A stretch of DNA of 51,184 nt, taken from NCBI GenBank assembly GCA_017427775.1, contig JAFRSD010000016.1, forward strand, positions 1 to 51,184, in the 5' to 3' direction. A program made the position numbers and the translations under genes. The stretch's first letter is position 1, and the number at the start of each line of letters is the position of its first letter. Origin of the DNA: Lachnospiraceae bacterium (lineage in GTDB: Bacteria > Bacillota > Clostridia > Lachnospirales > Lachnospiraceae). This document shows positions 1 through 51,184 of this stretch, one piece after another. The notes below the pieces were generated by a model. That model searched no databases. It was not told the DNA's origin and saw only the letters and a program-made list of their open reading frames with translations.

Positions 1-585
1 ATGTTCTACCGCGATTTTCTTCCGATCATTGCATCCGACCCCGCCATATTTCACTTCTATCTTGATCCTCAAAACGATGCTTACTCTGAGGATTTTATGC
101 ACTTTCCTATTCAGGAGGATTCTCCCATAAGGAATCTACTTGAAACAATGGTGATAGAATATGCCAACCGCAAGGACGATACGCAAACTGTGTTAAGACC
201 TCTTGTTAGCTCCCTGCTTTTATATATTGCGAGGTGCTATCGGGAACTTTATCCACAGGAGTCCGGAAAAACCTTGGCAGAAAAAATAATGCGCTATATG
301 ATCACCCATACTGATACGGTAACGCTTTCTGATCTTGGTAAACAATTTTCATACCATCCGAACTATATCTCAAACCTTTTGCGCAAGGACACTGGACGCT
401 CTTTCTCAGAGATACTTACACAGATGAGGATGGAAAGAGCAGTAATGCTTCTTCGAGGAACAGAGCTGCCCGTTGAAGAAATTTCTGCTATGCTCGGCTA
501 TGCTGATCGAAGCAATTTCTTCAAAACATTCAAGGAATACTATGGAAAAACGCCACGAGAATATGTAAATAATATCAAAAAATAA
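1..585 (+). CDS. AraC-family transcriptional regulator, 5' end probably cut by the window
   Basis: The visible 194 residues end in an AraC/XylS DNA-binding domain (about residues 90-190) with two helix-turn-helix units; the second carries the typical EEISAMLGYADRSNFFKTFK stretch followed by GKTPREY. The first 90 residues look like the end of a cupin-type sensor domain. Family members are usually 270-300 residues, and the frame is open from base 1, so the true start is probably outside the window. It converges on the operon that ends at 660. The target genes cannot be told from this fragment. The family call is firm; the start is not. Confidence 0.85.
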   Translation: MFYRDFLPIIASDPAIFHFYLDPQNDAYSEDFMHFPIQEDSPIRNLLETMVIEYANRKDDTQTVLRPLVSSLLLYIARCYRELYPQESGKTLAEKIMRYMITHTDTVTLSDLGKQFSYHPNYISNLLRKDTGRSFSEILTQMRMERAVMLLRGTELPVEEISAMLGYADRSNFFKTFKEYYGKTPREYVNNIKK

Positions 586-615
586 ACAACGGCGTTTCTT
601 TTTACATCAAAAAAT

Positions 616-652
616 GGCTGACAGAGAGACTATTTTAATCTCTATGTCAGCC
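616..652. terminator. Bidirectional hairpin between convergent genes
   Basis: GGCTGACA pairs with TGTCAGCC, extended after one mismatch by AGAGA/TCTCT. Read leftward, the stem is followed by a run of six T after one A, which fits an intrinsic terminator for the operon ending at 660. Read rightward the T-tract is weak. Confidence 0.7.
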
Positions 653-659
653 CTTTAAA

Positions 660-1005
660 TTACAGTTTATTCACAAAATCCAGACTTATCCATCCTGAAC
701 CGGATTTCAGCCGCCCCCATCCGGCGGTCGAGCCTTTGCCGGACTTGACCTCCACGATAGTATAAACGCCCACGGGAATGAACTGCGTCCTGTCATAGTC
801 CGTCCCCGGCCCCTTGCGGATATTAAGGTCGGTGATGGTGATCCGCACAAGGAAAGGCACAGCGACTGATGCCGCAGGTCTTAAGATCAATGTCCTGATT
901 ATTCCAGTTTTCTCCGAAAAGAACATCGTCATTGAAATGTGCAAATTCCGGCGCAAATTCTCCAAGAGCATCACGCCCTGCTGTCTGAACAATCTTCTCT
1001 GCCAT
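660..1005 (-). pseudogene. Chimera: start of a carboxymuconolactone decarboxylase joined to an SH3b tail
   Basis: A good start (ATG at 1005-1003, AGGGGGA five bases upstream) opens a carboxymuconolactone decarboxylase-like frame, MAEKIVQTAGRDALGEF and on to DLKT near 877. There the family likeness stops. The rest (about 860-660) is in a different frame and encodes a bacterial SH3 domain, with TDLNIRKGPGTDYD and GWISLDFVNKL, such as sits at the C-terminus of cell-wall amidases. The decarboxylase frame itself ends soon after at 823. So two unrelated gene pieces are joined out of frame near 860-877. The decarboxylase start follows the aldo/keto reductase by 10 bases, so it was once the fifth gene of that operon. 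Neither part should be functional. What I infer is a deletion; the partner sequences are not visible. Confidence 0.75.
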
Positions 1006-1015
1006 ATGTTTCCCC

Positions 1016-1873
1016 CTAATCATTGGCATGCACGTCAAAGTTTGCAAGAAGCCAATCCCCCACTCCGGGTGCATCCGGATCGTGGATTCCTTTACCCTTG
1101 TCTAAGCCACGGATTTTTTCCATTTCATCTTCCATAAGTTCGAAGTCAAATATCTCCATATTGCTCTTAATCCGCTCCTTGTGAGTAGACTTCGGAAATA
1201 CGATAATGCCCTCCTGGTTTTCAAAACGGAGTATGATCTGTCCGGCGTCCTTGTTGTACTTTTCTGCAAGTGCAGTGATTACCGGATCTGCAAACAAATC
1301 CTTATTCCCCTGTCCCAGCGGAGCCCATGCCTCTACCCTGACATCCTTTTTTAGAAGGATCTCACGCAGCTGCCTCTGCTGGAAATACGGATTAAACTCC
1401 ACCTGATTTACAGAAGGTACGGAATCGAATTTCTCCACGTACATATTCCACATTTTGGGTGTCATATTGGAAACACCAATGGAGCGGATCTTACCTTCTT
1501 TCTTTGCTTCCTCCAAAGCCCTCCAGGCGTCTGTGACTTCACCATAAGGCTGGTGCAGAAGATACAGATCCATATAGTCTGTGCCAAGTTTTTTCAAGGA
1601 AAGGTCGATCGCTTTTTTCGCATCCTCGTATTTGTAATCCTGAATCCAAAGTTTGCTCGTAATCCATATCTGATCTCGCGATATACCGCTATCCTTGACC
1701 GCCTGACCAACTTCCTGCTCGTTAAAATACGCAACCGCTGTATCGATATGACGTATTCCAAGGGTAAGTGCCGTCTTCACTGCTTCATATGTGCTTCCAT
1801 CCGCAGGAATCTGGAAAGTCCCAAAACCGATTGCGGGGATCTTATTGCCATCATTTAATAAAATATATTCCAT
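1016..1873 (-). CDS. Aldo/keto reductase
   Basis: The 285-residue protein is a full-length NADPH-dependent aldo/keto reductase of the 2,5-diketo-gluconate reductase/YvgN type, a TIM barrel that reduces aldehydes and ketones in the cytoplasm. The catalytic tetrad is visible: Asp44 in HIDTA, Tyr49 in AVAYFNE, Lys74 in ITSKLW and His107 in LLHQP. The C-terminal cofactor motif IIVFPKSTHKERIKSN is present. AAGGAGG lies upstream of ATG at 1873. It is 14 bases behind the nitroreductase gene and shares the TetR-controlled operon, which suggests a role in detoxifying reactive carbonyls or electrophiles. The substrate is unknown. Confidence 0.9.
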   Translation of the reverse strand: MEYILLNDGNKIPAIGFGTFQIPADGSTYEAVKTALTLGIRHIDTAVAYFNEQEVGQAVKDSGISRDQIWITSKLWIQDYKYEDAKKAIDLSLKKLGTDYMDLYLLHQPYGEVTDAWRALEEAKKEGKIRSIGVSNMTPKMWNMYVEKFDSVPSVNQVEFNPYFQQRQLREILLKKDVRVEAWAPLGQGNKDLFADPVITALAEKYNKDAGQIILRFENQEGIIVFPKSTHKERIKSNMEIFDFELMEDEMEKIRGLDKGKGIHDPDAPGVGDWLLANFDVHAND

Positions 1874-1887
1874 CGTCTGTATCCTCC

Positions 1888-2403
1888 TTACAGATATTTG
1901 ACAGTAGTTTCAATCTCCTTATATGTTTCATGCAAAGGCGTAGGTTTTGCATCCTCTGCAGCATATCCCACCGGCATGATAAGAACCGAATGCTCATTTG
2001 CGGGGATTTCAAAGGCCTCCTCCAGCTTACTGTTTGCAAAATAATTGCACCAGCAGGTATCTAGTCCCAACTCGGCAGCACGGAGCATAACATGTGTCGC
2101 AGCAATGCTCACATCTTCTACGCCGGAATGAACGCCATCCTCCAAAGGATTCTTCCATTCCTCATCCTCGTTATAAGTAAAGAGCAGAACAGTTCCTGCC
2201 CCGTAAGCACAATGAGTAAGCTCTTTAAGTTTTGACAGCGCAGTCTCACTTTGCAGCACATAAACTCTTTGAGGCTGTTGGTTCTTTGCAGTAGGTGCAA
2301 TGTTGCCCGCCTCAAGGATTTGTTCGAGTTTATCTTTCTCCACAGGCTTGTCTGAAAACTTTCTTACTGAATATCTTTTCTTTGCCAATTCCATAAATTC
2401 CAT
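1888..2403 (-). CDS. Nitroreductase family FMN oxidoreductase
   Basis: I chose ATG at 2403 because AAGGAGG lies just upstream; a longer frame to 2445 lacks a site. The 171-residue product starts MEFMELAKKRYSVRKF, the usual FMN-binding opening of the nitroreductase fold, followed by NIAPTAKNQQPQ and the C-terminal VLIMPVGYAAEDAKPT segment. Length is normal for the short clostridial type. Such enzymes use NAD(P)H to reduce nitroaromatics, quinones or other electrophiles. It is third in the TetR-led operon, between flavodoxin and aldo/keto reductase genes. The natural substrate cannot be read from sequence. Confidence 0.9.
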   Translation of the reverse strand: MEFMELAKKRYSVRKFSDKPVEKDKLEQILEAGNIAPTAKNQQPQRVYVLQSETALSKLKELTHCAYGAGTVLLFTYNEDEEWKNPLEDGVHSGVEDVSIAATHVMLRAAELGLDTCWCNYFANSKLEEAFEIPANEHSVLIMPVGYAAEDAKPTPLHETYKEIETTVKYL

Positions 2404-2431
2404 TGTTTTTTCCTCCTTAGCATCACTTGGT

Positions 2432-2908
2432 TTACAGCCATTCATTTGCCCAATCGGCTATTTCTTTTTCACTAACATTGTTTCCAAATCTCTTTCCACT
2501 CACTACCTTTGCGCCCGCAGCGAGAGATTGCATATTCTTTCCCGAATCTCCGATCGGACTCATGCCAGATGTCGCAAACGGAACGATTGTTTTCCCGTTA
2601 AAATCGTACTGCTCCATAAATGTATCAATAATTGACGGCTCTCTATACCACCAGACAGGAAATCCCACGAATACCACATCATAGTCATCCATGTTATCCT
2701 TCTTCTCAGCAATAGCCGGACGGCAGCTCTTATCATTCATCTCTACCGAACTGCGACTTTTACTATTCTGCCAGTTCAAGTCCTCACTCGTATAGGGAGT
2801 CTCTGGCTTGATTTCAAAAAGATCAGCACCTGTCCCGTCTGCCAGTTTCTTTGCCATCTTTGCGGTCACTCCGCTTGCTGAAAAATAAGCTACCAATGCT
2901 TTATTCAT
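2432..2908 (-). CDS. Flavodoxin-like protein
   Basis: The 158-residue protein is a flavodoxin fold of the Flavodoxin_4 type. Its phosphate-binding loop is YFSASGVTAKMAKKLA (residues 8-23), and DDYDVVFVGFPVWWYREPS and PFATSGMSPIGDS form the flavin-contact loops. An AGGAGG lies upstream of ATG 2908. It probably carries electrons or acts as a small FMN reductase in the cytoplasm, perhaps serving the neighbouring nitroreductase. It follows the TetR gene by 32 bases and precedes the nitroreductase by 28, so it is cotranscribed. Confidence 0.88.
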   Translation of the reverse strand: MNKALVAYFSASGVTAKMAKKLADGTGADLFEIKPETPYTSEDLNWQNSKSRSSVEMNDKSCRPAIAEKKDNMDDYDVVFVGFPVWWYREPSIIDTFMEQYDFNGKTIVPFATSGMSPIGDSGKNMQSLAAGAKVVSGKRFGNNVSEKEIADWANEWL

Positions 2909-2940
2909 TGCACAATCCTCCTGTTTTCTTTCCTAAAAAC

Positions 2941-3573
2941 TCACTTTACCATAAACGGTTCAATACTCTGCTCCAACATATAGGTCTTAAATGCTTTTAT
3001 GTTCTCCGAACCGACGGATGTGCCATCCGACATACACCATGCGGTCATGAGTCCATAAAGCTCAGCATTGATCAGTACAGACAATTCATCAATCGGAGTA
3101 TCTTCGACAAGCTGACCACGCCTTACTGCCTCCGACAACACAGACTGCATCGCCTGGTAATCGTACCTGTACTTGGAAATGGCAGTTCCATCCTTATCCT
3201 CAATACCGCACATAGTGCTCCCGGACAGATTGTTTTTAATCCACTGCCTGCAGATCTCAATACCGGAACGTTCTATGGACTTCATGAACTCTCTGCAGTA
3301 ATACTCTAGCTTTTCCATGATATCTTTGTCTTCCATACCATTCACAATCTCAGCAAGGCGGTAAAAATCGGTCTTATTTAATTCGTACACTACATCTTCC
3401 TTACGTTCAAAATGCGTATAAAAAGTACCTTTGCCGAGTCCCGCTTCGGTCATAATGTCGTCAATCGAAACCGTCTCAAAACCCTTCTCAGAAATTACTC
3501 TCCTTGCAGCTTCTATGATCTTCTTTCTCGTTTCCAGGGCAGCAACCTGCCGTTTTGTCATTTTCTTGTCCAT
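2941..3573 (-). CDS. TetR-family repressor, likely autoregulated
   Basis: The 210-residue protein has a TetR N-terminal helix-turn-helix at about residues 13-60 (TRKKIIEAARRVISEKGFET, then GLGKGTFYTHFERKEDVV) and a long helical ligand domain with several Cys residues (Cys93, near Cys108 and Cys122 by rough count). Its promoter (3599-3627) is embedded in a 35-bp inverted repeat, the obvious operator. As first gene of the flavodoxin-nitroreductase-reductase operon it should repress that whole unit until an inducer, plausibly an electrophile or oxidant, binds. The ligand is inference only. Confidence 0.9.
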   Translation of the reverse strand: MDKKMTKRQVAALETRKKIIEAARRVISEKGFETVSIDDIMTEAGLGKGTFYTHFERKEDVVYELNKTDFYRLAEIVNGMEDKDIMEKLEYYCREFMKSIERSGIEICRQWIKNNLSGSTMCGIEDKDGTAISKYRYDYQAMQSVLSEAVRRGQLVEDTPIDELSVLINAELYGLMTAWCMSDGTSVGSENIKAFKTYMLEQSIEPFMVK

Positions 3574-3598
3574 AGTCTGTTCCTCCGTCGATAGTGGA

Positions 3599-3627
3599 AG
3601 TATAACACAAAGTCGACTTTAAGTCAA
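3599..3627 (-). promoter_or_regulatory. Sigma-A promoter of the TetR operon
   Basis: Read leftward, TTGACT (3627-3622) and TATACT (3604-3599) are separated by exactly 17 bases. The -35 box and half the spacer lie inside the TetR inverted repeat, so bound repressor would block polymerase. Confidence 0.85.
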
Positions 3628-3644
3628 CGACTTTTAGTCGACTT
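3610..3644. promoter_or_regulatory. TetR operator, 16-bp inverted repeat
   Basis: AAGTCGACTTTAAGTC (3610-3625) and GACTTTTAGTCGACTT (3629-3644) are inverted copies with two mismatches around a 3-base centre. Each arm also holds the self-complementary AGTCGACT. Position over the promoter supports repression. Confidence 0.85.
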
Positions 3645-3657
3645 ATTTTATTTCATA

Positions 3658-3684
3658 AAAAATCCTGCAAACATCAGGATTTTT
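3658..3684. terminator. Bidirectional AT-flanked hairpin
   Basis: AAAAATCCTG pairs with CAGGATTTTT around a 7-base loop. The flanking A and T runs let it work either way. It separates the broken MATE gene from the TetR promoter. The 120 bases between it and the MATE fragment hold nothing recognisable. Confidence 0.6.
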
Positions 3685-3806
3685 CCCAATGCCTGCAGGC
3701 GGCACAACGACTTATTATTCGGTTTATACTCTTTTTATTTGATACAGGCCTCTCTATAAAGAAAACTCCGGTCTGGCTTTCTACATTAAACCGCAAGATA
3801 AAATAT

Positions 3807-4121
3807 CTACTGTATCATCTGAAAATGCCTCATAGCATGGGCGGTTTCAGGCTGTTTTCGTCCAAGACTCAGACTTACGAAGGCACAGCAGCCATCGCCA
3901 ATCATGACAGCAATCGCCAGTGCAATAACCGTAAGAGGGAAAACTACCGTATTGGCAGCATTGCCATATGAGCCAAGATATGATGCGTTTGCGATAAAAA
4001 TCTGATCGACAATGTTGTAGAGTGCGCCGACCAGAAGAGAGATGATACAGGGAATCGCATATTTCCGCATTAATTTGCCGACATGCTCTTCCCCTAAAAA
4101 CTGATTTGTTTCCTGTTCCAC
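3807..4121 (-). pseudogene. MATE-family efflux protein, truncated to its first ~95 residues
   Basis: The frame starts at GTG 4121 (GAAAGGATG about 10 bases upstream) and encodes the start of a MATE multidrug/sodium antiporter: LGEEHVGKLMRKYAIPCIIS, then NIVDQIFIANASYLG and two membrane segments up to SLSLGRKQPETAH. After that come only nine unrelated residues and a stop. Intact MATE proteins have about 450 residues and 12 helices, so more than three quarters is gone. I infer an internal or 3' deletion. The product cannot transport anything. Confidence 0.8.
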
Positions 4122-4146
4122 TTAAGTCACATCCTTTCAAAAAAAA

Positions 4147-4191
4147 TAGCGTGTATCCATCAGCTGGTTTTACGCCAATGGCTACACGCTA
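4147..4191 (-). terminator. Hairpin terminator behind the 79-residue gene
   Basis: TAGCGTGTA pairs with TACACGCTA, extended by CCAT/ATGG. Read leftward the stem is followed by eight T, a strong intrinsic terminator. The stem and the loop (GCGTAAA on this strand) resemble the leader hairpin at 4489-4534. It lies just upstream of the broken MATE gene, so it also cuts that gene off from upstream transcription. Confidence 0.75.
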
Positions 4192-4215
4192 TACTGTGTC
4201 GTAACGATATTCTTT

Positions 4216-4455
4216 TCAGTCCAGATAATCGCCAACGGGACTTGTGTTGTACTGCTTAATGATTTTGATCATGACAGAACCATCTGACTGAGTTTCTTCG
4301 CTGACGATTTTATACTTCGTCCGGTCCTTGTCCAGAGAGGCTTTATACTTCTCAACCTCTTCCTTGACCAACTTCACTGCGTAATCGTGTCCAAGATCAT
4401 CCTTTAACATAAAGTGGAGTGTCTGACAGATACAAGCGGCTTTCACTCGTTTCAT
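4216..4455 (-). CDS. Small conserved protein of unknown function, 79 residues
   Basis: The frame has AGGAGG eight bases before ATG 4455, a consensus promoter (4544-4572) and a terminator (4147-4191), so it is a real single-gene unit. The protein begins MKRVKAACICQTLHFMLKDD with two Cys in the first ten residues, and continues with a charged helical middle and a beta-rich end (GSVMIKIIKQYN). I have the impression of similar short proteins in other Firmicutes accessory regions but know no function. No membrane segment or signal peptide. The family cannot be named from sequence alone. Confidence 0.75.
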   Translation of the reverse strand: MKRVKAACICQTLHFMLKDDLGHDYAVKLVKEEVEKYKASLDKDRTKYKIVSEETQSDGSVMIKIIKQYNTSPVGDYLD

Positions 4456-4488
4456 TTCGCTTTACCTCCTCTTCGTGACATAAAATAA

Positions 4489-4534
4489 ACGTGTGGATTT
4501 CCAACCGGATTTACGCAGTTGAAACGCCACACGT
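4489..4534 (-). promoter_or_regulatory. Leader hairpin at the very start of the 79-residue gene's transcript
   Basis: ACGTGTGG pairs with CCACACGT, with an inner TTTCAAC/GTTGGAAA pairing that has one bulge. The -10 box at 4544-4549 puts the transcript start right before the stem. The stem is followed leftward by TTTATTTTA, so it could act as an attenuator. It shares CGTGT, GCGTAAA and ACACG blocks in the same order with the terminator at 4147-4191. Confidence 0.6.
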
Positions 4535-4543
4535 TGTTCTTAT

Positions 4544-4572
4544 ATTATAACTTGATTTTCATCAAAAATCAA
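4544..4572 (-). promoter_or_regulatory. Sigma-A promoter of the 79-residue gene
   Basis: Read leftward, TTGATT (4572-4567) and TATAAT (4549-4544) are 17 bases apart. The spacer has a short dyad (GATTTTTGATGAAAATC). Confidence 0.85.
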
Positions 4573-4635
4573 ATGGGCATTTTTTAAGATTTTTCTCAAA
4601 TGTACTAAAAACAATTTACACAAAATGATGCCTCC

Positions 4636-4719
4636 GACATCTATCTCACAGCCACAACTCCCCGACATCTAACTCGGCAACTCAACATAGTGACATCTAT
4701 CGCGGCAACTCAACTCTCA
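4636..4719. repeat. Three degenerate 28-bp tandem repeats
   Basis: GACATCT starts at 4636, 4664 and 4692, exactly 28 bases apart, each followed by a GCAAC-like block ahead of CTC. The copies are contiguous, without spacers. They resemble multiple terminal repeats of some insertion sequences, but no transposase is next to them. The rest of 4573-4832 holds no gene I can support; a short open frame (about 4629-4850, reading DPDYPWISYRGAFHLLDVE) may be a coding remnant. Confidence 0.65.
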
Positions 4720-4832
4720 CACTTTTTGACCCGGATTACCCTTGGATAAGTTACCGAGGAGCGTTTCATCTGCTCGATGTCGAATTTGCTCGATTGCTCA
4801 AGAACCGCAGTATTACCGGGCTTTCGCGGCTA

Positions 4833-6200
4833 TTATCTCTCAACCCTTGACATCAAACAGACCGTCTCCACATGGGGCGTCTGCGGGAACATATCAACGG
4901 GCTGGACTTTGACCACACGGTAGCCGGCGTCCTGCAAGGCCTCGAGGTCATTCGCAAGTGATGTCGGCTTACAAGAGATGTATACCATTCCGTTTACGCC
5001 GTAGTCGATGATCTTCTGAAGTGCCTTCGGAACGACGCCTTCTCTGGGCGGATCAAGCACGATAAAATCCGGCTTGTCCGTAATGTTATCCAGTTTTTTG
5101 AGAACGTCGCCCGCGAGAAACTCACAGTTTGTAAGACCGTTCCGCTTCGCATTTTCCTTCGCTGCGGTTACGGCCGCCTCAATAATTTCGATGCCGATCA
5201 CTTTCTTCGCAACCGGCGCGAGAATCTGCCCGATGGTACCCGTGCCGCTGTACAGATCAAAGATGACTTTGTCCTTTGTTTCGCCGACCATGTCACGGAC
5301 AACGGAGTACAGCACCTCCGCCCCGCCCGAATTGGTCTGGAAGAAGGAAAATGTGCTGACCTTAAACGTTAATCCAAGTAATTCCTCCGTAAACCAGTCC
5401 CGTCCGTACAGAAGCTCCGTTCCGTCATCCCGAATCGCATCGGCTATGGAGTCGTTCACCGTGTGTAATATTCCCACGATCCGACCCTCTGAAGGAAGCG
5501 CAAGCAATTTCTCAACAACACTGTCAAATCTATATTCTACTTGTGTAGAAGTAATGATATTCACAAGGATTTCCCCAGTCTTTTCCGCTCTTCTCACGAG
5601 AAGATGACGGTAGAATCCCTGCCCGGTTGTCCGATGGTAGAAATCGACACCGGATGCGGCAGCAGCTTCCTTGACTGCGGCAATGATCCGGCGCACGTCC
5701 GGATGCACGATCGCGCAGTCACACGCCGGAACGATATCGAACATGCTGTGCTTCTTGTGAAGACCGAGCGTCATCGGTCCGTCTTTATATTCGTCACCGA
5801 AGGAGAATTCCATCTTATTACGGTACTCGTACGGCTTAGGACTTCCGAGGATCGGAAGAAACTCGCAATCTTTCGAACGGATCACCGGCATCAGAAGCTT
5901 GCGGATATGTGCCTCCTTCAAAACAAGCTGCTTCTCATAAGGGAGTGTCTGCAGCGCGCATCCGCCGCAAATCCCGAACTGCGGGCACTGCGGCACCGCG
6001 GTCTCGTCCGGTGACGGCGTCAGCACTTCCTTCAGCTCGCCTTCCGCCTTCTCCGCGCCGTTCCTCTTCAGCCGGAACAGAATTTCCTGTCCCGGAAGAA
6101 CCCCCTTCACGCGGATCTTCTTTCCTTCCGCAATTACCGTACCGCGATCCGGAAAATGTGTCTCCGTTACGGTTCCCTGTATCAAATCGCCTTTTTTCAT
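4833..6200 (-). CDS. rlmD: 23S rRNA (uracil-5-)-methyltransferase, RlmD/RumA type
   Basis: I place the start at ATG 6200, five bases after GGGAG; this gives 455 residues. Order of domains: TRAM RNA-binding domain (1-58), an iron-sulphur cluster site (Cys72, Cys78, Cys81, with Cys160 or Cys162 as fourth ligand), then a SAM methyltransferase domain with FDLYSGTGTIGQ (314-325), DPPREG (383-388) and the catalytic Cys410 in ISCKPTSLANDLEAL. It methylates C5 of a uridine in 23S rRNA (U1939 in the E. coli enzyme) and could also act on tRNA, since clostridial paralogues are hard to tell apart. Single gene between the repeats and a divergent regulator. Confidence 0.92.
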   Translation of the reverse strand: MKKGDLIQGTVTETHFPDRGTVIAEGKKIRVKGVLPGQEILFRLKRNGAEKAEGELKEVLTPSPDETAVPQCPQFGICGGCALQTLPYEKQLVLKEAHIRKLLMPVIRSKDCEFLPILGSPKPYEYRNKMEFSFGDEYKDGPMTLGLHKKHSMFDIVPACDCAIVHPDVRRIIAAVKEAAAASGVDFYHRTTGQGFYRHLLVRRAEKTGEILVNIITSTQVEYRFDSVVEKLLALPSEGRIVGILHTVNDSIADAIRDDGTELLYGRDWFTEELLGLTFKVSTFSFFQTNSGGAEVLYSVVRDMVGETKDKVIFDLYSGTGTIGQILAPVAKKVIGIEIIEAAVTAAKENAKRNGLTNCEFLAGDVLKKLDNITDKPDFIVLDPPREGVVPKALQKIIDYGVNGMVYISCKPTSLANDLEALQDAGYRVVKVQPVDMFPQTPHVETVCLMSRVER

Positions 6201-6334
6201 AAAAACTCCCGGTATTGTATTTTCCCTCGAAAGCATTTTTTACGGATGCTCCCGGGTTTCTAAGATATCCCTTTACTTTCGCTCTGTGAAGTGTTACAAT
6301 GTGAATATGCCAAATATCAATGAGGAGGCACGTT

Positions 6335-6625
6335 ATGGGTAAAGATATTCATACCGCAGAAGTAAACCAGTTCTTCAAAGCTGTTCTCACCCTGAAGACA
6401 ATCGATGAATGCTATGCTTTTTTTGAAGATGTATGCACCATCAACGAACTGCTTTCTATCTCCCAGCGCCTCGAAGTTGCGCACATGCTTACCGAGAACC
6501 GGACCTATCTCGACATTGCCGAGAAGACCGGCGCATCCACTTCCACGATCAGTCGCGTAAACCGGTCGCTTGTATACGGTAAGGACGGATATAAGATTGC
6601 ATTTTCCCGGATGGACGAACAATAA
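6335..6625 (+). CDS. YerC/TrpR-like helix-turn-helix protein
   Basis: ATG 6335 follows GAGGAGG by six bases; an in-frame ATG at 6320 is the ribosome site itself. The 96-residue protein is the YerC/YecD branch of the Trp repressor superfamily: INELLSISQRLEVAHML, then TYLDIAEKTGASTSTISRVNR as recognition helix. Family members are small DNA-binding proteins, usually found in Firmicutes beside pcrA or other core genes; their ligand is not established. Here it lies near pcrA, with DUF1836 between. It has its own terminator. Confidence 0.88.
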   Translation: MGKDIHTAEVNQFFKAVLTLKTIDECYAFFEDVCTINELLSISQRLEVAHMLTENRTYLDIAEKTGASTSTISRVNRSLVYGKDGYKIAFSRMDEQ

Positions 6626-6643
6626 GAATCTGCTTTACACTGC

Positions 6644-6673
6644 AAAAGCCCGTGATGATTCACGGGCTTTTCT
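6644..6673. terminator. Bidirectional terminator between convergent yerC-like and DUF1836 genes
   Basis: AAAAGCCCGTGA pairs with TCACGGGCTTTT around a 4-base loop, with A and T runs at the two feet. Confidence 0.85.
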
Positions 6674-6678
6674 TTATG

Positions 6679-7344
6679 TTATTTCCGATCGGACTTTTCA
6701 CTCTTCGCATTGTCCCGTGAATCGCTCTTCTTGTCTTTCTTCTCTTTCTTGTCCGTTACAAGAAGGTCATCTATGATCTGCTCAATCATCTGTTTCTTCA
6801 GATAGACGTCAAAACTGAGCATGGAAATGAAACTGAAGATGGCCAGGAATTCTTTCGCATCAGGATCCTTGATGTCTTTAAATACGCCTTTCGAGCGATC
6901 GAACTTCTTCATGACATCTTTCGCAAGGTCGTTCCCGACGACCTTCTCCATCTCGAAAATCCGTTTATAGATCTCTTCCAGACCGATCTCGGAATCCTCG
7001 CCGAAGAACATGTCCTTCATGGGGCCGACAATATGCTGCACGTCATTGATGCTCAGGAAACTCTTCAGGTAATAGATAAATACAAGCAGATACATATGGT
7101 CCTTGCTGTATTTCTTCTTCACCGGACTCGGAAGCAGATCATTCTTCGTGTAGTTGTTGATCATGGTCTTCGTGAGCAGCTTGTCACTGTCGTAACGTTT
7201 GGACTGCTCCAGGTACTCATCTAAGAACTTCGTTACCTGATCCATGTAAAGATCAATGTTCGGAATATCGTTCGGGCCGATATAATTGGTCTCCTGAATA
7301 TTCTCTTCAAGCTTCCTCAGATAGTATTTCCACTGATTCTCCAC
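6679..7344 (-). CDS. DUF1836 domain protein
   Basis: The 221-residue protein matches the DUF1836 pattern: NIDLYMDQVTKFLDEYL, LTKTMINNYTKNDLLPSPVK and KKYSKDHMYLLVFIYYLKSF. The middle looks like a MerR-like winged helix (the TKTMINNYTKNDLL part), so a DNA-binding role is possible but unproven. The C-terminus is a lysine/aspartate-rich tail. I chose GTG 7344 because AGGAGA lies upstream and because a longer frame to 7416 would begin inside the promoter's -35 box. It is divergent from pcrA; the two promoters are about 45 bases apart. Confidence 0.85.
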   Translation of the reverse strand: MENQWKYYLRKLEENIQETNYIGPNDIPNIDLYMDQVTKFLDEYLEQSKRYDSDKLLTKTMINNYTKNDLLPSPVKKKYSKDHMYLLVFIYYLKSFLSINDVQHIVGPMKDMFFGEDSEIGLEEIYKRIFEMEKVVGNDLAKDVMKKFDRSKGVFKDIKDPDAKEFLAIFSFISMLSFDVYLKKQMIEQIIDDLLVTDKKEKKDKKSDSRDNAKSEKSDRK

Positions 7345-7387
7345 AGCCGTTCTCCTCGCCTCATTATAGGTAATGCAGTTAAATGCT

Positions 7388-7416
7388 ATTATATAGTATT
7401 GAAAACCATGTGTCAA
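7388..7416 (-). promoter_or_regulatory. Consensus sigma-A promoter of the DUF1836 gene
   Basis: Read leftward, perfect TTGACA (7416-7411) and perfect TATAAT (7393-7388) are 17 bases apart. It fixes the downstream GTG start. Confidence 0.92.
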
Positions 7417-7460
7417 CTAAATCAGCGTTGAAAACAGTCCGGATTCGCGCCATTCTTCTG

Positions 7461-7489
7461 TTGAGTTCCGCCGGTTCCTGTGATATAAT
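7461..7489 (+). promoter_or_regulatory. Sigma-A promoter of pcrA
   Basis: TTGAGT (7461-7466) and TATAAT (7484-7489) with a 17-base spacer, about 40 bases before the start codon. Confidence 0.85.
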
Positions 7490-7530
7490 AAGAACATACA
7501 TTCGATTTTCCGAGAAAGGTTATTATTCCT

Positions 7531-9930
7531 ATGGATTACGTCAGCGATCTCAATCCGGAACAGCGTATGGCCGTGGAGCATCAGTACGGACCGCTTCTGA
7601 TCTTAGCGGGCGCCGGATCAGGCAAGACCCGCGTCATCACGCACCGGATTGCGTATTTGATCGATCAATATAATGTGAGCCCCTATCACATCCTTGCTAT
7701 CACCTTTACCAATAAAGCCGCCAAGGAGATGCGCGACCGTGTCAACAGTCTTGTCGATTACGGTGCGCAGGATATCTGGGTCAGCACCTTCCATTCCGCC
7801 TGCGTAAGAATGCTCAGGCGCTTTTCCGATACCATCGGCTACGAGAAGAACTTCTCGGTTTATGACACCGACGATCAGAAGAGCCTCATGCGGACCATCA
7901 TAAAGTCGATGAATATCGATTCAAAGAAGTATCGCGAATCCTTCTTTTTAAACCGTATTTCCGCCGCCAAGAATGAACTGGTCGGTCCGGACCGGTACCG
8001 GGAGGAATACGGTCATGACCGTGATTCGGATCTTGTTGTTTCGGTGTACCGCGAATACCAGAAGCGTCTCCTTGACCAGAACGCGATGGACTTCGACGAT
8101 CTCCTGTTCAACACGGTGGAGATGTTCCGGCAGAGCGAAAGCGCGCTTACCTATTATCGTAACCGCTTCCGCTACATCATGGTCGACGAATACCAGGACA
8201 CCAACACCGCACAGTTTGAACTGATCCGTCTGCTCGCGAACTACACGAACGATGAGGGCGAGGTGGAACACAACCTTTGTGTCGTGGGTGACGATGACCA
8301 GTCCATCTACGGATTCCGCGGTGCCAACATCCGCAATATCCTGAATTTCGAGAAGTATTATCCCAATGCCGTTGTCATCAAACTCGAAGAGAACTACCGC
8401 TCTACCGAGACCATTCTTGATGCTGCCAACGAGGTCATCCGGAACAACTTCCATACCAATACGAAGACGCTCTGGACCAAGCTCGGCAAAGGAACGCCTA
8501 TCATCTATACGGTGTATCCCGACGCCATGTCCGAGGCGGAAGGCGCGGCCGATGAGATCCGCCGTCAGGTGGAAGCCGGCGAGGCAACCTACAACAGTTT
8601 TGCCGTCCTGTACCGCACGAACGCGCAGTCCCGCGCATTTGAAATCCAGCTTTCCAAGAATCGGATACCATGCAGGGTTGTCGGCGGCGTGAACTTCTAC
8701 CAGCGCAAAGAGATTAAAGACATTCTCGCTTATTTGCGTACGATCGATAACGGCCGTGACAGTGTGGCCGTGCGACGTATCCTGAACGTTCCGAAGCGCG
8801 GCATCGGCGATACTACCGCCAACGCAATCCAGGATTTTACGGAAGTCAATGACTGCAGTTTTTACGACGCCCTGACTTATGCGGACCATATCCCGACCGT
8901 GAAGGCGGCTGCAGCCAAGAAGATCAAGCCGTTCGTCGAATTGATCGAGCGCTACCGGGAACGGGCGGCGCAGAAGAACTGCTGTCTCAAGAATCTGGTA
9001 ACGGACCTGATTGCGGACCTTGACTATGAGGAAGAACTGAAACGGGAGGATGAGGAATCCTTTGAAGACCGCAAAGGCAACATCGATGAATTCATCACCT
9101 CCGTTGCCCAGTATGAGATTACTTCCGAGGAGCCCCCGACACTCAGTGGTTTCCTTTCCGAAGTCTCCCTTGTTACGGATCTTGACTCCGTGGAGGAGAA
9201 TCCGGACTATGTCGTTCTTATGACGATCCACAGTGCGAAGGGTCTCGAGTTCGACCAGGTATTTTTAGCGGGTATGGAGGACAATCTGTTCCCGAGCAGC
9301 ATGAGTCTCGATGATCCGAACGGAATTGAAGAAGAACGCCGTCTTTGCTATGTCGGAATCACGCGTGCAAGAAAGCGCCTGTTCCTGTCCCGGGCAAGAG
9401 AGCGCATGCTCCGCGGAGAAACTTCGTATAATCCCGAGTCCCGCTTTGTTTTGGAACTCAAGCGGCAGGCACGCCACCTGATCACCGAGAAGACTGCCGG
9501 TGCAAGCGGCTTCTTCGGCGGAAGCTCCTCTCGTACGAGCGGCAGCCTGTACGAACTTACCAAGGGCAGTTCAAGCGGTTCCGGCAATTCATACCGCAAC
9601 GATTACCGCGGCTCGTCCGAACGCCGCGGCGGACAATTTTCCGATCGGAATGACATGCCTTTCGGAAGCAGTTCCAAGCCTTCCGTATCTTCCGCAAAGC
9701 CGTATGTGAATCCGTACCTTACGCCCTCCGCTCCTGCTGCCAGAAACTTCGGAAGCGGCGATGCTTCATCGCTCGGATTTGCCGTCGGAGACCGCGTGAA
9801 GCATGTCAAGTTCGGCATCGGTACCGTGGAAGCGATCGTCAAGGGCGGAAAGGATTTCGAGGTCACCGTGGACTTCCCTTCCGGCCGCAAGAAGATGCTC
9901 GCCTCCTTCGCAAAACTGGAGAAAGTATAA
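7531..9930 (+). CDS. pcrA: ATP-dependent 3'-5' DNA helicase PcrA/UvrD
   Basis: The 799-residue protein is a superfamily 1A helicase used in repair, plasmid replication and removal of stalled complexes. Motifs in order: Walker A AGAGSGKT (26-33, Lys32), GxxTFTNKAA (motif Ia), VDEYQDTN (near 220), GDDDQSIYGFRGA (near 250), MTIHSAKGLEFD (near 565) and CYVGITRARKRL. A Ser/Gly-rich linker of about 100 residues precedes the C-terminal Tudor-like RNA polymerase-binding domain (GDRVKHVKFGIGTVEAI). The long linker makes it larger than Bacillus PcrA (about 740). GAGAAAGG lies 11 bases upstream of ATG, slightly far. Confidence 0.95.
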   Translation: MDYVSDLNPEQRMAVEHQYGPLLILAGAGSGKTRVITHRIAYLIDQYNVSPYHILAITFTNKAAKEMRDRVNSLVDYGAQDIWVSTFHSACVRMLRRFSDTIGYEKNFSVYDTDDQKSLMRTIIKSMNIDSKKYRESFFLNRISAAKNELVGPDRYREEYGHDRDSDLVVSVYREYQKRLLDQNAMDFDDLLFNTVEMFRQSESALTYYRNRFRYIMVDEYQDTNTAQFELIRLLANYTNDEGEVEHNLCVVGDDDQSIYGFRGANIRNILNFEKYYPNAVVIKLEENYRSTETILDAANEVIRNNFHTNTKTLWTKLGKGTPIIYTVYPDAMSEAEGAADEIRRQVEAGEATYNSFAVLYRTNAQSRAFEIQLSKNRIPCRVVGGVNFYQRKEIKDILAYLRTIDNGRDSVAVRRILNVPKRGIGDTTANAIQDFTEVNDCSFYDALTYADHIPTVKAAAAKKIKPFVELIERYRERAAQKNCCLKNLVTDLIADLDYEEELKREDEESFEDRKGNIDEFITSVAQYEITSEEPPTLSGFLSEVSLVTDLDSVEENPDYVVLMTIHSAKGLEFDQVFLAGMEDNLFPSSMSLDDPNGIEEERRLCYVGITRARKRLFLSRARERMLRGETSYNPESRFVLELKRQARHLITEKTAGASGFFGGSSSRTSGSLYELTKGSSSGSGNSYRNDYRGSSERRGGQFSDRNDMPFGSSSKPSVSSAKPYVNPYLTPSAPAARNFGSGDASSLGFAVGDRVKHVKFGIGTVEAIVKGGKDFEVTVDFPSGRKKMLASFAKLEKV

Positions 9931-10010
9931 CTTTCTGAGGAAGGTCGCCGCACGCCGGCCGTCAATCACAGATTGTTCATGAAAACCTCCTTTTCATTTG
10001 CCGGAGGCTA

Positions 10011-10019
10011 TGCTATAAT
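10011..10019 (+). promoter_or_regulatory. Extended -10 promoter of the 80-residue gene
   Basis: TGCTATAAT is an extended -10 element; the -35 (TTTTCA, 17 bases upstream) is poor. AGGAGG and the start codon follow within 45 bases. Confidence 0.6.
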
Positions 10020-10052
10020 AAATACAATAATAATTCAAAGGAGGGGTTTACC

Positions 10053-10295
10053 ATGAAGAATTGTTGTTGTGATTGTGAAGAGAAGAGCTGCAGCAGCTGC
10101 AAGATTATCTGCTGGATTCTCGCTATTATCGGAATCATTGCCGTGATCGCCGGCATCGCATATGCCGTTTACCGCTTCTGCGCTCCGGATTATCTGGAAG
10201 ATTTTGATGATGAAGATTTCGACGATGAAGATGAGGATGACGAGCCTGTCGAAGTTAAGGTAGAGACTGCTGACGACGCTTCCGAAGAGGAATAA
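10053..10295 (+). CDS. Tiny Cys-rich single-pass membrane protein with acidic tail
   Basis: The 80 residues comprise a Cys cluster (eight Cys among the first 20 residues, MKNCCCDCEEKSCSSCK), one hydrophobic helix (about 20-43, ILAIIGIIAVIAGIAYAVY) and a tail of almost only Asp/Glu (49-80). It has its own promoter, AGGAGG and strong terminator, so it is genuine. I do not know a function. The Cys cluster could bind metal or be lipid-modified, and the tail could bind cations or a basic partner; both are guesses. The codons suit the host. Confidence 0.8.
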   Translation: MKNCCCDCEEKSCSSCKIICWILAIIGIIAVIAGIAYAVYRFCAPDYLEDFDDEDFDDEDEDDEPVEVKVETADDASEEE

Positions 10296-10308
10296 TCCTT
10301 GCATAACG

Positions 10309-10346
10309 AAAGGGTGTTGCACCGATTGGTGTAACACCCTTTTTTT
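10309..10346 (+). terminator. Strong terminator with seven T
   Basis: GGGTGTTGCACC pairs with GGTGTAACACCC (one G-T) around GATT, followed by TTTTTTT. Precedes the end of a convergent gene at 10371. Confidence 0.9.
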
Positions 10347-10370
10347 GTTACCCTTTTCAGGAGTGAACGT

Positions 10371-11840
10371 TTACTCCGTAAAGCATGCGTTAAACCTGCT
10401 GACCTGCTCTTCCCAGAGTCCCTTGTTCGCATTCAGAATGCTCCGGTAGTCATCGCTCGCGATCACCTCTGCTGCCCATGCCTGCGAAAAGTCAGCGATC
10501 AGTTCCGAATTATTAACGGAGACGGGGTAATCGTACATCAATTTATAAATCGTTTTACAGCTTGCTTCGTCCAGGTGCTTTTCCAGCTTATATCGGAATC
10601 GGTTAGTCAGTTTCGCATCTTCCTCACCGTAATCAAACATGAGCGGAAAATCCGAATAGCACTGATAAACGAACACGGTCTCTTCCGCCTTCTCCCGGCT
10701 TGACTCGCAGTTCGGGATCACGTAAACGGGATTCTCCCCGTAGATGAAGAAGTTCAGCTGTGATGCGGCCGAAGGACCATGCGGGAAGGAGATGAATCCG
10801 TATTCGATCTGATCCTGTTCCGCAAGTGTATCGAGGAAGGTCATGTCCTCAATGATCATAGCCGTCTTTCCGTCAAGAAATGCCTGCCGGGACGACTCCG
10901 CGGTCTGCGAAGGAGCATAGATCACTCCGCTCTCAAACAGCTTATGAACAAAGGCAAGCGCCTCACTGACTTCCTTTGCTTCGGTATTAACCTGCAGCAA
11001 GTCCCTGTCATCTTTTGTGATGACAAATGTGCCGTTTGAAAGAAGCGCGCTGTAAGTAAGCTTTGCATCCGCGCTGAGAAGGTAACAGTCCGGAGTTCCG
11101 CACTTGTCGCTGAAAAGCGTTCCGAATGTGCTCAGAAAAGCCTCCCAGTCCCACTGCCCGCTGTTCTGCAATTGATAGAGGGCATCCGTGTCGATTCCCG
11201 CGGCGCGAAGTTTCGCCTTATTGAAATAAAGTCCAACTCCGGCATTGGCCTTATTACATACGCCGTACGTCTTTCCGTTGACCGTCAGCAGTTCGCTTAC
11301 GCCGCGGCTCCACTTCGTATTGATCGCGTCGCCGCCGGGGATATCGTTATACGCGAGCAGCAGATTCCCGGAAGGATCCGTAAGAAGACTTACCGCCTGC
11401 GAGGCATTGACCGAAATGATATCGCCCGCGGGCTTATCCTCCAGAATGGAAGCCCTGATCATCGCGAGATATTCTTCGGGAGCAGCCTCGGAACCCTTGA
11501 CCTCTATTTTGAAATCATGCTCGCTCTCATACATCCCGATCATATCGTAGTATGCTTCATCGTATGCATTACCCGGATTGCGCCAGTTCCTCGCTGTCTC
11601 CTCATCCATCTCCGAAAACACATACGTGCGTCCTTTGAGGTTCAACGGAGGCGGCGTGATCTCCTGTGTCGCAACAGGCGTCGCCGTGATCACAACCTGA
11701 GTCGGTGTTGCCCCCCAGGTGGGTTCAGCCTGGATCCACTCTTCATCGTTCTTGTAGCGGGATGTAACAGCAGCATACATCACGACCCCGATAAGGAACG
11801 TGCCAAGCAGAAACAGTCTCCAAAGAGTCCCTTTTTTCAT
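10371..11840 (-). CDS. Membrane-anchored extracellular solute-binding protein (family 1)
   Basis: ATG 11840 has GGGGG upstream; the product has 489 residues. Residues 1-25 are a signal-anchor helix (LFLLGTFLIGVVMYAAV) without a lipobox Cys, then a Thr/Pro linker (TPTQVVITATPVATQEITPP) and a periplasmic-binding fold with DKPAGDIISVNASQAVSLL, NKANAGVGLYFNKAKLRAAG and WDWEAFL, typical of ABC sugar/oligosaccharide binding proteins. No permease or ATPase gene is next to it. It lies 107 bases behind the htrA-like gene, separated by a hairpin. It may act with a transporter encoded elsewhere, or as a sensor. The family call is good; the ligand is unknown. Confidence 0.8.
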   Translation of the reverse strand: MKKGTLWRLFLLGTFLIGVVMYAAVTSRYKNDEEWIQAEPTWGATPTQVVITATPVATQEITPPPLNLKGRTYVFSEMDEETARNWRNPGNAYDEAYYDMIGMYESEHDFKIEVKGSEAAPEEYLAMIRASILEDKPAGDIISVNASQAVSLLTDPSGNLLLAYNDIPGGDAINTKWSRGVSELLTVNGKTYGVCNKANAGVGLYFNKAKLRAAGIDTDALYQLQNSGQWDWEAFLSTFGTLFSDKCGTPDCYLLSADAKLTYSALLSNGTFVITKDDRDLLQVNTEAKEVSEALAFVHKLFESGVIYAPSQTAESSRQAFLDGKTAMIIEDMTFLDTLAEQDQIEYGFISFPHGPSAASQLNFFIYGENPVYVIPNCESSREKAEETVFVYQCYSDFPLMFDYGEEDAKLTNRFRYKLEKHLDEASCKTIYKLMYDYPVSVNNSELIADFSQAWAAEVIASDDYRSILNANKGLWEEQVSRFNACFTE

Positions 11841-11882
11841 TTCTTTTACCCCCGTAAAAAGAAAGTCTTTAAAAATGCCTAT

Positions 11883-11909
11883 TGCCCCGGAGCAAAAAGC
11901 CCCGGGGCA
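11883..11909 (-). terminator. GC-rich hairpin between HtrA-like and solute-binding protein genes
   Basis: TGCCCCGG pairs with CCGGGGCA around AGCAAAAAGC. On the leftward strand an ATTTTT follows only about 10 bases later, so it may end part of the transcripts. Confidence 0.55.
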
Positions 11910-11947
11910 CAAAGGATTAAGAGAAGTGCTTTATATTAAAGGAGTGA

Positions 11948-13444
11948 TCATGACTTTTTCTTGGTCGGACGGTTATCGAGTGTCGCCTTGATCGTCTTCT
12001 CCTCGTAAACGCCGTTGTTCGCCCTGTAGATCGTGATCTGAACTTCCGTACCGGCTCTCGTGTAGCTGAGGAATTCCTGCAGATCGGTCATTCCGTAGAT
12101 GATAACCTTGTCGATGCGGACAATGATATCGCCCTGGATAATGCCGGCCTTCTCGGCTGCGGATCCTCTCTTAACGGTATTGACATACAGTCCTTTCGGA
12201 AGGTTGTATCGTTCCGCATATAAATCGTCAATGTCCGTACCGCGTTCGATTCCGAGATATCCCATCTCCTCGGTCGTCAGTTCTTCGCGGTTACTGAGCT
12301 CGCTGATCAAACTCAGAATGTTACTGATCGGGATGGCAAATCCCATACCCTCTACGTCCTTGTCGGCGTATTTGGCGGAATTGATTCCGATCACTTCGCC
12401 GTTCTTGTTAAGAAGGGCACCGCCGCTGTTGCCGGGGTTGATTGCCGCATCGGTCTGGATCAGTGTATAGGTGGATTTATCAATCGTAATGTTCCGTTCT
12501 TTCGCGCTGATGTAGCCGACGGTCACGGACTGGCCGTATCCGAGAGCATTTCCGACAGCGATGGCAATCTCACCTACTTTCAGGTTATCGGAATTGCCGA
12601 GTCTGGCAACACGGATCGCTTCAATCGTGCTGTCGGAAAGGTCTTCGAATTTGACGGAGATTACAGCCAGATCGGAAGACGCTGCCGTTCCCTTTACGGT
12701 TGCATCGGCAGTTGTGCCGTCCACGAACTGTACCGAAAGCCGTTTTGCTCCGTCCACAACATGGAGATTGGTTACCATTAAAACTTCTGTTTCATTCTGT
12801 CCGATGATGATTCCCGAACCGGAGCCGGCGAGGACTTCCTGTTCACTCTGCGCATCGTAGAAGAAATAGGAGTATGTCTGCTTCATATAATTGTTGATCG
12901 AAACAATCGCGGGCATTGCGCTTTCCGCAACCGCCGATACGTCAACCGCGCTGACCGCGGTCTCTCCGATTTCGCTGGAAGTCGAAAGAACGATTCCCTG
13001 CTTCGGAGTTTTCACTTCCAGTTCCGAAACGCCTTCCACATCCGAAGGCTCCGGAGCCTGTTCGTTTTTGGTATCAAAATGCTTCTCGACAAGCTTTACG
13101 CCCCACAGCGCTCCTCCGGCCACAAGACCGAAAAGGATTGCGCTGCCGACAAGCAGCATAAACTTGGCAAACGGAGATTTTTCTTTATTCTTCTTCGGGG
13201 CAGGTGCCTGAGACTGTTTCAGATGCTGAATATAGGCATCATATTCCGGGAGTCCGGTCTGTTCCATGTAAACGGGGGGCTGATAAGACAGCGGCACATC
13301 CTGCCGATAGGCTGCCTGCTGGTACTCGGGATACCCGGGTGCCGGTGCCTGTCCGTTCGTAACGGGCTGGCTGTTCGCCGCAGACTGTCCGTCCATCATT
13401 CCCTGAACTTCACTGCTCTGTTCTGTTCCGTTATACTCTTCCAT
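11948..13444 (-). CDS. HtrA/DegP-type membrane serine protease with PDZ domain
   Basis: ATG 13444 follows GAGGGA by six bases; 498 residues. A Gln/Pro-rich cytoplasmic part (1-90) is followed by one membrane helix (about 95-118, FMLLVGSAILFGLVAGGALW), a trypsin-like domain with catalytic His228 (TNLHVV), Asp258 (SSDLAV) and Ser340 (NPGNSGGAL), and a PDZ domain (about 385-490, GSAAEKAGIIQGDIIVRI). This is the usual clostridial HtrA layout, for quality control of secreted proteins under stress. It is upstream of, and possibly cotranscribed with, the solute-binding protein gene. Confidence 0.92.
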   Translation of the reverse strand: MEEYNGTEQSSEVQGMMDGQSAANSQPVTNGQAPAPGYPEYQQAAYRQDVPLSYQPPVYMEQTGLPEYDAYIQHLKQSQAPAPKKNKEKSPFAKFMLLVGSAILFGLVAGGALWGVKLVEKHFDTKNEQAPEPSDVEGVSELEVKTPKQGIVLSTSSEIGETAVSAVDVSAVAESAMPAIVSINNYMKQTYSYFFYDAQSEQEVLAGSGSGIIIGQNETEVLMVTNLHVVDGAKRLSVQFVDGTTADATVKGTAASSDLAVISVKFEDLSDSTIEAIRVARLGNSDNLKVGEIAIAVGNALGYGQSVTVGYISAKERNITIDKSTYTLIQTDAAINPGNSGGALLNKNGEVIGINSAKYADKDVEGMGFAIPISNILSLISELSNREELTTEEMGYLGIERGTDIDDLYAERYNLPKGLYVNTVKRGSAAEKAGIIQGDIIVRIDKVIIYGMTDLQEFLSYTRAGTEVQITIYRANNGVYEEKTIKATLDNRPTKKKS

Positions 13445-13597
13445 TATAGTTCCCTCACTGCAAATCCATGATAAAACTTCGGCTCTCTGCCTTACACAGC
13501 CTAATGTAGCCCACAAATATGTTTAATTTGTGATGAAAAAAGGATGCTTTTTTGAAAAAAGGACACATTTTCCAAAAGCTTTGCCATCTTCTTTTTC

Positions 13598-13626
13598 TTG
13601 CGCAGCCCCGCCGCATATATTACAAT
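13598..13626 (+). promoter_or_regulatory. Sigma-A promoter of the glutamine cyclotransferase-like gene
   Basis: TTGCGC (13598-13603) and TACAAT (13621-13626) with a 17-base spacer. The rest of 13445-13597, between this and the divergent htrA-like gene, shows no clear feature. Confidence 0.65.
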
Positions 13627-13662
13627 ATTATCTGTTCACACATATTCGTAAAAAAGGACCCT

Positions 13663-14433
13663 ATGACGATGCGGAAACAATTCTTTAAAAAGCTTCTTTA
13701 CTATGGTTACCGGAAGCTGAAAGGCAATCTGGATTACATCCGGAACTGCCGCTCCTGCACCCATATCCGAAAGAAGGATGTGGTTGAAACACTTTCCCAC
13801 GAGCCGGCCTTCACGGAAGGTTTCTTCTTCCATGACGGAACGCTTTATGAGTCATCGGGACTGCGGGACCGTTCCTTCCTGTTCCGATACAGTGACGGGT
13901 TCCGAAAACCGGTACCGGAGGTATTTCTGGAGGGATGCGTGATCCTTCACGACCGGATGTATCTGCTGACTTATAAGAACCGCGTCGCACTTGTCCTTGA
14001 TAAGGACACCTTTGAGATTACGGAGCGCTTCCCGTATGAACGTGAGGGATGGGGACTCACGACCGACGGAACGCATCTGATCGCCTCTGACGGGAGCGAC
14101 CGGATTTATTATTTGGACACGGGATTTCAGACGATGGATTCGATCTCGGTACGTGACCGGAAGGGGCCTGTCCGCCATATCAATGAGCTCCAGTATATCG
14201 ACGGGATCATCTTCGCCAACGTCTGGCAGACCAATATCATCCTTGCCATAGACGCTTCCACCGGCGAAGTGATCCGCAAATACTACATCCACCTGAAAAG
14301 CAAAGGAATCCGTTTCCCCAATCTGAACGGCATTGCCTATGACGGCGAGTACCTGTACCTGACCGGCAAATACTATAAAGACATCTGGAAGATCCGCGCG
14401 GACCGTTTTCTGAACCGTTCCGGACAGAAATAA
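13663..14433 (+). CDS. Glutamine cyclotransferase-like beta-propeller protein
   Basis: ATG 13663 follows AAGGA by five bases and lies downstream of the promoter; a longer frame to 13552 would begin upstream of it. The 256 residues carry the glutaminyl-peptide cyclotransferase (PF05096) blocks FTEGFFFHDGTLYESSG, EGWGLTTDGTHLIASDGS, INELQYIDGIIFANVWQTN and FPNLNGIAYDGEYLYLTGK. Known members make N-terminal pyroglutamate or are related propellers. Unlike the secreted enzymes this one has no signal peptide; its first 45 residues are basic and contain CRSCTHIRKK. So the reaction is likely but not certain. Single gene with its own terminator. Confidence 0.75.
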   Translation: MTMRKQFFKKLLYYGYRKLKGNLDYIRNCRSCTHIRKKDVVETLSHEPAFTEGFFFHDGTLYESSGLRDRSFLFRYSDGFRKPVPEVFLEGCVILHDRMYLLTYKNRVALVLDKDTFEITERFPYEREGWGLTTDGTHLIASDGSDRIYYLDTGFQTMDSISVRDRKGPVRHINELQYIDGIIFANVWQTNIILAIDASTGEVIRKYYIHLKSKGIRFPNLNGIAYDGEYLYLTGKYYKDIWKIRADRFLNRSGQK

Positions 14434-14440
14434 GCATGAG

Positions 14441-14479
14441 GGCATCCTTTCCCCTGACCGGGAAGGGATGCCTTTTTTT
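14441..14479 (+). terminator. Intrinsic terminator with seven T
   Basis: GGCATCC-tt-TCCC pairs with GGGA-ag-GGATGCC, followed by TTTTTTT. Confidence 0.9.
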
Positions 14480-14574
14480 CAACGAGTACAATTTCAGACA
14501 TTTTCCCGACAAGAATCGACATTTTCTTTTTTGTATTCATTTGCTACTCTGTAAGCGAAAAGGAAAATGAACAC

Positions 14575-14599
14575 AGTTCCGGGGAGTAAGGAACTCCCC
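14575..14599 (+). promoter_or_regulatory. Leader with two mutually exclusive hairpins before the ABC exporter
   Basis: AGTTCC (14575-14580) can pair with GGAACT (14590-14595), or GGGGAGT (14581-14587) with ACTCCCC (14593-14599); both cannot form at once. The ribosome site starts about 12 bases later. No U-run follows, so control of translation is likelier than termination, if any. Confidence 0.4.
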
Positions 14600-14621
14600 C
14601 TCATGAATCTTGGAGGGATTT

Positions 14622-16415
14622 ATGGACAAGAAGAAACAATACCCGAAGTCACGCCTCGGCTGGCTCTGGGAGAATATGGCGGGCAAGCGCATCCTGTTCG
14701 TTGTGGCACTGTTCGGTACCGCATTGTACAACGTTCTGCAGCTTGTTGTTCCGCATTATTCCAGACAGCTGATCAATCTTTTTTCGGAAGCGGAAAGAGA
14801 AAACCTTCCGCTCGCCGACAAATCCGACACCATCTACCATTTGATCTTTTTAATGGTTGCTTTGACGCTGTTCCGCGTCGTGGTCGTATATCTCGACTGT
14901 ATGGCCTACGAACGTGTGTCCCAGGGCGCATTGTTCCGCATCCGTAATTACTTATACGATAAAATTCAGCGCCAGGATATGAAGTTCTACAGCACCTACC
15001 GTACCGGCGACCTGATGACCCGCGTAACCGGCGACCTCGATGCCGTACGGCACAACATCGCATGGGTTATCCGCTGCATCGTCGAGTCTCTGACGTTGTT
15101 CCTTTCGGCAAGCGTATACTTCTTCCTGATCAACGTAAAGCTTGCGCTTTGCATCGTTTCCATCGCGCCGCTGATCTTTTTCATCGTTCTCCGCTTCCGT
15201 AAGACGGTAGCGCCGATGCATAAAGCACTTCGTGAGAAGCTTGCCGGCATGAATACCGACGCCCAGGAGAACATCTCCGGCAACCGTGTCGTAAAGGCAT
15301 TTGCCCGCGAGGAATACGAAAAGGAGAAGTTCGATACTTCCAATGCAGATTACCGCGATACGAATATGAAGACGCAGATGGTATGGCTTAAGTTCTTCCC
15401 GTTTGTGGAACTGATTGCCAACGCCCTGCCGGTTATCCTTCTTCTGGTCGGCGGTGTGTTCATCATAAACGGCGAGATCACGATGGGCGACTATACCGCG
15501 TTCTCCCTTCTGATCTGGGCCATCGCGAACCCGATGCGCATGATGGGTAACATCATGAACGAGTTCCAGCGCTTCAGCGCGGCTTCCGACAAGATCATGG
15601 AAATCTACTATTCCGAAGCGGAAATCGTGAACCATCCCGATGCGATCCCGCATCCTGACCGTTTTGAAGGCAAAGTGGAATTTGACCACGTAAGTTTTCA
15701 GTATGAAGACGGCAAGCTGCCGGTTCTTAAGGACATCTCCTTTGTCGCGGAGCCCGGCGAAACGGTTGCCATCATCGGTGAGACCGGCTGCGGCAAGACT
15801 TCGCTGATCCAGATGATCCCGCGGTTCTACGAGCCCAATTCCGGAAAGGTTCTCGTGGACGGAATCCCGGTTGAAAACTACAATATGACCGACCTTCGTA
15901 AGAACATCGGTCTTGCCACGCAGGACGTCCTGCTGTACTCGGATTCGATCGAAGGCAACATTGCCTACGGTGCCACGGCGCTGACCGCGGAGGAAGTGGA
16001 GAAATACGCCCGCTACTCTGCCGCATCCGACTTTATCCACCGTATGCCGGAAGGCTACGACACGATCGTCGGCGAACGCGGCGTCGGTCTCTCGGGCGGC
16101 CAGAAGCAGCGTATCTCCCTTGCGAGAGCGCTTGCAATCAAGCCTTCCATCCTGATCCTTGACGACACCACTTCGGCTGTTGATATGGAAACCGAGAAGC
16201 AGATTCAGCATAGCCTCAGAAACCTGGACTTCCCCTGCACGAAGATCATCATCGCGCAGCGTATTTCCACGACCAAATTTGCCGACAAGATCCTCGTTTT
16301 GAAGGGCGGCAGGATCATTGAGTCCGGCAATCACAAAGACCTCGTTGCGGCTGGCGGCTACTATTCCGACCTTGTAAAGCTCCAGCTCGGCGAATCCATG
16401 GTCAGTGCATCGTAA
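14622..16415 (+). CDS. ABC exporter half-transporter, degenerate ATP-site subunit
   Basis: ATG 14622 follows GGAGGG; 597 residues. A six-helix type IV exporter domain (about 20-320) precedes a nucleotide-binding domain with Walker A GETGCGKT (386-393), signature LSGGQKQR, and Walker B ILILDDTTSAVD. Here the catalytic Glu is Asp (DD rather than DE), and the switch His is Gln (IIAQRIS rather than AHR), the hallmark of the non-hydrolysing site in heterodimeric exporters such as BmrC/D or TM287/288. The canonical partner is 14 bases downstream. Probable role: export of drugs, lipids or peptides; substrate unknown. Confidence 0.93.
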   Translation: MDKKKQYPKSRLGWLWENMAGKRILFVVALFGTALYNVLQLVVPHYSRQLINLFSEAERENLPLADKSDTIYHLIFLMVALTLFRVVVVYLDCMAYERVSQGALFRIRNYLYDKIQRQDMKFYSTYRTGDLMTRVTGDLDAVRHNIAWVIRCIVESLTLFLSASVYFFLINVKLALCIVSIAPLIFFIVLRFRKTVAPMHKALREKLAGMNTDAQENISGNRVVKAFAREEYEKEKFDTSNADYRDTNMKTQMVWLKFFPFVELIANALPVILLLVGGVFIINGEITMGDYTAFSLLIWAIANPMRMMGNIMNEFQRFSAASDKIMEIYYSEAEIVNHPDAIPHPDRFEGKVEFDHVSFQYEDGKLPVLKDISFVAEPGETVAIIGETGCGKTSLIQMIPRFYEPNSGKVLVDGIPVENYNMTDLRKNIGLATQDVLLYSDSIEGNIAYGATALTAEEVEKYARYSAASDFIHRMPEGYDTIVGERGVGLSGGQKQRISLARALAIKPSILILDDTTSAVDMETEKQIQHSLRNLDFPCTKIIIAQRISTTKFADKILVLKGGRIIESGNHKDLVAAGGYYSDLVKLQLGESMVSAS

Positions 16416-16429
16416 GGGGGTGAGACGAA

Positions 16430-18211
16430 ATGGCTGAAAAGAATACCTATAAACAGGACGAACGGCTCGACGAACCCTTTAACATAAGACATCTTCTGCT
16501 CGCTTCGGCGTACATTAAGAAATACCTTCCGAAGATGATCCTCGCGCTCATTATAAGCGCCCTCGGTGCGGCAGTGGGACTGCTTGCCCCGATCTTCACG
16601 CAGAAAGCAATCGATGAGGCGATTCCGAATGCGGACAAGCCTTACCTGTTCCTTCTCGGCGGAATGCTTGTATTCGTATTTGCCGTAAGCGTGATCTTCG
16701 CTCTCATCCGTTCGAGGCTGATGATCCGCGTATCCCAGAGCATCATTTACGATATCCGTAAAGACCTGTTCGCGCACCTGCAGAAGCTGCCGTTCCAGTA
16801 CTACGACGACCGGCCGCACGGCAAGATCCTGATTCGTGTCGTAAACTATGTAAACTCCGTTTCGGACATGCTTTCGAACGGTCTCATCAACGTCATCCTC
16901 GAGATGATCAACCTGATCCTGATCATTATTTTCATGCTGATCGTGGATGTACAGATGACGCTCGTCGTGATGTGCGGTGTTCCGTTCCTTGCGGCGTTCA
17001 TGTTCTGGATCAAAAACCGCCAGCGTCGTGCATGGCAGCGCGTATCCAACAAGAACTCGAACCTGAATGCCTACCTGCAGGAGAACATCGTAGGGGCCCG
17101 CATTACACAGATTTTCGCACGGGAAGACGAAAATGCGAAGATTTTCAGCGGACTCGCGGATGACTGCCGCCACACCTGGATGCATGCCGTACGGTGCAAC
17201 AACCTTGTATGGCCCGGTATCGACGCGATTTCCGTATGCATCCGCGCGGCAATCTTCATCTCCGGCATGATCCTGTTCGGTCAGGGCAGCAAATCAATCG
17301 GTACCATCCTCGCGATTTCGAGTTATTCCTCGCGTTTCTGGCAGCCGATCATGAATATGGGCAACATCTTTAATAACTTTCTCAACAACATGGCTTATCT
17401 CGAGCGAATCTTTGAAACCCTCGGCGAGCCGGTTACGGTTGACGATATTCCGGGCGCATCCGTGATGCAGCCCATCAAAGGCGCGGTTTCGTTCCGCGAC
17501 GTGTGCTTCTCCTATGAGCCCGGAAAGGAGATTCTCCATAAAGTTTCCTTCGACGTAAAGCCCGGCATGAGTGTCGCACTCGTGGGTCCCACCGGTGCCG
17601 GCAAGAGTACGATTGTAAACCTGATCTCCCGCTTCTACAATGTGGATTCGGGGCAGGTACTGATAGACGGTCAGGATATTTCCGAAGTAACCCTGTCTTC
17701 GTTAAGAAGCCAGATGGGTATCATGATGCAGGACAGCTTCATCTTCTCCGGAACGATCAAAGACAATATCCTCTACGGCAAGCTTGACGCTACCGACGAG
17801 GAGATTCAAAAAGCCGCAAAGCTTGTATGCGCGGATTCCTTCATTACCGGCATGCAGGACGGCTATGACACGGAAGTCAAGGAGCGCGGCTCGCTTCTGA
17901 GCCAGGGCCAGAAGCAGCTGATCTCATTTGCCCGCACCGTGCTCTCCGATCCCGCCATTCTGATCCTGGATGAAGCAACATCCAGTATTGACGTTCAAAC
18001 CGAAAAGGCACTCCAGCAGGGACTGAACTCCATGCTGAAGGGCCGGACCTCCTTTATTATTGCTCACCGGCTCTCCACAATCCGCGGATGCGACCTCATC
18101 ATGTATATTGATGACGGTGGCATCACGGAAGCCGGGACGCATGATGAGCTGATGGCGAAGCAGGGTGATTATTACCACCTCTACACATCCCAGCTCGAGG
18201 ATATCGCATAA
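16430..18211 (+). CDS. ABC exporter half-transporter, canonical ATP-site subunit
   Basis: The 593 residues repeat the exporter layout: membrane domain (about 25-320) and nucleotide-binding domain with Walker A GPTGAGKS (386-393), Walker B ILILDEATSSID with the catalytic Glu, and switch His in FIIAHRLST. Its own signature is altered (LLSQGQKQL rather than LSGGQ), which complements the partner's intact LSGGQ and degenerate Walker B. So the pair forms one active and one inactive ATP site. It starts 14 bases after the first subunit gene (GGGGGTGAGACGAA before ATG), clearly cotranscribed. Confidence 0.93.
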   Translation: MAEKNTYKQDERLDEPFNIRHLLLASAYIKKYLPKMILALIISALGAAVGLLAPIFTQKAIDEAIPNADKPYLFLLGGMLVFVFAVSVIFALIRSRLMIRVSQSIIYDIRKDLFAHLQKLPFQYYDDRPHGKILIRVVNYVNSVSDMLSNGLINVILEMINLILIIIFMLIVDVQMTLVVMCGVPFLAAFMFWIKNRQRRAWQRVSNKNSNLNAYLQENIVGARITQIFAREDENAKIFSGLADDCRHTWMHAVRCNNLVWPGIDAISVCIRAAIFISGMILFGQGSKSIGTILAISSYSSRFWQPIMNMGNIFNNFLNNMAYLERIFETLGEPVTVDDIPGASVMQPIKGAVSFRDVCFSYEPGKEILHKVSFDVKPGMSVALVGPTGAGKSTIVNLISRFYNVDSGQVLIDGQDISEVTLSSLRSQMGIMMQDSFIFSGTIKDNILYGKLDATDEEIQKAAKLVCADSFITGMQDGYDTEVKERGSLLSQGQKQLISFARTVLSDPAILILDEATSSIDVQTEKALQQGLNSMLKGRTSFIIAHRLSTIRGCDLIMYIDDGGITEAGTHDELMAKQGDYYHLYTSQLEDIA

Positions 18212-18331
18212 TATCCTTTCGGAGCCCCGCTCCCGTCCGGGAATGCACCCGGATATCAACTTACCGGCATAGCGGCGTCGTGTCACTCTCATCCCCCATA
18301 TATACACGCGGCGTCGCCTTCCCCCCATACG

Positions 18332-18362
18332 AAAAACACCCGTCGCTTCCGACGGGTGTTTT
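18332..18362. terminator. Bidirectional terminator
   Basis: AAAACACCCGTCG pairs with CGACGGGTGTTTT around CTTC; serves the ABC exporter operon on the left and the convergent gene on the right. The stretch 18212-18331 holds nothing else I can see. Confidence 0.9.
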
Positions 18363-18378
18363 ACTATGTGCGGATATA

Positions 18379-20148
18379 CTAGCGGACGATCTTGAAACCG
18401 ACGAAACGGCCGACCATGGCACGAAGGCTGAATACCGCGGTATCGCCCTGCGTATAAAGCGGCTGGATCGTGAAATCCTTTCGGCCGGGGAACATCGGGA
18501 CAAGTGCTTTCAGTTCCTTCGCCCCGCGCACGCGGATCAGGATCTCCGAATCGGAATTCATGCTTGTCACGTACGAGTAGAGGACAAATGTGTCGTTGTC
18601 GTACGGGAACAGGCTGATACCGGACGGGCCTTCCATCGTAATGCCGTTCACTTCGAATTCGGCACGCAGACGGTTAAGAACAGGTGCGGGCATCTTCGCA
18701 AAATCAGGGAACGAATCGGGAACGACGAGCGTCATCATCTGTCCGTCGCCATAAGTGTCTCTTGCAAGAAGCGTGTAGCTTTCCTCGTTCTTCCGGCCCT
18801 TTACGAGAGCGCCCCAGGTCGCGTTGTTGCGGAACTCGAGGATCGGGAACGTGATGCCCGACGCGCTGTACGACTCCTGCCATCCGCGGTGTCCGTGGAT
18901 GGACTCCTGCAGGAATTCGTTCACGGTAACCACACGGCCGCGGAACCGGATGGATGTCATCCGCTCAATGCCGGAACCGAGCATTTCGGTCATAAAACCG
19001 GAGGTAACGATCGCTTTGCCGCCGGCTGCGGTGTAGGCGTCCAATTTGTCCAGAATCTCTTCGTCATAAGCCGATGCGGCAGTCAGCAGGATGGCCGGCG
19101 CGTCTGCCTCGAAATACGGCGTCGTACGGATCGGGAAACCGCACATGCCGAGGAAATCCTGCACGTTGTCTTCGCCCTGCGAAGCATTCGGGATGTAGCA
19201 CGGAATGCCGATCGGATTGCCGAGCTTGTCCATCAGATCGTCAAGCTTCTCAAGCTGACAGCCGAGCGCCGGGATAAGCGGGCTTCCGGCAAGCGCCTGG
19301 AAACAGAACATCATCAGTTCCTTCGGCTTTGAGAAACAGGTCAGGTAAGCCTGTTCCAGATAATAATCCATCACCTGGCAGTCGAACGGATCAAACCAGC
19401 CGCCGCCGTTTTTACCCGGCAGCATCTTGTCCATATACGTCATCAGCGAGTAGGAAAGATAGCGGGGCAAATGCTGGTCCGTATGGAACGGATCACGCGT
19501 TTCCGTTCCGGTATAGATACCGTCGAACATATCCTTCTGGGACATCGGGTCGTATCCGGTCTCCTGGTAGGATTCCATCCAGTTCGGGTATTTGATGATA
19601 ACCTTGCACGCCGGATTCACGGCCTTGGCAGCGTCAATCATATATTCCTTCGAAATCTTCTGAAGAAGGTTCACGCGGTATTCCTGCCAGCTGCCGTCCT
19701 CCATGCCGTTCTCTTCGTTGAACCGGTCGCGTTCCTTACGGCACGCGTCGCATGTACAGTTCGTAAAGAAGAAATCGTCAATGATGATGGAATCGAACAC
19801 CTTTGCCGTCAGCTGAACGGCCTTCTTCAAAGCGTTGAGCATCTTCTTGTCGTTGTAGCAGAACGTGTTGAACAGTCTCTGCTTCGGCTTGGCGCCTTTC
19901 GGTGTTGCGATTGCCGTCGTAATGCCGCCCTCGGTACGGATGCCCGCATTCTCAAAGGCTTCCTTCACCGTTCGTACCTGTTCTTCCGTAGCAAAATCCC
20001 CACCGCGGAATGTTTCCACATACACCTTGTCAATCTTCAGATAACGGTTGAACCAGGCGATGTCCTTTTCGAGCTGTTCCTTCTTCGCCCTGGCGGTACC
20101 GCCGGCAACGAAATACGTGGTCAGCTCGAAGTTTCTGTAATTTCCCAT
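18379..20148 (-). CDS. Putative barrel-type carbohydrate enzyme with Cys motif, function unknown
   Basis: The 589-residue cytoplasmic protein (no signal peptide) has a start with AAGGAG upstream. The N-terminal half looks like a (beta/alpha)8 glycosidase-type barrel: KVYVETFRGGDF, then SIIIDDFFFTNCTCDACRKE with Asp124/Asp125 and Cys131, Cys133, Cys136. Similar acidic-plus-CxCxxC signatures occur in uncharacterised clan GH-A-like and GH42-like proteins. The middle (about 340-420, PAILLTAASAYDEEIL, YTAAGGKAIVTSGF) resembles the amidotransferase-like domain that follows such barrels, and the C-terminus is beta-rich. I infer a glycoside hydrolase-like role but cannot name the family or substrate. 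It stands downstream of, but outside, the fatty acid operon (terminator at 20195-20220). Confidence 0.6.
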   Translation of the reverse strand: MGNYRNFELTTYFVAGGTARAKKEQLEKDIAWFNRYLKIDKVYVETFRGGDFATEEQVRTVKEAFENAGIRTEGGITTAIATPKGAKPKQRLFNTFCYNDKKMLNALKKAVQLTAKVFDSIIIDDFFFTNCTCDACRKERDRFNEENGMEDGSWQEYRVNLLQKISKEYMIDAAKAVNPACKVIIKYPNWMESYQETGYDPMSQKDMFDGIYTGTETRDPFHTDQHLPRYLSYSLMTYMDKMLPGKNGGGWFDPFDCQVMDYYLEQAYLTCFSKPKELMMFCFQALAGSPLIPALGCQLEKLDDLMDKLGNPIGIPCYIPNASQGEDNVQDFLGMCGFPIRTTPYFEADAPAILLTAASAYDEEILDKLDAYTAAGGKAIVTSGFMTEMLGSGIERMTSIRFRGRVVTVNEFLQESIHGHRGWQESYSASGITFPILEFRNNATWGALVKGRKNEESYTLLARDTYGDGQMMTLVVPDSFPDFAKMPAPVLNRLRAEFEVNGITMEGPSGISLFPYDNDTFVLYSYVTSMNSDSEILIRVRGAKELKALVPMFPGRKDFTIQPLYTQGDTAVFSLRAMVGRFVGFKIVR

Positions 20149-20194
20149 AGGTCTTCTCCTTTTATACTTTTCTCCGGGAACGCCTTCCCGTCCG

Positions 20195-20220
20195 CAAAAA
20201 ACGGAGCCATAAAGGCTCCG
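20195..20220 (-). terminator. Terminator of the fatty acid operon
   Basis: Read leftward, CGGAGCC pairs with GGCTCCG around TTTAT and is followed by TTTTTT. It lies about 97 bases after the acyl-CoA synthetase stop. Confidence 0.85.
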
Positions 20221-20316
20221 CTTCTTACGCCTTCTTCCCCATTTTATGGGAAGATTTTCCCGAATGCAATGTAGTTTTTCGTTTGAACAGGGCCAAATTC
20301 CCTACTATCCGATAAT

Positions 20317-21975
20317 CTATTCCGCGTAAGACGCTTTCGCGTCGCGTTCACGGATCTTCGCCCGGGAAACCTTTCCGGACGCCGTACGCGGCAGATCATC
20401 AACCCACTCGATGATCCGCGGATACTTATAGATTGCCCCATAACGCTTCACAATGTCCTGCAGTTCCCTTTTCAGCGCGGGGCTGCCCGTATATCCGTCT
20501 TTCAGCACAACACTCGCTTTTACGACCGTTCCGCGCGTTTCGGAAGGATATCCGGTCACGGCACACTCCTTTACCGCGGGACTCCGCATCAGAAGATCCT
20601 CCACCTCGGAGGGTCCGATCCGGTATCCGCTCGACTTTATCACGTCGTCGGTCCGGCCGATGTAATAAAAGTATCCGTCCGCATCCTGTCTTGCGCGGTC
20701 TCCGGTATGGTACACGCCGCCGCGCCATACTTCTTCATAAAGCGCGGGATCTCCGAGATAGCCCGACAAGATTCCTACAGGCTTCCTGCCGTCCTTCGGT
20801 ACGACGGCGATCTCGCCTTCCTCGCCGTCAGCTACCGGATTACCGTCCTCGTCGAGGAGCATTAGCCGGTACTGCGGGGAAGCTTTCCCGAGCGATCCCG
20901 CGGGAGCCGTTTCTCCGACCGGCGTGCAGATTAGAAGCACGGTCTCGGTCTGGCCGAAGCCGTCGCGCACCGGAACGCCCGTAGCCTCAAGGAACTTCTT
21001 CGCGACTTCCTGCGGCATCGGCTCACCGGCCGTCGCGGCATATTGCAGATGGGAAAGGTCGTATTTGCCCAGATCCTCGAGAACGAAATATTTATAGATT
21101 GTCGGCGGAGCACAGAACGTGCTTACCTTCTGTTCTTCAAGGAGTTTCAACATCTCGCCCGCATAGAAGCGGTCATAGTCAAATACCATGATCGCGCCGC
21201 CGAGAAACCACTGTCCGTACAGCTTGCCCCACGCCGTCTTCGCCCAGCCGGTATCGGCCACAGCGAGATGCAGGCCGCCCTCTCTGACGCCGTGCCAGCG
21301 CCTTGCCGTATAAATGTGCGCGATCGGATAAGTAAAGTCGTGGATGACAGCCTTCGGCGCTCCGTTCGTGCCCGACGTAAAATAATACAGCATCGGGTCG
21401 GAGGCGCGCGTCGCCCTGCGCTCCCACACATCCGAAGCCTCTTCTATCAGACTGCTCAGGTTCCGGAAAGTTCCGTACTGCTGTCCGACAACAAGCGGGA
21501 TGATATCCGTTCCGCAAAGCGCTTCTTCCACCTTCTCGCAGATGCCTTCCGAGTCAACGCAGATCACGGCTTTCGCGCCGGCTGTCCGTGTCCGTTCCGC
21601 AATCTCCTCGGCGCTGACCATATGCGAAGTCGGAACGGCAACCGCACCGATCTTATGAAGCGCGAGGATCGAAATCCAGAATTCGAAGCGTCTCTTCAGC
21701 AGCAGAAACACCGGCATGCCCCGCCCGATCCCGAGGGACATAAGCGCATTTGCCGCCTTATCCGACAGCCGTTTCATGCAGTCAAATGTGAATTTTCTCA
21801 CCGTACCGAGCGTGCTCCGATGGACGAGTGCAATGCCGTCCGGGCATTCCGCCGCGAAACGGTCCAGCACGTCATAGGCAAAGTTAAAATTGTCCGGATA
21901 AGAGGTCACGATATCCGTCACGGTTCCGTCCGGAGCCGTAACCTCCCGGTAATATTCTTCGTAAATCTGAGCCAT
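20317..21975 (-). CDS. AMP-forming acyl-CoA synthetase (medium-chain/ACSM-like)
   Basis: ATG 21975 follows GGAAGGA; an ATG at 22014 lacks a site. The 552 residues belong to the ANL superfamily: ATP loop YYFTSGTNGAPKAV, GFGQTET, hinge YIGRTDDVIKSSGYRIGP and catalytic Lys in PRTASGKVSRAKI. Sequence GWAKTAWGKLYGQWFLGG is typical of the medium-chain/benzoate-CoA ligase branch. It would make acyl-CoA from a carboxylic acid, ATP and CoA. It follows accA in the same direction with 76 bases between and no terminator, so it is probably the last gene of the fatty acid operon. That placement suggests use of exogenous or branched acids, but the substrate is not known. Confidence 0.87.
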   Translation of the reverse strand: MAQIYEEYYREVTAPDGTVTDIVTSYPDNFNFAYDVLDRFAAECPDGIALVHRSTLGTVRKFTFDCMKRLSDKAANALMSLGIGRGMPVFLLLKRRFEFWISILALHKIGAVAVPTSHMVSAEEIAERTRTAGAKAVICVDSEGICEKVEEALCGTDIIPLVVGQQYGTFRNLSSLIEEASDVWERRATRASDPMLYYFTSGTNGAPKAVIHDFTYPIAHIYTARRWHGVREGGLHLAVADTGWAKTAWGKLYGQWFLGGAIMVFDYDRFYAGEMLKLLEEQKVSTFCAPPTIYKYFVLEDLGKYDLSHLQYAATAGEPMPQEVAKKFLEATGVPVRDGFGQTETVLLICTPVGETAPAGSLGKASPQYRLMLLDEDGNPVADGEEGEIAVVPKDGRKPVGILSGYLGDPALYEEVWRGGVYHTGDRARQDADGYFYYIGRTDDVIKSSGYRIGPSEVEDLLMRSPAVKECAVTGYPSETRGTVVKASVVLKDGYTGSPALKRELQDIVKRYGAIYKYPRIIEWVDDLPRTASGKVSRAKIRERDAKASYAE

Positions 21976-22051
21976 AGATTCCTTCCCTGCGGCATCCGCC
22001 CCAACGGTTTTCATGCCGCATTCCGTCCGGTCCGCTTTCTTTCCGCGCCGG

Positions 22052-22804
22052 TTATCCGATCCGCCTGAACCGGCGGTAGCGCGCTTCCAAAAGTGCCTCG
22101 TCGCTCATTGCCGAAAGAACCGTCAGTTCCCCTGCGATATCCGCGGCAAGCCGCTCCGGCGCGTTCTTCGGACACACGCGGTCGATCAGTCCGAGTTTCT
22201 GCAGCTTGGGCGCCGTCAGACATAACATCTCGGCCGCCTCCGCCGCCCTGGCGGTATCCTTCCATAAAATGTTCGCGCAGCTTTCCGGCGAAACAACGCT
22301 GAAGTATGCATCCTCGATCATAAAGATGCGGTCCGCATGGCTGAGCGCCAAAGCGCCGCCGCTTCCTCCCTCTCCGAGGATGACCGACACAACCGGTGTC
22401 TTCAGCGCGGACATTTCCGCAAGGCTGTCCGCGATCGCGCGTCCCTGCCCGTGTTCCTCGGCATCAATGCCGCAGAACGCCCCCGCCGTGTCCACAAGAC
22501 ACAGGACGGGTCTTCGGAACTTTTCAGCCTGTTTCATAAGCCGCAACGCCTTCCGGTATCCTTCCGGATGCGCACTTCCGAAATTGTGCACGATCCGCTC
22601 TTCGGTTGTCTTTCCCTTTTCGATTCCGATCACGGTCACAGGCATGCCCTTAAGCGTGCCGACACCGGCGACAACCGCGCGGTCATCGCCGTACAGACGG
22701 TCGCCGTGCAGTTCAAAGAAATCGGGAATCATCCGCGTGATGTAATCGCAGGCCGTGAGACGTCCGTCGCTCCGCGCGCCGCACACAATATCATAATCTT
22801 CCAT
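22052..22804 (-). CDS. accA: Acetyl-CoA carboxylase carboxyltransferase alpha subunit
   Basis: ATG 22804 has AAGGAAG upstream and overlaps the accD end by 14 bases, suggesting coupled translation. The 250 residues contain DYITRMIPDFFELHGDR, FGSAHPEGYRKALRLMKQAE, VDTAGAFCGIDAEEHGQG and GEGGSGGALALSHADR, all standard for AccA. Shorter than E. coli AccA (319) because the N-terminal helical extension is minimal, as in other clostridia. Together with AccD it moves the carboxyl from carboxybiotin to acetyl-CoA, giving malonyl-CoA. Confidence 0.95.
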   Translation of the reverse strand: MEDYDIVCGARSDGRLTACDYITRMIPDFFELHGDRLYGDDRAVVAGVGTLKGMPVTVIGIEKGKTTEERIVHNFGSAHPEGYRKALRLMKQAEKFRRPVLCLVDTAGAFCGIDAEEHGQGRAIADSLAEMSALKTPVVSVILGEGGSGGALALSHADRIFMIEDAYFSVVSPESCANILWKDTARAAEAAEMLCLTAPKLQKLGLIDRVCPKNAPERLAADIAGELTVLSAMSDEALLEARYRRFRRIG

Positions 22805-23660
22805 CGCTATCTTCCTTCCGTGCCGCGACAGGTTCATGCAGCGCCAACAACTTTCCGATCACGGTCCTCTGCTCATTCCGCGGGACGATCGCGTCGATAA
22901 ACCCGCACGCAAGTACCCGCTCCGCCCTTTGAAAGTCTTTCGGCAAAGCCTGGTTCAGACTCTTCTCGATCACTCTCGGACCGGCAAATCCGACGCGCGC
23001 TCCCGGTTCCGCAAGCGTAATATCGCCCTGCATCGCAAAGCTTGCGTCCACGCCTCCCGTCGTCGGGTCAGTCAAAAGAACAATATAGAGTCCGCCGGCA
23101 TCGCTGTGGCGTCTGACCGCCGCCGACACCTTCGACATCTGCATCAAAGAAATCATGCCTTCCTGCATGCGTGCTCCGCCCGAAACCGTCACGCCCACAA
23201 CCGGCATGCGGTGATCTGCGGCATATTCGAAAAGCCTCGTGATCTTCTCTCCGACAACCGCTCCCATGGACCCCATCATGAAGTAAGAGTCCATCGCGAA
23301 TATGCACACCTCGTGCCCTTCGATCCGCGCCGTTCCGCAGATGACCGCCTCGTTCTCGCGGCTCTTCTCGCGCGCCGCCAGAAGCTTTGCGTCGTATTCC
23401 GGAAACCCGAGTGTGTTCCGGCTCACTAACTCGCGGTCATGCTCCGTGAAGCTCCGCTTATCGGTAAGCATCAGAATGCGCCGTCTCGCGCGCATCGTAT
23501 AATAGCGTCCGCACGACGGACACACGAAGAACTCCCTCCGCACGCGGGCAACCGGCGTTTTGCGTCCGCATCCCTTGCAGACGATATGTCTGCTGCGCGG
23601 CAGGAGTCCGTTCGTTTCGGGCTCGTTATTTGCCTTCAGAAAAAGTTTCCTAAGATCCAT
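22791..23660 (-). CDS. accD: Acetyl-CoA carboxylase carboxyltransferase beta subunit
   Basis: ATG 23660 overlaps the region right after the accC stop (TAAGATG). The 289 residues start MDLRKLFLKAN, then a Cys4 zinc ribbon (CKGCG and CPSCG), and a crotonase-fold carboxyltransferase core with SGGARMQEGMISLMQM and LTDPTTGGVDASFAMQGD. Zinc ribbon and core are complete. It pairs with AccA, encoded immediately downstream. Confidence 0.95.
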   Translation of the reverse strand: MDLRKLFLKANNEPETNGLLPRSRHIVCKGCGRKTPVARVRREFFVCPSCGRYYTMRARRRILMLTDKRSFTEHDRELVSRNTLGFPEYDAKLLAAREKSRENEAVICGTARIEGHEVCIFAMDSYFMMGSMGAVVGEKITRLFEYAADHRMPVVGVTVSGGARMQEGMISLMQMSKVSAAVRRHSDAGGLYIVLLTDPTTGGVDASFAMQGDITLAEPGARVGFAGPRVIEKSLNQALPKDFQRAERVLACGFIDAIVPRNEQRTVIGKLLALHEPVAARKEDSDGRL

Positions 23661-23661
23661 C

Positions 23662-24990
23662 TTACAGAACCTTTCCAACGATTCCGGTATCATACCGGCC
23701 GTTCAGAAAATTCTCGTCCTCCATGAATTTCATGTGCATCTCGCGGTTGTTCTCAACACCGACGAGGACAAATTCGGACAGCGCGCATTTCATCTTCCGT
23801 ATCGCCGCGTCACGCGTATCCGCACTGACAACCAGCTTGCCGAGCATGGAGTCATAATAGGGCGTGATCTCGCAGCCCTGATAGAGCGCGGAATCGAACC
23901 GCACATTGACGCCGCCGGGAATGTGAAGCATCTCCACACGCCCCGTCGCCGGCAGGCATTCCTTTCCGTGTTCGGCACAGATCCGGCACTCCATCGCGTG
24001 TCCGTGCAGCGAAATCTCCTCCTGCGTAAACGGAAGCGTGATCCCGGCCGCCGTCCGGATCTGCCACTCGACGATATCGATCCCGCTGACCATCTCGGTC
24101 ACGGAATGTTCGACCTGCAGCCGCGTATTCATCTCGAGGAAGGAAAATGTGTCGCCGTGCACGAGAAACTCCACCGTACCGACCGTCACATAATGCACGG
24201 CCGCGGCAAGCAAGCGCGCCGCTTCGTGCAGCTTTTTACGAAGAGAATCCGTCAATACCGGTGCCGGACACTCCTCGATCAGTTTCTGGTTCTTTCGCTG
24301 GACCGAGCAGTCGCGGTCGCCGAGGATCCGCACATTGCCTTCCCGGTCAGCGAGGATCTGGACTTCGATGTGCTTCACATTTTCCAGATACTTTTCAAGA
24401 AATATACCGTCATCGCCGAACGCGTTCTTCGCTTCTTTCTGAACCTGGGTGTATGCCCCAGGTATATCCTTTCTGTCACGGATAATACGGATCCCGCGTC
24501 CGCCGCCTCCCGCGCGTGCCTTCAGGATAACCGGGTATCCGATACGGTCCGCCTCGGCTTCCGCTTCCGCGATGCCCGAAAGGATCCCGCTCCCCGGCGC
24601 CACCGGAAGTCCGGCCTTCACCGCAATCTCTCTCGCGATCTCCTTCTGTCCCATCGCTTCCATCACTTCGGCTCCGGGACCGATCAGCGTAATACCGCAG
24701 GATTCACAAAGACGGGCGAATTCCGCATTTTCCGCGAGCATGCCGTAACCCGGATGTATCGCGTCCGCGCCGGTCTTTCCGGCAAGCGTCAGAAGCGCGT
24801 TCATATTCAGATAACTATCCGCTGCCGAGGGTCCGCCGATGCAGTAGCTCTCGTCGGCCATGACCACGTGCAGAGCGTCGGCATCCGCGGCGGAATACAC
24901 CGCCACAGTGTCGATGCCCATTTCTTTGCAGGCGCGAATCACGCGAACCGCTACTTCGCCCCGATTCGCTATGAGAATTTTAGAAAACAT
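23662..24990 (-). CDS. accC: Biotin carboxylase
   Basis: The 442 residues match biotin carboxylase throughout: FSKILIANRGEVAVRVIRAC, IHPGYGMLAENAEFARLC, the ATP-grasp glycine loop KARAGGGGRGIRI, the EMNTRLQVEHSVTEM active-site region and a C-terminal FxYDSMLGKL-like end (TPYYDSMLGKLVV). It carboxylates the biotin on AccB with ATP and bicarbonate. GGGAGG lies five bases before ATG. It sits between fabZ and accD. Confidence 0.96.
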   Translation of the reverse strand: MFSKILIANRGEVAVRVIRACKEMGIDTVAVYSAADADALHVVMADESYCIGGPSAADSYLNMNALLTLAGKTGADAIHPGYGMLAENAEFARLCESCGITLIGPGAEVMEAMGQKEIAREIAVKAGLPVAPGSGILSGIAEAEAEADRIGYPVILKARAGGGGRGIRIIRDRKDIPGAYTQVQKEAKNAFGDDGIFLEKYLENVKHIEVQILADREGNVRILGDRDCSVQRKNQKLIEECPAPVLTDSLRKKLHEAARLLAAAVHYVTVGTVEFLVHGDTFSFLEMNTRLQVEHSVTEMVSGIDIVEWQIRTAAGITLPFTQEEISLHGHAMECRICAEHGKECLPATGRVEMLHIPGGVNVRFDSALYQGCEITPYYDSMLGKLVVSADTRDAAIRKMKCALSEFVLVGVENNREMHMKFMEDENFLNGRYDTGIVGKVL

Positions 24991-25008
24991 CCGAACCTCC
25001 CACGAAGC

Positions 25009-25434
25009 CTATTGCTTCCCAACGATCACACAGGAGAAATCTCCGTTCATGCAAACCTTTCCGTCCACGCTCAGCTCGCCGTGCATACTGTACATCGGCG
25101 GCATCGACCGGACCATTTTCGTATCGATCTGGATCAGGTCTCCCGGTTTGATCATGCTGCGGAATCTCACCTTATCGAGTCCGGCGTAGACCGGCAGTGC
25201 ACCCTCTTCGCGCATTTTATCCGCAAAGAGCATGCACGCCGCTTGCGCCATCATCTCACACTGTATCACGCCCGGCACGATCGGATTGCCCGGAAAATGG
25301 CCCTGCAAAAAGAACTCATCTCCTCTTACCCGATACCAGCCTGTTGCCGTCCCGTCATCATTTAATACCGCCTCGTCCACCAAGAGCATCGGCTCCCGGT
25401 GCGGCAGGATTGTCTTAATCTCTTCCCGATTCAT
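25009..25434 (-). CDS. fabZ: 3-hydroxyacyl-ACP dehydratase
   Basis: ATG 25434 has GGGAG upstream; 141 residues. The hot-dog fold signature is complete: LPHREPMLLVDE, the catalytic His46 in GHFPGNPIVPGV and Glu60 in QCEMMAQAAC. It dehydrates 3-hydroxyacyl-ACP in each elongation round. No fabA or fabM/fabN is near, so how unsaturated chains arise, if they do, is not visible here. Sits between accB and accC, the usual clostridial order. Confidence 0.95.
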   Translation of the reverse strand: MNREEIKTILPHREPMLLVDEAVLNDDGTATGWYRVRGDEFFLQGHFPGNPIVPGVIQCEMMAQAACMLFADKMREEGALPVYAGLDKVRFRSMIKPGDLIQIDTKMVRSMPPMYSMHGELSVDGKVCMNGDFSCVIVGKQ

Positions 25435-25447
25435 AATCGTCTCCCGT

Positions 25448-25975
25448 CTATGAAAGCACAAGCAGGTCCTGGCCAAATTCGACGAGTTCCCCGTCCTTTA
25501 CCAGAATCTCCCGTATCACGCCATCGCGCGGCGATACAACTTCGTTCATCATCTTCATTGCTTCGATCGTGCAGACGGGTTCCCCTTTCTTCACCTGCTC
25601 ACCGACCGTGCGGACCTTTCCGCCGGCGTTCTGATGGAATATGCCGAGAAGCGGTGCCTTTACCGTATCGCCGGAAGCCGTGTCCGGCTTGCTGCCTTTT
25701 GCGGTTTCACTGCTTTTTACTGTCTCCCTGTCTTCGGACACTGCCGCGTCAGTGGTTTTGTCCGACCGAACCGAGTCCCCGCGTTGCGCATGTTCCGCGG
25801 GACCGGCAAAGGGGTATTCGTTACCGGCCCACGCGGGATGCAGAGGAGTTATTATTGGATGAGGAGAAAGTGTGGTCTCCTTTTTTAAGCGAAGCTTGCT
25901 GCCGTTCTCTTCCACGTACAGTTCTGTCAGCCCAAGGCGTTCAAACAATTCCGCATATTCTTCCAACGGTTTCAT
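25448..25975 (-). CDS. accB: Biotin carboxyl carrier protein
   Basis: The 175 residues have an N-terminal helix (1-30), a long charged/Pro-Ser-Thr linker (31-105) and a biotinyl domain with the biotin Lys141 in EAMKMMNEV. The linker is longer than in E. coli BCCP (156 residues total). AAAGGA lies upstream of ATG 25975. It carries carboxybiotin between AccC and AccAD. Confidence 0.93.
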   Translation of the reverse strand: MKPLEEYAELFERLGLTELYVEENGSKLRLKKETTLSPHPIITPLHPAWAGNEYPFAGPAEHAQRGDSVRSDKTTDAAVSEDRETVKSSETAKGSKPDTASGDTVKAPLLGIFHQNAGGKVRTVGEQVKKGEPVCTIEAMKMMNEVVSPRDGVIREILVKDGELVEFGQDLLVLS

Positions 25976-25993
25976 CGTATTTTCCTTTCTGTT

Positions 25994-27226
25994 TCATACC
26001 TTCCGGAACGCAACACACGCATTGTGTCCGCCGAACCCGAGCGAGGTGCTGATCGCGGCCGTCGGATCGACCTTTGCCGCCTCGTTGGGCGTATAGTTAA
26101 GGTCACATTCCGGATCGGCTTCACGGTAATTGATCGTCGGCGGGATGATGCCCGTATCGAGCGCAAGAATTGAAGCAATCGCTTCCACCGCGCCCGTCGC
26201 GCCGAGCATGTGTCCGGTCATCGACTTCGTGGAACTGATATGTAAACGCGCGGCGTCATCGCCGAACACCTTCTTCAAAGCCCTGGTTTCCATTGCGTCG
26301 TTTAAGTGCGTGCCTGTACCGTGCGCGTTCACGTAAAGGCTTGCCGGATCATTGATTCCGGCTTCCGAAACCGCATCCCTGATTGCCCGGACCGCTCCGT
26401 CCCCTTCGGGATCGGGAGCCGTAATATGATAAGCGTCGCAGGTGTTGCCGTATCCGGCGACCTCCGCGTAGATCTTCGCCCCGCGCTTTACCGCACGCTC
26501 GTATTCTTCGAGAATCAGAATGCCTGCGCCCTCGCCCATAACGAAGCCGCCGCGGCGTTTGTCAAACGGCAGGCTTCCTTCCGAAGGATCCTCCGCAAGG
26601 CTCAATGCCTGGCAGTTCACGAAGCCTGCCATGGAGAGTTCATTGATTGAAGCCTCGCTTCCGCCTGCGATGATCGCATCCGCGTAGCCGTGCTTAATGG
26701 CCCGGTACGCCTCGCCGATCGTATGCGAAGAAGTTGCGCAAGCCGTGATCACGGGAAGCGTCGGTCCCTTCGCGCCGAAACGGATCGCCACCGAACCTGC
26801 TGCCATATTGCCGATCATCATCGGAACGAAGAACGGCGAAACCATGTCCGGCCCCTTCTCCGTGAGTCGTCCGAGTTCGCGGATCGTTGTATTGATGCCG
26901 CCGATCCCGGAACCGATATATACACCGAGACGGTCTTTTTCAATTCCGCTTTCAAGGATACCGCTTGCCTCCACCGCCTGCTTAGCGGCAGCCATCGCGT
27001 ACTGGATGAACAGGTCCGACCGGCGAATCTCCTGCATCGTGTCGTAATAGTCCTTCGGATTGAAATCCTTTACCTCGGCGTCCAGCGAAACCTTCAGCCG
27101 CGACGCGTCAAACCGCGTGATCTTACCGATCCCGCATACGCTTTTTTTCAGATTGTCCCAAAATGTTTCCACCGTATTTCCGACGGGAGTGATGACTCCC
27201 ATCCCGGTTACCGCAACTCGTCTCAT
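25994..27226 (-). CDS. fabF: 3-oxoacyl-ACP synthase II
   Basis: The 410 residues are a complete KAS II: Cys163 in TACATSSHTIGEA, His302 in NAHGTGTHLND, Lys334 and His339 in SSTKSMTGHMLGATGA. GGAGG lies upstream of ATG. It condenses malonyl-ACP with growing acyl-ACP. With no fabH in this operon, it is the only condensing enzyme encoded here. Confidence 0.96.
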   Translation of the reverse strand: MRRVAVTGMGVITPVGNTVETFWDNLKKSVCGIGKITRFDASRLKVSLDAEVKDFNPKDYYDTMQEIRRSDLFIQYAMAAAKQAVEASGILESGIEKDRLGVYIGSGIGGINTTIRELGRLTEKGPDMVSPFFVPMMIGNMAAGSVAIRFGAKGPTLPVITACATSSHTIGEAYRAIKHGYADAIIAGGSEASINELSMAGFVNCQALSLAEDPSEGSLPFDKRRGGFVMGEGAGILILEEYERAVKRGAKIYAEVAGYGNTCDAYHITAPDPEGDGAVRAIRDAVSEAGINDPASLYVNAHGTGTHLNDAMETRALKKVFGDDAARLHISSTKSMTGHMLGATGAVEAIASILALDTGIIPPTINYREADPECDLNYTPNEAAKVDPTAAISTSLGFGGHNACVAFRKV

Positions 27227-27305
27227 AAAAACCTCCGTCCGTGCAGACTCTGCTGTACTTCATAGCGCATTTTCGCGCCGTATTCCGTTCCCCACACAAA
27301 CCGTC

Positions 27306-28049
27306 CTAAATATACATTCCGCCGTCCACCTTGATCACCTCTCCGGTGATATAGCTTGATGCGTCGCTTGCAAGAAACAGTGCCAGATTCGCAACGTCCT
27401 CGGCCTGTCCGAGCCGTGCGATCGGCAGCTGCTTCGTCAGTTCCGCAGTCATTTCTTCGCTGAGCGCTGCCGTCATATCGGTCGCGATATATCCGGGTGC
27501 GATCGCGTTACAGCGGATGTTCCTGCGTCCGTACTCCTTTGCCACCGCCTTCGTAAAGCCGATCACGCCCGCCTTCGATGCCGCGTAATTGGTCTGCCCT
27601 TTGTTGCCCATCATGCCGACAACCGAGCTCAGGTTGATGATCACGCCGCTCCGCTTCTTCATGAACGGACGGATCAGCGCCTGCGTCATATGGATCGTGC
27701 CCTTCAGGTTGATATCGATCACCTCGTCGATATCCGCTTCCGTAAGGGCAGGAAGCAGATTGTCCCGCGTGATTCCCGCGTTGTTTACGAGAATGTCTAC
27801 GCTTCCGAAATCCGCGAGAACCTTCGTAACAGTTTCAGCGACCGCCGCCGCGTCGCTAACGTCACAGACGTAAAATGAGACTTCCGCTCCGTTATCCCGA
27901 AGTTCCTTTACGGCCGCTTCCGCCCGCTCCCCGCCATGAGCGGCAAGAAGCGCGAGCCTGCCGCCGTGTTCGGCGAACTTCTTTGCAACCGCATACCCGA
28001 TCCCGCGCGTTCCACCCGTGATCAGAGCCGTCTTTCCCTGTAAAGTCAT
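27306..28049 (-). CDS. fabG: 3-oxoacyl-ACP reductase
   Basis: ATG 28049 lies five bases after GGAGG; 247 residues. Short-chain dehydrogenase with NADPH loop TGGTRGIG (11-18), NNAGITRDN, and the Ser-Tyr-Lys triad in NLSSVVG and YAASKAG. The C-terminal GEVIKVDGGMYI is typical of FabG. Upstream of fabF with about 79 bases between. Confidence 0.95.
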   Translation of the reverse strand: MTLQGKTALITGGTRGIGYAVAKKFAEHGGRLALLAAHGGERAEAAVKELRDNGAEVSFYVCDVSDAAAVAETVTKVLADFGSVDILVNNAGITRDNLLPALTEADIDEVIDINLKGTIHMTQALIRPFMKKRSGVIINLSSVVGMMGNKGQTNYAASKAGVIGFTKAVAKEYGRRNIRCNAIAPGYIATDMTAALSEEMTAELTKQLPIARLGQAEDVANLALFLASDASSYITGEVIKVDGGMYI

Positions 28050-28069
28050 CTCAGCCTCCATTTGTACTA

Positions 28070-28990
28070 CTATTGTAGAATTGTGGAAACACTTGCTTCC
28101 AGACTGTCTTTATCAAATACCTGCAGAATCTTCGCACCCGGTACGGTCCGCTTCACGAAACCCGAAAGCGTCTTTCCGGGGCCACACTCAACGAACGTAT
28201 CGACGCCCGCTTCGGTAAGGTTTTTGAGCGTACCCTCAAACAAAACGCTGTTACAGATCTGCTCCGAGATAAGCGTTAGGATTTCGTCCCTCCTGTCCGG
28301 ATAAGGCGCCGCCGTCCGGTTCGCGTAAAGCGGAATCCGGGGTGCCGACAAGGCAAGCTTCGCCGCGTCCCCGCGAAGTCCTTCCGCCGCCTCTTTCATA
28401 TAAGGCGTATGGAACGGCCCGCCGACCGCAAGTTCTATAAAGCGCACGCCGCGCTCCGTAAGAGCCGCCTTCATCTTTTCGATCGTTTCGGTCTCTCCCG
28501 AAACGACAACCTGTCCGGGGCAGTTATAGTTGACCGGATATACGCCGAGTTCCGCGCAAAGTCCCCGAAGTTCCGTAACGTCCATCCGAAGCACCGCGAT
28601 CATGCTTCCTTCCTGCGCCTCGGCTGCTTTCTGCATTCTCAAGCCACGGTTTACCACAAGCCGGAACGCATCCTCGTCCGAAAGGATTCCCGTATAGGCA
28701 AGTCCAGCGATCTCCCCTAAAGAGAACCCGGCCGCCGCATCCGCTTCTATCCCGCGCTCCTTAAGAGCCGCTGCCGCCGCCAGATCCGCAAGGAACAGGC
28801 ATGGCTGCGTATTGTCCGTACGCTTCAGTTCCTCTGCCGTTCCTTCAAACATCTGCCGAAGTGTGCCGGGGCGGATTGCTTCCGCCTTGTCAAAAAGCCT
28901 TCTGACGCTCTCAGAAGCCTCGTAGAGGTCTTTTGCCATGCCGGGGTACTGGCTTCCCTGTCCGGCAAATAAAAACGCGATTTTCGCCAT
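28070..28990 (-). CDS. fabD: Malonyl-CoA:ACP transacylase
   Basis: ATG 28990 has AGGATCAGGA upstream; a longer frame to 29089 would run into fabK. The 306 residues carry FLFAGQGSQYPGM, the nucleophile Ser90 in GFSLGEIAG, and His194 in GPFHTPYMKE. It loads malonate on ACP. Standard length; directly before fabG. Confidence 0.95.
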   Translation of the reverse strand: MAKIAFLFAGQGSQYPGMAKDLYEASESVRRLFDKAEAIRPGTLRQMFEGTAEELKRTDNTQPCLFLADLAAAAALKERGIEADAAAGFSLGEIAGLAYTGILSDEDAFRLVVNRGLRMQKAAEAQEGSMIAVLRMDVTELRGLCAELGVYPVNYNCPGQVVVSGETETIEKMKAALTERGVRFIELAVGGPFHTPYMKEAAEGLRGDAAKLALSAPRIPLYANRTAAPYPDRRDEILTLISEQICNSVLFEGTLKNLTEAGVDTFVECGPGKTLSGFVKRTVPGAKILQVFDKDSLEASVSTILQ

Positions 28991-29009
28991 TTTCCTGATC
29001 CTTCCCGTG

Positions 29010-29957
29010 TTAAACGTTTGCGAAGCGTGCAAGCAAAGCATCCGCTTCCTCGCAGATTCCGTGTACGATCTCCGCGCACGTATTCTCACTCTTTACAAGG
29101 CCCGCGATCTGTCCGCACATGCAGGAACCGTTCTGCACGTCGCCCTCGCGCGCCGCTCTTCGAAGCGCACCGGCGCCCATTGCCTCAAGCTCCTGCGGCG
29201 TCGTATTCGGATCCGCTTCCTTCTTCTGGAACTCTCTCGTCATGCGGTTTTTCAGCGCGCGTACCGGATGTCCGAGCGTCTTTCCGGTAACAATCGTGTC
29301 GTGATCATTGGCCGCGATGACTTTGTCTTTATAGTTCTGATGGATCGTACACTCCTTTGCAGTCAGGAAACGGGTCCCCATCTGGACACCCTGTGCCCCG
29401 AGCAGAAATGCCGCCGCCATGCCGCGTCCGTCCGCGATGCCGCCTGCCGCGATGACCGGAATGCTTACCGCGTCAGCGACCTGAGGAACAAGCGCCATCG
29501 TCGTCGTTTCACCGACGTGTCCGCCGGACTCGCAGCCCTCCGCAACAACCGCACAGGCGCCCATCCGCTCCGCCATGATCGCAAGCGCGACACCCGCCAC
29601 CACGCAGATTACTTTCACGCCGGCTTCCTTAAGGCGCTCCATATACTTTGCCGGATTGCCCGCGCCGGTTGTAACGATCGCCACGTGCTCCTCGCACACG
29701 ACCTCTACAGCTTCCTCGATAAACGGGCTCATGAGCATCAGGTTTACGCCGAACGGCCTGTCCGTCAGTTCCTTAGCCTTTTTAATCTGCTCTCTTAACT
29801 GCTCGCCGTTTGAATTCATCGCAGCGATCAGTCCGAGTCCGCCGGCATTGGAAACCGCCGCAGCCAGCTGCGCGTCGGCGACCCAGGCCATTCCGCCCTG
29901 GATCACCGGGTAATCTATTCCAAGCATTTGACAAATGCTGTTATTCTCTCTAATCAT
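29010..29957 (-). CDS. fabK: Enoyl-ACP reductase II (FMN type)
   Basis: ATG 29957 has GGAGAG upstream; 315 residues. A nitronate monooxygenase-like FMN barrel with YPVIQGGMAWVADAQLA, AAVSNAGGLGLI, TTGAGNP, GCESGGHVGETTTMALVPQV and AGGIADGRGMAAAFLLGAQG, matching FabK. It carries out the last reduction of each elongation cycle with NAD(P)H, replacing FabI. FabK is the common form in Lachnospiraceae and streptococci. Confidence 0.94.
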   Translation of the reverse strand: MIRENNSICQMLGIDYPVIQGGMAWVADAQLAAAVSNAGGLGLIAAMNSNGEQLREQIKKAKELTDRPFGVNLMLMSPFIEEAVEVVCEEHVAIVTTGAGNPAKYMERLKEAGVKVICVVAGVALAIMAERMGACAVVAEGCESGGHVGETTTMALVPQVADAVSIPVIAAGGIADGRGMAAAFLLGAQGVQMGTRFLTAKECTIHQNYKDKVIAANDHDTIVTGKTLGHPVRALKNRMTREFQKKEADPNTTPQELEAMGAGALRRAAREGDVQNGSCMCGQIAGLVKSENTCAEIVHGICEEADALLARFANV

Positions 29958-30009
29958 GCTTCTCTCCGTTTTTGATGCGCAGGGCGCCGGAGCGCCCCGC
30001 ATACCGAAC

Positions 30010-30234
30010 TTACTGCTGTGTTGCGATCAGTTCCGCAAGCTTCTCGATGGTCGTGATCTCCTGCGTCAGCTCAATCTTACAGTCAAACTCTTCCTGCACC
30101 TGCATCACAAGTTCCATGATGTCAAGGGAATCAAGACCGATCTCGGTGAATTTGTCCGAAGCGGAAAGCTCCGACTCTTCCTTGTCAAGATACTCGGCAA
30201 TGATATGGATGATTGTAGCGGTAATGTCCTTCAT
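30010..30234 (-). CDS. acpP: Acyl carrier protein
   Basis: ATG 30234 is eight bases after AGGAGG; 74 residues, acidic and helical. The phosphopantetheine Ser36 lies in GLDSLDIMELV. It is first in the operon, 52 bases before fabK, right behind the MerR-type promoter. Confidence 0.95.
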   Translation of the reverse strand: MKDITATIIHIIAEYLDKEESELSASDKFTEIGLDSLDIMELVMQVQEEFDCKIELTQEITTIEKLAELIATQQ

Positions 30235-30294
30235 TTTGAAAACCTCCTGCAAAGTTCCCGCATTTTACGGGTTGTATTTTCCAAATCCGCCGCT

Positions 30295-30325
30295 ATAATA
30301 ATGTTGGGGGTAACCCCCAGGTCAA
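30295..30325 (-). promoter_or_regulatory. MerR-type promoter of the fatty acid operon, 19-bp spacer
   Basis: Read leftward, TTGACC (30325-30320) and TATTAT (30300-30295) are 19 bases apart instead of 17. The gap holds a perfect palindrome. This stretched spacing plus palindrome is how MerR activators control promoters by twisting DNA. The divergent MerR gene starts 40 bases away. Confidence 0.8.
30305..30319. promoter_or_regulatory. MerR-family operator palindrome
   Basis: TGGGGGT-A-ACCCCCA is a perfect 15-bp palindrome that fills the stretched spacer of the fatty acid operon promoter. On the other strand it overlaps a possible -35 (TTGGGG, 30304-30309) whose -10 would be TATTAA (30326-30331), which would make the regulator self-repressing. 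Confidence 0.75.
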
Positions 30326-30364
30326 TATTAAATTTTTTCAAATTTCGTTGAAGGGGGAAATGTC

Positions 30365-31216
30365 ATGTCAGAGAGCAGGGTTGAAGGTTCCGCGTATTCT
30401 GCAGAGTATACGCTTACCGTCGGACAGTTCGCCAAATTATGCCGCACCTCAAGGGATACGCTCCGCTACTATTACGAGCAGAAGATCCTTATGCCGCGCG
30501 TCGATCCCGACAACGGCTACCACTACTATTCCGCATCGCAGATCAGTTCCTTCTTCTTCATTTCGACGATGCGGCAGGCCGGCTGTTCCATCCGCGAGAT
30601 CACGGACATCATCTACAATCTTTCGCAGACGGACATCGTCGACCTCCTAAATGTGAAGATTCACGATATGCAGCGCGAGCTGATCAACCTCAATAAGAAA
30701 GTGAACGCGCTGCACCTCGGCACATGGATGATCGAGCAGTACGGCAATCATCGTTCCGGTGTGCCTTTCGTTGCATCCATCCCGCCGATCAGTGTTACCT
30801 CCACACCGGTGCACCGCCAGGACGGTTCTTACCATGCCGCGGACATTGCCGGCGATATTTCGGTGCATCTGGCCAAATCCTACGAGGACGACAGTCTGAT
30901 GACTTTCCCGTCGGGGGCCACGATCGCCTATGACGATTTCGTCAAAGGCAATTATGCTTACAATAACGTCATCACGCTTTCGCTGATGCCGGCCGATTAC
31001 AGGAGTTCCTTCCCGCTTCCGTCAAGACGCGCCGTTCTGTGTGCGCACAGCCACAACGAGCAGGATATCAGCCGCAGCTATAAAAAGATTCTCGCGTACC
31101 TGAAACGGAACAAGCTGAACGCCTGCTCCGACCTCTACTCGGTCAGCCTCATCAACCTTTACGACAACGAGACCAACCACCGCTATTACAAATATCTTCT
31201 GATCTGCGTGGAGTAG
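30365..31216 (+). CDS. MerR/BmrR-family regulator divergent from the fatty acid operon
   Basis: ATG 30365 follows AGGGGGA; 283 residues. A MerR helix-turn-helix covers about 17-85 (YTLTVGQFAKLCRTSRDTLR, then YYEQKILMPRVDPDNGYHYY), a coiled dimer helix follows (about 85-118), and residues 125-283 look like a GyrI-like effector-binding domain as in BmrR, ending with HRYYKYLLICVE. So a ligand-responsive activator is likely. The operator in the shared spacer ties it to acpP-fab-acc. Known fatty acid regulators of Firmicutes are FapR and the MarR-type FabT; a MerR-type one is unusual. The ligand is unknown; acyl-CoA or a hydrophobic compound would be reasonable guesses. Confidence 0.85.
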   Translation: MSESRVEGSAYSAEYTLTVGQFAKLCRTSRDTLRYYYEQKILMPRVDPDNGYHYYSASQISSFFFISTMRQAGCSIREITDIIYNLSQTDIVDLLNVKIHDMQRELINLNKKVNALHLGTWMIEQYGNHRSGVPFVASIPPISVTSTPVHRQDGSYHAADIAGDISVHLAKSYEDDSLMTFPSGATIAYDDFVKGNYAYNNVITLSLMPADYRSSFPLPSRRAVLCAHSHNEQDISRSYKKILAYLKRNKLNACSDLYSVSLINLYDNETNHRYYKYLLICVE

Positions 31217-31256
31217 AACGCTCCGGAAGGGACTGTCACATCTTCCGAACAGACGC

Positions 31257-31297
31257 AAAAAACCTCCGCGCCGGATATTCCGGAACGGAGGTTTTCT
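31257..31297. terminator. Bidirectional terminator
   Basis: AAAAACCTCCG pairs with CGGAGGTTTT around a partly self-paired CCGGATATTCCGG loop, between the convergent MerR gene and the membrane-protein cluster. Confidence 0.85.
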
Positions 31298-31310
31298 TTC
31301 GTTTCTGTTT

Positions 31311-32219
31311 TTAATTCTTCTTGGCTTTCTTCGGTTCAGCCAGTCCGTATAAGAGCGCGACAAGCGCGTACCCGGCGTAATTACCGAACAGCAGGATCAG
31401 GCGGTCGGCTAGGAACGTTGCCTTTCTTATCACAAATAACAAAATGAGTGCGAGGGCGATGCTTATGATCACCGCCGGGATAAGCGGCCACCGCCATCCG
31501 CACAGCCAGTAAAGCAGATAGCATAAAAGCAATGCCACAGCCACACATATGCACGGGATTATGTAGGGAGACGCGGACGCCGAGCCGGACCTTCTGCCGA
31601 TCCAGGAAAGATACTTCTTAAGGTCCTGAACGCCCCGATCGAAAAAGTACCACCTTGCACCGAGCATCAATGCTACGGCAGACGCCGTCCCGATGATCGG
31701 GAAGAAAGCGGTATAGGCGGGTTTTCGGGTAATGATCATAACGACATAAGCGATCAAGGCCATTATTCCGATTGCAACCAATAACTGGATGGTCATCGAG
31801 GCAAATGCCATCTCCGGGTCCTTCCAGCCCGGGAACGCCGTATGAATTCCGATCATAAGCAGCAGATACAGATTGATCAGTATTCCGAATCCGGCGATGA
31901 TCGACGCAAATGCCCGGAGTATGCTGCCGGGCTGCTTCTTCGCAGTATGCGTTGCCGGAATGATCGGAATGTCCGACTGCAGCAGCGCGGGATTCATCGC
32001 CGTCGCCGTGCCGTTCTGCTGATGCTGCGCCGCAATCTCCGGATACAGATCGGAAAGTCTCTCGATCACCGGTCCCTGCGTCGCGTTCTTATGGCGCCTT
32101 CTCGCGTTTCCAAGTGCGTTGGTGCCTTTGTTATAAAGGACCCTGAATATAAACTCTAACAGCACGACCAGAAAGATGATACCGGCTGCTGCCAGAACGA
32201 TCATTGTATTGGTATCCAA
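31311..32219 (-). CDS. Multi-pass membrane protein of unknown function
   Basis: The start is TTG 32219, nine bases after GGAGG; an ATG five codons later has poor spacing. The 302 residues begin with a membrane helix (IVLAAAGIIFLVVLLEFIF), followed by a cytoplasm-like region of 80 residues (charged, RRRHKN, then Gln/Asn/Pro) and about seven further helices from residue 100 on. A short loop carries RRSGSASASPY. I recognise no family. It is the last of four consecutive genes coding for membrane-anchored proteins. Confidence 0.75.
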   Translation of the reverse strand: MDTNTMIVLAAAGIIFLVVLLEFIFRVLYNKGTNALGNARRRHKNATQGPVIERLSDLYPEIAAQHQQNGTATAMNPALLQSDIPIIPATHTAKKQPGSILRAFASIIAGFGILINLYLLLMIGIHTAFPGWKDPEMAFASMTIQLLVAIGIMALIAYVVMIITRKPAYTAFFPIIGTASAVALMLGARWYFFDRGVQDLKKYLSWIGRRSGSASASPYIIPCICVAVALLLCYLLYWLCGWRWPLIPAVIISIALALILLFVIRKATFLADRLILLFGNYAGYALVALLYGLAEPKKAKKN

Positions 32220-32262
32220 AACCGCAATCCTCCGAATTAAGAATGATTAGCGAACCGTACTC

Positions 32263-33240
32263 CTACCGGGCATTCATGTGAACCGACCGGTCAAACCCGG
32301 AATAATCCGGAGACATGTACTGCTGGCAGACATGACTGACTCCGTCATACGGATTCAAAAACATGGCATAATCAATGTGCGAACCTTCCGCATCCCACCA
32401 GTCATATTCAAATTCCGCTCCCGTGTCCGTATAGTAGAAATAATAGTCATAATTACGGCCGAACAGCTCCTTTGCCGCACTGTACAGATCTGCGGGAATC
32501 GCGTCGTCCGAAATCTGCTTCTCGATTCTTACCCATACAAGACGGTTATTCTCAAAGAACAGGCAGATCCCGTTCCCCTCGGTGTCGTCCGCGGTGCACC
32601 AGTCAAGCGGGTTAGCCGCCCACTCCCATGCTTCAAGTGCGGTCATACCGGGGATCACACTCTGCAGTTCTTGATAGGTCTTTCCGAAGAGGCTGTAGTC
32701 AACCTTCAGCACGCCGTTTTCGAGCCCGCATACAACCCTCGTCGGTTCCTGTGTGGGTTCCTGCGTCGGTGTCTCGGTCGGGGTCTCCGTAGGCGTTTCG
32801 GTAGGCGTCTCCGTCGGCTTTTCGGTCGGGTTGCTTACCGGCTCTTTGGTGACCACTTCGGCCGGCTTGGTCGGCCCCTGTGTCGGATTCTCCTGTGCCA
32901 TCTTACTCTCATAAGCATTGATGTAATCCTGGGCCATGCTTCCGGCCATCCCCCGCAACTTATCAAGCGTACTCTTCGACTCAAACTTACGAAGCGGCGC
33001 CGATGCGTAGATGCATAAAAGCACGGCAAATACGACCGCGCCTATCACCTCAGCGAGAACGATGCCACGATTGGTCTTCTTCTCTTTCTCCTCTTCGGGC
33101 GGCTGCGCCGGTGCTGCAGGGGCAACCGGAGCTGCTTCTGTAAACTGCGGCTGCGCCGGTGCTCCTTCGATCTTAGCGCCGCATATGTGGCAGAACGCGC
33201 TGTTATCTTTCAGCTTTGCGCCGCATTGATTGCAAAACAT
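32263..33240 (-). CDS. Zinc-ribbon membrane protein with Thr-Pro-Glu repeat
   Basis: ATG 33240 follows AAAGAGG; 325 residues. N-terminal zinc ribbon (MFCNQCGAKLKDNSAFCHIC), Pro/Ala linker, one membrane helix (about 63-80, IVLAEVIGAVVFAVLLCIY), then an outside part with a PTET-type repeat (about 130-165) and a globular domain of about 160 residues with many Trp/Tyr (LEAWEWAANPLDWC, YDYYFYYTDTGAEFEYDWWD). Zinc-ribbon-plus-anchor proteins are common in clostridia and poorly understood. Function unknown. Confidence 0.75.
   Translation of the reverse strand: MFCNQCGAKLKDNSAFCHICGAKIEGAPAQPQFTEAAPVAPAAPAQPPEEEKEKKTNRGIVLAEVIGAVVFAVLLCIYASAPLRKFESKSTLDKLRGMAGSMAQDYINAYESKMAQENPTQGPTKPAEVVTKEPVSNPTEKPTETPTETPTETPTETPTQEPTQEPTRVVCGLENGVLKVDYSLFGKTYQELQSVIPGMTALEAWEWAANPLDWCTADDTEGNGICLFFENNRLVWVRIEKQISDDAIPADLYSAAKELFGRNYDYYFYYTDTGAEFEYDWWDAEGSHIDYAMFLNPYDGVSHVCQQYMSPDYSGFDRSVHMNAR
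32746..32830 (-). repeat. In-gene 12-bp tandem repeat coding PTET units
   Basis: Four to five near-identical 12-base units (plus-strand form GGTCTCCGTAGG with substitutions) encode Pro-Thr-Glu-Thr. It gives a stiff, acidic, possibly glycosylated stalk, and its copy number could slip. Confidence 0.75.
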
Positions 33241-33300
33241 AGGAATACCTCTTTCCTTCATACTTTGTTGCCGGTACCGGCATCCGATCCGGACTTTGCC

Positions 33301-34659
33301 TTACTCTATATCATCTTTCTTCGGAATGACATACGGCTTATATACATGGACATGCATTTCCTTTGCCTTATTATGTTCATAACTTATCGAGAATACCACA
33401 TTTCCATACGAATCATATTCCGCAAATATAGCAGTTGTACCCCATTGTGTTTCATACGTTGTCCCGTCTGCCTTATAAAACTTCGTCCGAACAACCTTAT
33501 TCGGTTTCTCTTCGTATGTCGTTTCGGCATAATACTCTATGGACCCGTCCGGATAATAATGGATTTCTTTGACTTCTTCTCCGGCTTTGTTATACAGGTA
33601 TTCCACCCATTGCGTAGGCCTAGTAGAATTCCGCGTGATATCTTTGGTAAGGCGTTTTTGATCATTGTACTCTTTTACATGACTGAGTACTAACTTTTCT
33701 TCACCGCTTTCAACAGTATAACTCTCTTTTTTTATCTGCTGCCCCCAATCAGAATACGCTTCATAAATCCTGTTTTTTATTTCACCTTCGAGAATGATCT
33801 CCACACGCTTCTCTCTTTTGTTCCCCTGGTCATCATAAATGATATGTTCGCGTTTCGTCAGTTCCGATCTCCCGTCCAACGCGACGTCATATGATTCTAT
33901 CACACATTCGTTTCCGGAAAAGGTGTAATGCTCTGTTTTATCCAGGCAGAGTTTCTTATTACCGTCCACCCTATGTAATCCATAATAACGTACTTCCGAC
34001 AATTCACCGTCCGAAGCATAGACCGCATTTACAGACTCCCACTCAGATCCGTCAGATTCTTTATTTCTTTCCAGAACAAGAACACCGTCATCATATACGG
34101 AAATCTTACCTTCCCCTCTGTTCGTATAGTATTCCTCCCGCACCTTTTTCTTCGTTTTCGGATCCGTCACGGTAACCCTTTTTGTGGTATAATTGCTATC
34201 CGGTGTTTTCTCGGTTTTCACCTGATTTCCGTCAGCATCAACTTCATAGGTAATAATCTTATGATCTGCCTCCGCGCTTTTCGGGATGTATTCTTCTTGC
34301 TTCAATTCCCCGTTTTCATCATATTCAAAAACAGTCTTACCGGTCTGTTTTCCTTCCGAATAGTGAACCGTTTTTATTAGTTCTCCTTTAGCGTTGTATT
34401 CGTATTTGGCGTCTATTCTCTTCTTCCCGTCTTCAACCGTATATAACTCCACCTCACGGAACACCAACATGTATCCGTCCGGCACTTTGGGAATATCGTA
34501 TTTCGGCAGCTTGCGTTTCTCGATCAAATCCTTCTTTCCAAAGATCATATACAGCAATACGCCAAATGCGATCAGTGCCACGCCGACCAGCGAAGCAATC
34601 AGGATAATAAACTTCCGCTTACTCATTCTGATTGCTTTCTTACCTTCGACCTTTTCCAT
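33301..34659 (-). CDS. Membrane-anchored protein with YD/Rhs-like beta repeats
   Basis: ATG 34659 follows AAGGG by five bases; 452 residues. One membrane helix near the N-terminus (about 15-38, FIILIASLVGVALIAFGVLL), then about 400 residues of repeated units such as YEYNAKGELIKTVHYSEGK, VFEYDENGELKQEEY and TFYKADGTTY-like stretches. This resembles YD/Rhs or MORN-like antigen repeats (each two strands with a G-x-hydrophobic turn). No toxin tip or protease motif is visible. It could be a surface scaffold or binding protein; unproven. Confidence 0.75.
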   Translation of the reverse strand: MEKVEGKKAIRMSKRKFIILIASLVGVALIAFGVLLYMIFGKKDLIEKRKLPKYDIPKVPDGYMLVFREVELYTVEDGKKRIDAKYEYNAKGELIKTVHYSEGKQTGKTVFEYDENGELKQEEYIPKSAEADHKIITYEVDADGNQVKTEKTPDSNYTTKRVTVTDPKTKKKVREEYYTNRGEGKISVYDDGVLVLERNKESDGSEWESVNAVYASDGELSEVRYYGLHRVDGNKKLCLDKTEHYTFSGNECVIESYDVALDGRSELTKREHIIYDDQGNKREKRVEIILEGEIKNRIYEAYSDWGQQIKKESYTVESGEEKLVLSHVKEYNDQKRLTKDITRNSTRPTQWVEYLYNKAGEEVKEIHYYPDGSIEYYAETTYEEKPNKVVRTKFYKADGTTYETQWGTTAIFAEYDSYGNVVFSISYEHNKAKEMHVHVYKPYVIPKKDDIE

Positions 34660-34720
34660 ATGTCCCTTTTCTCCTCCCAAATACGGCAAATGATATGCCT
34701 TTTATCCCCCGTGTCAAACC

Positions 34721-35230
34721 TTACAGGAAAGATGTGGACGATTTCAGATTGGTCATATAAATCCGTTCCACAACCGCATTGTAATCAAGCCGCAGGAACG
34801 CTTTCTCAAGCTGTGTCAGGATAATATTGCCGTCCATTCTTGCCGAATTTACGATTGAGTTGTTGCGCGTCTTCCACGAATCCAGTTTGAAACTGAAGCG
34901 GTATATTCCGTCCTGCTGCCCGCCGGCATTGGCCGTAATCGACGCAGCCATCGTTCCCATTGAATTATGAAACACAAGACGGCCGCCTTCGGTATCCTGC
35001 GTGATGCTGATACCCTGCCCGCGCATCACATTCATGTCGAGTGCCGTGAGCATCGTTTGAAGGTCCGGCACAACCGTCTTAAATGTATGAATCTGCTGAT
35101 AAAAATCATACTTATGATTCTTGTTGGCAACGCCTCCCTTAAAGAGCTTGTTGTAATGTCCCGCCATGACCAGACCGATGATCACGCCGACCGCTATCGT
35201 GCCTAATGCTATCCATAATCCCGGACCCAT
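34721..35230 (-). CDS. Small membrane-anchored protein of unknown function
   Basis: ATG 35230 is seven bases after AGGAGG; longer frames lack a site. The 169 residues have an N-terminal helix (about 4-24, LWIALGTIAVGVIIGLVMAG) and a soluble domain with FYQQIHTFKTVVPDLQTMLTA, DTEGGRLVFHNS and LEKAFLRLDYNAVVERIYM. First of four cluster genes in the same direction. The 60-base upstream stretch shows no convincing promoter. Confidence 0.75.
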   Translation of the reverse strand: MGPGLWIALGTIAVGVIIGLVMAGHYNKLFKGGVANKNHKYDFYQQIHTFKTVVPDLQTMLTALDMNVMRGQGISITQDTEGGRLVFHNSMGTMAASITANAGGQQDGIYRFSFKLDSWKTRNNSIVNSARMDGNIILTQLEKAFLRLDYNAVVERIYMTNLKSSTSFL

Positions 35231-35348
35231 AAAAATGCCTCCTGACACATCTGAAATCTGCTTAAAACGAATCAAACTAAGATTATTAAATCCGTCTGAA
35301 ACCGCAGCCGGAAATCCCGAAAAACCTCTCTCTAAAATATACCAAAAT

Positions 35349-35379
35349 ACCCCATGCAATGCAAGGCAAAGCATGGGGT
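35349..35379 (-). terminator. Terminator behind the esterase-GH43 gene
   Basis: ACCCCATGC pairs with GCATGGGGT; leftward it is followed by ATTTTGG, a modest T-tract. Confidence 0.65.
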
Positions 35380-35422
35380 AAAATCTTTCTTCAAGTATGA
35401 GAAAAGGCTGTTTCTGCGTTTA

Positions 35423-38338
35423 TCAGTGAATGAACTTCACGCTCAGCAGATGTCCGCTTCCGCCGCCGACCTTTGTGAGATACAGTGCCGATACGCCGTC
35501 CGGAATCGGGCAGACTGCACGGTACTTCTCCCAGATGTCAGAGGAGTCGACTTTGACGGTTCCGATAACGGGTCCATTGATCTCGGTACGAACCTCAAAG
35601 CTGTCATGGATGTAACCGCGAACGGTCAGTTCAATCTCCTTCACACCCTTGAAGTTGATATACTTGAAACCGATGGTCGTGCCGGTTCCGATGTTCGCAA
35701 TATAAGATGGACCCCTATCCCCGTCCCTACCGTCCATCGTGATGCGCGGCTGGTTGCCGATTCCGACAAGCCAGTGCATCGGCTCCTTGATGTCAGGTGC
35801 GAACAGGTTGCAGGCGATGTGTGCCGGAATCTCGTCGGTATCACGAAGCGGTCCGCCGTTCAAGCCGCAGGAAGTGATCTCAACCTGCTTGATGGAACCG
35901 TCGGCTGCAAACTTCACTTCCTCGGCACAGCCCTGACGGGAGTACCAGGTCGCGTTGGTCTGGCGATGGTAGAAGATGTAACGCTTTCCGGCAATCTCGA
36001 TCAGACTTCCGTGGTTGTTTGCGCCGTATGCAGCAGGCGTCTCCGCATCCTTATAGGTGTCGATGTGGAAGTCGCTGTTACTTACGATTACGCCGCCGTA
36101 GGTGAACGGTCCCTCGGGGCTGTCGGAGGTTGCGTAGCAAAGTTCATGCATCACTTCGCTGGAGTAGATGAAGTAGTATTTACCGTCGAACTTACGGATC
36201 GAGCTTGCCTCGAAGAATGCATGGCCTTCAAATCCGGTGCCTTCGCTGTAGCAGGAACCCGGAACGACGATGCGCGGATCCTTCACAATCGTCAGCATAT
36301 CCGGTCCGAGAACGGTCAGCTGGGAACCGTGACGGCTCTTGTCTCCTCTTCCGCAGAAGCCGGTGAACAGGTACGTCGTATCACCCTCGGTCAGTACGCC
36401 CGGATCGAACTGCGGCTCGTCGCCTTCGCGCTCGCCGAGCTTCGTGCCGTCTGCGTAGTGAACATAGCCGTAGAATTCGTATCGGCCTGCAGGCGTATCG
36501 CAAACCGCTACCGAAACGATGCCGACCTTGTCAAGCACATAGTAGAGGTAGTAACGTCCGTCGGGACCTACCGTTACGTCGGGCGCGTACAGAACCATGT
36601 TGCCTCTTGAGTTAACCGGATCCTGCGTCTTCAGGTAGGTAACGCCCTCATAGCGCCAGTCGCCGAGGTTGTTAATCGGCGCGGACCAGCATACGTAATC
36701 ACCCTGGCAGAATACGTAACCGTTAAACTGGTCGTGGGAACCGTATACATAAACGCGGTCGCCGAACACATACGGCTCACCGTCCGGAATGAACTCCCAG
36801 TTCGGCAGGTACGGGTTGTAAGCCTGCTTGCGCTCCGGAACCGTCTGGTCGGTGATGACGCCGATCATGAAGTCGTTGAACGGCTTGTTCTCATAGCTCG
36901 GAACACAGCCCTCTTTGAGGAAGTTCATGCCGCAGTGGGAACCGGTTCCATAAGGCTTCCAAACCGGCATGTCGGTACCGTCGGCATCCTTGCCGTTCGG
37001 GTCGCCGGTCTTAATGAAGTTCGTCAGGTAGTTACACATCTGGCGGGCCAGATCGAAGTGATAGCCCTTGAACGGTCTCCAGCAGGCTGCCAGTGTCTCA
37101 AAGAAGAACCACAGGTCAACTGAGTGGAACGTGCCGGGGTTGTCCCAGCCCGGAATATCCGGATTGAAATTATAGTAATACGAAGGTGCCTCGTTGTGGG
37201 CAAATGCGGCCTTGATCGCGCACTCCAGTCCGTCGGTCGGTGCGAACATCTTGCCGTTACGCACATGTGCCTCGGGGAAGGACATGAACTCGTCGTATTT
37301 GTCTCCAAGCGCAGCTTTCGCTTTCTTCTTGTAGTCTTCCTCGTCACTTGCGAAGACCGCTGCCTTGAACTCGTCTCCGGTGTTACCGGAGATCATCGGA
37401 ACGTTCGCATGCTCACCCTTCAGGAAAAGGATGTACGGATCCTCGATCATGAATTTGTGATCGATCGTCGGAGCGAAACGCGGGTGGGACTGGGCGAATT
37501 CGCTGTATTTGTCCCGGATATAGAAAGCGTCGAGCGCTCTCGCCTCCTCAAGCGTCTTCACACCGAGGAACTCGAAGAATGCTTCGCCGTTCGGCTCGTT
37601 TGCTTCGATCGTGCGGGGCGTGATGAAGCCGTCCAGCATGTAAGGGCTGCGGATCATGCCGCTGTGTACGATTGCCTTCTGGAACAGGCCGATGCTCTGC
37701 GGGCTCGTCAGCTGGTTCATAACGCTTCCGCCGCCTGCGGACTGTCCGCCGATCGTAATATTGTTCGGGTCGCCGCCGAATGCCTTGATGTTGCGGATAA
37801 CCCACTTGATACCTGCCTGCTGGTCGAGGTTACCGAAGTTGGTCGGAGCCTCGGGCGACTCTTTCGTGATCTCGGGATGCGAGATGAAGCCAAATGCACC
37901 GAGACGGTAGTTTACGCTGACAAATACAACGCCTCTTTTCGCGATGTTCTCGCCGTTGAATTCCATCTCCGGCGGGTAGCCCCACTGGAATCCGCCGCCG
38001 AAGAACCATACGTAAACCGGCAGATTGTCGGTGTCGCTCTTCGCGTTGGTCCATACGTTCAGGTACAGGCAGTCCTCATCCATCGGGATGTCCGGATCCA
38101 CATGCCACTCACGGCAGTAGATGTCGGTGCCGACGCCGGGCTGGTCCTGCATCGAGATCGGGCCGAAACTGAAGCAGTCACGCACGCCTTCCCAATCGGC
38201 TGCGGGCTGCGGCGCACGCCAGCGGTTCTTTCCTACCGGCGGTGCGGCAAAGGGAATCCCCTTGAATACGCTGATGCGGGTGTTGTTGCCCGGCAGGCCG
38301 CGTACCATACCATTTTCCGTTTTTACTACTTTTAACAT
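35423..38338 (-). CDS. Carboxylesterase fused to a GH43 glycosidase with a C-terminal beta domain
   Basis: The 971-residue protein has no signal peptide. Residues 1-505 are a type B carboxylesterase: oxyanion loop GGGFQWG, nucleophile Ser200 in GGQSAGGGS, likely acid Glu323 (NTGDEFK) and likely His405 (GTFHSVDLWFFF). Residues 510-820 are a five-bladed GH43 propeller: YLPNWEFIPDGEPYVFGDRV with the base Asp, LYAPDVTVGPDGRYYLYYV, and a likely acid in FFEASSIRKFDG. Residues 830-971 look like a CBM6-type beta-sandwich. This suggests removal of an acyl (acetyl or feruloyl) group and of arabinose or xylose from imported oligosaccharides, but the exact specificities are inferred. AAGGAGG lies upstream of ATG, and a promoter at 38380-38408. 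Confidence 0.9.
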   Translation of the reverse strand: MLKVVKTENGMVRGLPGNNTRISVFKGIPFAAPPVGKNRWRAPQPAADWEGVRDCFSFGPISMQDQPGVGTDIYCREWHVDPDIPMDEDCLYLNVWTNAKSDTDNLPVYVWFFGGGFQWGYPPEMEFNGENIAKRGVVFVSVNYRLGAFGFISHPEITKESPEAPTNFGNLDQQAGIKWVIRNIKAFGGDPNNITIGGQSAGGGSVMNQLTSPQSIGLFQKAIVHSGMIRSPYMLDGFITPRTIEANEPNGEAFFEFLGVKTLEEARALDAFYIRDKYSEFAQSHPRFAPTIDHKFMIEDPYILFLKGEHANVPMISGNTGDEFKAAVFASDEEDYKKKAKAALGDKYDEFMSFPEAHVRNGKMFAPTDGLECAIKAAFAHNEAPSYYYNFNPDIPGWDNPGTFHSVDLWFFFETLAACWRPFKGYHFDLARQMCNYLTNFIKTGDPNGKDADGTDMPVWKPYGTGSHCGMNFLKEGCVPSYENKPFNDFMIGVITDQTVPERKQAYNPYLPNWEFIPDGEPYVFGDRVYVYGSHDQFNGYVFCQGDYVCWSAPINNLGDWRYEGVTYLKTQDPVNSRGNMVLYAPDVTVGPDGRYYLYYVLDKVGIVSVAVCDTPAGRYEFYGYVHYADGTKLGEREGDEPQFDPGVLTEGDTTYLFTGFCGRGDKSRHGSQLTVLGPDMLTIVKDPRIVVPGSCYSEGTGFEGHAFFEASSIRKFDGKYYFIYSSEVMHELCYATSDSPEGPFTYGGVIVSNSDFHIDTYKDAETPAAYGANNHGSLIEIAGKRYIFYHRQTNATWYSRQGCAEEVKFAADGSIKQVEITSCGLNGGPLRDTDEIPAHIACNLFAPDIKEPMHWLVGIGNQPRITMDGRDGDRGPSYIANIGTGTTIGFKYINFKGVKEIELTVRGYIHDSFEVRTEINGPVIGTVKVDSSDIWEKYRAVCPIPDGVSALYLTKVGGGSGHLLSVKFIH

Positions 38339-38379
38339 AAAAATCCTCCTTACAACAGGCTGCTGCCCATTCTTCCTTC

Positions 38380-38408
38380 AGTATAACAAAGATATTCAGA
38401 TGTTTCAA
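38380..38408 (-). promoter_or_regulatory. Sigma-A promoter of the esterase-GH43 gene
   Basis: Read leftward, TTGAAA (38408-38403) and TATACT (38385-38380) are 17 bases apart. No nearby operator is obvious. Confidence 0.8.
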
Positions 38409-38452
38409 TGAATAAATATTTTAAAAACTTGTCATATTTTATCCGAAAACTG

Positions 38453-38485
38453 AAAAAAGGCGCCGTTCGTTCGCGGCGCCTTTTT
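38453..38485. terminator. Bidirectional GGCGCC hairpin terminator
   Basis: GGCGCCG pairs with CGGCGCC; A-run on the left and T-run on the right. Ends the surface lipoprotein gene (leftward). Confidence 0.85.
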
Positions 38486-38490
38486 CATGT

Positions 38491-39882
38491 TTATTTTCTT
38501 CTGCCCTCGCCGGGGTTGCCTCTTCCTTCCTTTCCGCCGAACCCGGGATTTCCTTCATTTCCCCATCCGCCGTATCCGGGATTGTTTTCGCCTCCGTTTC
38601 CTCCGAAGCCTCCTCCGCCGAAGTTTCCGCCGCGTCCGCCGCCCATCATCTGATTGGGAAGGTTGCTGACCTGTTGTCCGTTGCAGATGACGGTTCCTCC
38701 GTTAAGCTGTGCGGTTCCGTCATAATCGAAGGTCGAATTGCCGGTCACGTCAATCGTTCCGCCGTTTATGACGATGTTTCCGTTCGAGTCAATGCCGTCC
38801 GTGTCTCCGGGGCCCATGACGACTTTCAGATATCCGTCATTCATTTCAAACGTCGGCGTATAGGCCGTGGACTTTCTTGCGGCATTCACGCCGTCATCCG
38901 ATGCCTGAATCGCAATCTCTCCGCCGTTTATGCGGACGTAGGTCGCCTCAAGCCCTTCGGCTGCCGTGATGTTTATGCTTCCGCCGTCAATCTGCAGCAG
39001 GGCATTGGCATGAACGGCATCGTCCTTTGCCTGAATCGTAAAGCTTCCGCCTGCGATGTAGATGTTTCCGAGCGTGTTGTCTTCATCGTTTTCGCAATGG
39101 AATCCGTCCTGACCGGAAGTGACGGTGAAATCTCCGTCTGCAATCGCCAGACTGTCCTTCGCCTGAACGGCATGATTTCCGGAAGTGATTTCATAGGTTC
39201 CGGACGTAATCGTCACCTCGTCCTTCCCCGCAATTCCGTTCTGCGCGGGAGACGTGATGATCAGTTTTCCGGTTCCGTTCAGGGTGAGATCGTCTTTGGA
39301 AAATACGACGGCATCCACATTGTTCTCGTCCTCGTCCCGGAACGTGCCCCCGTTTTTCAGTCTGTTCACGGTTCCGTCCGCAAGGGTAAGGAACACCTTA
39401 TCGGCCTGCAGGACGTATATTGCCGCGAAATCGGAAGAGGTGATGTCCGCTCCGCTTAACACAATCTGCACCTTATCCTCCTTATCGGCATCCACATAGA
39501 CGGTGCCGTCGGTAAGCGTTCCGGAAAGGATATAGGTTCCTGCTTCCGTGATGGTTGCGTTGCTTCCGCTCACCTTCACCGAGGAGGCCGACGCCTCTAT
39601 GGACGAACCGGACAAAACGATGCTGACCGCTCCCTCCGCGTCATACCCGTTTGTGAGATCCCTCTCGGAGAATGCTGCGGCGAACATGCTTCCGGACTCT
39701 CCTCCGTCGACAGCAACCATGCCGGATGTGCCGGAGTTGTTGCCGGAACCGGCCGAAGCCGTCTTCGGAACAACGTCCGTTATTTGCTCTTCATTGCCTG
39801 TTTTGCATGCCGCAAGAAGCATGGCAAGGATCATGATTACAACAAGAAAAATACTGTATCTCTGTTTTTTATTCTGTTTCAT
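38491..39882 (-). CDS. Surface lipoprotein with carbohydrate-binding (DUF4353-like) right-handed beta repeats
   Basis: The 463 residues start with a lipoprotein signal (MILAMLLAAC, Cys26), then a Gly/Ser linker and from about 75 on repeated parallel strands (DGTVYVDADKEDKVQIVLSG, TYEITSGNHAVQAKD, GGSINITAAEGLEATYV, DGIDSNGNIVINGG). This matches the carbohydrate-binding DUF4353 proteins that accompany CotH, VTC and DUF4956 genes in clostridia. The last 50 residues are Gly/Asn/Pro-rich (GGGFGGNGGENNPGYGG). GGAGG lies upstream of ATG 39882. The direct repeat at 39964-39982 is upstream of it. Probable binding of a surface glycan or polyanion; not tested. Confidence 0.85.
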   Translation of the reverse strand: MKQNKKQRYSIFLVVIMILAMLLAACKTGNEEQITDVVPKTASAGSGNNSGTSGMVAVDGGESGSMFAAAFSERDLTNGYDAEGAVSIVLSGSSIEASASSVKVSGSNATITEAGTYILSGTLTDGTVYVDADKEDKVQIVLSGADITSSDFAAIYVLQADKVFLTLADGTVNRLKNGGTFRDEDENNVDAVVFSKDDLTLNGTGKLIITSPAQNGIAGKDEVTITSGTYEITSGNHAVQAKDSLAIADGDFTVTSGQDGFHCENDEDNTLGNIYIAGGSFTIQAKDDAVHANALLQIDGGSINITAAEGLEATYVRINGGEIAIQASDDGVNAARKSTAYTPTFEMNDGYLKVVMGPGDTDGIDSNGNIVINGGTIDVTGNSTFDYDGTAQLNGGTVICNGQQVSNLPNQMMGGGRGGNFGGGGFGGNGGENNPGYGGWGNEGNPGFGGKEGRGNPGEGRRK

Positions 39883-39915
39883 TTTGGGAACCTCCGTTTC
39901 TCTGTTTTCGGCGTC

Positions 39916-39921
39916 ATTGTA
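39916..39921 (-). promoter_or_regulatory. -10 box of the surface lipoprotein gene, -35 poor
   Basis: TACAAT (read leftward) with no good -35 (GGGATT at the 17-base position), which suits an activator-dependent promoter; the response regulator site is 42 bases further upstream. Confidence 0.5.
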
Positions 39922-39963
39922 TCATTTTCCGCGGCCGGAATCCCCGAAAAGCTCAGGCAGAAA

Positions 39964-39982
39964 ATACGAAATTCATACGAAA
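39964..39982 (-). promoter_or_regulatory. Candidate response regulator site, perfect 8-bp direct repeat
   Basis: On the leftward strand TTTCGTAT-gaa-TTTCGTAT, an 11-bp period typical of OmpR/PhoB-family sites. The same TTTCGT pair at 11 bp occurs upstream of the VTC gene (42172-42197). Confidence 0.7.
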
Positions 39983-39983
39983 A

Positions 39984-40007
39984 GAGCGCCGACGAATATC
40001 GGCGCTC
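39984..40007 (-). terminator. Terminator behind the histidine kinase gene
   Basis: GAGCGCCGA pairs with TCGGCGCTC; leftward it is followed by TTTTCG. It adjoins the direct repeat, so the two elements share this short spacer. Confidence 0.7.
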
Positions 40008-40025
40008 CCGAAATATTATCAGTCC

Positions 40026-41375
40026 CTACTGCGGGAAGGCCGCTTCAAAAACCGCCCCGTTCTCGTTGTATGCGTGAATCTTCCCGTGATAGCTTTCCGT
40101 CACGGACTTCGCGATGGCGAGCCCGATTCCGTGCTGGCCGTCGTTTCCTTTGTAGAACCGCTCAAACACATACGGAAGATCCTCCTCCGCGATTCCCTCC
40201 CCGTCGTCGCTCACGCGGATTGTAATGCCGCCGTCCTGCTTCCGACAGAAAAGGCGGATTTCCCGCTTCGCGTAGCGCACCGCGTTGGAAATCAGATTAC
40301 CGCACAACCGCTCCGCATCCTGGTCCCGGATTGCCGCCAGAACCGGCTCGTCGTCAAAATCGAAGGAAAATGTGAGGTTCCGTTTTTCCGCTTCCGCGCG
40401 CTGCTCGGATACGCACAGGGAAAGAACATCCCGCAGATCAATCTGCTCCAGGGCTTCTTCCGGTCTGCCTTTTCCCATTCGGGACAGATAAAGGATATCC
40501 TCCACCATGCCGGCAAGCTTGTCGGATTCCGACAAAATGACCGCGCCGGCGCTCTTCGGCTCCATGACGCCGTAAACGATACCCTCCGCATTGCCTCTTA
40601 TCGAAGTGAGAGGCGTCCGCAGCTCATGAGACACATTCTGGAAGAACGTCTCCTGCTTCTGCTTCGCTTCCCGGAGTTCGGCTGCCATCCGGTTCATGGT
40701 ATTTCCGAGCTCATCAAATTCCCGGTCACGGAAGGCAAGTTCCTTCGGTGAAAGATTTCCCCTTCCGATTTCCGATGCAAAATCCGACAGGCGCTGCACG
40801 GGTTCCGCAAGCGTTTTCGCAAGCGCTCCGCTCAGGACAACCGATAAAAGAACGGCCACCGCGATGACAATCAGCAGAACGAGGTTGATTCTTTTCGCAA
40901 ATGCCATGATGGAGGTGACATCCACATAAACCAGGATGGTTCTTCCGCTTTCCGCGGGATCGGCTATCGTGGAAACGGCAAATGTTCCGCTGCTTAAAGC
41001 GGCCGTTTTATTCGAAATGTCCCCGGCCTGATTCAGCCCCTGATACCACTCCGCAAGCTCCGTCGCAATCTTGTTGTCTCCGTGAAGATTGAACTCGAGG
41101 TTTCCTTTTTCATCCAGAATGACCGCATTTCCCCGCGTTCCGGTAATCTTATCCGGATGCTCATTGAACGGATCCGGGTTCATCCGGGGACCGCGCTCTT
41201 CCCTTCTGATTTCCGTGGCGCTTCGCGACACCAGATCAAGCTGCGAGGACACACGCGCGCGGATGTATCCTTTCACGGAAAGATTGAAGGCAATCGCCAC
41301 AACAACAAGAATCAGGCAGGTCAGACCGGTCATGGTGACTAACAGTCGGGTTTTGATATGCCATTGTTTCTTCAT
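40026..41375 (-). CDS. Sensor histidine kinase
   Basis: ATG 41375 overlaps the response regulator stop (ATGA) with GGAGG upstream. 449 residues: helix TM1 (about 11-34), an outside sensor domain of about 130 residues, TM2 (about 165-190), HAMP, HisKA with phospho-His near 250 (FFQNVSHELRTPLTSIRGNA) and an ATPase domain (NLISNAVRYAKREI, VSDDGEGIAEEDLPYVFERF, GIGLAIAKSV). The sensor domain has ERGPRMNPDPFNEHPDK. The signal is unknown; the genes around it suggest cell-surface or phosphate-type stress. Confidence 0.92.
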   Translation of the reverse strand: MKKQWHIKTRLLVTMTGLTCLILVVVAIAFNLSVKGYIRARVSSQLDLVSRSATEIRREERGPRMNPDPFNEHPDKITGTRGNAVILDEKGNLEFNLHGDNKIATELAEWYQGLNQAGDISNKTAALSSGTFAVSTIADPAESGRTILVYVDVTSIMAFAKRINLVLLIVIAVAVLLSVVLSGALAKTLAEPVQRLSDFASEIGRGNLSPKELAFRDREFDELGNTMNRMAAELREAKQKQETFFQNVSHELRTPLTSIRGNAEGIVYGVMEPKSAGAVILSESDKLAGMVEDILYLSRMGKGRPEEALEQIDLRDVLSLCVSEQRAEAEKRNLTFSFDFDDEPVLAAIRDQDAERLCGNLISNAVRYAKREIRLFCRKQDGGITIRVSDDGEGIAEEDLPYVFERFYKGNDGQHGIGLAIAKSVTESYHGKIHAYNENGAVFEAAFPQ

Positions 41376-42073
41376 TTTGCTTCCTCCAGGCGGAATCCGA
41401 AGCCCCAAACCGCGGTGATATTTGCCCCGCATTCTCCGAGCTTCTGCCGAAGACGCCGAACCGTGTCATCGGTTGCCCTTGTCTCCACAACACTCTCGAA
41501 TCCCCAGACCGTATTCAGCAGTTCTTCCCTCGAAACGGCCCGATCGGCATGAAGCATCAGGTATTTCAGGACTTCGTACTCTGTCGGTGTCAGGGAAAGC
41601 GGGTTCCCGTCCTTCAGAATGCGGCGCCGCTGCTCATCCAGCCTAAGTCTTCCCACCGCAATTTCAACCGAAGATTCCGTCCCGTGCTTCTGGCTTTCGA
41701 AATCGATTCGCCGGAAAATAGCGCGAACCCGCATTAGAAGCGCCATGGCGGAAAAAGGCTTCGTAATATAATCATCGCTTCCGAGACCGAGACCCATCGC
41801 GTAGTCATTTTCCGAATCCCGCGCGGTAAGCATGATGATCGGGACCGTGCTTGTCTTTCGTAACTCCGTGCATATTGCAAACCCGTCAGAGCCGGGCATC
41901 ATCACATCAAGAATGACCAGATCGCACGGTTTCTGCAAAAACCGCTCAAGCAACAGGTCTCCGGTCGGGAAATCTTCCGTCTCGTAACCGTCATTCGCGA
42001 GAAAGGTTCTGACAACCTGACGAATGTTGTCATCATCGTCCGCAATATAGATTCGTTTTGCCTCATCTGCCAT
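41372..42073 (-). CDS. OmpR-family response regulator
   Basis: I chose ATG 42073 because a longer frame would start upstream of or inside the promoter (-10 at 42102-42107). 233 residues: receiver domain with acidic pocket ADDDDN, phospho-Asp56 (LVILDVMMPG), Lys105 (YITKPFSA) and a winged-helix output domain (LSLTPTEYEVLKYLMLHAD, ETRATDDTVRRLRQKLGE). It is followed by the overlapping kinase gene. It is divergent from the VTC gene, and the TTTCGT repeats lie in the shared spacer. Confidence 0.92.
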   Translation of the reverse strand: MADEAKRIYIADDDDNIRQVVRTFLANDGYETEDFPTGDLLLERFLQKPCDLVILDVMMPGSDGFAICTELRKTSTVPIIMLTARDSENDYAMGLGLGSDDYITKPFSAMALLMRVRAIFRRIDFESQKHGTESSVEIAVGRLRLDEQRRRILKDGNPLSLTPTEYEVLKYLMLHADRAVSREELLNTVWGFESVVETRATDDTVRRLRQKLGECGANITAVWGFGFRLEEAK

Positions 42074-42101
42074 ACTGGATGTCTCCTCCGTTTTTTCTTT
42101 C

Positions 42102-42130
42102 ATTATAGCGGCGAAAACGGAATCTGACAA
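42102..42130 (-). promoter_or_regulatory. Sigma-A promoter of the two-component operon
   Basis: Read leftward, TTGTCA (42130-42125) and TATAAT (42107-42102) are 17 bases apart. Confidence 0.88.
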
Positions 42131-42171
42131 TGGGTTTCCCCTTCGAAAACTGCCGCAATTCATACGAATGA

Positions 42172-42197
42172 TTTCGTGTGTTTTTCGTAAATTTCGC
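42172..42197 (+). promoter_or_regulatory. Candidate response regulator site upstream of the VTC operon
   Basis: TTTCGT occurs at 42172 and 42183 (11-bp period) and TTTCGC at 42192. A -10 TACAAT (42239-42244) with no proper -35 follows, at nearly the same distance as at the lipoprotein gene. It could also serve the divergent regulator gene. Confidence 0.65.
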
Positions 42198-42273
42198 ACC
42201 TTTTTCTCGGAGATTTCCCGCTCTTTCGGAAGTATCATTACAATCGTAAAAGCCAAAACGAAGGAGGCACTCC

Positions 42274-43002
42274 ATGTGTAAAATACAAAGCTGTTTCAAC
42301 CGATATGAAAAGAAATACCTGATCACCAAAGAACAGTACCGGGCGGTAAAACTTGTCATGTCCCCGTATATGCGTCCGGATGAACATCCCCGTTATTCCA
42401 TCCGAAACATCTATTATGACACGGAAGACTACGAACTGATCCGCTCATCCCTGGAGAAACCGGTTTACAAAGAAAAGCTGCGGCTTCGCAGCTACGGCGT
42501 GCCCGGCAACCAGGACACGGTGTTCGTGGAATTGAAGAAAAAGTATGACGGAGTCGTCTATAAGCGGCGCATCACGGAGCCGTTACAGGAGGCCGTCCGG
42601 TTTCTTAACGGACAGCAGCATGAAAACAGTCAGATCGGCCGGGAAATCGAATGGTTTTTGAAGTATTACCGCCCGGTTCCGAAGGCGTTCATCGGGTATG
42701 AGCGCGAGGCCTGGGCATCCCAAACCGACAGCGAGTTGCGCATCACTTTCGACACCGCTTTGTGCGGCCGCAGTGACAGCCTCGATTTGCGCTCCGTCCG
42801 GGGCGGCTGCCCTCTGCTTCCCGATGACCTGATTCTGATGGAAATCAAGATTCCGGGAGTCGCGCCGATGTGGCTTGCCGGTCTTCTCTCCCGGCAGGGA
42901 ATCTTCCCAACCACATTCTCAAAATACGGTGCTTACTATCAGAAATACATATTGCAAAGCAAACCCGACACTTTCACGAAGGAGGTCATTCTCAGTGCTT
43001 AA
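42274..43002 (+). CDS. VTC-domain protein, putative polyphosphate polymerase
   Basis: The 242 residues make up a single VTC tunnel domain (PF09359-like), like yeast Vtc4 without its SPX and membrane parts. Basic and acidic tunnel residues are in place: Lys13-Lys14 (YEKKYLIT), YKEKLRLRSYG (66-75), VELKKKYDGVVYKRR (85-99), YEREAW (142-147), Asp160, MEIKIPG (189-195) and FSKYG (215-219). Vtc4 makes polyphosphate from ATP; bacterial members are mostly untested and often adjoin DUF4956 and CotH genes. AGGAGG lies upstream of ATG. First gene of a four-gene operon. Confidence 0.87.
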   Translation: MCKIQSCFNRYEKKYLITKEQYRAVKLVMSPYMRPDEHPRYSIRNIYYDTEDYELIRSSLEKPVYKEKLRLRSYGVPGNQDTVFVELKKKYDGVVYKRRITEPLQEAVRFLNGQQHENSQIGREIEWFLKYYRPVPKAFIGYEREAWASQTDSELRITFDTALCGRSDSLDLRSVRGGCPLLPDDLILMEIKIPGVAPMWLAGLLSRQGIFPTTFSKYGAYYQKYILQSKPDTFTKEVILSA

Positions 43003-43660
43003 TACCATTTTCAACGGATTCGAAATTACGGTGTCTTCATTTTTCATCTGCACGGCAGTGTCTCTGGCACTCGGGCTCGGGACGGCTCTGATCGGCATGT
43101 TCCGTTCCAAAAGCTCACGCAGTTTTCTTCTTACACTCGCCATTCTTCCCGCGATGGTGCAGCTCATCATCATGCTGGTGAACGGAAACATCGGCGCAGG
43201 TGTAGCCGTGGCCGGCGCCTTCGGGCTGATTCGCTTCCGAAGCGTCGCAGGGAGCGCAAGAGAAATCGGGCTGGTATTTCTCGCCACCGCCATCGGTTTA
43301 GCGACCGGAATGGGGTATGTGATTCTTGCGGCCGTCTTCTTCCTTCTCATTGCTGCTTACATGCTTCTGTTGACGCTAATCGGTTTCGGCGCGGGTTCCG
43401 CTGCGGAGCGGGAACTCAAAATCACGATTCCGGAAAATCTGGATTACGAAGAGTTGTTTGACGATTTGTTTCGGAAATACACGAAGAACGCCGAACTAGA
43501 CCGGGTCAAGACGACCAATATGGGAACTCTGTACGAGCTCAGCTATAAGATTCTGCTTCGTGATTCTCACGAAACCAAACAGTTCATGGATGAAATCAGA
43601 ACACGCAACGGGAACCTTACCGTTGTCTGCGGAAGACCGGTTGTGAAAGAGACTTTGTAG
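42995..43660 (+). CDS. DUF4956 membrane protein
   Basis: GTG 42995 is nine bases after GGAGG and overlaps the VTC gene by 8 bases; longer frames to 42875 start inside the VTC gene. 221 residues: about four membrane helices in the first 135 residues, including the family core GAFGLIRFRSVAGSAREIGL, then a cytoplasmic ferredoxin-like end (TTNMGTLYELSYKILLRDSH). DUF4956 is a steady companion of bacterial VTC genes. It may anchor the VTC protein and move the product across the membrane, in analogy to the yeast VTC membrane part; this is inference. Confidence 0.87.
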   Translation: MLNTIFNGFEITVSSFFICTAVSLALGLGTALIGMFRSKSSRSFLLTLAILPAMVQLIIMLVNGNIGAGVAVAGAFGLIRFRSVAGSAREIGLVFLATAIGLATGMGYVILAAVFFLLIAAYMLLLTLIGFGAGSAAERELKITIPENLDYEELFDDLFRKYTKNAELDRVKTTNMGTLYELSYKILLRDSHETKQFMDEIRTRNGNLTVVCGRPVVKETL

Positions 43661-43673
43661 GAGAAGGCAAGAC

Positions 43674-44615
43674 ATGAAATCCTTTATGAAACGCTGCCGT
43701 CACGGAATCATTTCGGGCGTTTTGATCACATTTTTCACGGGATATGCGCTTCTTGACGTGTTCGTCATCCCGCGGAATTACGGAAAAGCGGACGTCCCGT
43801 CTGCCGGGCTTTCGATATCGAAAAGCGGGGAGGACGAAAGCGAAACTGCGGAAACGTTTTCGAACACGGACGACCCAGTTGTTACCGACCTCTCTTATCG
43901 GGACGAAAACATCTCCGTCGTGATTACGCAATACCGCGTGAACGATACCGACGTTTATGTTGCCGATGTAACGGTGTCGTCTCCGGAGTACCTGTTTTCG
44001 GCATTTGCCAAGGACACATATGGGCGGAACGTGAAGGAAACCGTGTCCGAAACAGCGGACCGCGTCGATGCGATCCTGGCCGTTAACGGGGACTTTTACG
44101 GTTCCCGAACCGGCGGCTATGTCATTCGGAACGGCATCCTCTATCGGAATGTTTCCGCGAAAAATGAAGACCTCGTATTATACCAAAGCGGCAAAATGGA
44201 GGTCGTTAAGGAGTCTTCAGTTTCCGCCGACAATCTGCTCAAAGACGGTGCCGTGCAGGTTTGGTCCTTCGGTCCCGGATTACTGAAAGACGGCGAGATT
44301 ACCGTATCGGCAAGTCAGGAAGTCGGAAAAGCGAAGGCATCCAATCCCCGCACTGCTGTTGCGCAGCTTGGTGAAAACCATTATCTTTTTGTTGTCAGTG
44401 ACGGGCGGACCGGCGACAACGACGGCCTCACCCTGTATGAACTGGCACAGTTTCTGCAGACACTCGGCGCGCAAACCGCTTATAATCTCGACGGTGGCGG
44501 ATCGTCCACCATGGTCTTTATGGGAGAGGTCATCAACCACCCCACCACAAACGGTCGGAACACATCGGAAAGGAGCGTGAGTGACATTGTATGCATCGGA
44601 TATCGAAAGGAATGA
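43674..44615 (+). CDS. Phosphodiester glycosidase (NAGPA-domain) exoprotein
   Basis: The 313 residues begin with a membrane anchor (about 10-32), an acidic spacer (SKSGEDESETAETFSNTDD) and a NAGPA domain with AVNGDFYGSRTGGYVIRNG (about 135-153), NPRTAVAQLGENHYLFVVSD and YNLDGGGSSTM (about 270-280). The family hydrolyses or modifies N-acetylglucosamine-phosphodiester bonds in glycans, exopolysaccharide and teichoic acid-like polymers. It lies 13 bases behind the DUF4956 gene. Acting on a phosphodiester-linked surface polymer would fit a VTC neighbourhood. Substrate not known. Confidence 0.87.
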   Translation: MKSFMKRCRHGIISGVLITFFTGYALLDVFVIPRNYGKADVPSAGLSISKSGEDESETAETFSNTDDPVVTDLSYRDENISVVITQYRVNDTDVYVADVTVSSPEYLFSAFAKDTYGRNVKETVSETADRVDAILAVNGDFYGSRTGGYVIRNGILYRNVSAKNEDLVLYQSGKMEVVKESSVSADNLLKDGAVQVWSFGPGLLKDGEITVSASQEVGKAKASNPRTAVAQLGENHYLFVVSDGRTGDNDGLTLYELAQFLQTLGAQTAYNLDGGGSSTMVFMGEVINHPTTNGRNTSERSVSDIVCIGYRKE

Positions 44616-45030
44616 TTGCTCCGGGGACCAATCCCGGGAAACGTTGCAGCTCCGCTATTTCAGAGCTGCAAGGAATTATGTTCTGATTGCCCTTGCGGTG
44701 GCCGTATTCGGCGCCGTCTATGAGCATTTCAGCTTTGGCGTATACTCATACTATATGATCTATGCTTTTGCCGTTCCGCTTGTGTGCGGTGCTTTGCCGG
44801 CGCTTCTTCTGCCGTTCTGCAGGCGGATTCCCGCCTTTAACGGATTCGCGGGAAAGCTATGGCGTGACGGAATCGCCGTATGGACCGTCGGTTTCCTTTT
44901 TACGGGCGTAGTCCAAATCTACGGAACGGACAGCGTCTGGTCAAAGGCTTATGCCATAGCCGGCCTCGCCTTATATGCAGCCTCCGGCATTGCAGCGCTG
45001 CTTCGTGAAACCGGGGCGCAATCCCTGTGA
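44581..45030 (+). CDS. Small four-helix membrane protein in the VTC operon
   Basis: GTG 44581 is after AAGGAGCGTGA and overlaps the glycosidase gene end by 35 bases. The 149 residues have about four membrane helices (YVLIALAVAVFGAVYEHFSF first) and a soluble N-terminus of 28 residues. I know no family. Tight overlap argues for coexpression with the VTC unit. No terminator is seen between it and the convergent gene ending at 45054. Confidence 0.72.
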   Translation: MTLYASDIERNDCSGDQSRETLQLRYFRAARNYVLIALAVAVFGAVYEHFSFGVYSYYMIYAFAVPLVCGALPALLLPFCRRIPAFNGFAGKLWRDGIAVWTVGFLFTGVVQIYGTDSVWSKAYAIAGLALYAASGIAALLRETGAQSL

Positions 45031-45053
45031 CCGCAACGACGAAATGGTATTTT

Positions 45054-45782
45054 TCAAGTTTCCGCAACCTGTTTCTCCGACGAACGGCGTCTTCGCTTCG
45101 GAATGTCCTTGGAGAACTTCGACGCGGCAATCGTGTAGAATATCCCCTGAAGGAGGATTGCCGCCGCCATGAAGAAACCGACAACCTCATTGTCAATTTC
45201 CAACCGTTCCGACAGCATCGGAAGGAGAGACATCGCAGCAAATACATGTAACACCACGATCGCCAGAATTCCCGATTTCAGCACCGGCTCCTCAGGATGC
45301 GCTTTCTTACACACCCACAGCGTTCCGATCGTCATGATCATATAGCCGATATAGAGGAACGCGACTGCAACCGGCATGAGCTTCTGCCCGCCAAGGAAGG
45401 AAACTGCGGCTGCGGCAAATGCGACGAGCGGCCCAAAATAGATCCGGAACTCCCGCATTGCCATGAGCAGGCGGTACATCACGATGCACGCAAGAATTAC
45501 AACCACGACATTGAAAAGAATGAACGCCGTATCAAGGTTATCGATTGACCTCTCCCCCGCATCCGAAGCGCTTCCTGTCCGGTCAAATGCCCCGAAGAGA
45601 ATCGCAAGGATCGCGAAGAAAGCCATGTACGCAGTACACCCGAGAGCCGCAAGCGAGATCCACACGGAACGGCACGTGCTTCGAAGAAGCAAAGCCGTAT
45701 TCGGGTAACGTTTCCGCTTCTCCGTGGTTACCGGCAGGTCATCGAATTTGATTTCGGTAATAAATACGCTCTCCTGTTCCAT
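45054..45782 (-). CDS. Six-helix membrane protein of unknown function
   Basis: ATG 45782 follows GAGGGG; 242 residues. About 35 soluble N-terminal residues, then six predicted helices (ISLAALGCTAYMAFFAILAI first) and a basic end (KDIPKRRRRSSEKQ). No family recognised. It stands alone between the convergent VTC operon and the GH27 gene. Confidence 0.72.
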   Translation of the reverse strand: MEQESVFITEIKFDDLPVTTEKRKRYPNTALLLRSTCRSVWISLAALGCTAYMAFFAILAILFGAFDRTGSASDAGERSIDNLDTAFILFNVVVVILACIVMYRLLMAMREFRIYFGPLVAFAAAAVSFLGGQKLMPVAVAFLYIGYMIMTIGTLWVCKKAHPEEPVLKSGILAIVVLHVFAAMSLLPMLSERLEIDNEVVGFFMAAAILLQGIFYTIAASKFSKDIPKRRRRSSEKQVAET

Positions 45783-45828
45783 GGGTCCCCTCACTGTTTC
45801 ATTCCCGCTGCTTTACAAACACGCCCGG

Positions 45829-45872
45829 CCGGGTGTCCGGATTCGGAAAACAATCCGTCCGCCCGGCCGGTA
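45829..45872 (-). terminator. GC-rich hairpin behind the alpha-galactosidase gene
   Basis: CCGGCCGGG with an extended arm (CCGGATT/AATCCG) folds back on CCCGGCCGG. T-tract leftward is weak (GTTTGT). Confidence 0.5.
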
Positions 45873-45877
45873 TATCA

Positions 45878-47029
45878 TTATTTCACCAATTTCACGCGGA
45901 ACATCAGGCTGTCATGCGGTTCTACATTCGTAGAATAGCGTTCCTTAAAAGTTCCGACGACCTTATGCTGATAGCAGTCATAAAACTCTAACGCCATGCC
46001 GCTCGCATACGGAAGTCCGATGTCGAAGAACTCAAGAGACATCTCTCCCGGATGCTCGCCGAAGTTGAACATGCCGACCGCGTAATCACCGTTGCTGAGT
46101 GCTCTTACAAGCGTGAAGATATTCTTCGGATTGTTCCACTGGTTCACGCGGTAGAAGCTCCGACACTCCTTGTCCTGGTTGATCGCGATCACATCGCGGT
46201 TCATCAGAATGTCTGCGGTCGCAGGCGTCATGTCGCGGATGTCGCAGCCGATCATCAGCGGACTGCCCATGATCGACCACAGTGCGAAATGTGTCCGGTA
46301 CTCGGCGTCGCTGCAGCCGCCGATCTTCTCTGCGATCCAGGTGTTGCAGCTGCGTCCGTACATGCCGACCACAAGCATATCCATATCGTTATGGCAGTAC
46401 GCTCCGCCGTAAGGCGCCTTGTCCATCTGTGATTCCGCAAGCGCCTTGATGGATTCCCATTTGTCCTGAATGTCGCCGGTCGAACGGAACAGCTGCGCGC
46501 CTGAGGAACGGATCCAGCCGTGCACGTCGTCGGCGCCCCAGTTGCAGGCGCTGAATACGATGTCCCGTCCGCAGTTACGGAGCGCCATCGCCATGCGGCG
46601 GTACAGGTTCGCGCCGTCCGCGGTCGCGGGCTTATAGCAATAGTCATACTTCAGATAATCCACGCCCCATTCGGCAAATGTGGCGGCGTCGATAAACTCA
46701 TGCTCAAAGCTTCCCGGATAACCCGCGCAGGTGTGTGTTCCGGCGCAGGAATACATGCCGAACTTCAGTCCCTTCGCATGGATGTAATCCGCCACGGCTT
46801 TCATGCCGTTCGGAAACTTCTCGGGATCCGGAACAAGCCTTCCGTTCTCATCGCGCTCACGAAGACTCCAGCAGTCATCAATGACGATGTACTCATAGCC
46901 GGCGTCCTTCAGTCCGCACTCGACGAACTTGTCAGCGGTCGTGCGGATCAGTTCTTCGTTGATATTCCAGCTGAATGTGTTCCAGGAATTCCACCCCATC
47001 GGCGGGGTCGGTGCCAATAAATGTTCCAT
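45878..47029 (-). CDS. GH27 alpha-galactosidase
   Basis: ATG 47029 follows GAGAGG; 383 residues, no signal peptide, thus cytoplasmic. Barrel with TPPMGWNSWNTFSW, YEYIVIDDCW, nucleophile Asp129 in DYLKYDYC and acid/base Asp185 in RSTGDIQDKW, then a C-terminal beta domain. It removes alpha-1,6-galactose from raffinose-type sugars or galactomannan pieces; related specificity for alpha-N-acetylgalactosamine or beta-L-arabinopyranose cannot be excluded. An AraC regulator gene lies immediately upstream in the same direction. Confidence 0.92.
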   Translation of the reverse strand: MEHLLAPTPPMGWNSWNTFSWNINEELIRTTADKFVECGLKDAGYEYIVIDDCWSLRERDENGRLVPDPEKFPNGMKAVADYIHAKGLKFGMYSCAGTHTCAGYPGSFEHEFIDAATFAEWGVDYLKYDYCYKPATADGANLYRRMAMALRNCGRDIVFSACNWGADDVHGWIRSSGAQLFRSTGDIQDKWESIKALAESQMDKAPYGGAYCHNDMDMLVVGMYGRSCNTWIAEKIGGCSDAEYRTHFALWSIMGSPLMIGCDIRDMTPATADILMNRDVIAINQDKECRSFYRVNQWNNPKNIFTLVRALSNGDYAVGMFNFGEHPGEMSLEFFDIGLPYASGMALEFYDCYQHKVVGTFKERYSTNVEPHDSLMFRVKLVK

Positions 47030-47106
47030 ACTCTTACCTCTCATATACGCTGTTTCGGGCCTGCTTATTAACGGGTACATTCATAGCCGCGTCAGCCCAT
47101 ACGAGT

Positions 47107-47135
47107 ATCATAACATAAAAAACAATGCAGGGCAA
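47107..47135 (-). promoter_or_regulatory. Possible promoter of the GH27 gene inside the upstream terminator
   Basis: Read leftward, TTGCCC (47135-47130) lies in the loop and stem of the AraC terminator, with TATGAT (47112-47107) 17 bases on. Modest match; placed because no other candidate was seen. Confidence 0.4.
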
Positions 47136-47150
47136 CCACCCTGCATTGTT
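47115..47150 (-). terminator. Strong terminator of the AraC gene
   Basis: AACAATGCAGGG pairs perfectly with CCCTGCATTGTT; leftward it is followed by TTTTTT. Confidence 0.88.
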
Positions 47151-47184
47151 CATCTTACTCTTCTGTTTTCTTACCATGCCGCTC

Positions 47185-48018
47185 TTAAACTTTATAGCGC
47201 TTACGGTAATTATTGGGCGTCATGTTTTCGTATTTGCCGAATACGGTGGAGAAATAAGACGCGCTGCGGAAGCCGCATTTCTTCGCAATCTCCGCCATCG
47301 GCGTGTCGGTGTTGAGGATCATATCCATCGCCATATTGAGGCGGATCCGCGTCACGTACTCCGTGTAGTGCACGTTCAGGTGCTCACGGAATATGCGGCA
47401 CATATGCTGCTGCGAGATGCCGATATGATCGGACAGTTCCCGAAGCGTTACGTCGCGGGTCACATTGTCTTTGATGTACTCGAGGGCTATGCCGAGGATC
47501 TGCTGGCTGTTCTTGCGGTAACGGTTCATCTCGTTGAGAAGAATCGTCTGCTTGAACCAAAGGATCAGGTCATACACATATCCCGAAGCAATCTCCTGCC
47601 CGAATACATTGCCGGAATTGACGTTCACGTAAATGCTTGTAAAGAGCCATCGGGGTGTGGTGTTATCGTTGATCGATACCACCGTCGGACGGTCCAGTCC
47701 GAGATTCTTCAAAAGGTTCTCGCAGGCATCGCCGCCAAATACGACCCAGTTCGTCTCCCACGGTTCCACAGTCGGATGGTATTCATAAGGATATCCCGCC
47801 GGGATCAGAATGAAATCCCCCTCGTGCAGCATGGTCGGCACGCCGTCCGCAACAAGGACGCCCTCTCCTTTGCCGCACCGGATAATCTGATGCCAGTTCA
47901 GTCCGTCCTCGCGCACAACCTTCAGCTGTGCGTCCGTTCCGCCTACACCGGCCAGGAAGATAGGCAGATATTGAGTTCCCGAAATGTCGGGATATAAGTT
48001 TCTTCCGGGTTTCGCCAT
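47185..48018 (-). CDS. AraC-family regulator, probable sugar response
   Basis: 277 residues with AAGGAG before ATG 48018. N-terminal cupin (about 20-120, HQIIRCGKGEGVLVADG, EGDFILIPAGYPYEYH) as in sugar-sensing AraC members, and a C-terminal double helix-turn-helix (about 175-277, LRELSDHIGISQQHMCRIF and AEIAKKCGFRSASYFSTVF). The neighbouring GH27 gene suggests control of galactoside use, but that link is by position only. Confidence 0.9.
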   Translation of the reverse strand: MAKPGRNLYPDISGTQYLPIFLAGVGGTDAQLKVVREDGLNWHQIIRCGKGEGVLVADGVPTMLHEGDFILIPAGYPYEYHPTVEPWETNWVVFGGDACENLLKNLGLDRPTVVSINDNTTPRWLFTSIYVNVNSGNVFGQEIASGYVYDLILWFKQTILLNEMNRYRKNSQQILGIALEYIKDNVTRDVTLRELSDHIGISQQHMCRIFREHLNVHYTEYVTRIRLNMAMDMILNTDTPMAEIAKKCGFRSASYFSTVFGKYENMTPNNYRKRYKV

Positions 48019-48042
48019 ACATTTCTCCTTTCACGCGCTCAA

Positions 48043-48066
48043 AAAACGGAAAATCCCGTTTTTTTT
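48043..48066 (-). promoter_or_regulatory. Small A/T-flanked hairpin at the AraC transcript start
   Basis: AAAAAACGG pairs with CCGTTTTTT around a 6-base loop. The promoter at 48067-48095 places the start just before it, so the leader begins with this terminator-like stem. Confidence 0.45.
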
Positions 48067-48095
48067 ATTATCTCCTCAGCCATTTTGAAAGTCAA
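48067..48095 (-). promoter_or_regulatory. Sigma-A promoter of the AraC gene
   Basis: Read leftward, TTGACT (48095-48090) and GATAAT (48072-48067) with a 17-base spacer. Confidence 0.82.
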
Positions 48096-48130
48096 GAAAC
48101 AATTTAGAAATATGAATCAACACAAAAAGA

Positions 48131-48163
48131 AAATGCCGTATATCATTGCGCTATACGGCATTT
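48131..48163 (-). terminator. Terminator of the LtaS-like gene
   Basis: AAATGCCGTATA pairs with TATACGGCATTT; leftward it is followed by TTTTCTTTTT. Confidence 0.88.
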
Positions 48164-48195
48164 ATTTGCATAAATTGAATTAAACTTTCAGAGGC

Positions 48196-50541
48196 TTACT
48201 GCATCCACCACAGCTGGTCCGCAATGGTCTTGTAGTAATTGTTATTTAAAATCGCACGCGAGATGTTGAACTTGTTCCGGACAATCGTCTTGTAGGAATC
48301 GAGGTACATCTTCTTGTATCCGTCGTCCCAGGTGTCTGCGCCGAGCAGCCACTCCGCTTTGCCGGTGTTCGCGTTGTAACGGACATAATCGGTTATGAAA
48401 CTGCTGTCCTTAAACTGAATGAGACCGAGGGAATCGGAGAAGATATCGGTACCCATGTACAGTCTCGAATCGTACTCGATACCCATCAAGTTCAGAACGG
48501 TAGGCAGAATGTCAAGGCTGCATGCCGCTTTCGTGATCGTCTGCGGGCGGATGTTCGGATTCCAGATGATCAGGTATTCCTTATACCGCTCGAAAGTCGG
48601 ATCGATCTTGTGCCCCGCGAGTTCGTTACGTGATGCCTCGGGAAGACCGTACGGATAGTGGTCGCCGGACATAACGATCAGCGTATTGTCAAGAACGCCG
48701 GCCTCGTCCAGTTTGGTGATCAGATAGTTGACCGCGTTCTCTAACTCGATATTGCAGGCGAGATAGCATTTGGCCTGTTCGCTGTAAGGAAGGTCTTTCA
48801 CCTCGTTACGGTGCTTGCGGCCCATCGCGTTATCGCCCCACTCATATACCATATGACCGCTCATGGTCATGAAGTATGCGTGGAAATGTTCCTCATTGAT
48901 GAACATCGGAATCGCCTGCTCCATCATCTCAAGGTCGGATTCCGGGAACTGCTCGGTAATGTTCAGACCACGGCCGCGGGCGATGAATTCATAGCCCATG
49001 TTGGGGTGGGATTTGTCGCGGTCATAATAGGTCGCGGAATGGTTGTGGAACGCATACGTTTTGTAGCCCATCGCGTTATAAATGTGTCCGAGGCAGCAGG
49101 CCATCACGTTTTTGGAAGAACGGCTGAAGCTGCTTGACTGCTGGATATCCGGAAGCAGACCCGTGCACACCGTGTATTCGCCGTCACTCGTACTCGTGAT
49201 CCAGTAAGGCGTATAGAAATTGTCAAAGTAGAATCCGCTGTGAACCATGCGGTAAAGCGTCGGCGTCGTATCCTCCCGGATTGCCAGCGGATGGAACGTC
49301 TCGCAGGTCATAACGATGAGGTTATAGCCTTCGAACATGCCGGTGTATTCGTTCTTGTTGGTCGGCGTCACATTTGCCAGATATTCGTTGATCGTCTTGA
49401 TCGAGCTGTTGGTCGACGTCGAAGCCATATAGCTGAAATCGAGATCGAGCACATGCGGCGAACGGTCAACCGGGGTCGGTGTCGGCGTCGGCGTAGCAAG
49501 CGGATCACGGTTCGGATCGGGCGTCGGCTCCTCGGTCGGAACCGGTGTCGGCGTCGAGATCGGCGGAGGAACCGGAAGCGGATCGACGTCGATAACGACC
49601 TCACCCACCGCCTTCTCGTCGTAAGTGATCACGCGGCACACATCCTGGATCAGGCCGACCATAATGCCGTTCTGGCGAACGCCGCGGTCGGGCTGCCACT
49701 CTTTATAAAAAGCATTGAATCGTCCGTTCAGACGGGATCCTTTGCTGTCGATCATGGAAAATACGATACCTGCACACAGCGCTCCCATCCCGACAGCGCG
49801 CAACATAAACCGGCCGGGAAGTCTCTTATGACGGTATCCTGCCTTCCAGCGAAGAACCGCATACGCGGCAAGCGGAACAAGAAGCAGCAGAACAAGCGGA
49901 AATCTCGACCAGAGCGCACCCACGCCGGCCTTCCAGAATTCCTTCGCGTCGCCCGCATTGCCCATTACGGAAAATGTAAGATAGTTATTAAATATCGCGT
50001 GATAAGTAGCCTGCACGCTGAACCATACGGTGATCGCGCCGAGCATGACCCAGGTTACGATCTTGGATGCAAAATCCTTCAGGAACCCGGTCGCAGCCGC
50101 ATACAAAAAACCGATCGCAGCCGCAAAAAAAAGAATATAGAAAACAGAACTGTCGTGTATTCCCTTATTCAGATAGATATGGAACATCACCTCGTCCCAC
50201 ACAAGAACGGCCGAGGGAAGGAACAACTGCAGCAGCACCGAACGGAAGGAGAATCGCTCCTTCTTCTTAACCGGCGGTGCATCCGGCAGATCATCAATGG
50301 ATTCTTTGAGAACATCCGGGAGGGAGGTCTCATCGAAGAGGATGGTGTGGAGGTTGAGGGCAGTTTCCTGAGAATCGCCGTCAACGGAATCACCGTTCAC
50401 GGAATCCTCGATCGATACCACTTCCGACAGATCGCCGATAGCATCGTCCTCGGCGTCCGCCTCGTCCGGAAAAGCGTTGTATATCACGCGCTCGTCGTCA
50501 AGAATCTCCTCCAACTCTCTGTTGTTCTTACTATCCGACAT
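48196..50541 (-). CDS. LtaS-like membrane sulfatase-fold protein (phosphoglycerol/teichoic acid type)
   Basis: The 781 residues have a very acidic cytoplasmic extension (1-95, many Asp/Glu), about five membrane helices (100-275), a Pro/Thr stalk (about 325-360, PTPVPTEEPTPDPNRDP) and an outside sulfatase-fold domain (about 400-780). Motifs match LtaS: metal Glu in VMTCETFHP, catalytic Thr in ITSTSDGEY, and Asp-His in MSGDHYPYG. Such enzymes transfer glycerol-phosphate to lipoteichoic acid or other surface glycans, or cleave such polymers. It is longer than S. aureus LtaS (646) mainly from the extension and stalk. AGAGG lies before ATG. Confidence 0.85.
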   Translation of the reverse strand: MSDSKNNRELEEILDDERVIYNAFPDEADAEDDAIGDLSEVVSIEDSVNGDSVDGDSQETALNLHTILFDETSLPDVLKESIDDLPDAPPVKKKERFSFRSVLLQLFLPSAVLVWDEVMFHIYLNKGIHDSSVFYILFFAAAIGFLYAAATGFLKDFASKIVTWVMLGAITVWFSVQATYHAIFNNYLTFSVMGNAGDAKEFWKAGVGALWSRFPLVLLLLVPLAAYAVLRWKAGYRHKRLPGRFMLRAVGMGALCAGIVFSMIDSKGSRLNGRFNAFYKEWQPDRGVRQNGIMVGLIQDVCRVITYDEKAVGEVVIDVDPLPVPPPISTPTPVPTEEPTPDPNRDPLATPTPTPTPVDRSPHVLDLDFSYMASTSTNSSIKTINEYLANVTPTNKNEYTGMFEGYNLIVMTCETFHPLAIREDTTPTLYRMVHSGFYFDNFYTPYWITSTSDGEYTVCTGLLPDIQQSSSFSRSSKNVMACCLGHIYNAMGYKTYAFHNHSATYYDRDKSHPNMGYEFIARGRGLNITEQFPESDLEMMEQAIPMFINEEHFHAYFMTMSGHMVYEWGDNAMGRKHRNEVKDLPYSEQAKCYLACNIELENAVNYLITKLDEAGVLDNTLIVMSGDHYPYGLPEASRNELAGHKIDPTFERYKEYLIIWNPNIRPQTITKAACSLDILPTVLNLMGIEYDSRLYMGTDIFSDSLGLIQFKDSSFITDYVRYNANTGKAEWLLGADTWDDGYKKMYLDSYKTIVRNKFNISRAILNNNYYKTIADQLWWMQ

Positions 50542-50718
50542 AAAAACCTCTGGTAACTCTCTATCCGCACCGCCGCCATACGCCGACGGTATTATACTAC
50601 AACTCTTATAACAACTCTCGTATTATAGCTTATGGAAGAAGCTTTTCCACCAATTTAACAAAAATATCATATTTTTTTCATGAAAGCAAGTAGGAAAAGG
50701 CATTTTGCGGGCAGGAGG

Positions 50719-50743
50719 AAAGGGCGTTCGAAAACGCCCTTTC
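50719..50743. terminator. Hairpin in the intergenic stretch
   Basis: AAAGGGCGTT pairs with AACGCCCTTT around a 5-base loop with short A/T tails. No gene clearly ends here, so it may belong to the upstream, unseen unit or to a mobile remnant. The stretch 50642-50718 holds nothing else I can name. Confidence 0.5.
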
Positions 50744-50772
50744 ATGTTTTGGGTATCCAAAGTGGTTGTCTT

Positions 50773-50835
50773 AAGTTTCTTATGGTTTACCTTTTTTGGG
50801 GTATCAAAAGTTTCTTGGGTTCTACCTTTTTGGGG
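50773..50835. repeat. Two degenerate ~35-bp direct repeats
   Basis: AAGTTTCTT starts at 50773 and 50808, each followed by a GGTT-like block, TACCTTTTT and GGGGT. They lead into the 13-bp G-rich repeat. Confidence 0.6.
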
Positions 50836-50877
50836 TCTTTCCGTGGGGTCTGTTAGTGGGGTCTCTCCGTGGGTGTA
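50832..50877 (+). repeat. G-rich 13-bp tandem repeat
   Basis: GGGG(T) blocks start at 50832, 50845, 50858 and 50871, exactly 13 bases apart, with unit GGGGTCTTTCCGT and close variants. Directly before the likely left end of an insertion sequence. Confidence 0.75.
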
Positions 50878-50879
50878 GT

Positions 50880-51184
50880 GGGTCTGTAAAATTGAGAAAA
50901 ATACTAAAGGGAAGGGCTTGTTATTGTCCTTCCCTTCCTCTTTCCGTAAGATATGTTTGCAGACTATTTTACGTGAAGGAGGTTGTATGTATAATATCAC
51001 AGATTTATTAGACTTGTTTGATGAACACTTATGATTATGAGGAGCGGCTCTTTCGAATCAATCCACGATTGAGAAGGCTGAGGTTTCTGAAAGAACGCTA
51101 TGTTCAGTTCAATACAAGGAATGCAGGGCACCCGCAGACGGCGAAAAATGAAATAGAAACTCTGATAGCCGAATACTTTAATTC
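50880..51184 (+). mobile_element. Left part of an ISL3-like insertion sequence, cut by the window
   Basis: GGGTCTGTAAAATTGAG at 50880 looks like an ISL3-type terminal repeat. A 9-bp stem hairpin (AAGGGAAGG 50907-50915 with CCTTCCCTT 50928-50936) follows, a common shield against outside transcription, then AGGAGG and a transposase start at 50987. The right end and target duplication are outside the window. Identification of the family is by impression of the coding remnant and the end sequence. Confidence 0.55.
50987..51184 (+). pseudogene. ISL3-like transposase, internally deleted, 3' end outside window
   Basis: After AAGGAGG, ATG 50987 opens only MYNITDLLDLFDEHL and stops at 51034. ISL3-type transposases often start MYNI.DLL. 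From 51021, in another frame, an open stretch runs to the window edge and reads NTYDYEERLFRINPRLRRL, LKERYVQFNTRNAG, like the late part of such transposases. So the N-terminal zinc and catalytic core regions appear deleted, with the junction around 51015-51035. A functional short gene starting at 51021 is possible but lacks a ribosome site. Confidence 0.55.

Follow-up and report, generated by a model that had tools for sequence, protein, structure and literature searches.

A VTC-domain tunnel enzyme and a DUF4956 membrane protein form the core of a candidate split bacterial VTC system in a Lachnospiraceae genome

The window analysed here is a stretch of 51,184 nt from Lachnospiraceae bacterium (GCA_017427775.1, contig JAFRSD010000016.1, positions 1 to 51,184, forward strand). 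The gene cluster predicted earlier at 38491..45030 is real, and it consists of plus-strand and minus-strand genes that diverge from an intergenic gap of about 200 nt:

38454..38485, both strands usable: intrinsic-terminator-like hairpin, 13-pair stem with T tail, 3' of the Cthe_2159 gene (the terminator scan as a whole was not above shuffles, with 10 found and 9.1 expected)
38491..39882, minus strand: Cthe_2159-family beta-helix lipoprotein (Pfam PF14262, E 5e-82; 4peu/4phb, E 3e-33)
40026..41375, minus strand: HAMP/HisKA/HATPase sensor kinase, HK (Pfam above cut-off)
41372..42073, minus strand: OmpR/PhoB-type response regulator, RR (Pfam Response_reg and Trans_reg_C)
42102..42130, minus strand: promoter-like TTGTCA-17-TATAAT for the RR-HK-Cthe_2159 operon, 11/12 consensus (scan total not clearly above shuffles, with 6 found and 4.2 expected)
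42171..42207, plus strand: repeat box of TTTCG repeats, aligned in relatives, candidate RR binding site
42274..43002, plus strand: VTC-domain triphosphate tunnel enzyme, candidate polyphosphate polymerase (Pfam PF09359, E 3e-40)
42995..43660, plus strand: DUF4956, MgtC/SapB-like membrane protein (Pfam PF16316, E 7e-14; hhalign against MgtC, 92%)
43674..44615, plus strand: NAGPA phosphodiester glycosidase with N-terminal membrane anchor (Pfam PF09992, E 2e-38)
44581..45030, plus strand: small membrane protein (SMP), NAGPA partner, 149 aa with three hydrophobic segments

Judging from the sequence, HK likely starts at ATG 41375, where it overlaps the RR stop as ATGA (the listed ORF begins at ATG 41432), and RR likely starts at ATG 42073 (listed ORF, 41372-42256). 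The original prediction had all four plus-strand genes overlapping. This holds for VTC and DUF4956, which overlap by 8 nt if DUF4956 begins, as is most likely, at GTG 42995, and for NAGPA and SMP, which overlap by up to 35 nt, but DUF4956 and NAGPA lie 13 nt apart. The two-component system and surface lipoprotein said to adjoin this operon do so, with Pfam matches above cut-off for kinase, regulator and Cthe_2159. RR is PhoB/RpaB-like, at scores below the NCBIfam cut-offs, and the lipoprotein carries a lipobox-like LAAC and a Gly-rich tail. Rfam and tRNA scans found nothing, and the plus-strand operon contains no direct repeats.

The VTC protein has 242 residues and consists of the VTC domain alone, with no SPX domain, fused membrane part or hydrophobic segment. 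Its model shows the tunnel fold of Vtc4, clearly closer to the yeast VTC proteins than to any hydrolase listed, and contains the basic tunnel residues, the metal-binding Glu and the catalytic Lys. Equivalents of Vtc4 K200, R264, R266, K281, K294, R361 and R373 could be aligned, while those of E426, K428 and K458 were placed by motif and order only, a weaker assignment. The tunnel residues, on whose retention the original prediction depended, are thus kept in the alignment of the VTC domain. In the part of the literature that was consulted, no tested function was found for a bacterial VTC-domain protein. An alternative is that the protein is a tunnel tri- or polyphosphatase, or another nucleotide-triphosphate enzyme, and that DUF4956, as an MgtC-like protein, regulates the homeostasis of ATP or phosphate, the two forming a phosphate- or energy-stress module that exports nothing. 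E12, acidic and invariant where Vtc4 has T198, would correspond to one of the Glu positions in the acidic patch that tunnel hydrolases have, as described in the available part of PMC4641920; the position itself is deduced. Against this, R10 and K192 stay basic, and the fold is nearer to yeast VTC. A profile alignment with CYTH proteins failed, at 0.4%.

DUF4956 is modelled as a five-helix membrane part followed by a ferredoxin/ACT-like C-terminal domain (pLDDT 83), and it contains an invariant RFRS stretch. For the C-terminal domain, the fold of MgtC 2lqj served as the comparison; the ACT-like match was rejected as specific evidence, as this C-terminal fold match is common to many unrelated proteins. 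Alignment with hhalign to MgtC gave 92% over 196 columns spanning both the membrane and the C-terminal parts (controls, 0.2 and 0.3%). The Pfam MgtC cut-off was not reached: 16 of 30 DUF4956 members match at E up to 10, the best at E 0.042, and MgtC is absent from the window protein's own Pfam list. A PDB search returned one match, at E 0.31. On these profile comparisons, DUF4956 is a distant protein of the MgtC/SapB type, a likeness that also suits the hydrolase alternative. We know of no MgtC protein that has been shown to be a channel.

VTC-domain proteins occur in 181 of 299 genomes of the family Lachnospiraceae, and window-type VTC (E below 1e-25 in the 299-genome search) in 145 by hand count. 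In the window's own genus, window-type VTC was found in 1 of 22 genomes. Neighbourhoods were compared in a 60-locus sample (the 40 best matches after the window and 20 spread below, of some 150), in 80 named loci that are the best 80 of 561 and therefore over-sample close relatives, and in 82 well-flanked loci, reduced to 76 distinct ones, window included, by removal of duplicates. Across the distinct loci VTC and DUF4956 are a conserved two-gene core; the only locus counted without DUF4956, L143, has the gene, which was lost to an overlap filter. At a further locus, L234, VTC, NAGPA and SMP were found and no DUF4956 was seen. Cthe_2159 lies near VTC at 62 of the 76 distinct loci (none within 5.5 kb at 14), and 47 have no regulator-kinase pair within 5.5 kb, a real pair being required in this count since regulators, too, match the kinase profile. 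The core with Cthe_2159 and a sensor pair is found in many Clostridia. The set is conserved in relatives as regards this core, but not in its exact form with NAGPA, which stands near VTC at 8 of the 76 loci. A small alarmone synthetase-type gene in four distinct VTC loci would fit a stress module, whereas a surface lipoprotein as the commonest third partner would not, and overall we consider the hydrolase alternative unlikely.

No PPK1 or PPK2 match was found in the window genome, in which no polyphosphate-polymerase candidates other than its VTC proteins came to light. Across the family, 243 of the 299 genomes have PPK1, so VTC is not generally a PPK1 substitute; window-type VTC is only mildly enriched where PPK1 is missing (35/56 versus 110/243, odds ratio 2.0, p 0.026, from a table counted and entered by hand). 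CotH, a frequent companion of VTC and DUF4956, is absent from the locus, as had been noted. Elsewhere in the genome there are two CotH genes, on contigs C11 and C13 and none on the window's contig C12, and one of them adjoins a second VTC-DUF4956 pair. The idea that the glycosidase stands in for CotH was rejected by the counts over the 76 distinct loci, to which a broader CotH profile added no CotH: most such loci have neither, the usual partner is Cthe_2159, and NAGPA-SMP is an independent pair.

NAGPA has one hydrophobic segment (residues 12-30) and keeps the conserved motifs DGR and NLDGGGS in alignment, the window protein reading NLDGGGSST; its solved relatives are 6u11, 3ohg and NAGPA 6pki. 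A plasmid search with NAGPA gave 16 records, all below 60% identity. SMP belongs to no Pfam family and gave scattered weak matches only. NAGPA adjoins SMP in 29 of 30 SMP loci, and the majority of SMP genes are found at a distance from VTC; by its distribution the pair is independent of VTC-DUF4956. It is predicted to cut sugar-phosphate bonds and has repeatedly become linked to VTC loci, and chance adjacency was rejected on this repeated linkage (SMP/VTC table, entered by hand). According to the original prediction, a phosphodiester- or phosphate-rich polymer is made, exported and trimmed by a single machine, with NAGPA as the trimming enzyme. The operon layout at 42274-45030 and the repeated VTC/NAGPA linkage, L234 included, speak for it, but NAGPA is missing within 5.5 kb at 68 of the 76 distinct VTC loci and plain polyphosphate offers it no glycosidic bond. 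We consider this reading quite improbable.

In 15 of 24 NAGPA-SMP loci the gene immediately before NAGPA is a GT2 gene (gap of at most 16 nt), which overlaps NAGPA by 4 nt in 8 of the 15. GT2 also occurs in the VTC-linked loci L053, L066, L103 and L135; the two GT2 genes tested by Pfam are GT2-GtrA/DPMS fusions. An ORF with at least seven hydrophobic segments is present in only 3 of the 15, and no GT-C enzyme was recognised in the GT2 loci by crude hydropathy and by eye. These observations, with the many SMP genes away from VTC, favour an extracellular pair acting on undecaprenyl-phosphate-sugar, in carrier-lipid rescue or in sugar transfer without a GT-C enzyme, which would share regulation with VTC-DUF4956 and not its substrate. 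The repeated linkage to VTC suggests more than common regulation, however, and a Pfam scan covering part of the window's genes showed no GT2, GtrA flippase or GT-C among the neighbours. We regard this explanation as rather unlikely.

A single divergent promoter region serves the VTC-DUF4956 core on one side and the two-component system with Cthe_2159 on the other. The box within it reads TTTCG at 42172, 42183 and 42192 and TTTCT at 42203 (steps of 11, 9 and 11). Its core aligns in seven chosen relatives, and an exact TTTCG pair is found in 6 of 8 promoters, window included. Searching the window genome with the box gave one exact and one 3-mismatch match (reversed control, 0); the latter, on C19, was set aside because it lies inside the end of an ORF resembling, by eye, a recombinase. 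Six of 142 loci have exact pairs spaced by 9-12 nt upstream of VTC, and all six belong to the window clade or its neighbour clade (4 of 143 with poorly placed gene starts; shuffled, 0.3%). The box is clade-specific, so regulation at other VTC loci must work differently.

The best explanation of the locus, which we put forward tentatively and at somewhat less than even confidence, is a split bacterial VTC system. In the cytosol VTC would turn ATP into polyphosphate or a closely related polymer, and DUF4956 would take the chain at its basic loop and pass it across the membrane, a task that falls in yeast to fused three-helix segments. Cthe_2159 may bind or organise the exported polyanion, probably with calcium, and the regulator would bind the TTTCG box and switch both operon arms together. 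NAGPA-SMP would be an extracellular glycosyl-phosphodiester module in its own right, which at other loci is often coupled to a GT2-GtrA-type maker of undecaprenyl-phosphate-sugar and which would have been recruited to this locus from a copy of a kind that the genome already had; its most likely role in the same envelope response is the cleavage or transfer of sugar at a sugar-1-phosphodiester. A bolder version, which we think improbable as a whole, is a Clostridial two-gene polyphosphate synthase-translocase (VTC with an MgtC-like DUF4956 channel) that exports to the surface under its own sensor, with the beta-helix lipoprotein holding the polyphosphate and NAGPA-SMP as a new type of extracellular enzyme pair, decorating or anchoring the product by means of lipid-phosphate-sugars. 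The layout, in a genome without a PPK1 or PPK2 match, predicts coupled polyphosphate synthesis and export. If this is true, many Clostridia would carry polyphosphate on their surface as a regulated polymer, a function would be found for the MgtC-like DUF4956 family, and the secreted CotH kinases found beside VTC-DUF4956 elsewhere would gain a plausible phosphate donor.

Several known systems offer parallels. With the eukaryotic VTC complex (Vtc4/Vtc3/Vtc1), as far as described in the available part of PMC9911596, the window VTC shares the tunnel fold and polymerase tunnel residues, and the scheme proposed here likewise includes a membrane partner whose cytosolic entry is basic. The window VTC differs in being without SPX, in having its membrane part as a separate MgtC-like gene, in its bacterial cell membrane setting and in an activity that is a candidate one. 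In the sections seen of PMC7112168, cotH-PPP-DUF4956-DUF4832 accessory genes lie beside Pel clusters and, as in the window, include a VTC-type (polyphosphate polymerase) gene with DUF4956; in NELoc-2, from what was accessible of PMC2879425, every VTC gene is followed by a membrane gene that matches DUF4956 in size. Both sets include CotH, whereas the window locus does not and its usual partners are Cthe_2159 and a two-component system. Compared with the MgtC/SapB family, the window DUF4956 falls below the Pfam MgtC cut-off. Coupling to GT2, as seen for NAGPA-SMP elsewhere, recalls multi-component transmembrane glycosylation systems such as CsbB-GtcA-YfhO (PMC8035078, in part), but NAGPA-SMP has no recognised adjoining GT-C, and no GT2 was seen beside the window pair. 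UshA (PMC11898649, in part), which we group with such systems, resembles alpha/beta hydrolases, unlike NAGPA. Finally, the window lipoprotein has the beta-helix domain of Cthe_2159 of Clostridium thermocellum (4peu, 4phb), and differs from it in being encoded with a VTC system.

All the genes named in the original prediction have Pfam matches apart from the small membrane protein (SMP; 44581..45030, plus strand). The response regulator (RR), sensor kinase (HK) and Cthe_2159 genes on the minus strand and the VTC, DUF4956, NAGPA and SMP genes on the plus strand diverge from a shared gap of about 200 nt. With its start placed at GTG 42995, DUF4956 has 221 aa; the majority of relatives have 222-239 aa. 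The core resembles a split VTC system, one that would make and perhaps also export polyphosphate under the control of a dedicated sensor and that is accompanied by a surface beta-helix lipoprotein. A lipobox-like motif was found in 63 of the 104 Cthe_2159 proteins near VTC (duplicates included); Cthe_2159 presumably binds calcium or polygalacturonate. Elsewhere in the window, a single 971-aa ORF (35423-38338) joins a carboxylesterase to a GH43 glycosidase and has a sub-threshold CBM6 match, and about 3 kb past the operon lies a sulfatase-fold protein with a membrane anchor (48196-50541), which we take to resemble lipoteichoic-acid synthases.

The window promoter was aligned with those of seven relatives, picked for the same divergent layout. 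A core is common to all, and the TTTCG repeats of the window follow in steps of 11, 9 and 11 nt. The exact TTTCG pair is present in six of the eight promoters, the window included; the repeats are altered in relatives L113 and L121. Scanning the window's own genome for the box pattern returned one exact and one 3-mismatch occurrence, and the reversed control none. Because PhoB-like regulators bind 11-nt repeats, it can fairly be inferred that the box is a candidate binding site for RR.

The window VTC protein finds matches (E 1e-10 or better) in 181 of 299 family genomes; by hand count, 145 of these carry window-type VTC (E below 1e-25), the remaining matches lying between about 1e-11 and 1e-18. 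For two of these genomes the VTC rows are the same as those of records for Ca. Galacturonibacter soehngenii and Hungatella hathewayi, labels that place the family as Lachnospiraceae. Within the window's genus, the best match (E 5e-101) is in the window's own genome; of the 21 others, 20 show weaker matches only (best 1e-25) and one has none. In a quick VTC tree the window groups with MAGs that for the most part carry the label Oscillospiraceae (SH-aLRT 95 and 97), the labels being the submitters' own and one row of the clade reading Lachnospiraceae. This placement, together with the scarcity of window-type VTC in the genus, suggests that the gene was transferred into it.

The locus pool held 143 rows (60 unnamed, 80 named, the window and two more), and neighbours were counted in 76 distinct loci with 5.5 kb flank on each side. 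DUF4956 lies near VTC in 75, and the remaining locus also has it; Cthe_2159 follows with 62, the regulator-kinase pair with 29, NAGPA with eight (seven with SMP; L066 without) and CotH with three. In the nearest relatives with sufficient flank (L112, L113, L115, L116, L119 and L121), Cthe_2159-HK-RR diverges from VTC-DUF4956 as in the window, and NAGPA-SMP is absent from all six. Four MAG loci labelled Oscillospiraceae or Eubacteriales (L131, L146, L150 and L186) hold CotH, VTC, DUF4956 and Cthe_2159 in company, which connects the CotH and Cthe_2159 forms. At L106:7794-8247, DUF4956 is broken up, one ORF having 82 aa and the other 77 aa. Four distinct VTC loci contain a gene of the small alarmone synthetase type (L077:10094-10711, L076:4907-5521, L235:5091-5702 and L052:7468-8205); in L077 it sits between DUF4956 and Cthe_2159 and encodes a RelA_SpoT protein by Pfam, with the other three products in its BLAST cluster.

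The window's own genome (2.63 Mb; tool-estimated completeness 99.94%) contains another VTC-DUF4956 pair with CotH downstream, one more CotH, five NAGPA matches, three SMP genes and Cthe_2159 genes at three places. Upstream of that VTC-DUF4956-CotH set lie MBOAT and DHHW/AlgX-like genes (L014:5684-13810), which suggest polysaccharide acetylation near CotH.

SMP is present in 44 of the 299 family genomes, and a same-strand NAGPA adjoins it in 29 of 30 fetched loci, window included (a fragment only in three); the one remaining locus abuts a contig edge. Of 24 wider NAGPA-SMP loci, 15 carry a GT2-type gene immediately 5' of NAGPA (gap of at most 16 nt), with a 4-nt overlap in eight; an ORF with at least seven hydrophobic segments occurs in only three of the 15. 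Two GT2 proteins submitted to Pfam, one from these 15 and one from a VTC-linked locus, are both GT2-GtrA/DPMS fusions. NAGPA enzymes act on sugar-1-phosphodiesters. Where NAGPA sits beside a GT2-GtrA protein, its predicted natural substrate is an undecaprenyl-phosphate-sugar. None of the open-licence papers searched brought together phosphodiester glycosidase, undecaprenyl and glycosyltransferase. PMC8035078 and PMC11898649 describe undecaprenyl-phosphate sugars, their usual GT-C transferases and a hydrolase, UshA; NAGPA is not mentioned by name in the main text of the latter.

SMP lies within 10 kb of window-type VTC eight times versus 0.36 expected (P 5e-9; 1e-7 without the window), as counted in a table of 37 genomes entered by hand. 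The 10 VTC-linked rows of the NAGPA tree require 10 label changes, at least eight by well-supported branches, versus a mean of 8.9 for shuffled labels, so that linkage is not clustered; on the VTC tree 10 linked rows require nine, and on either tree a change may be a gain or a loss. The window NAGPA and the copy on contig C9 of the same genome are sisters (99), as are the L088 copy and another one from the L088 genome (97), which fits NAGPA having joined VTC loci repeatedly from resident copies. The L066 branch is long and uncertain. At L234 the order is VTC-NAGPA-SMP and DUF4956 was not seen; the contig stops 3 kb past VTC.

In the accessible text of open-licence papers, we found no functional test of DUF4956 where it is named, nor any mention of the form centred on Cthe_2159, of the link to MgtC, of the promoter box or of the repeated NAGPA-SMP linkage. 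CotH/VTC/DUF4956 is already known as a gene set (PMC7112168). In NELoc-2 (PMC2879425), 'tubulin/FtsZ' genes of 222 and 226 aa come one after each VTC gene; given this DUF4956-like size, they may be misnamed.
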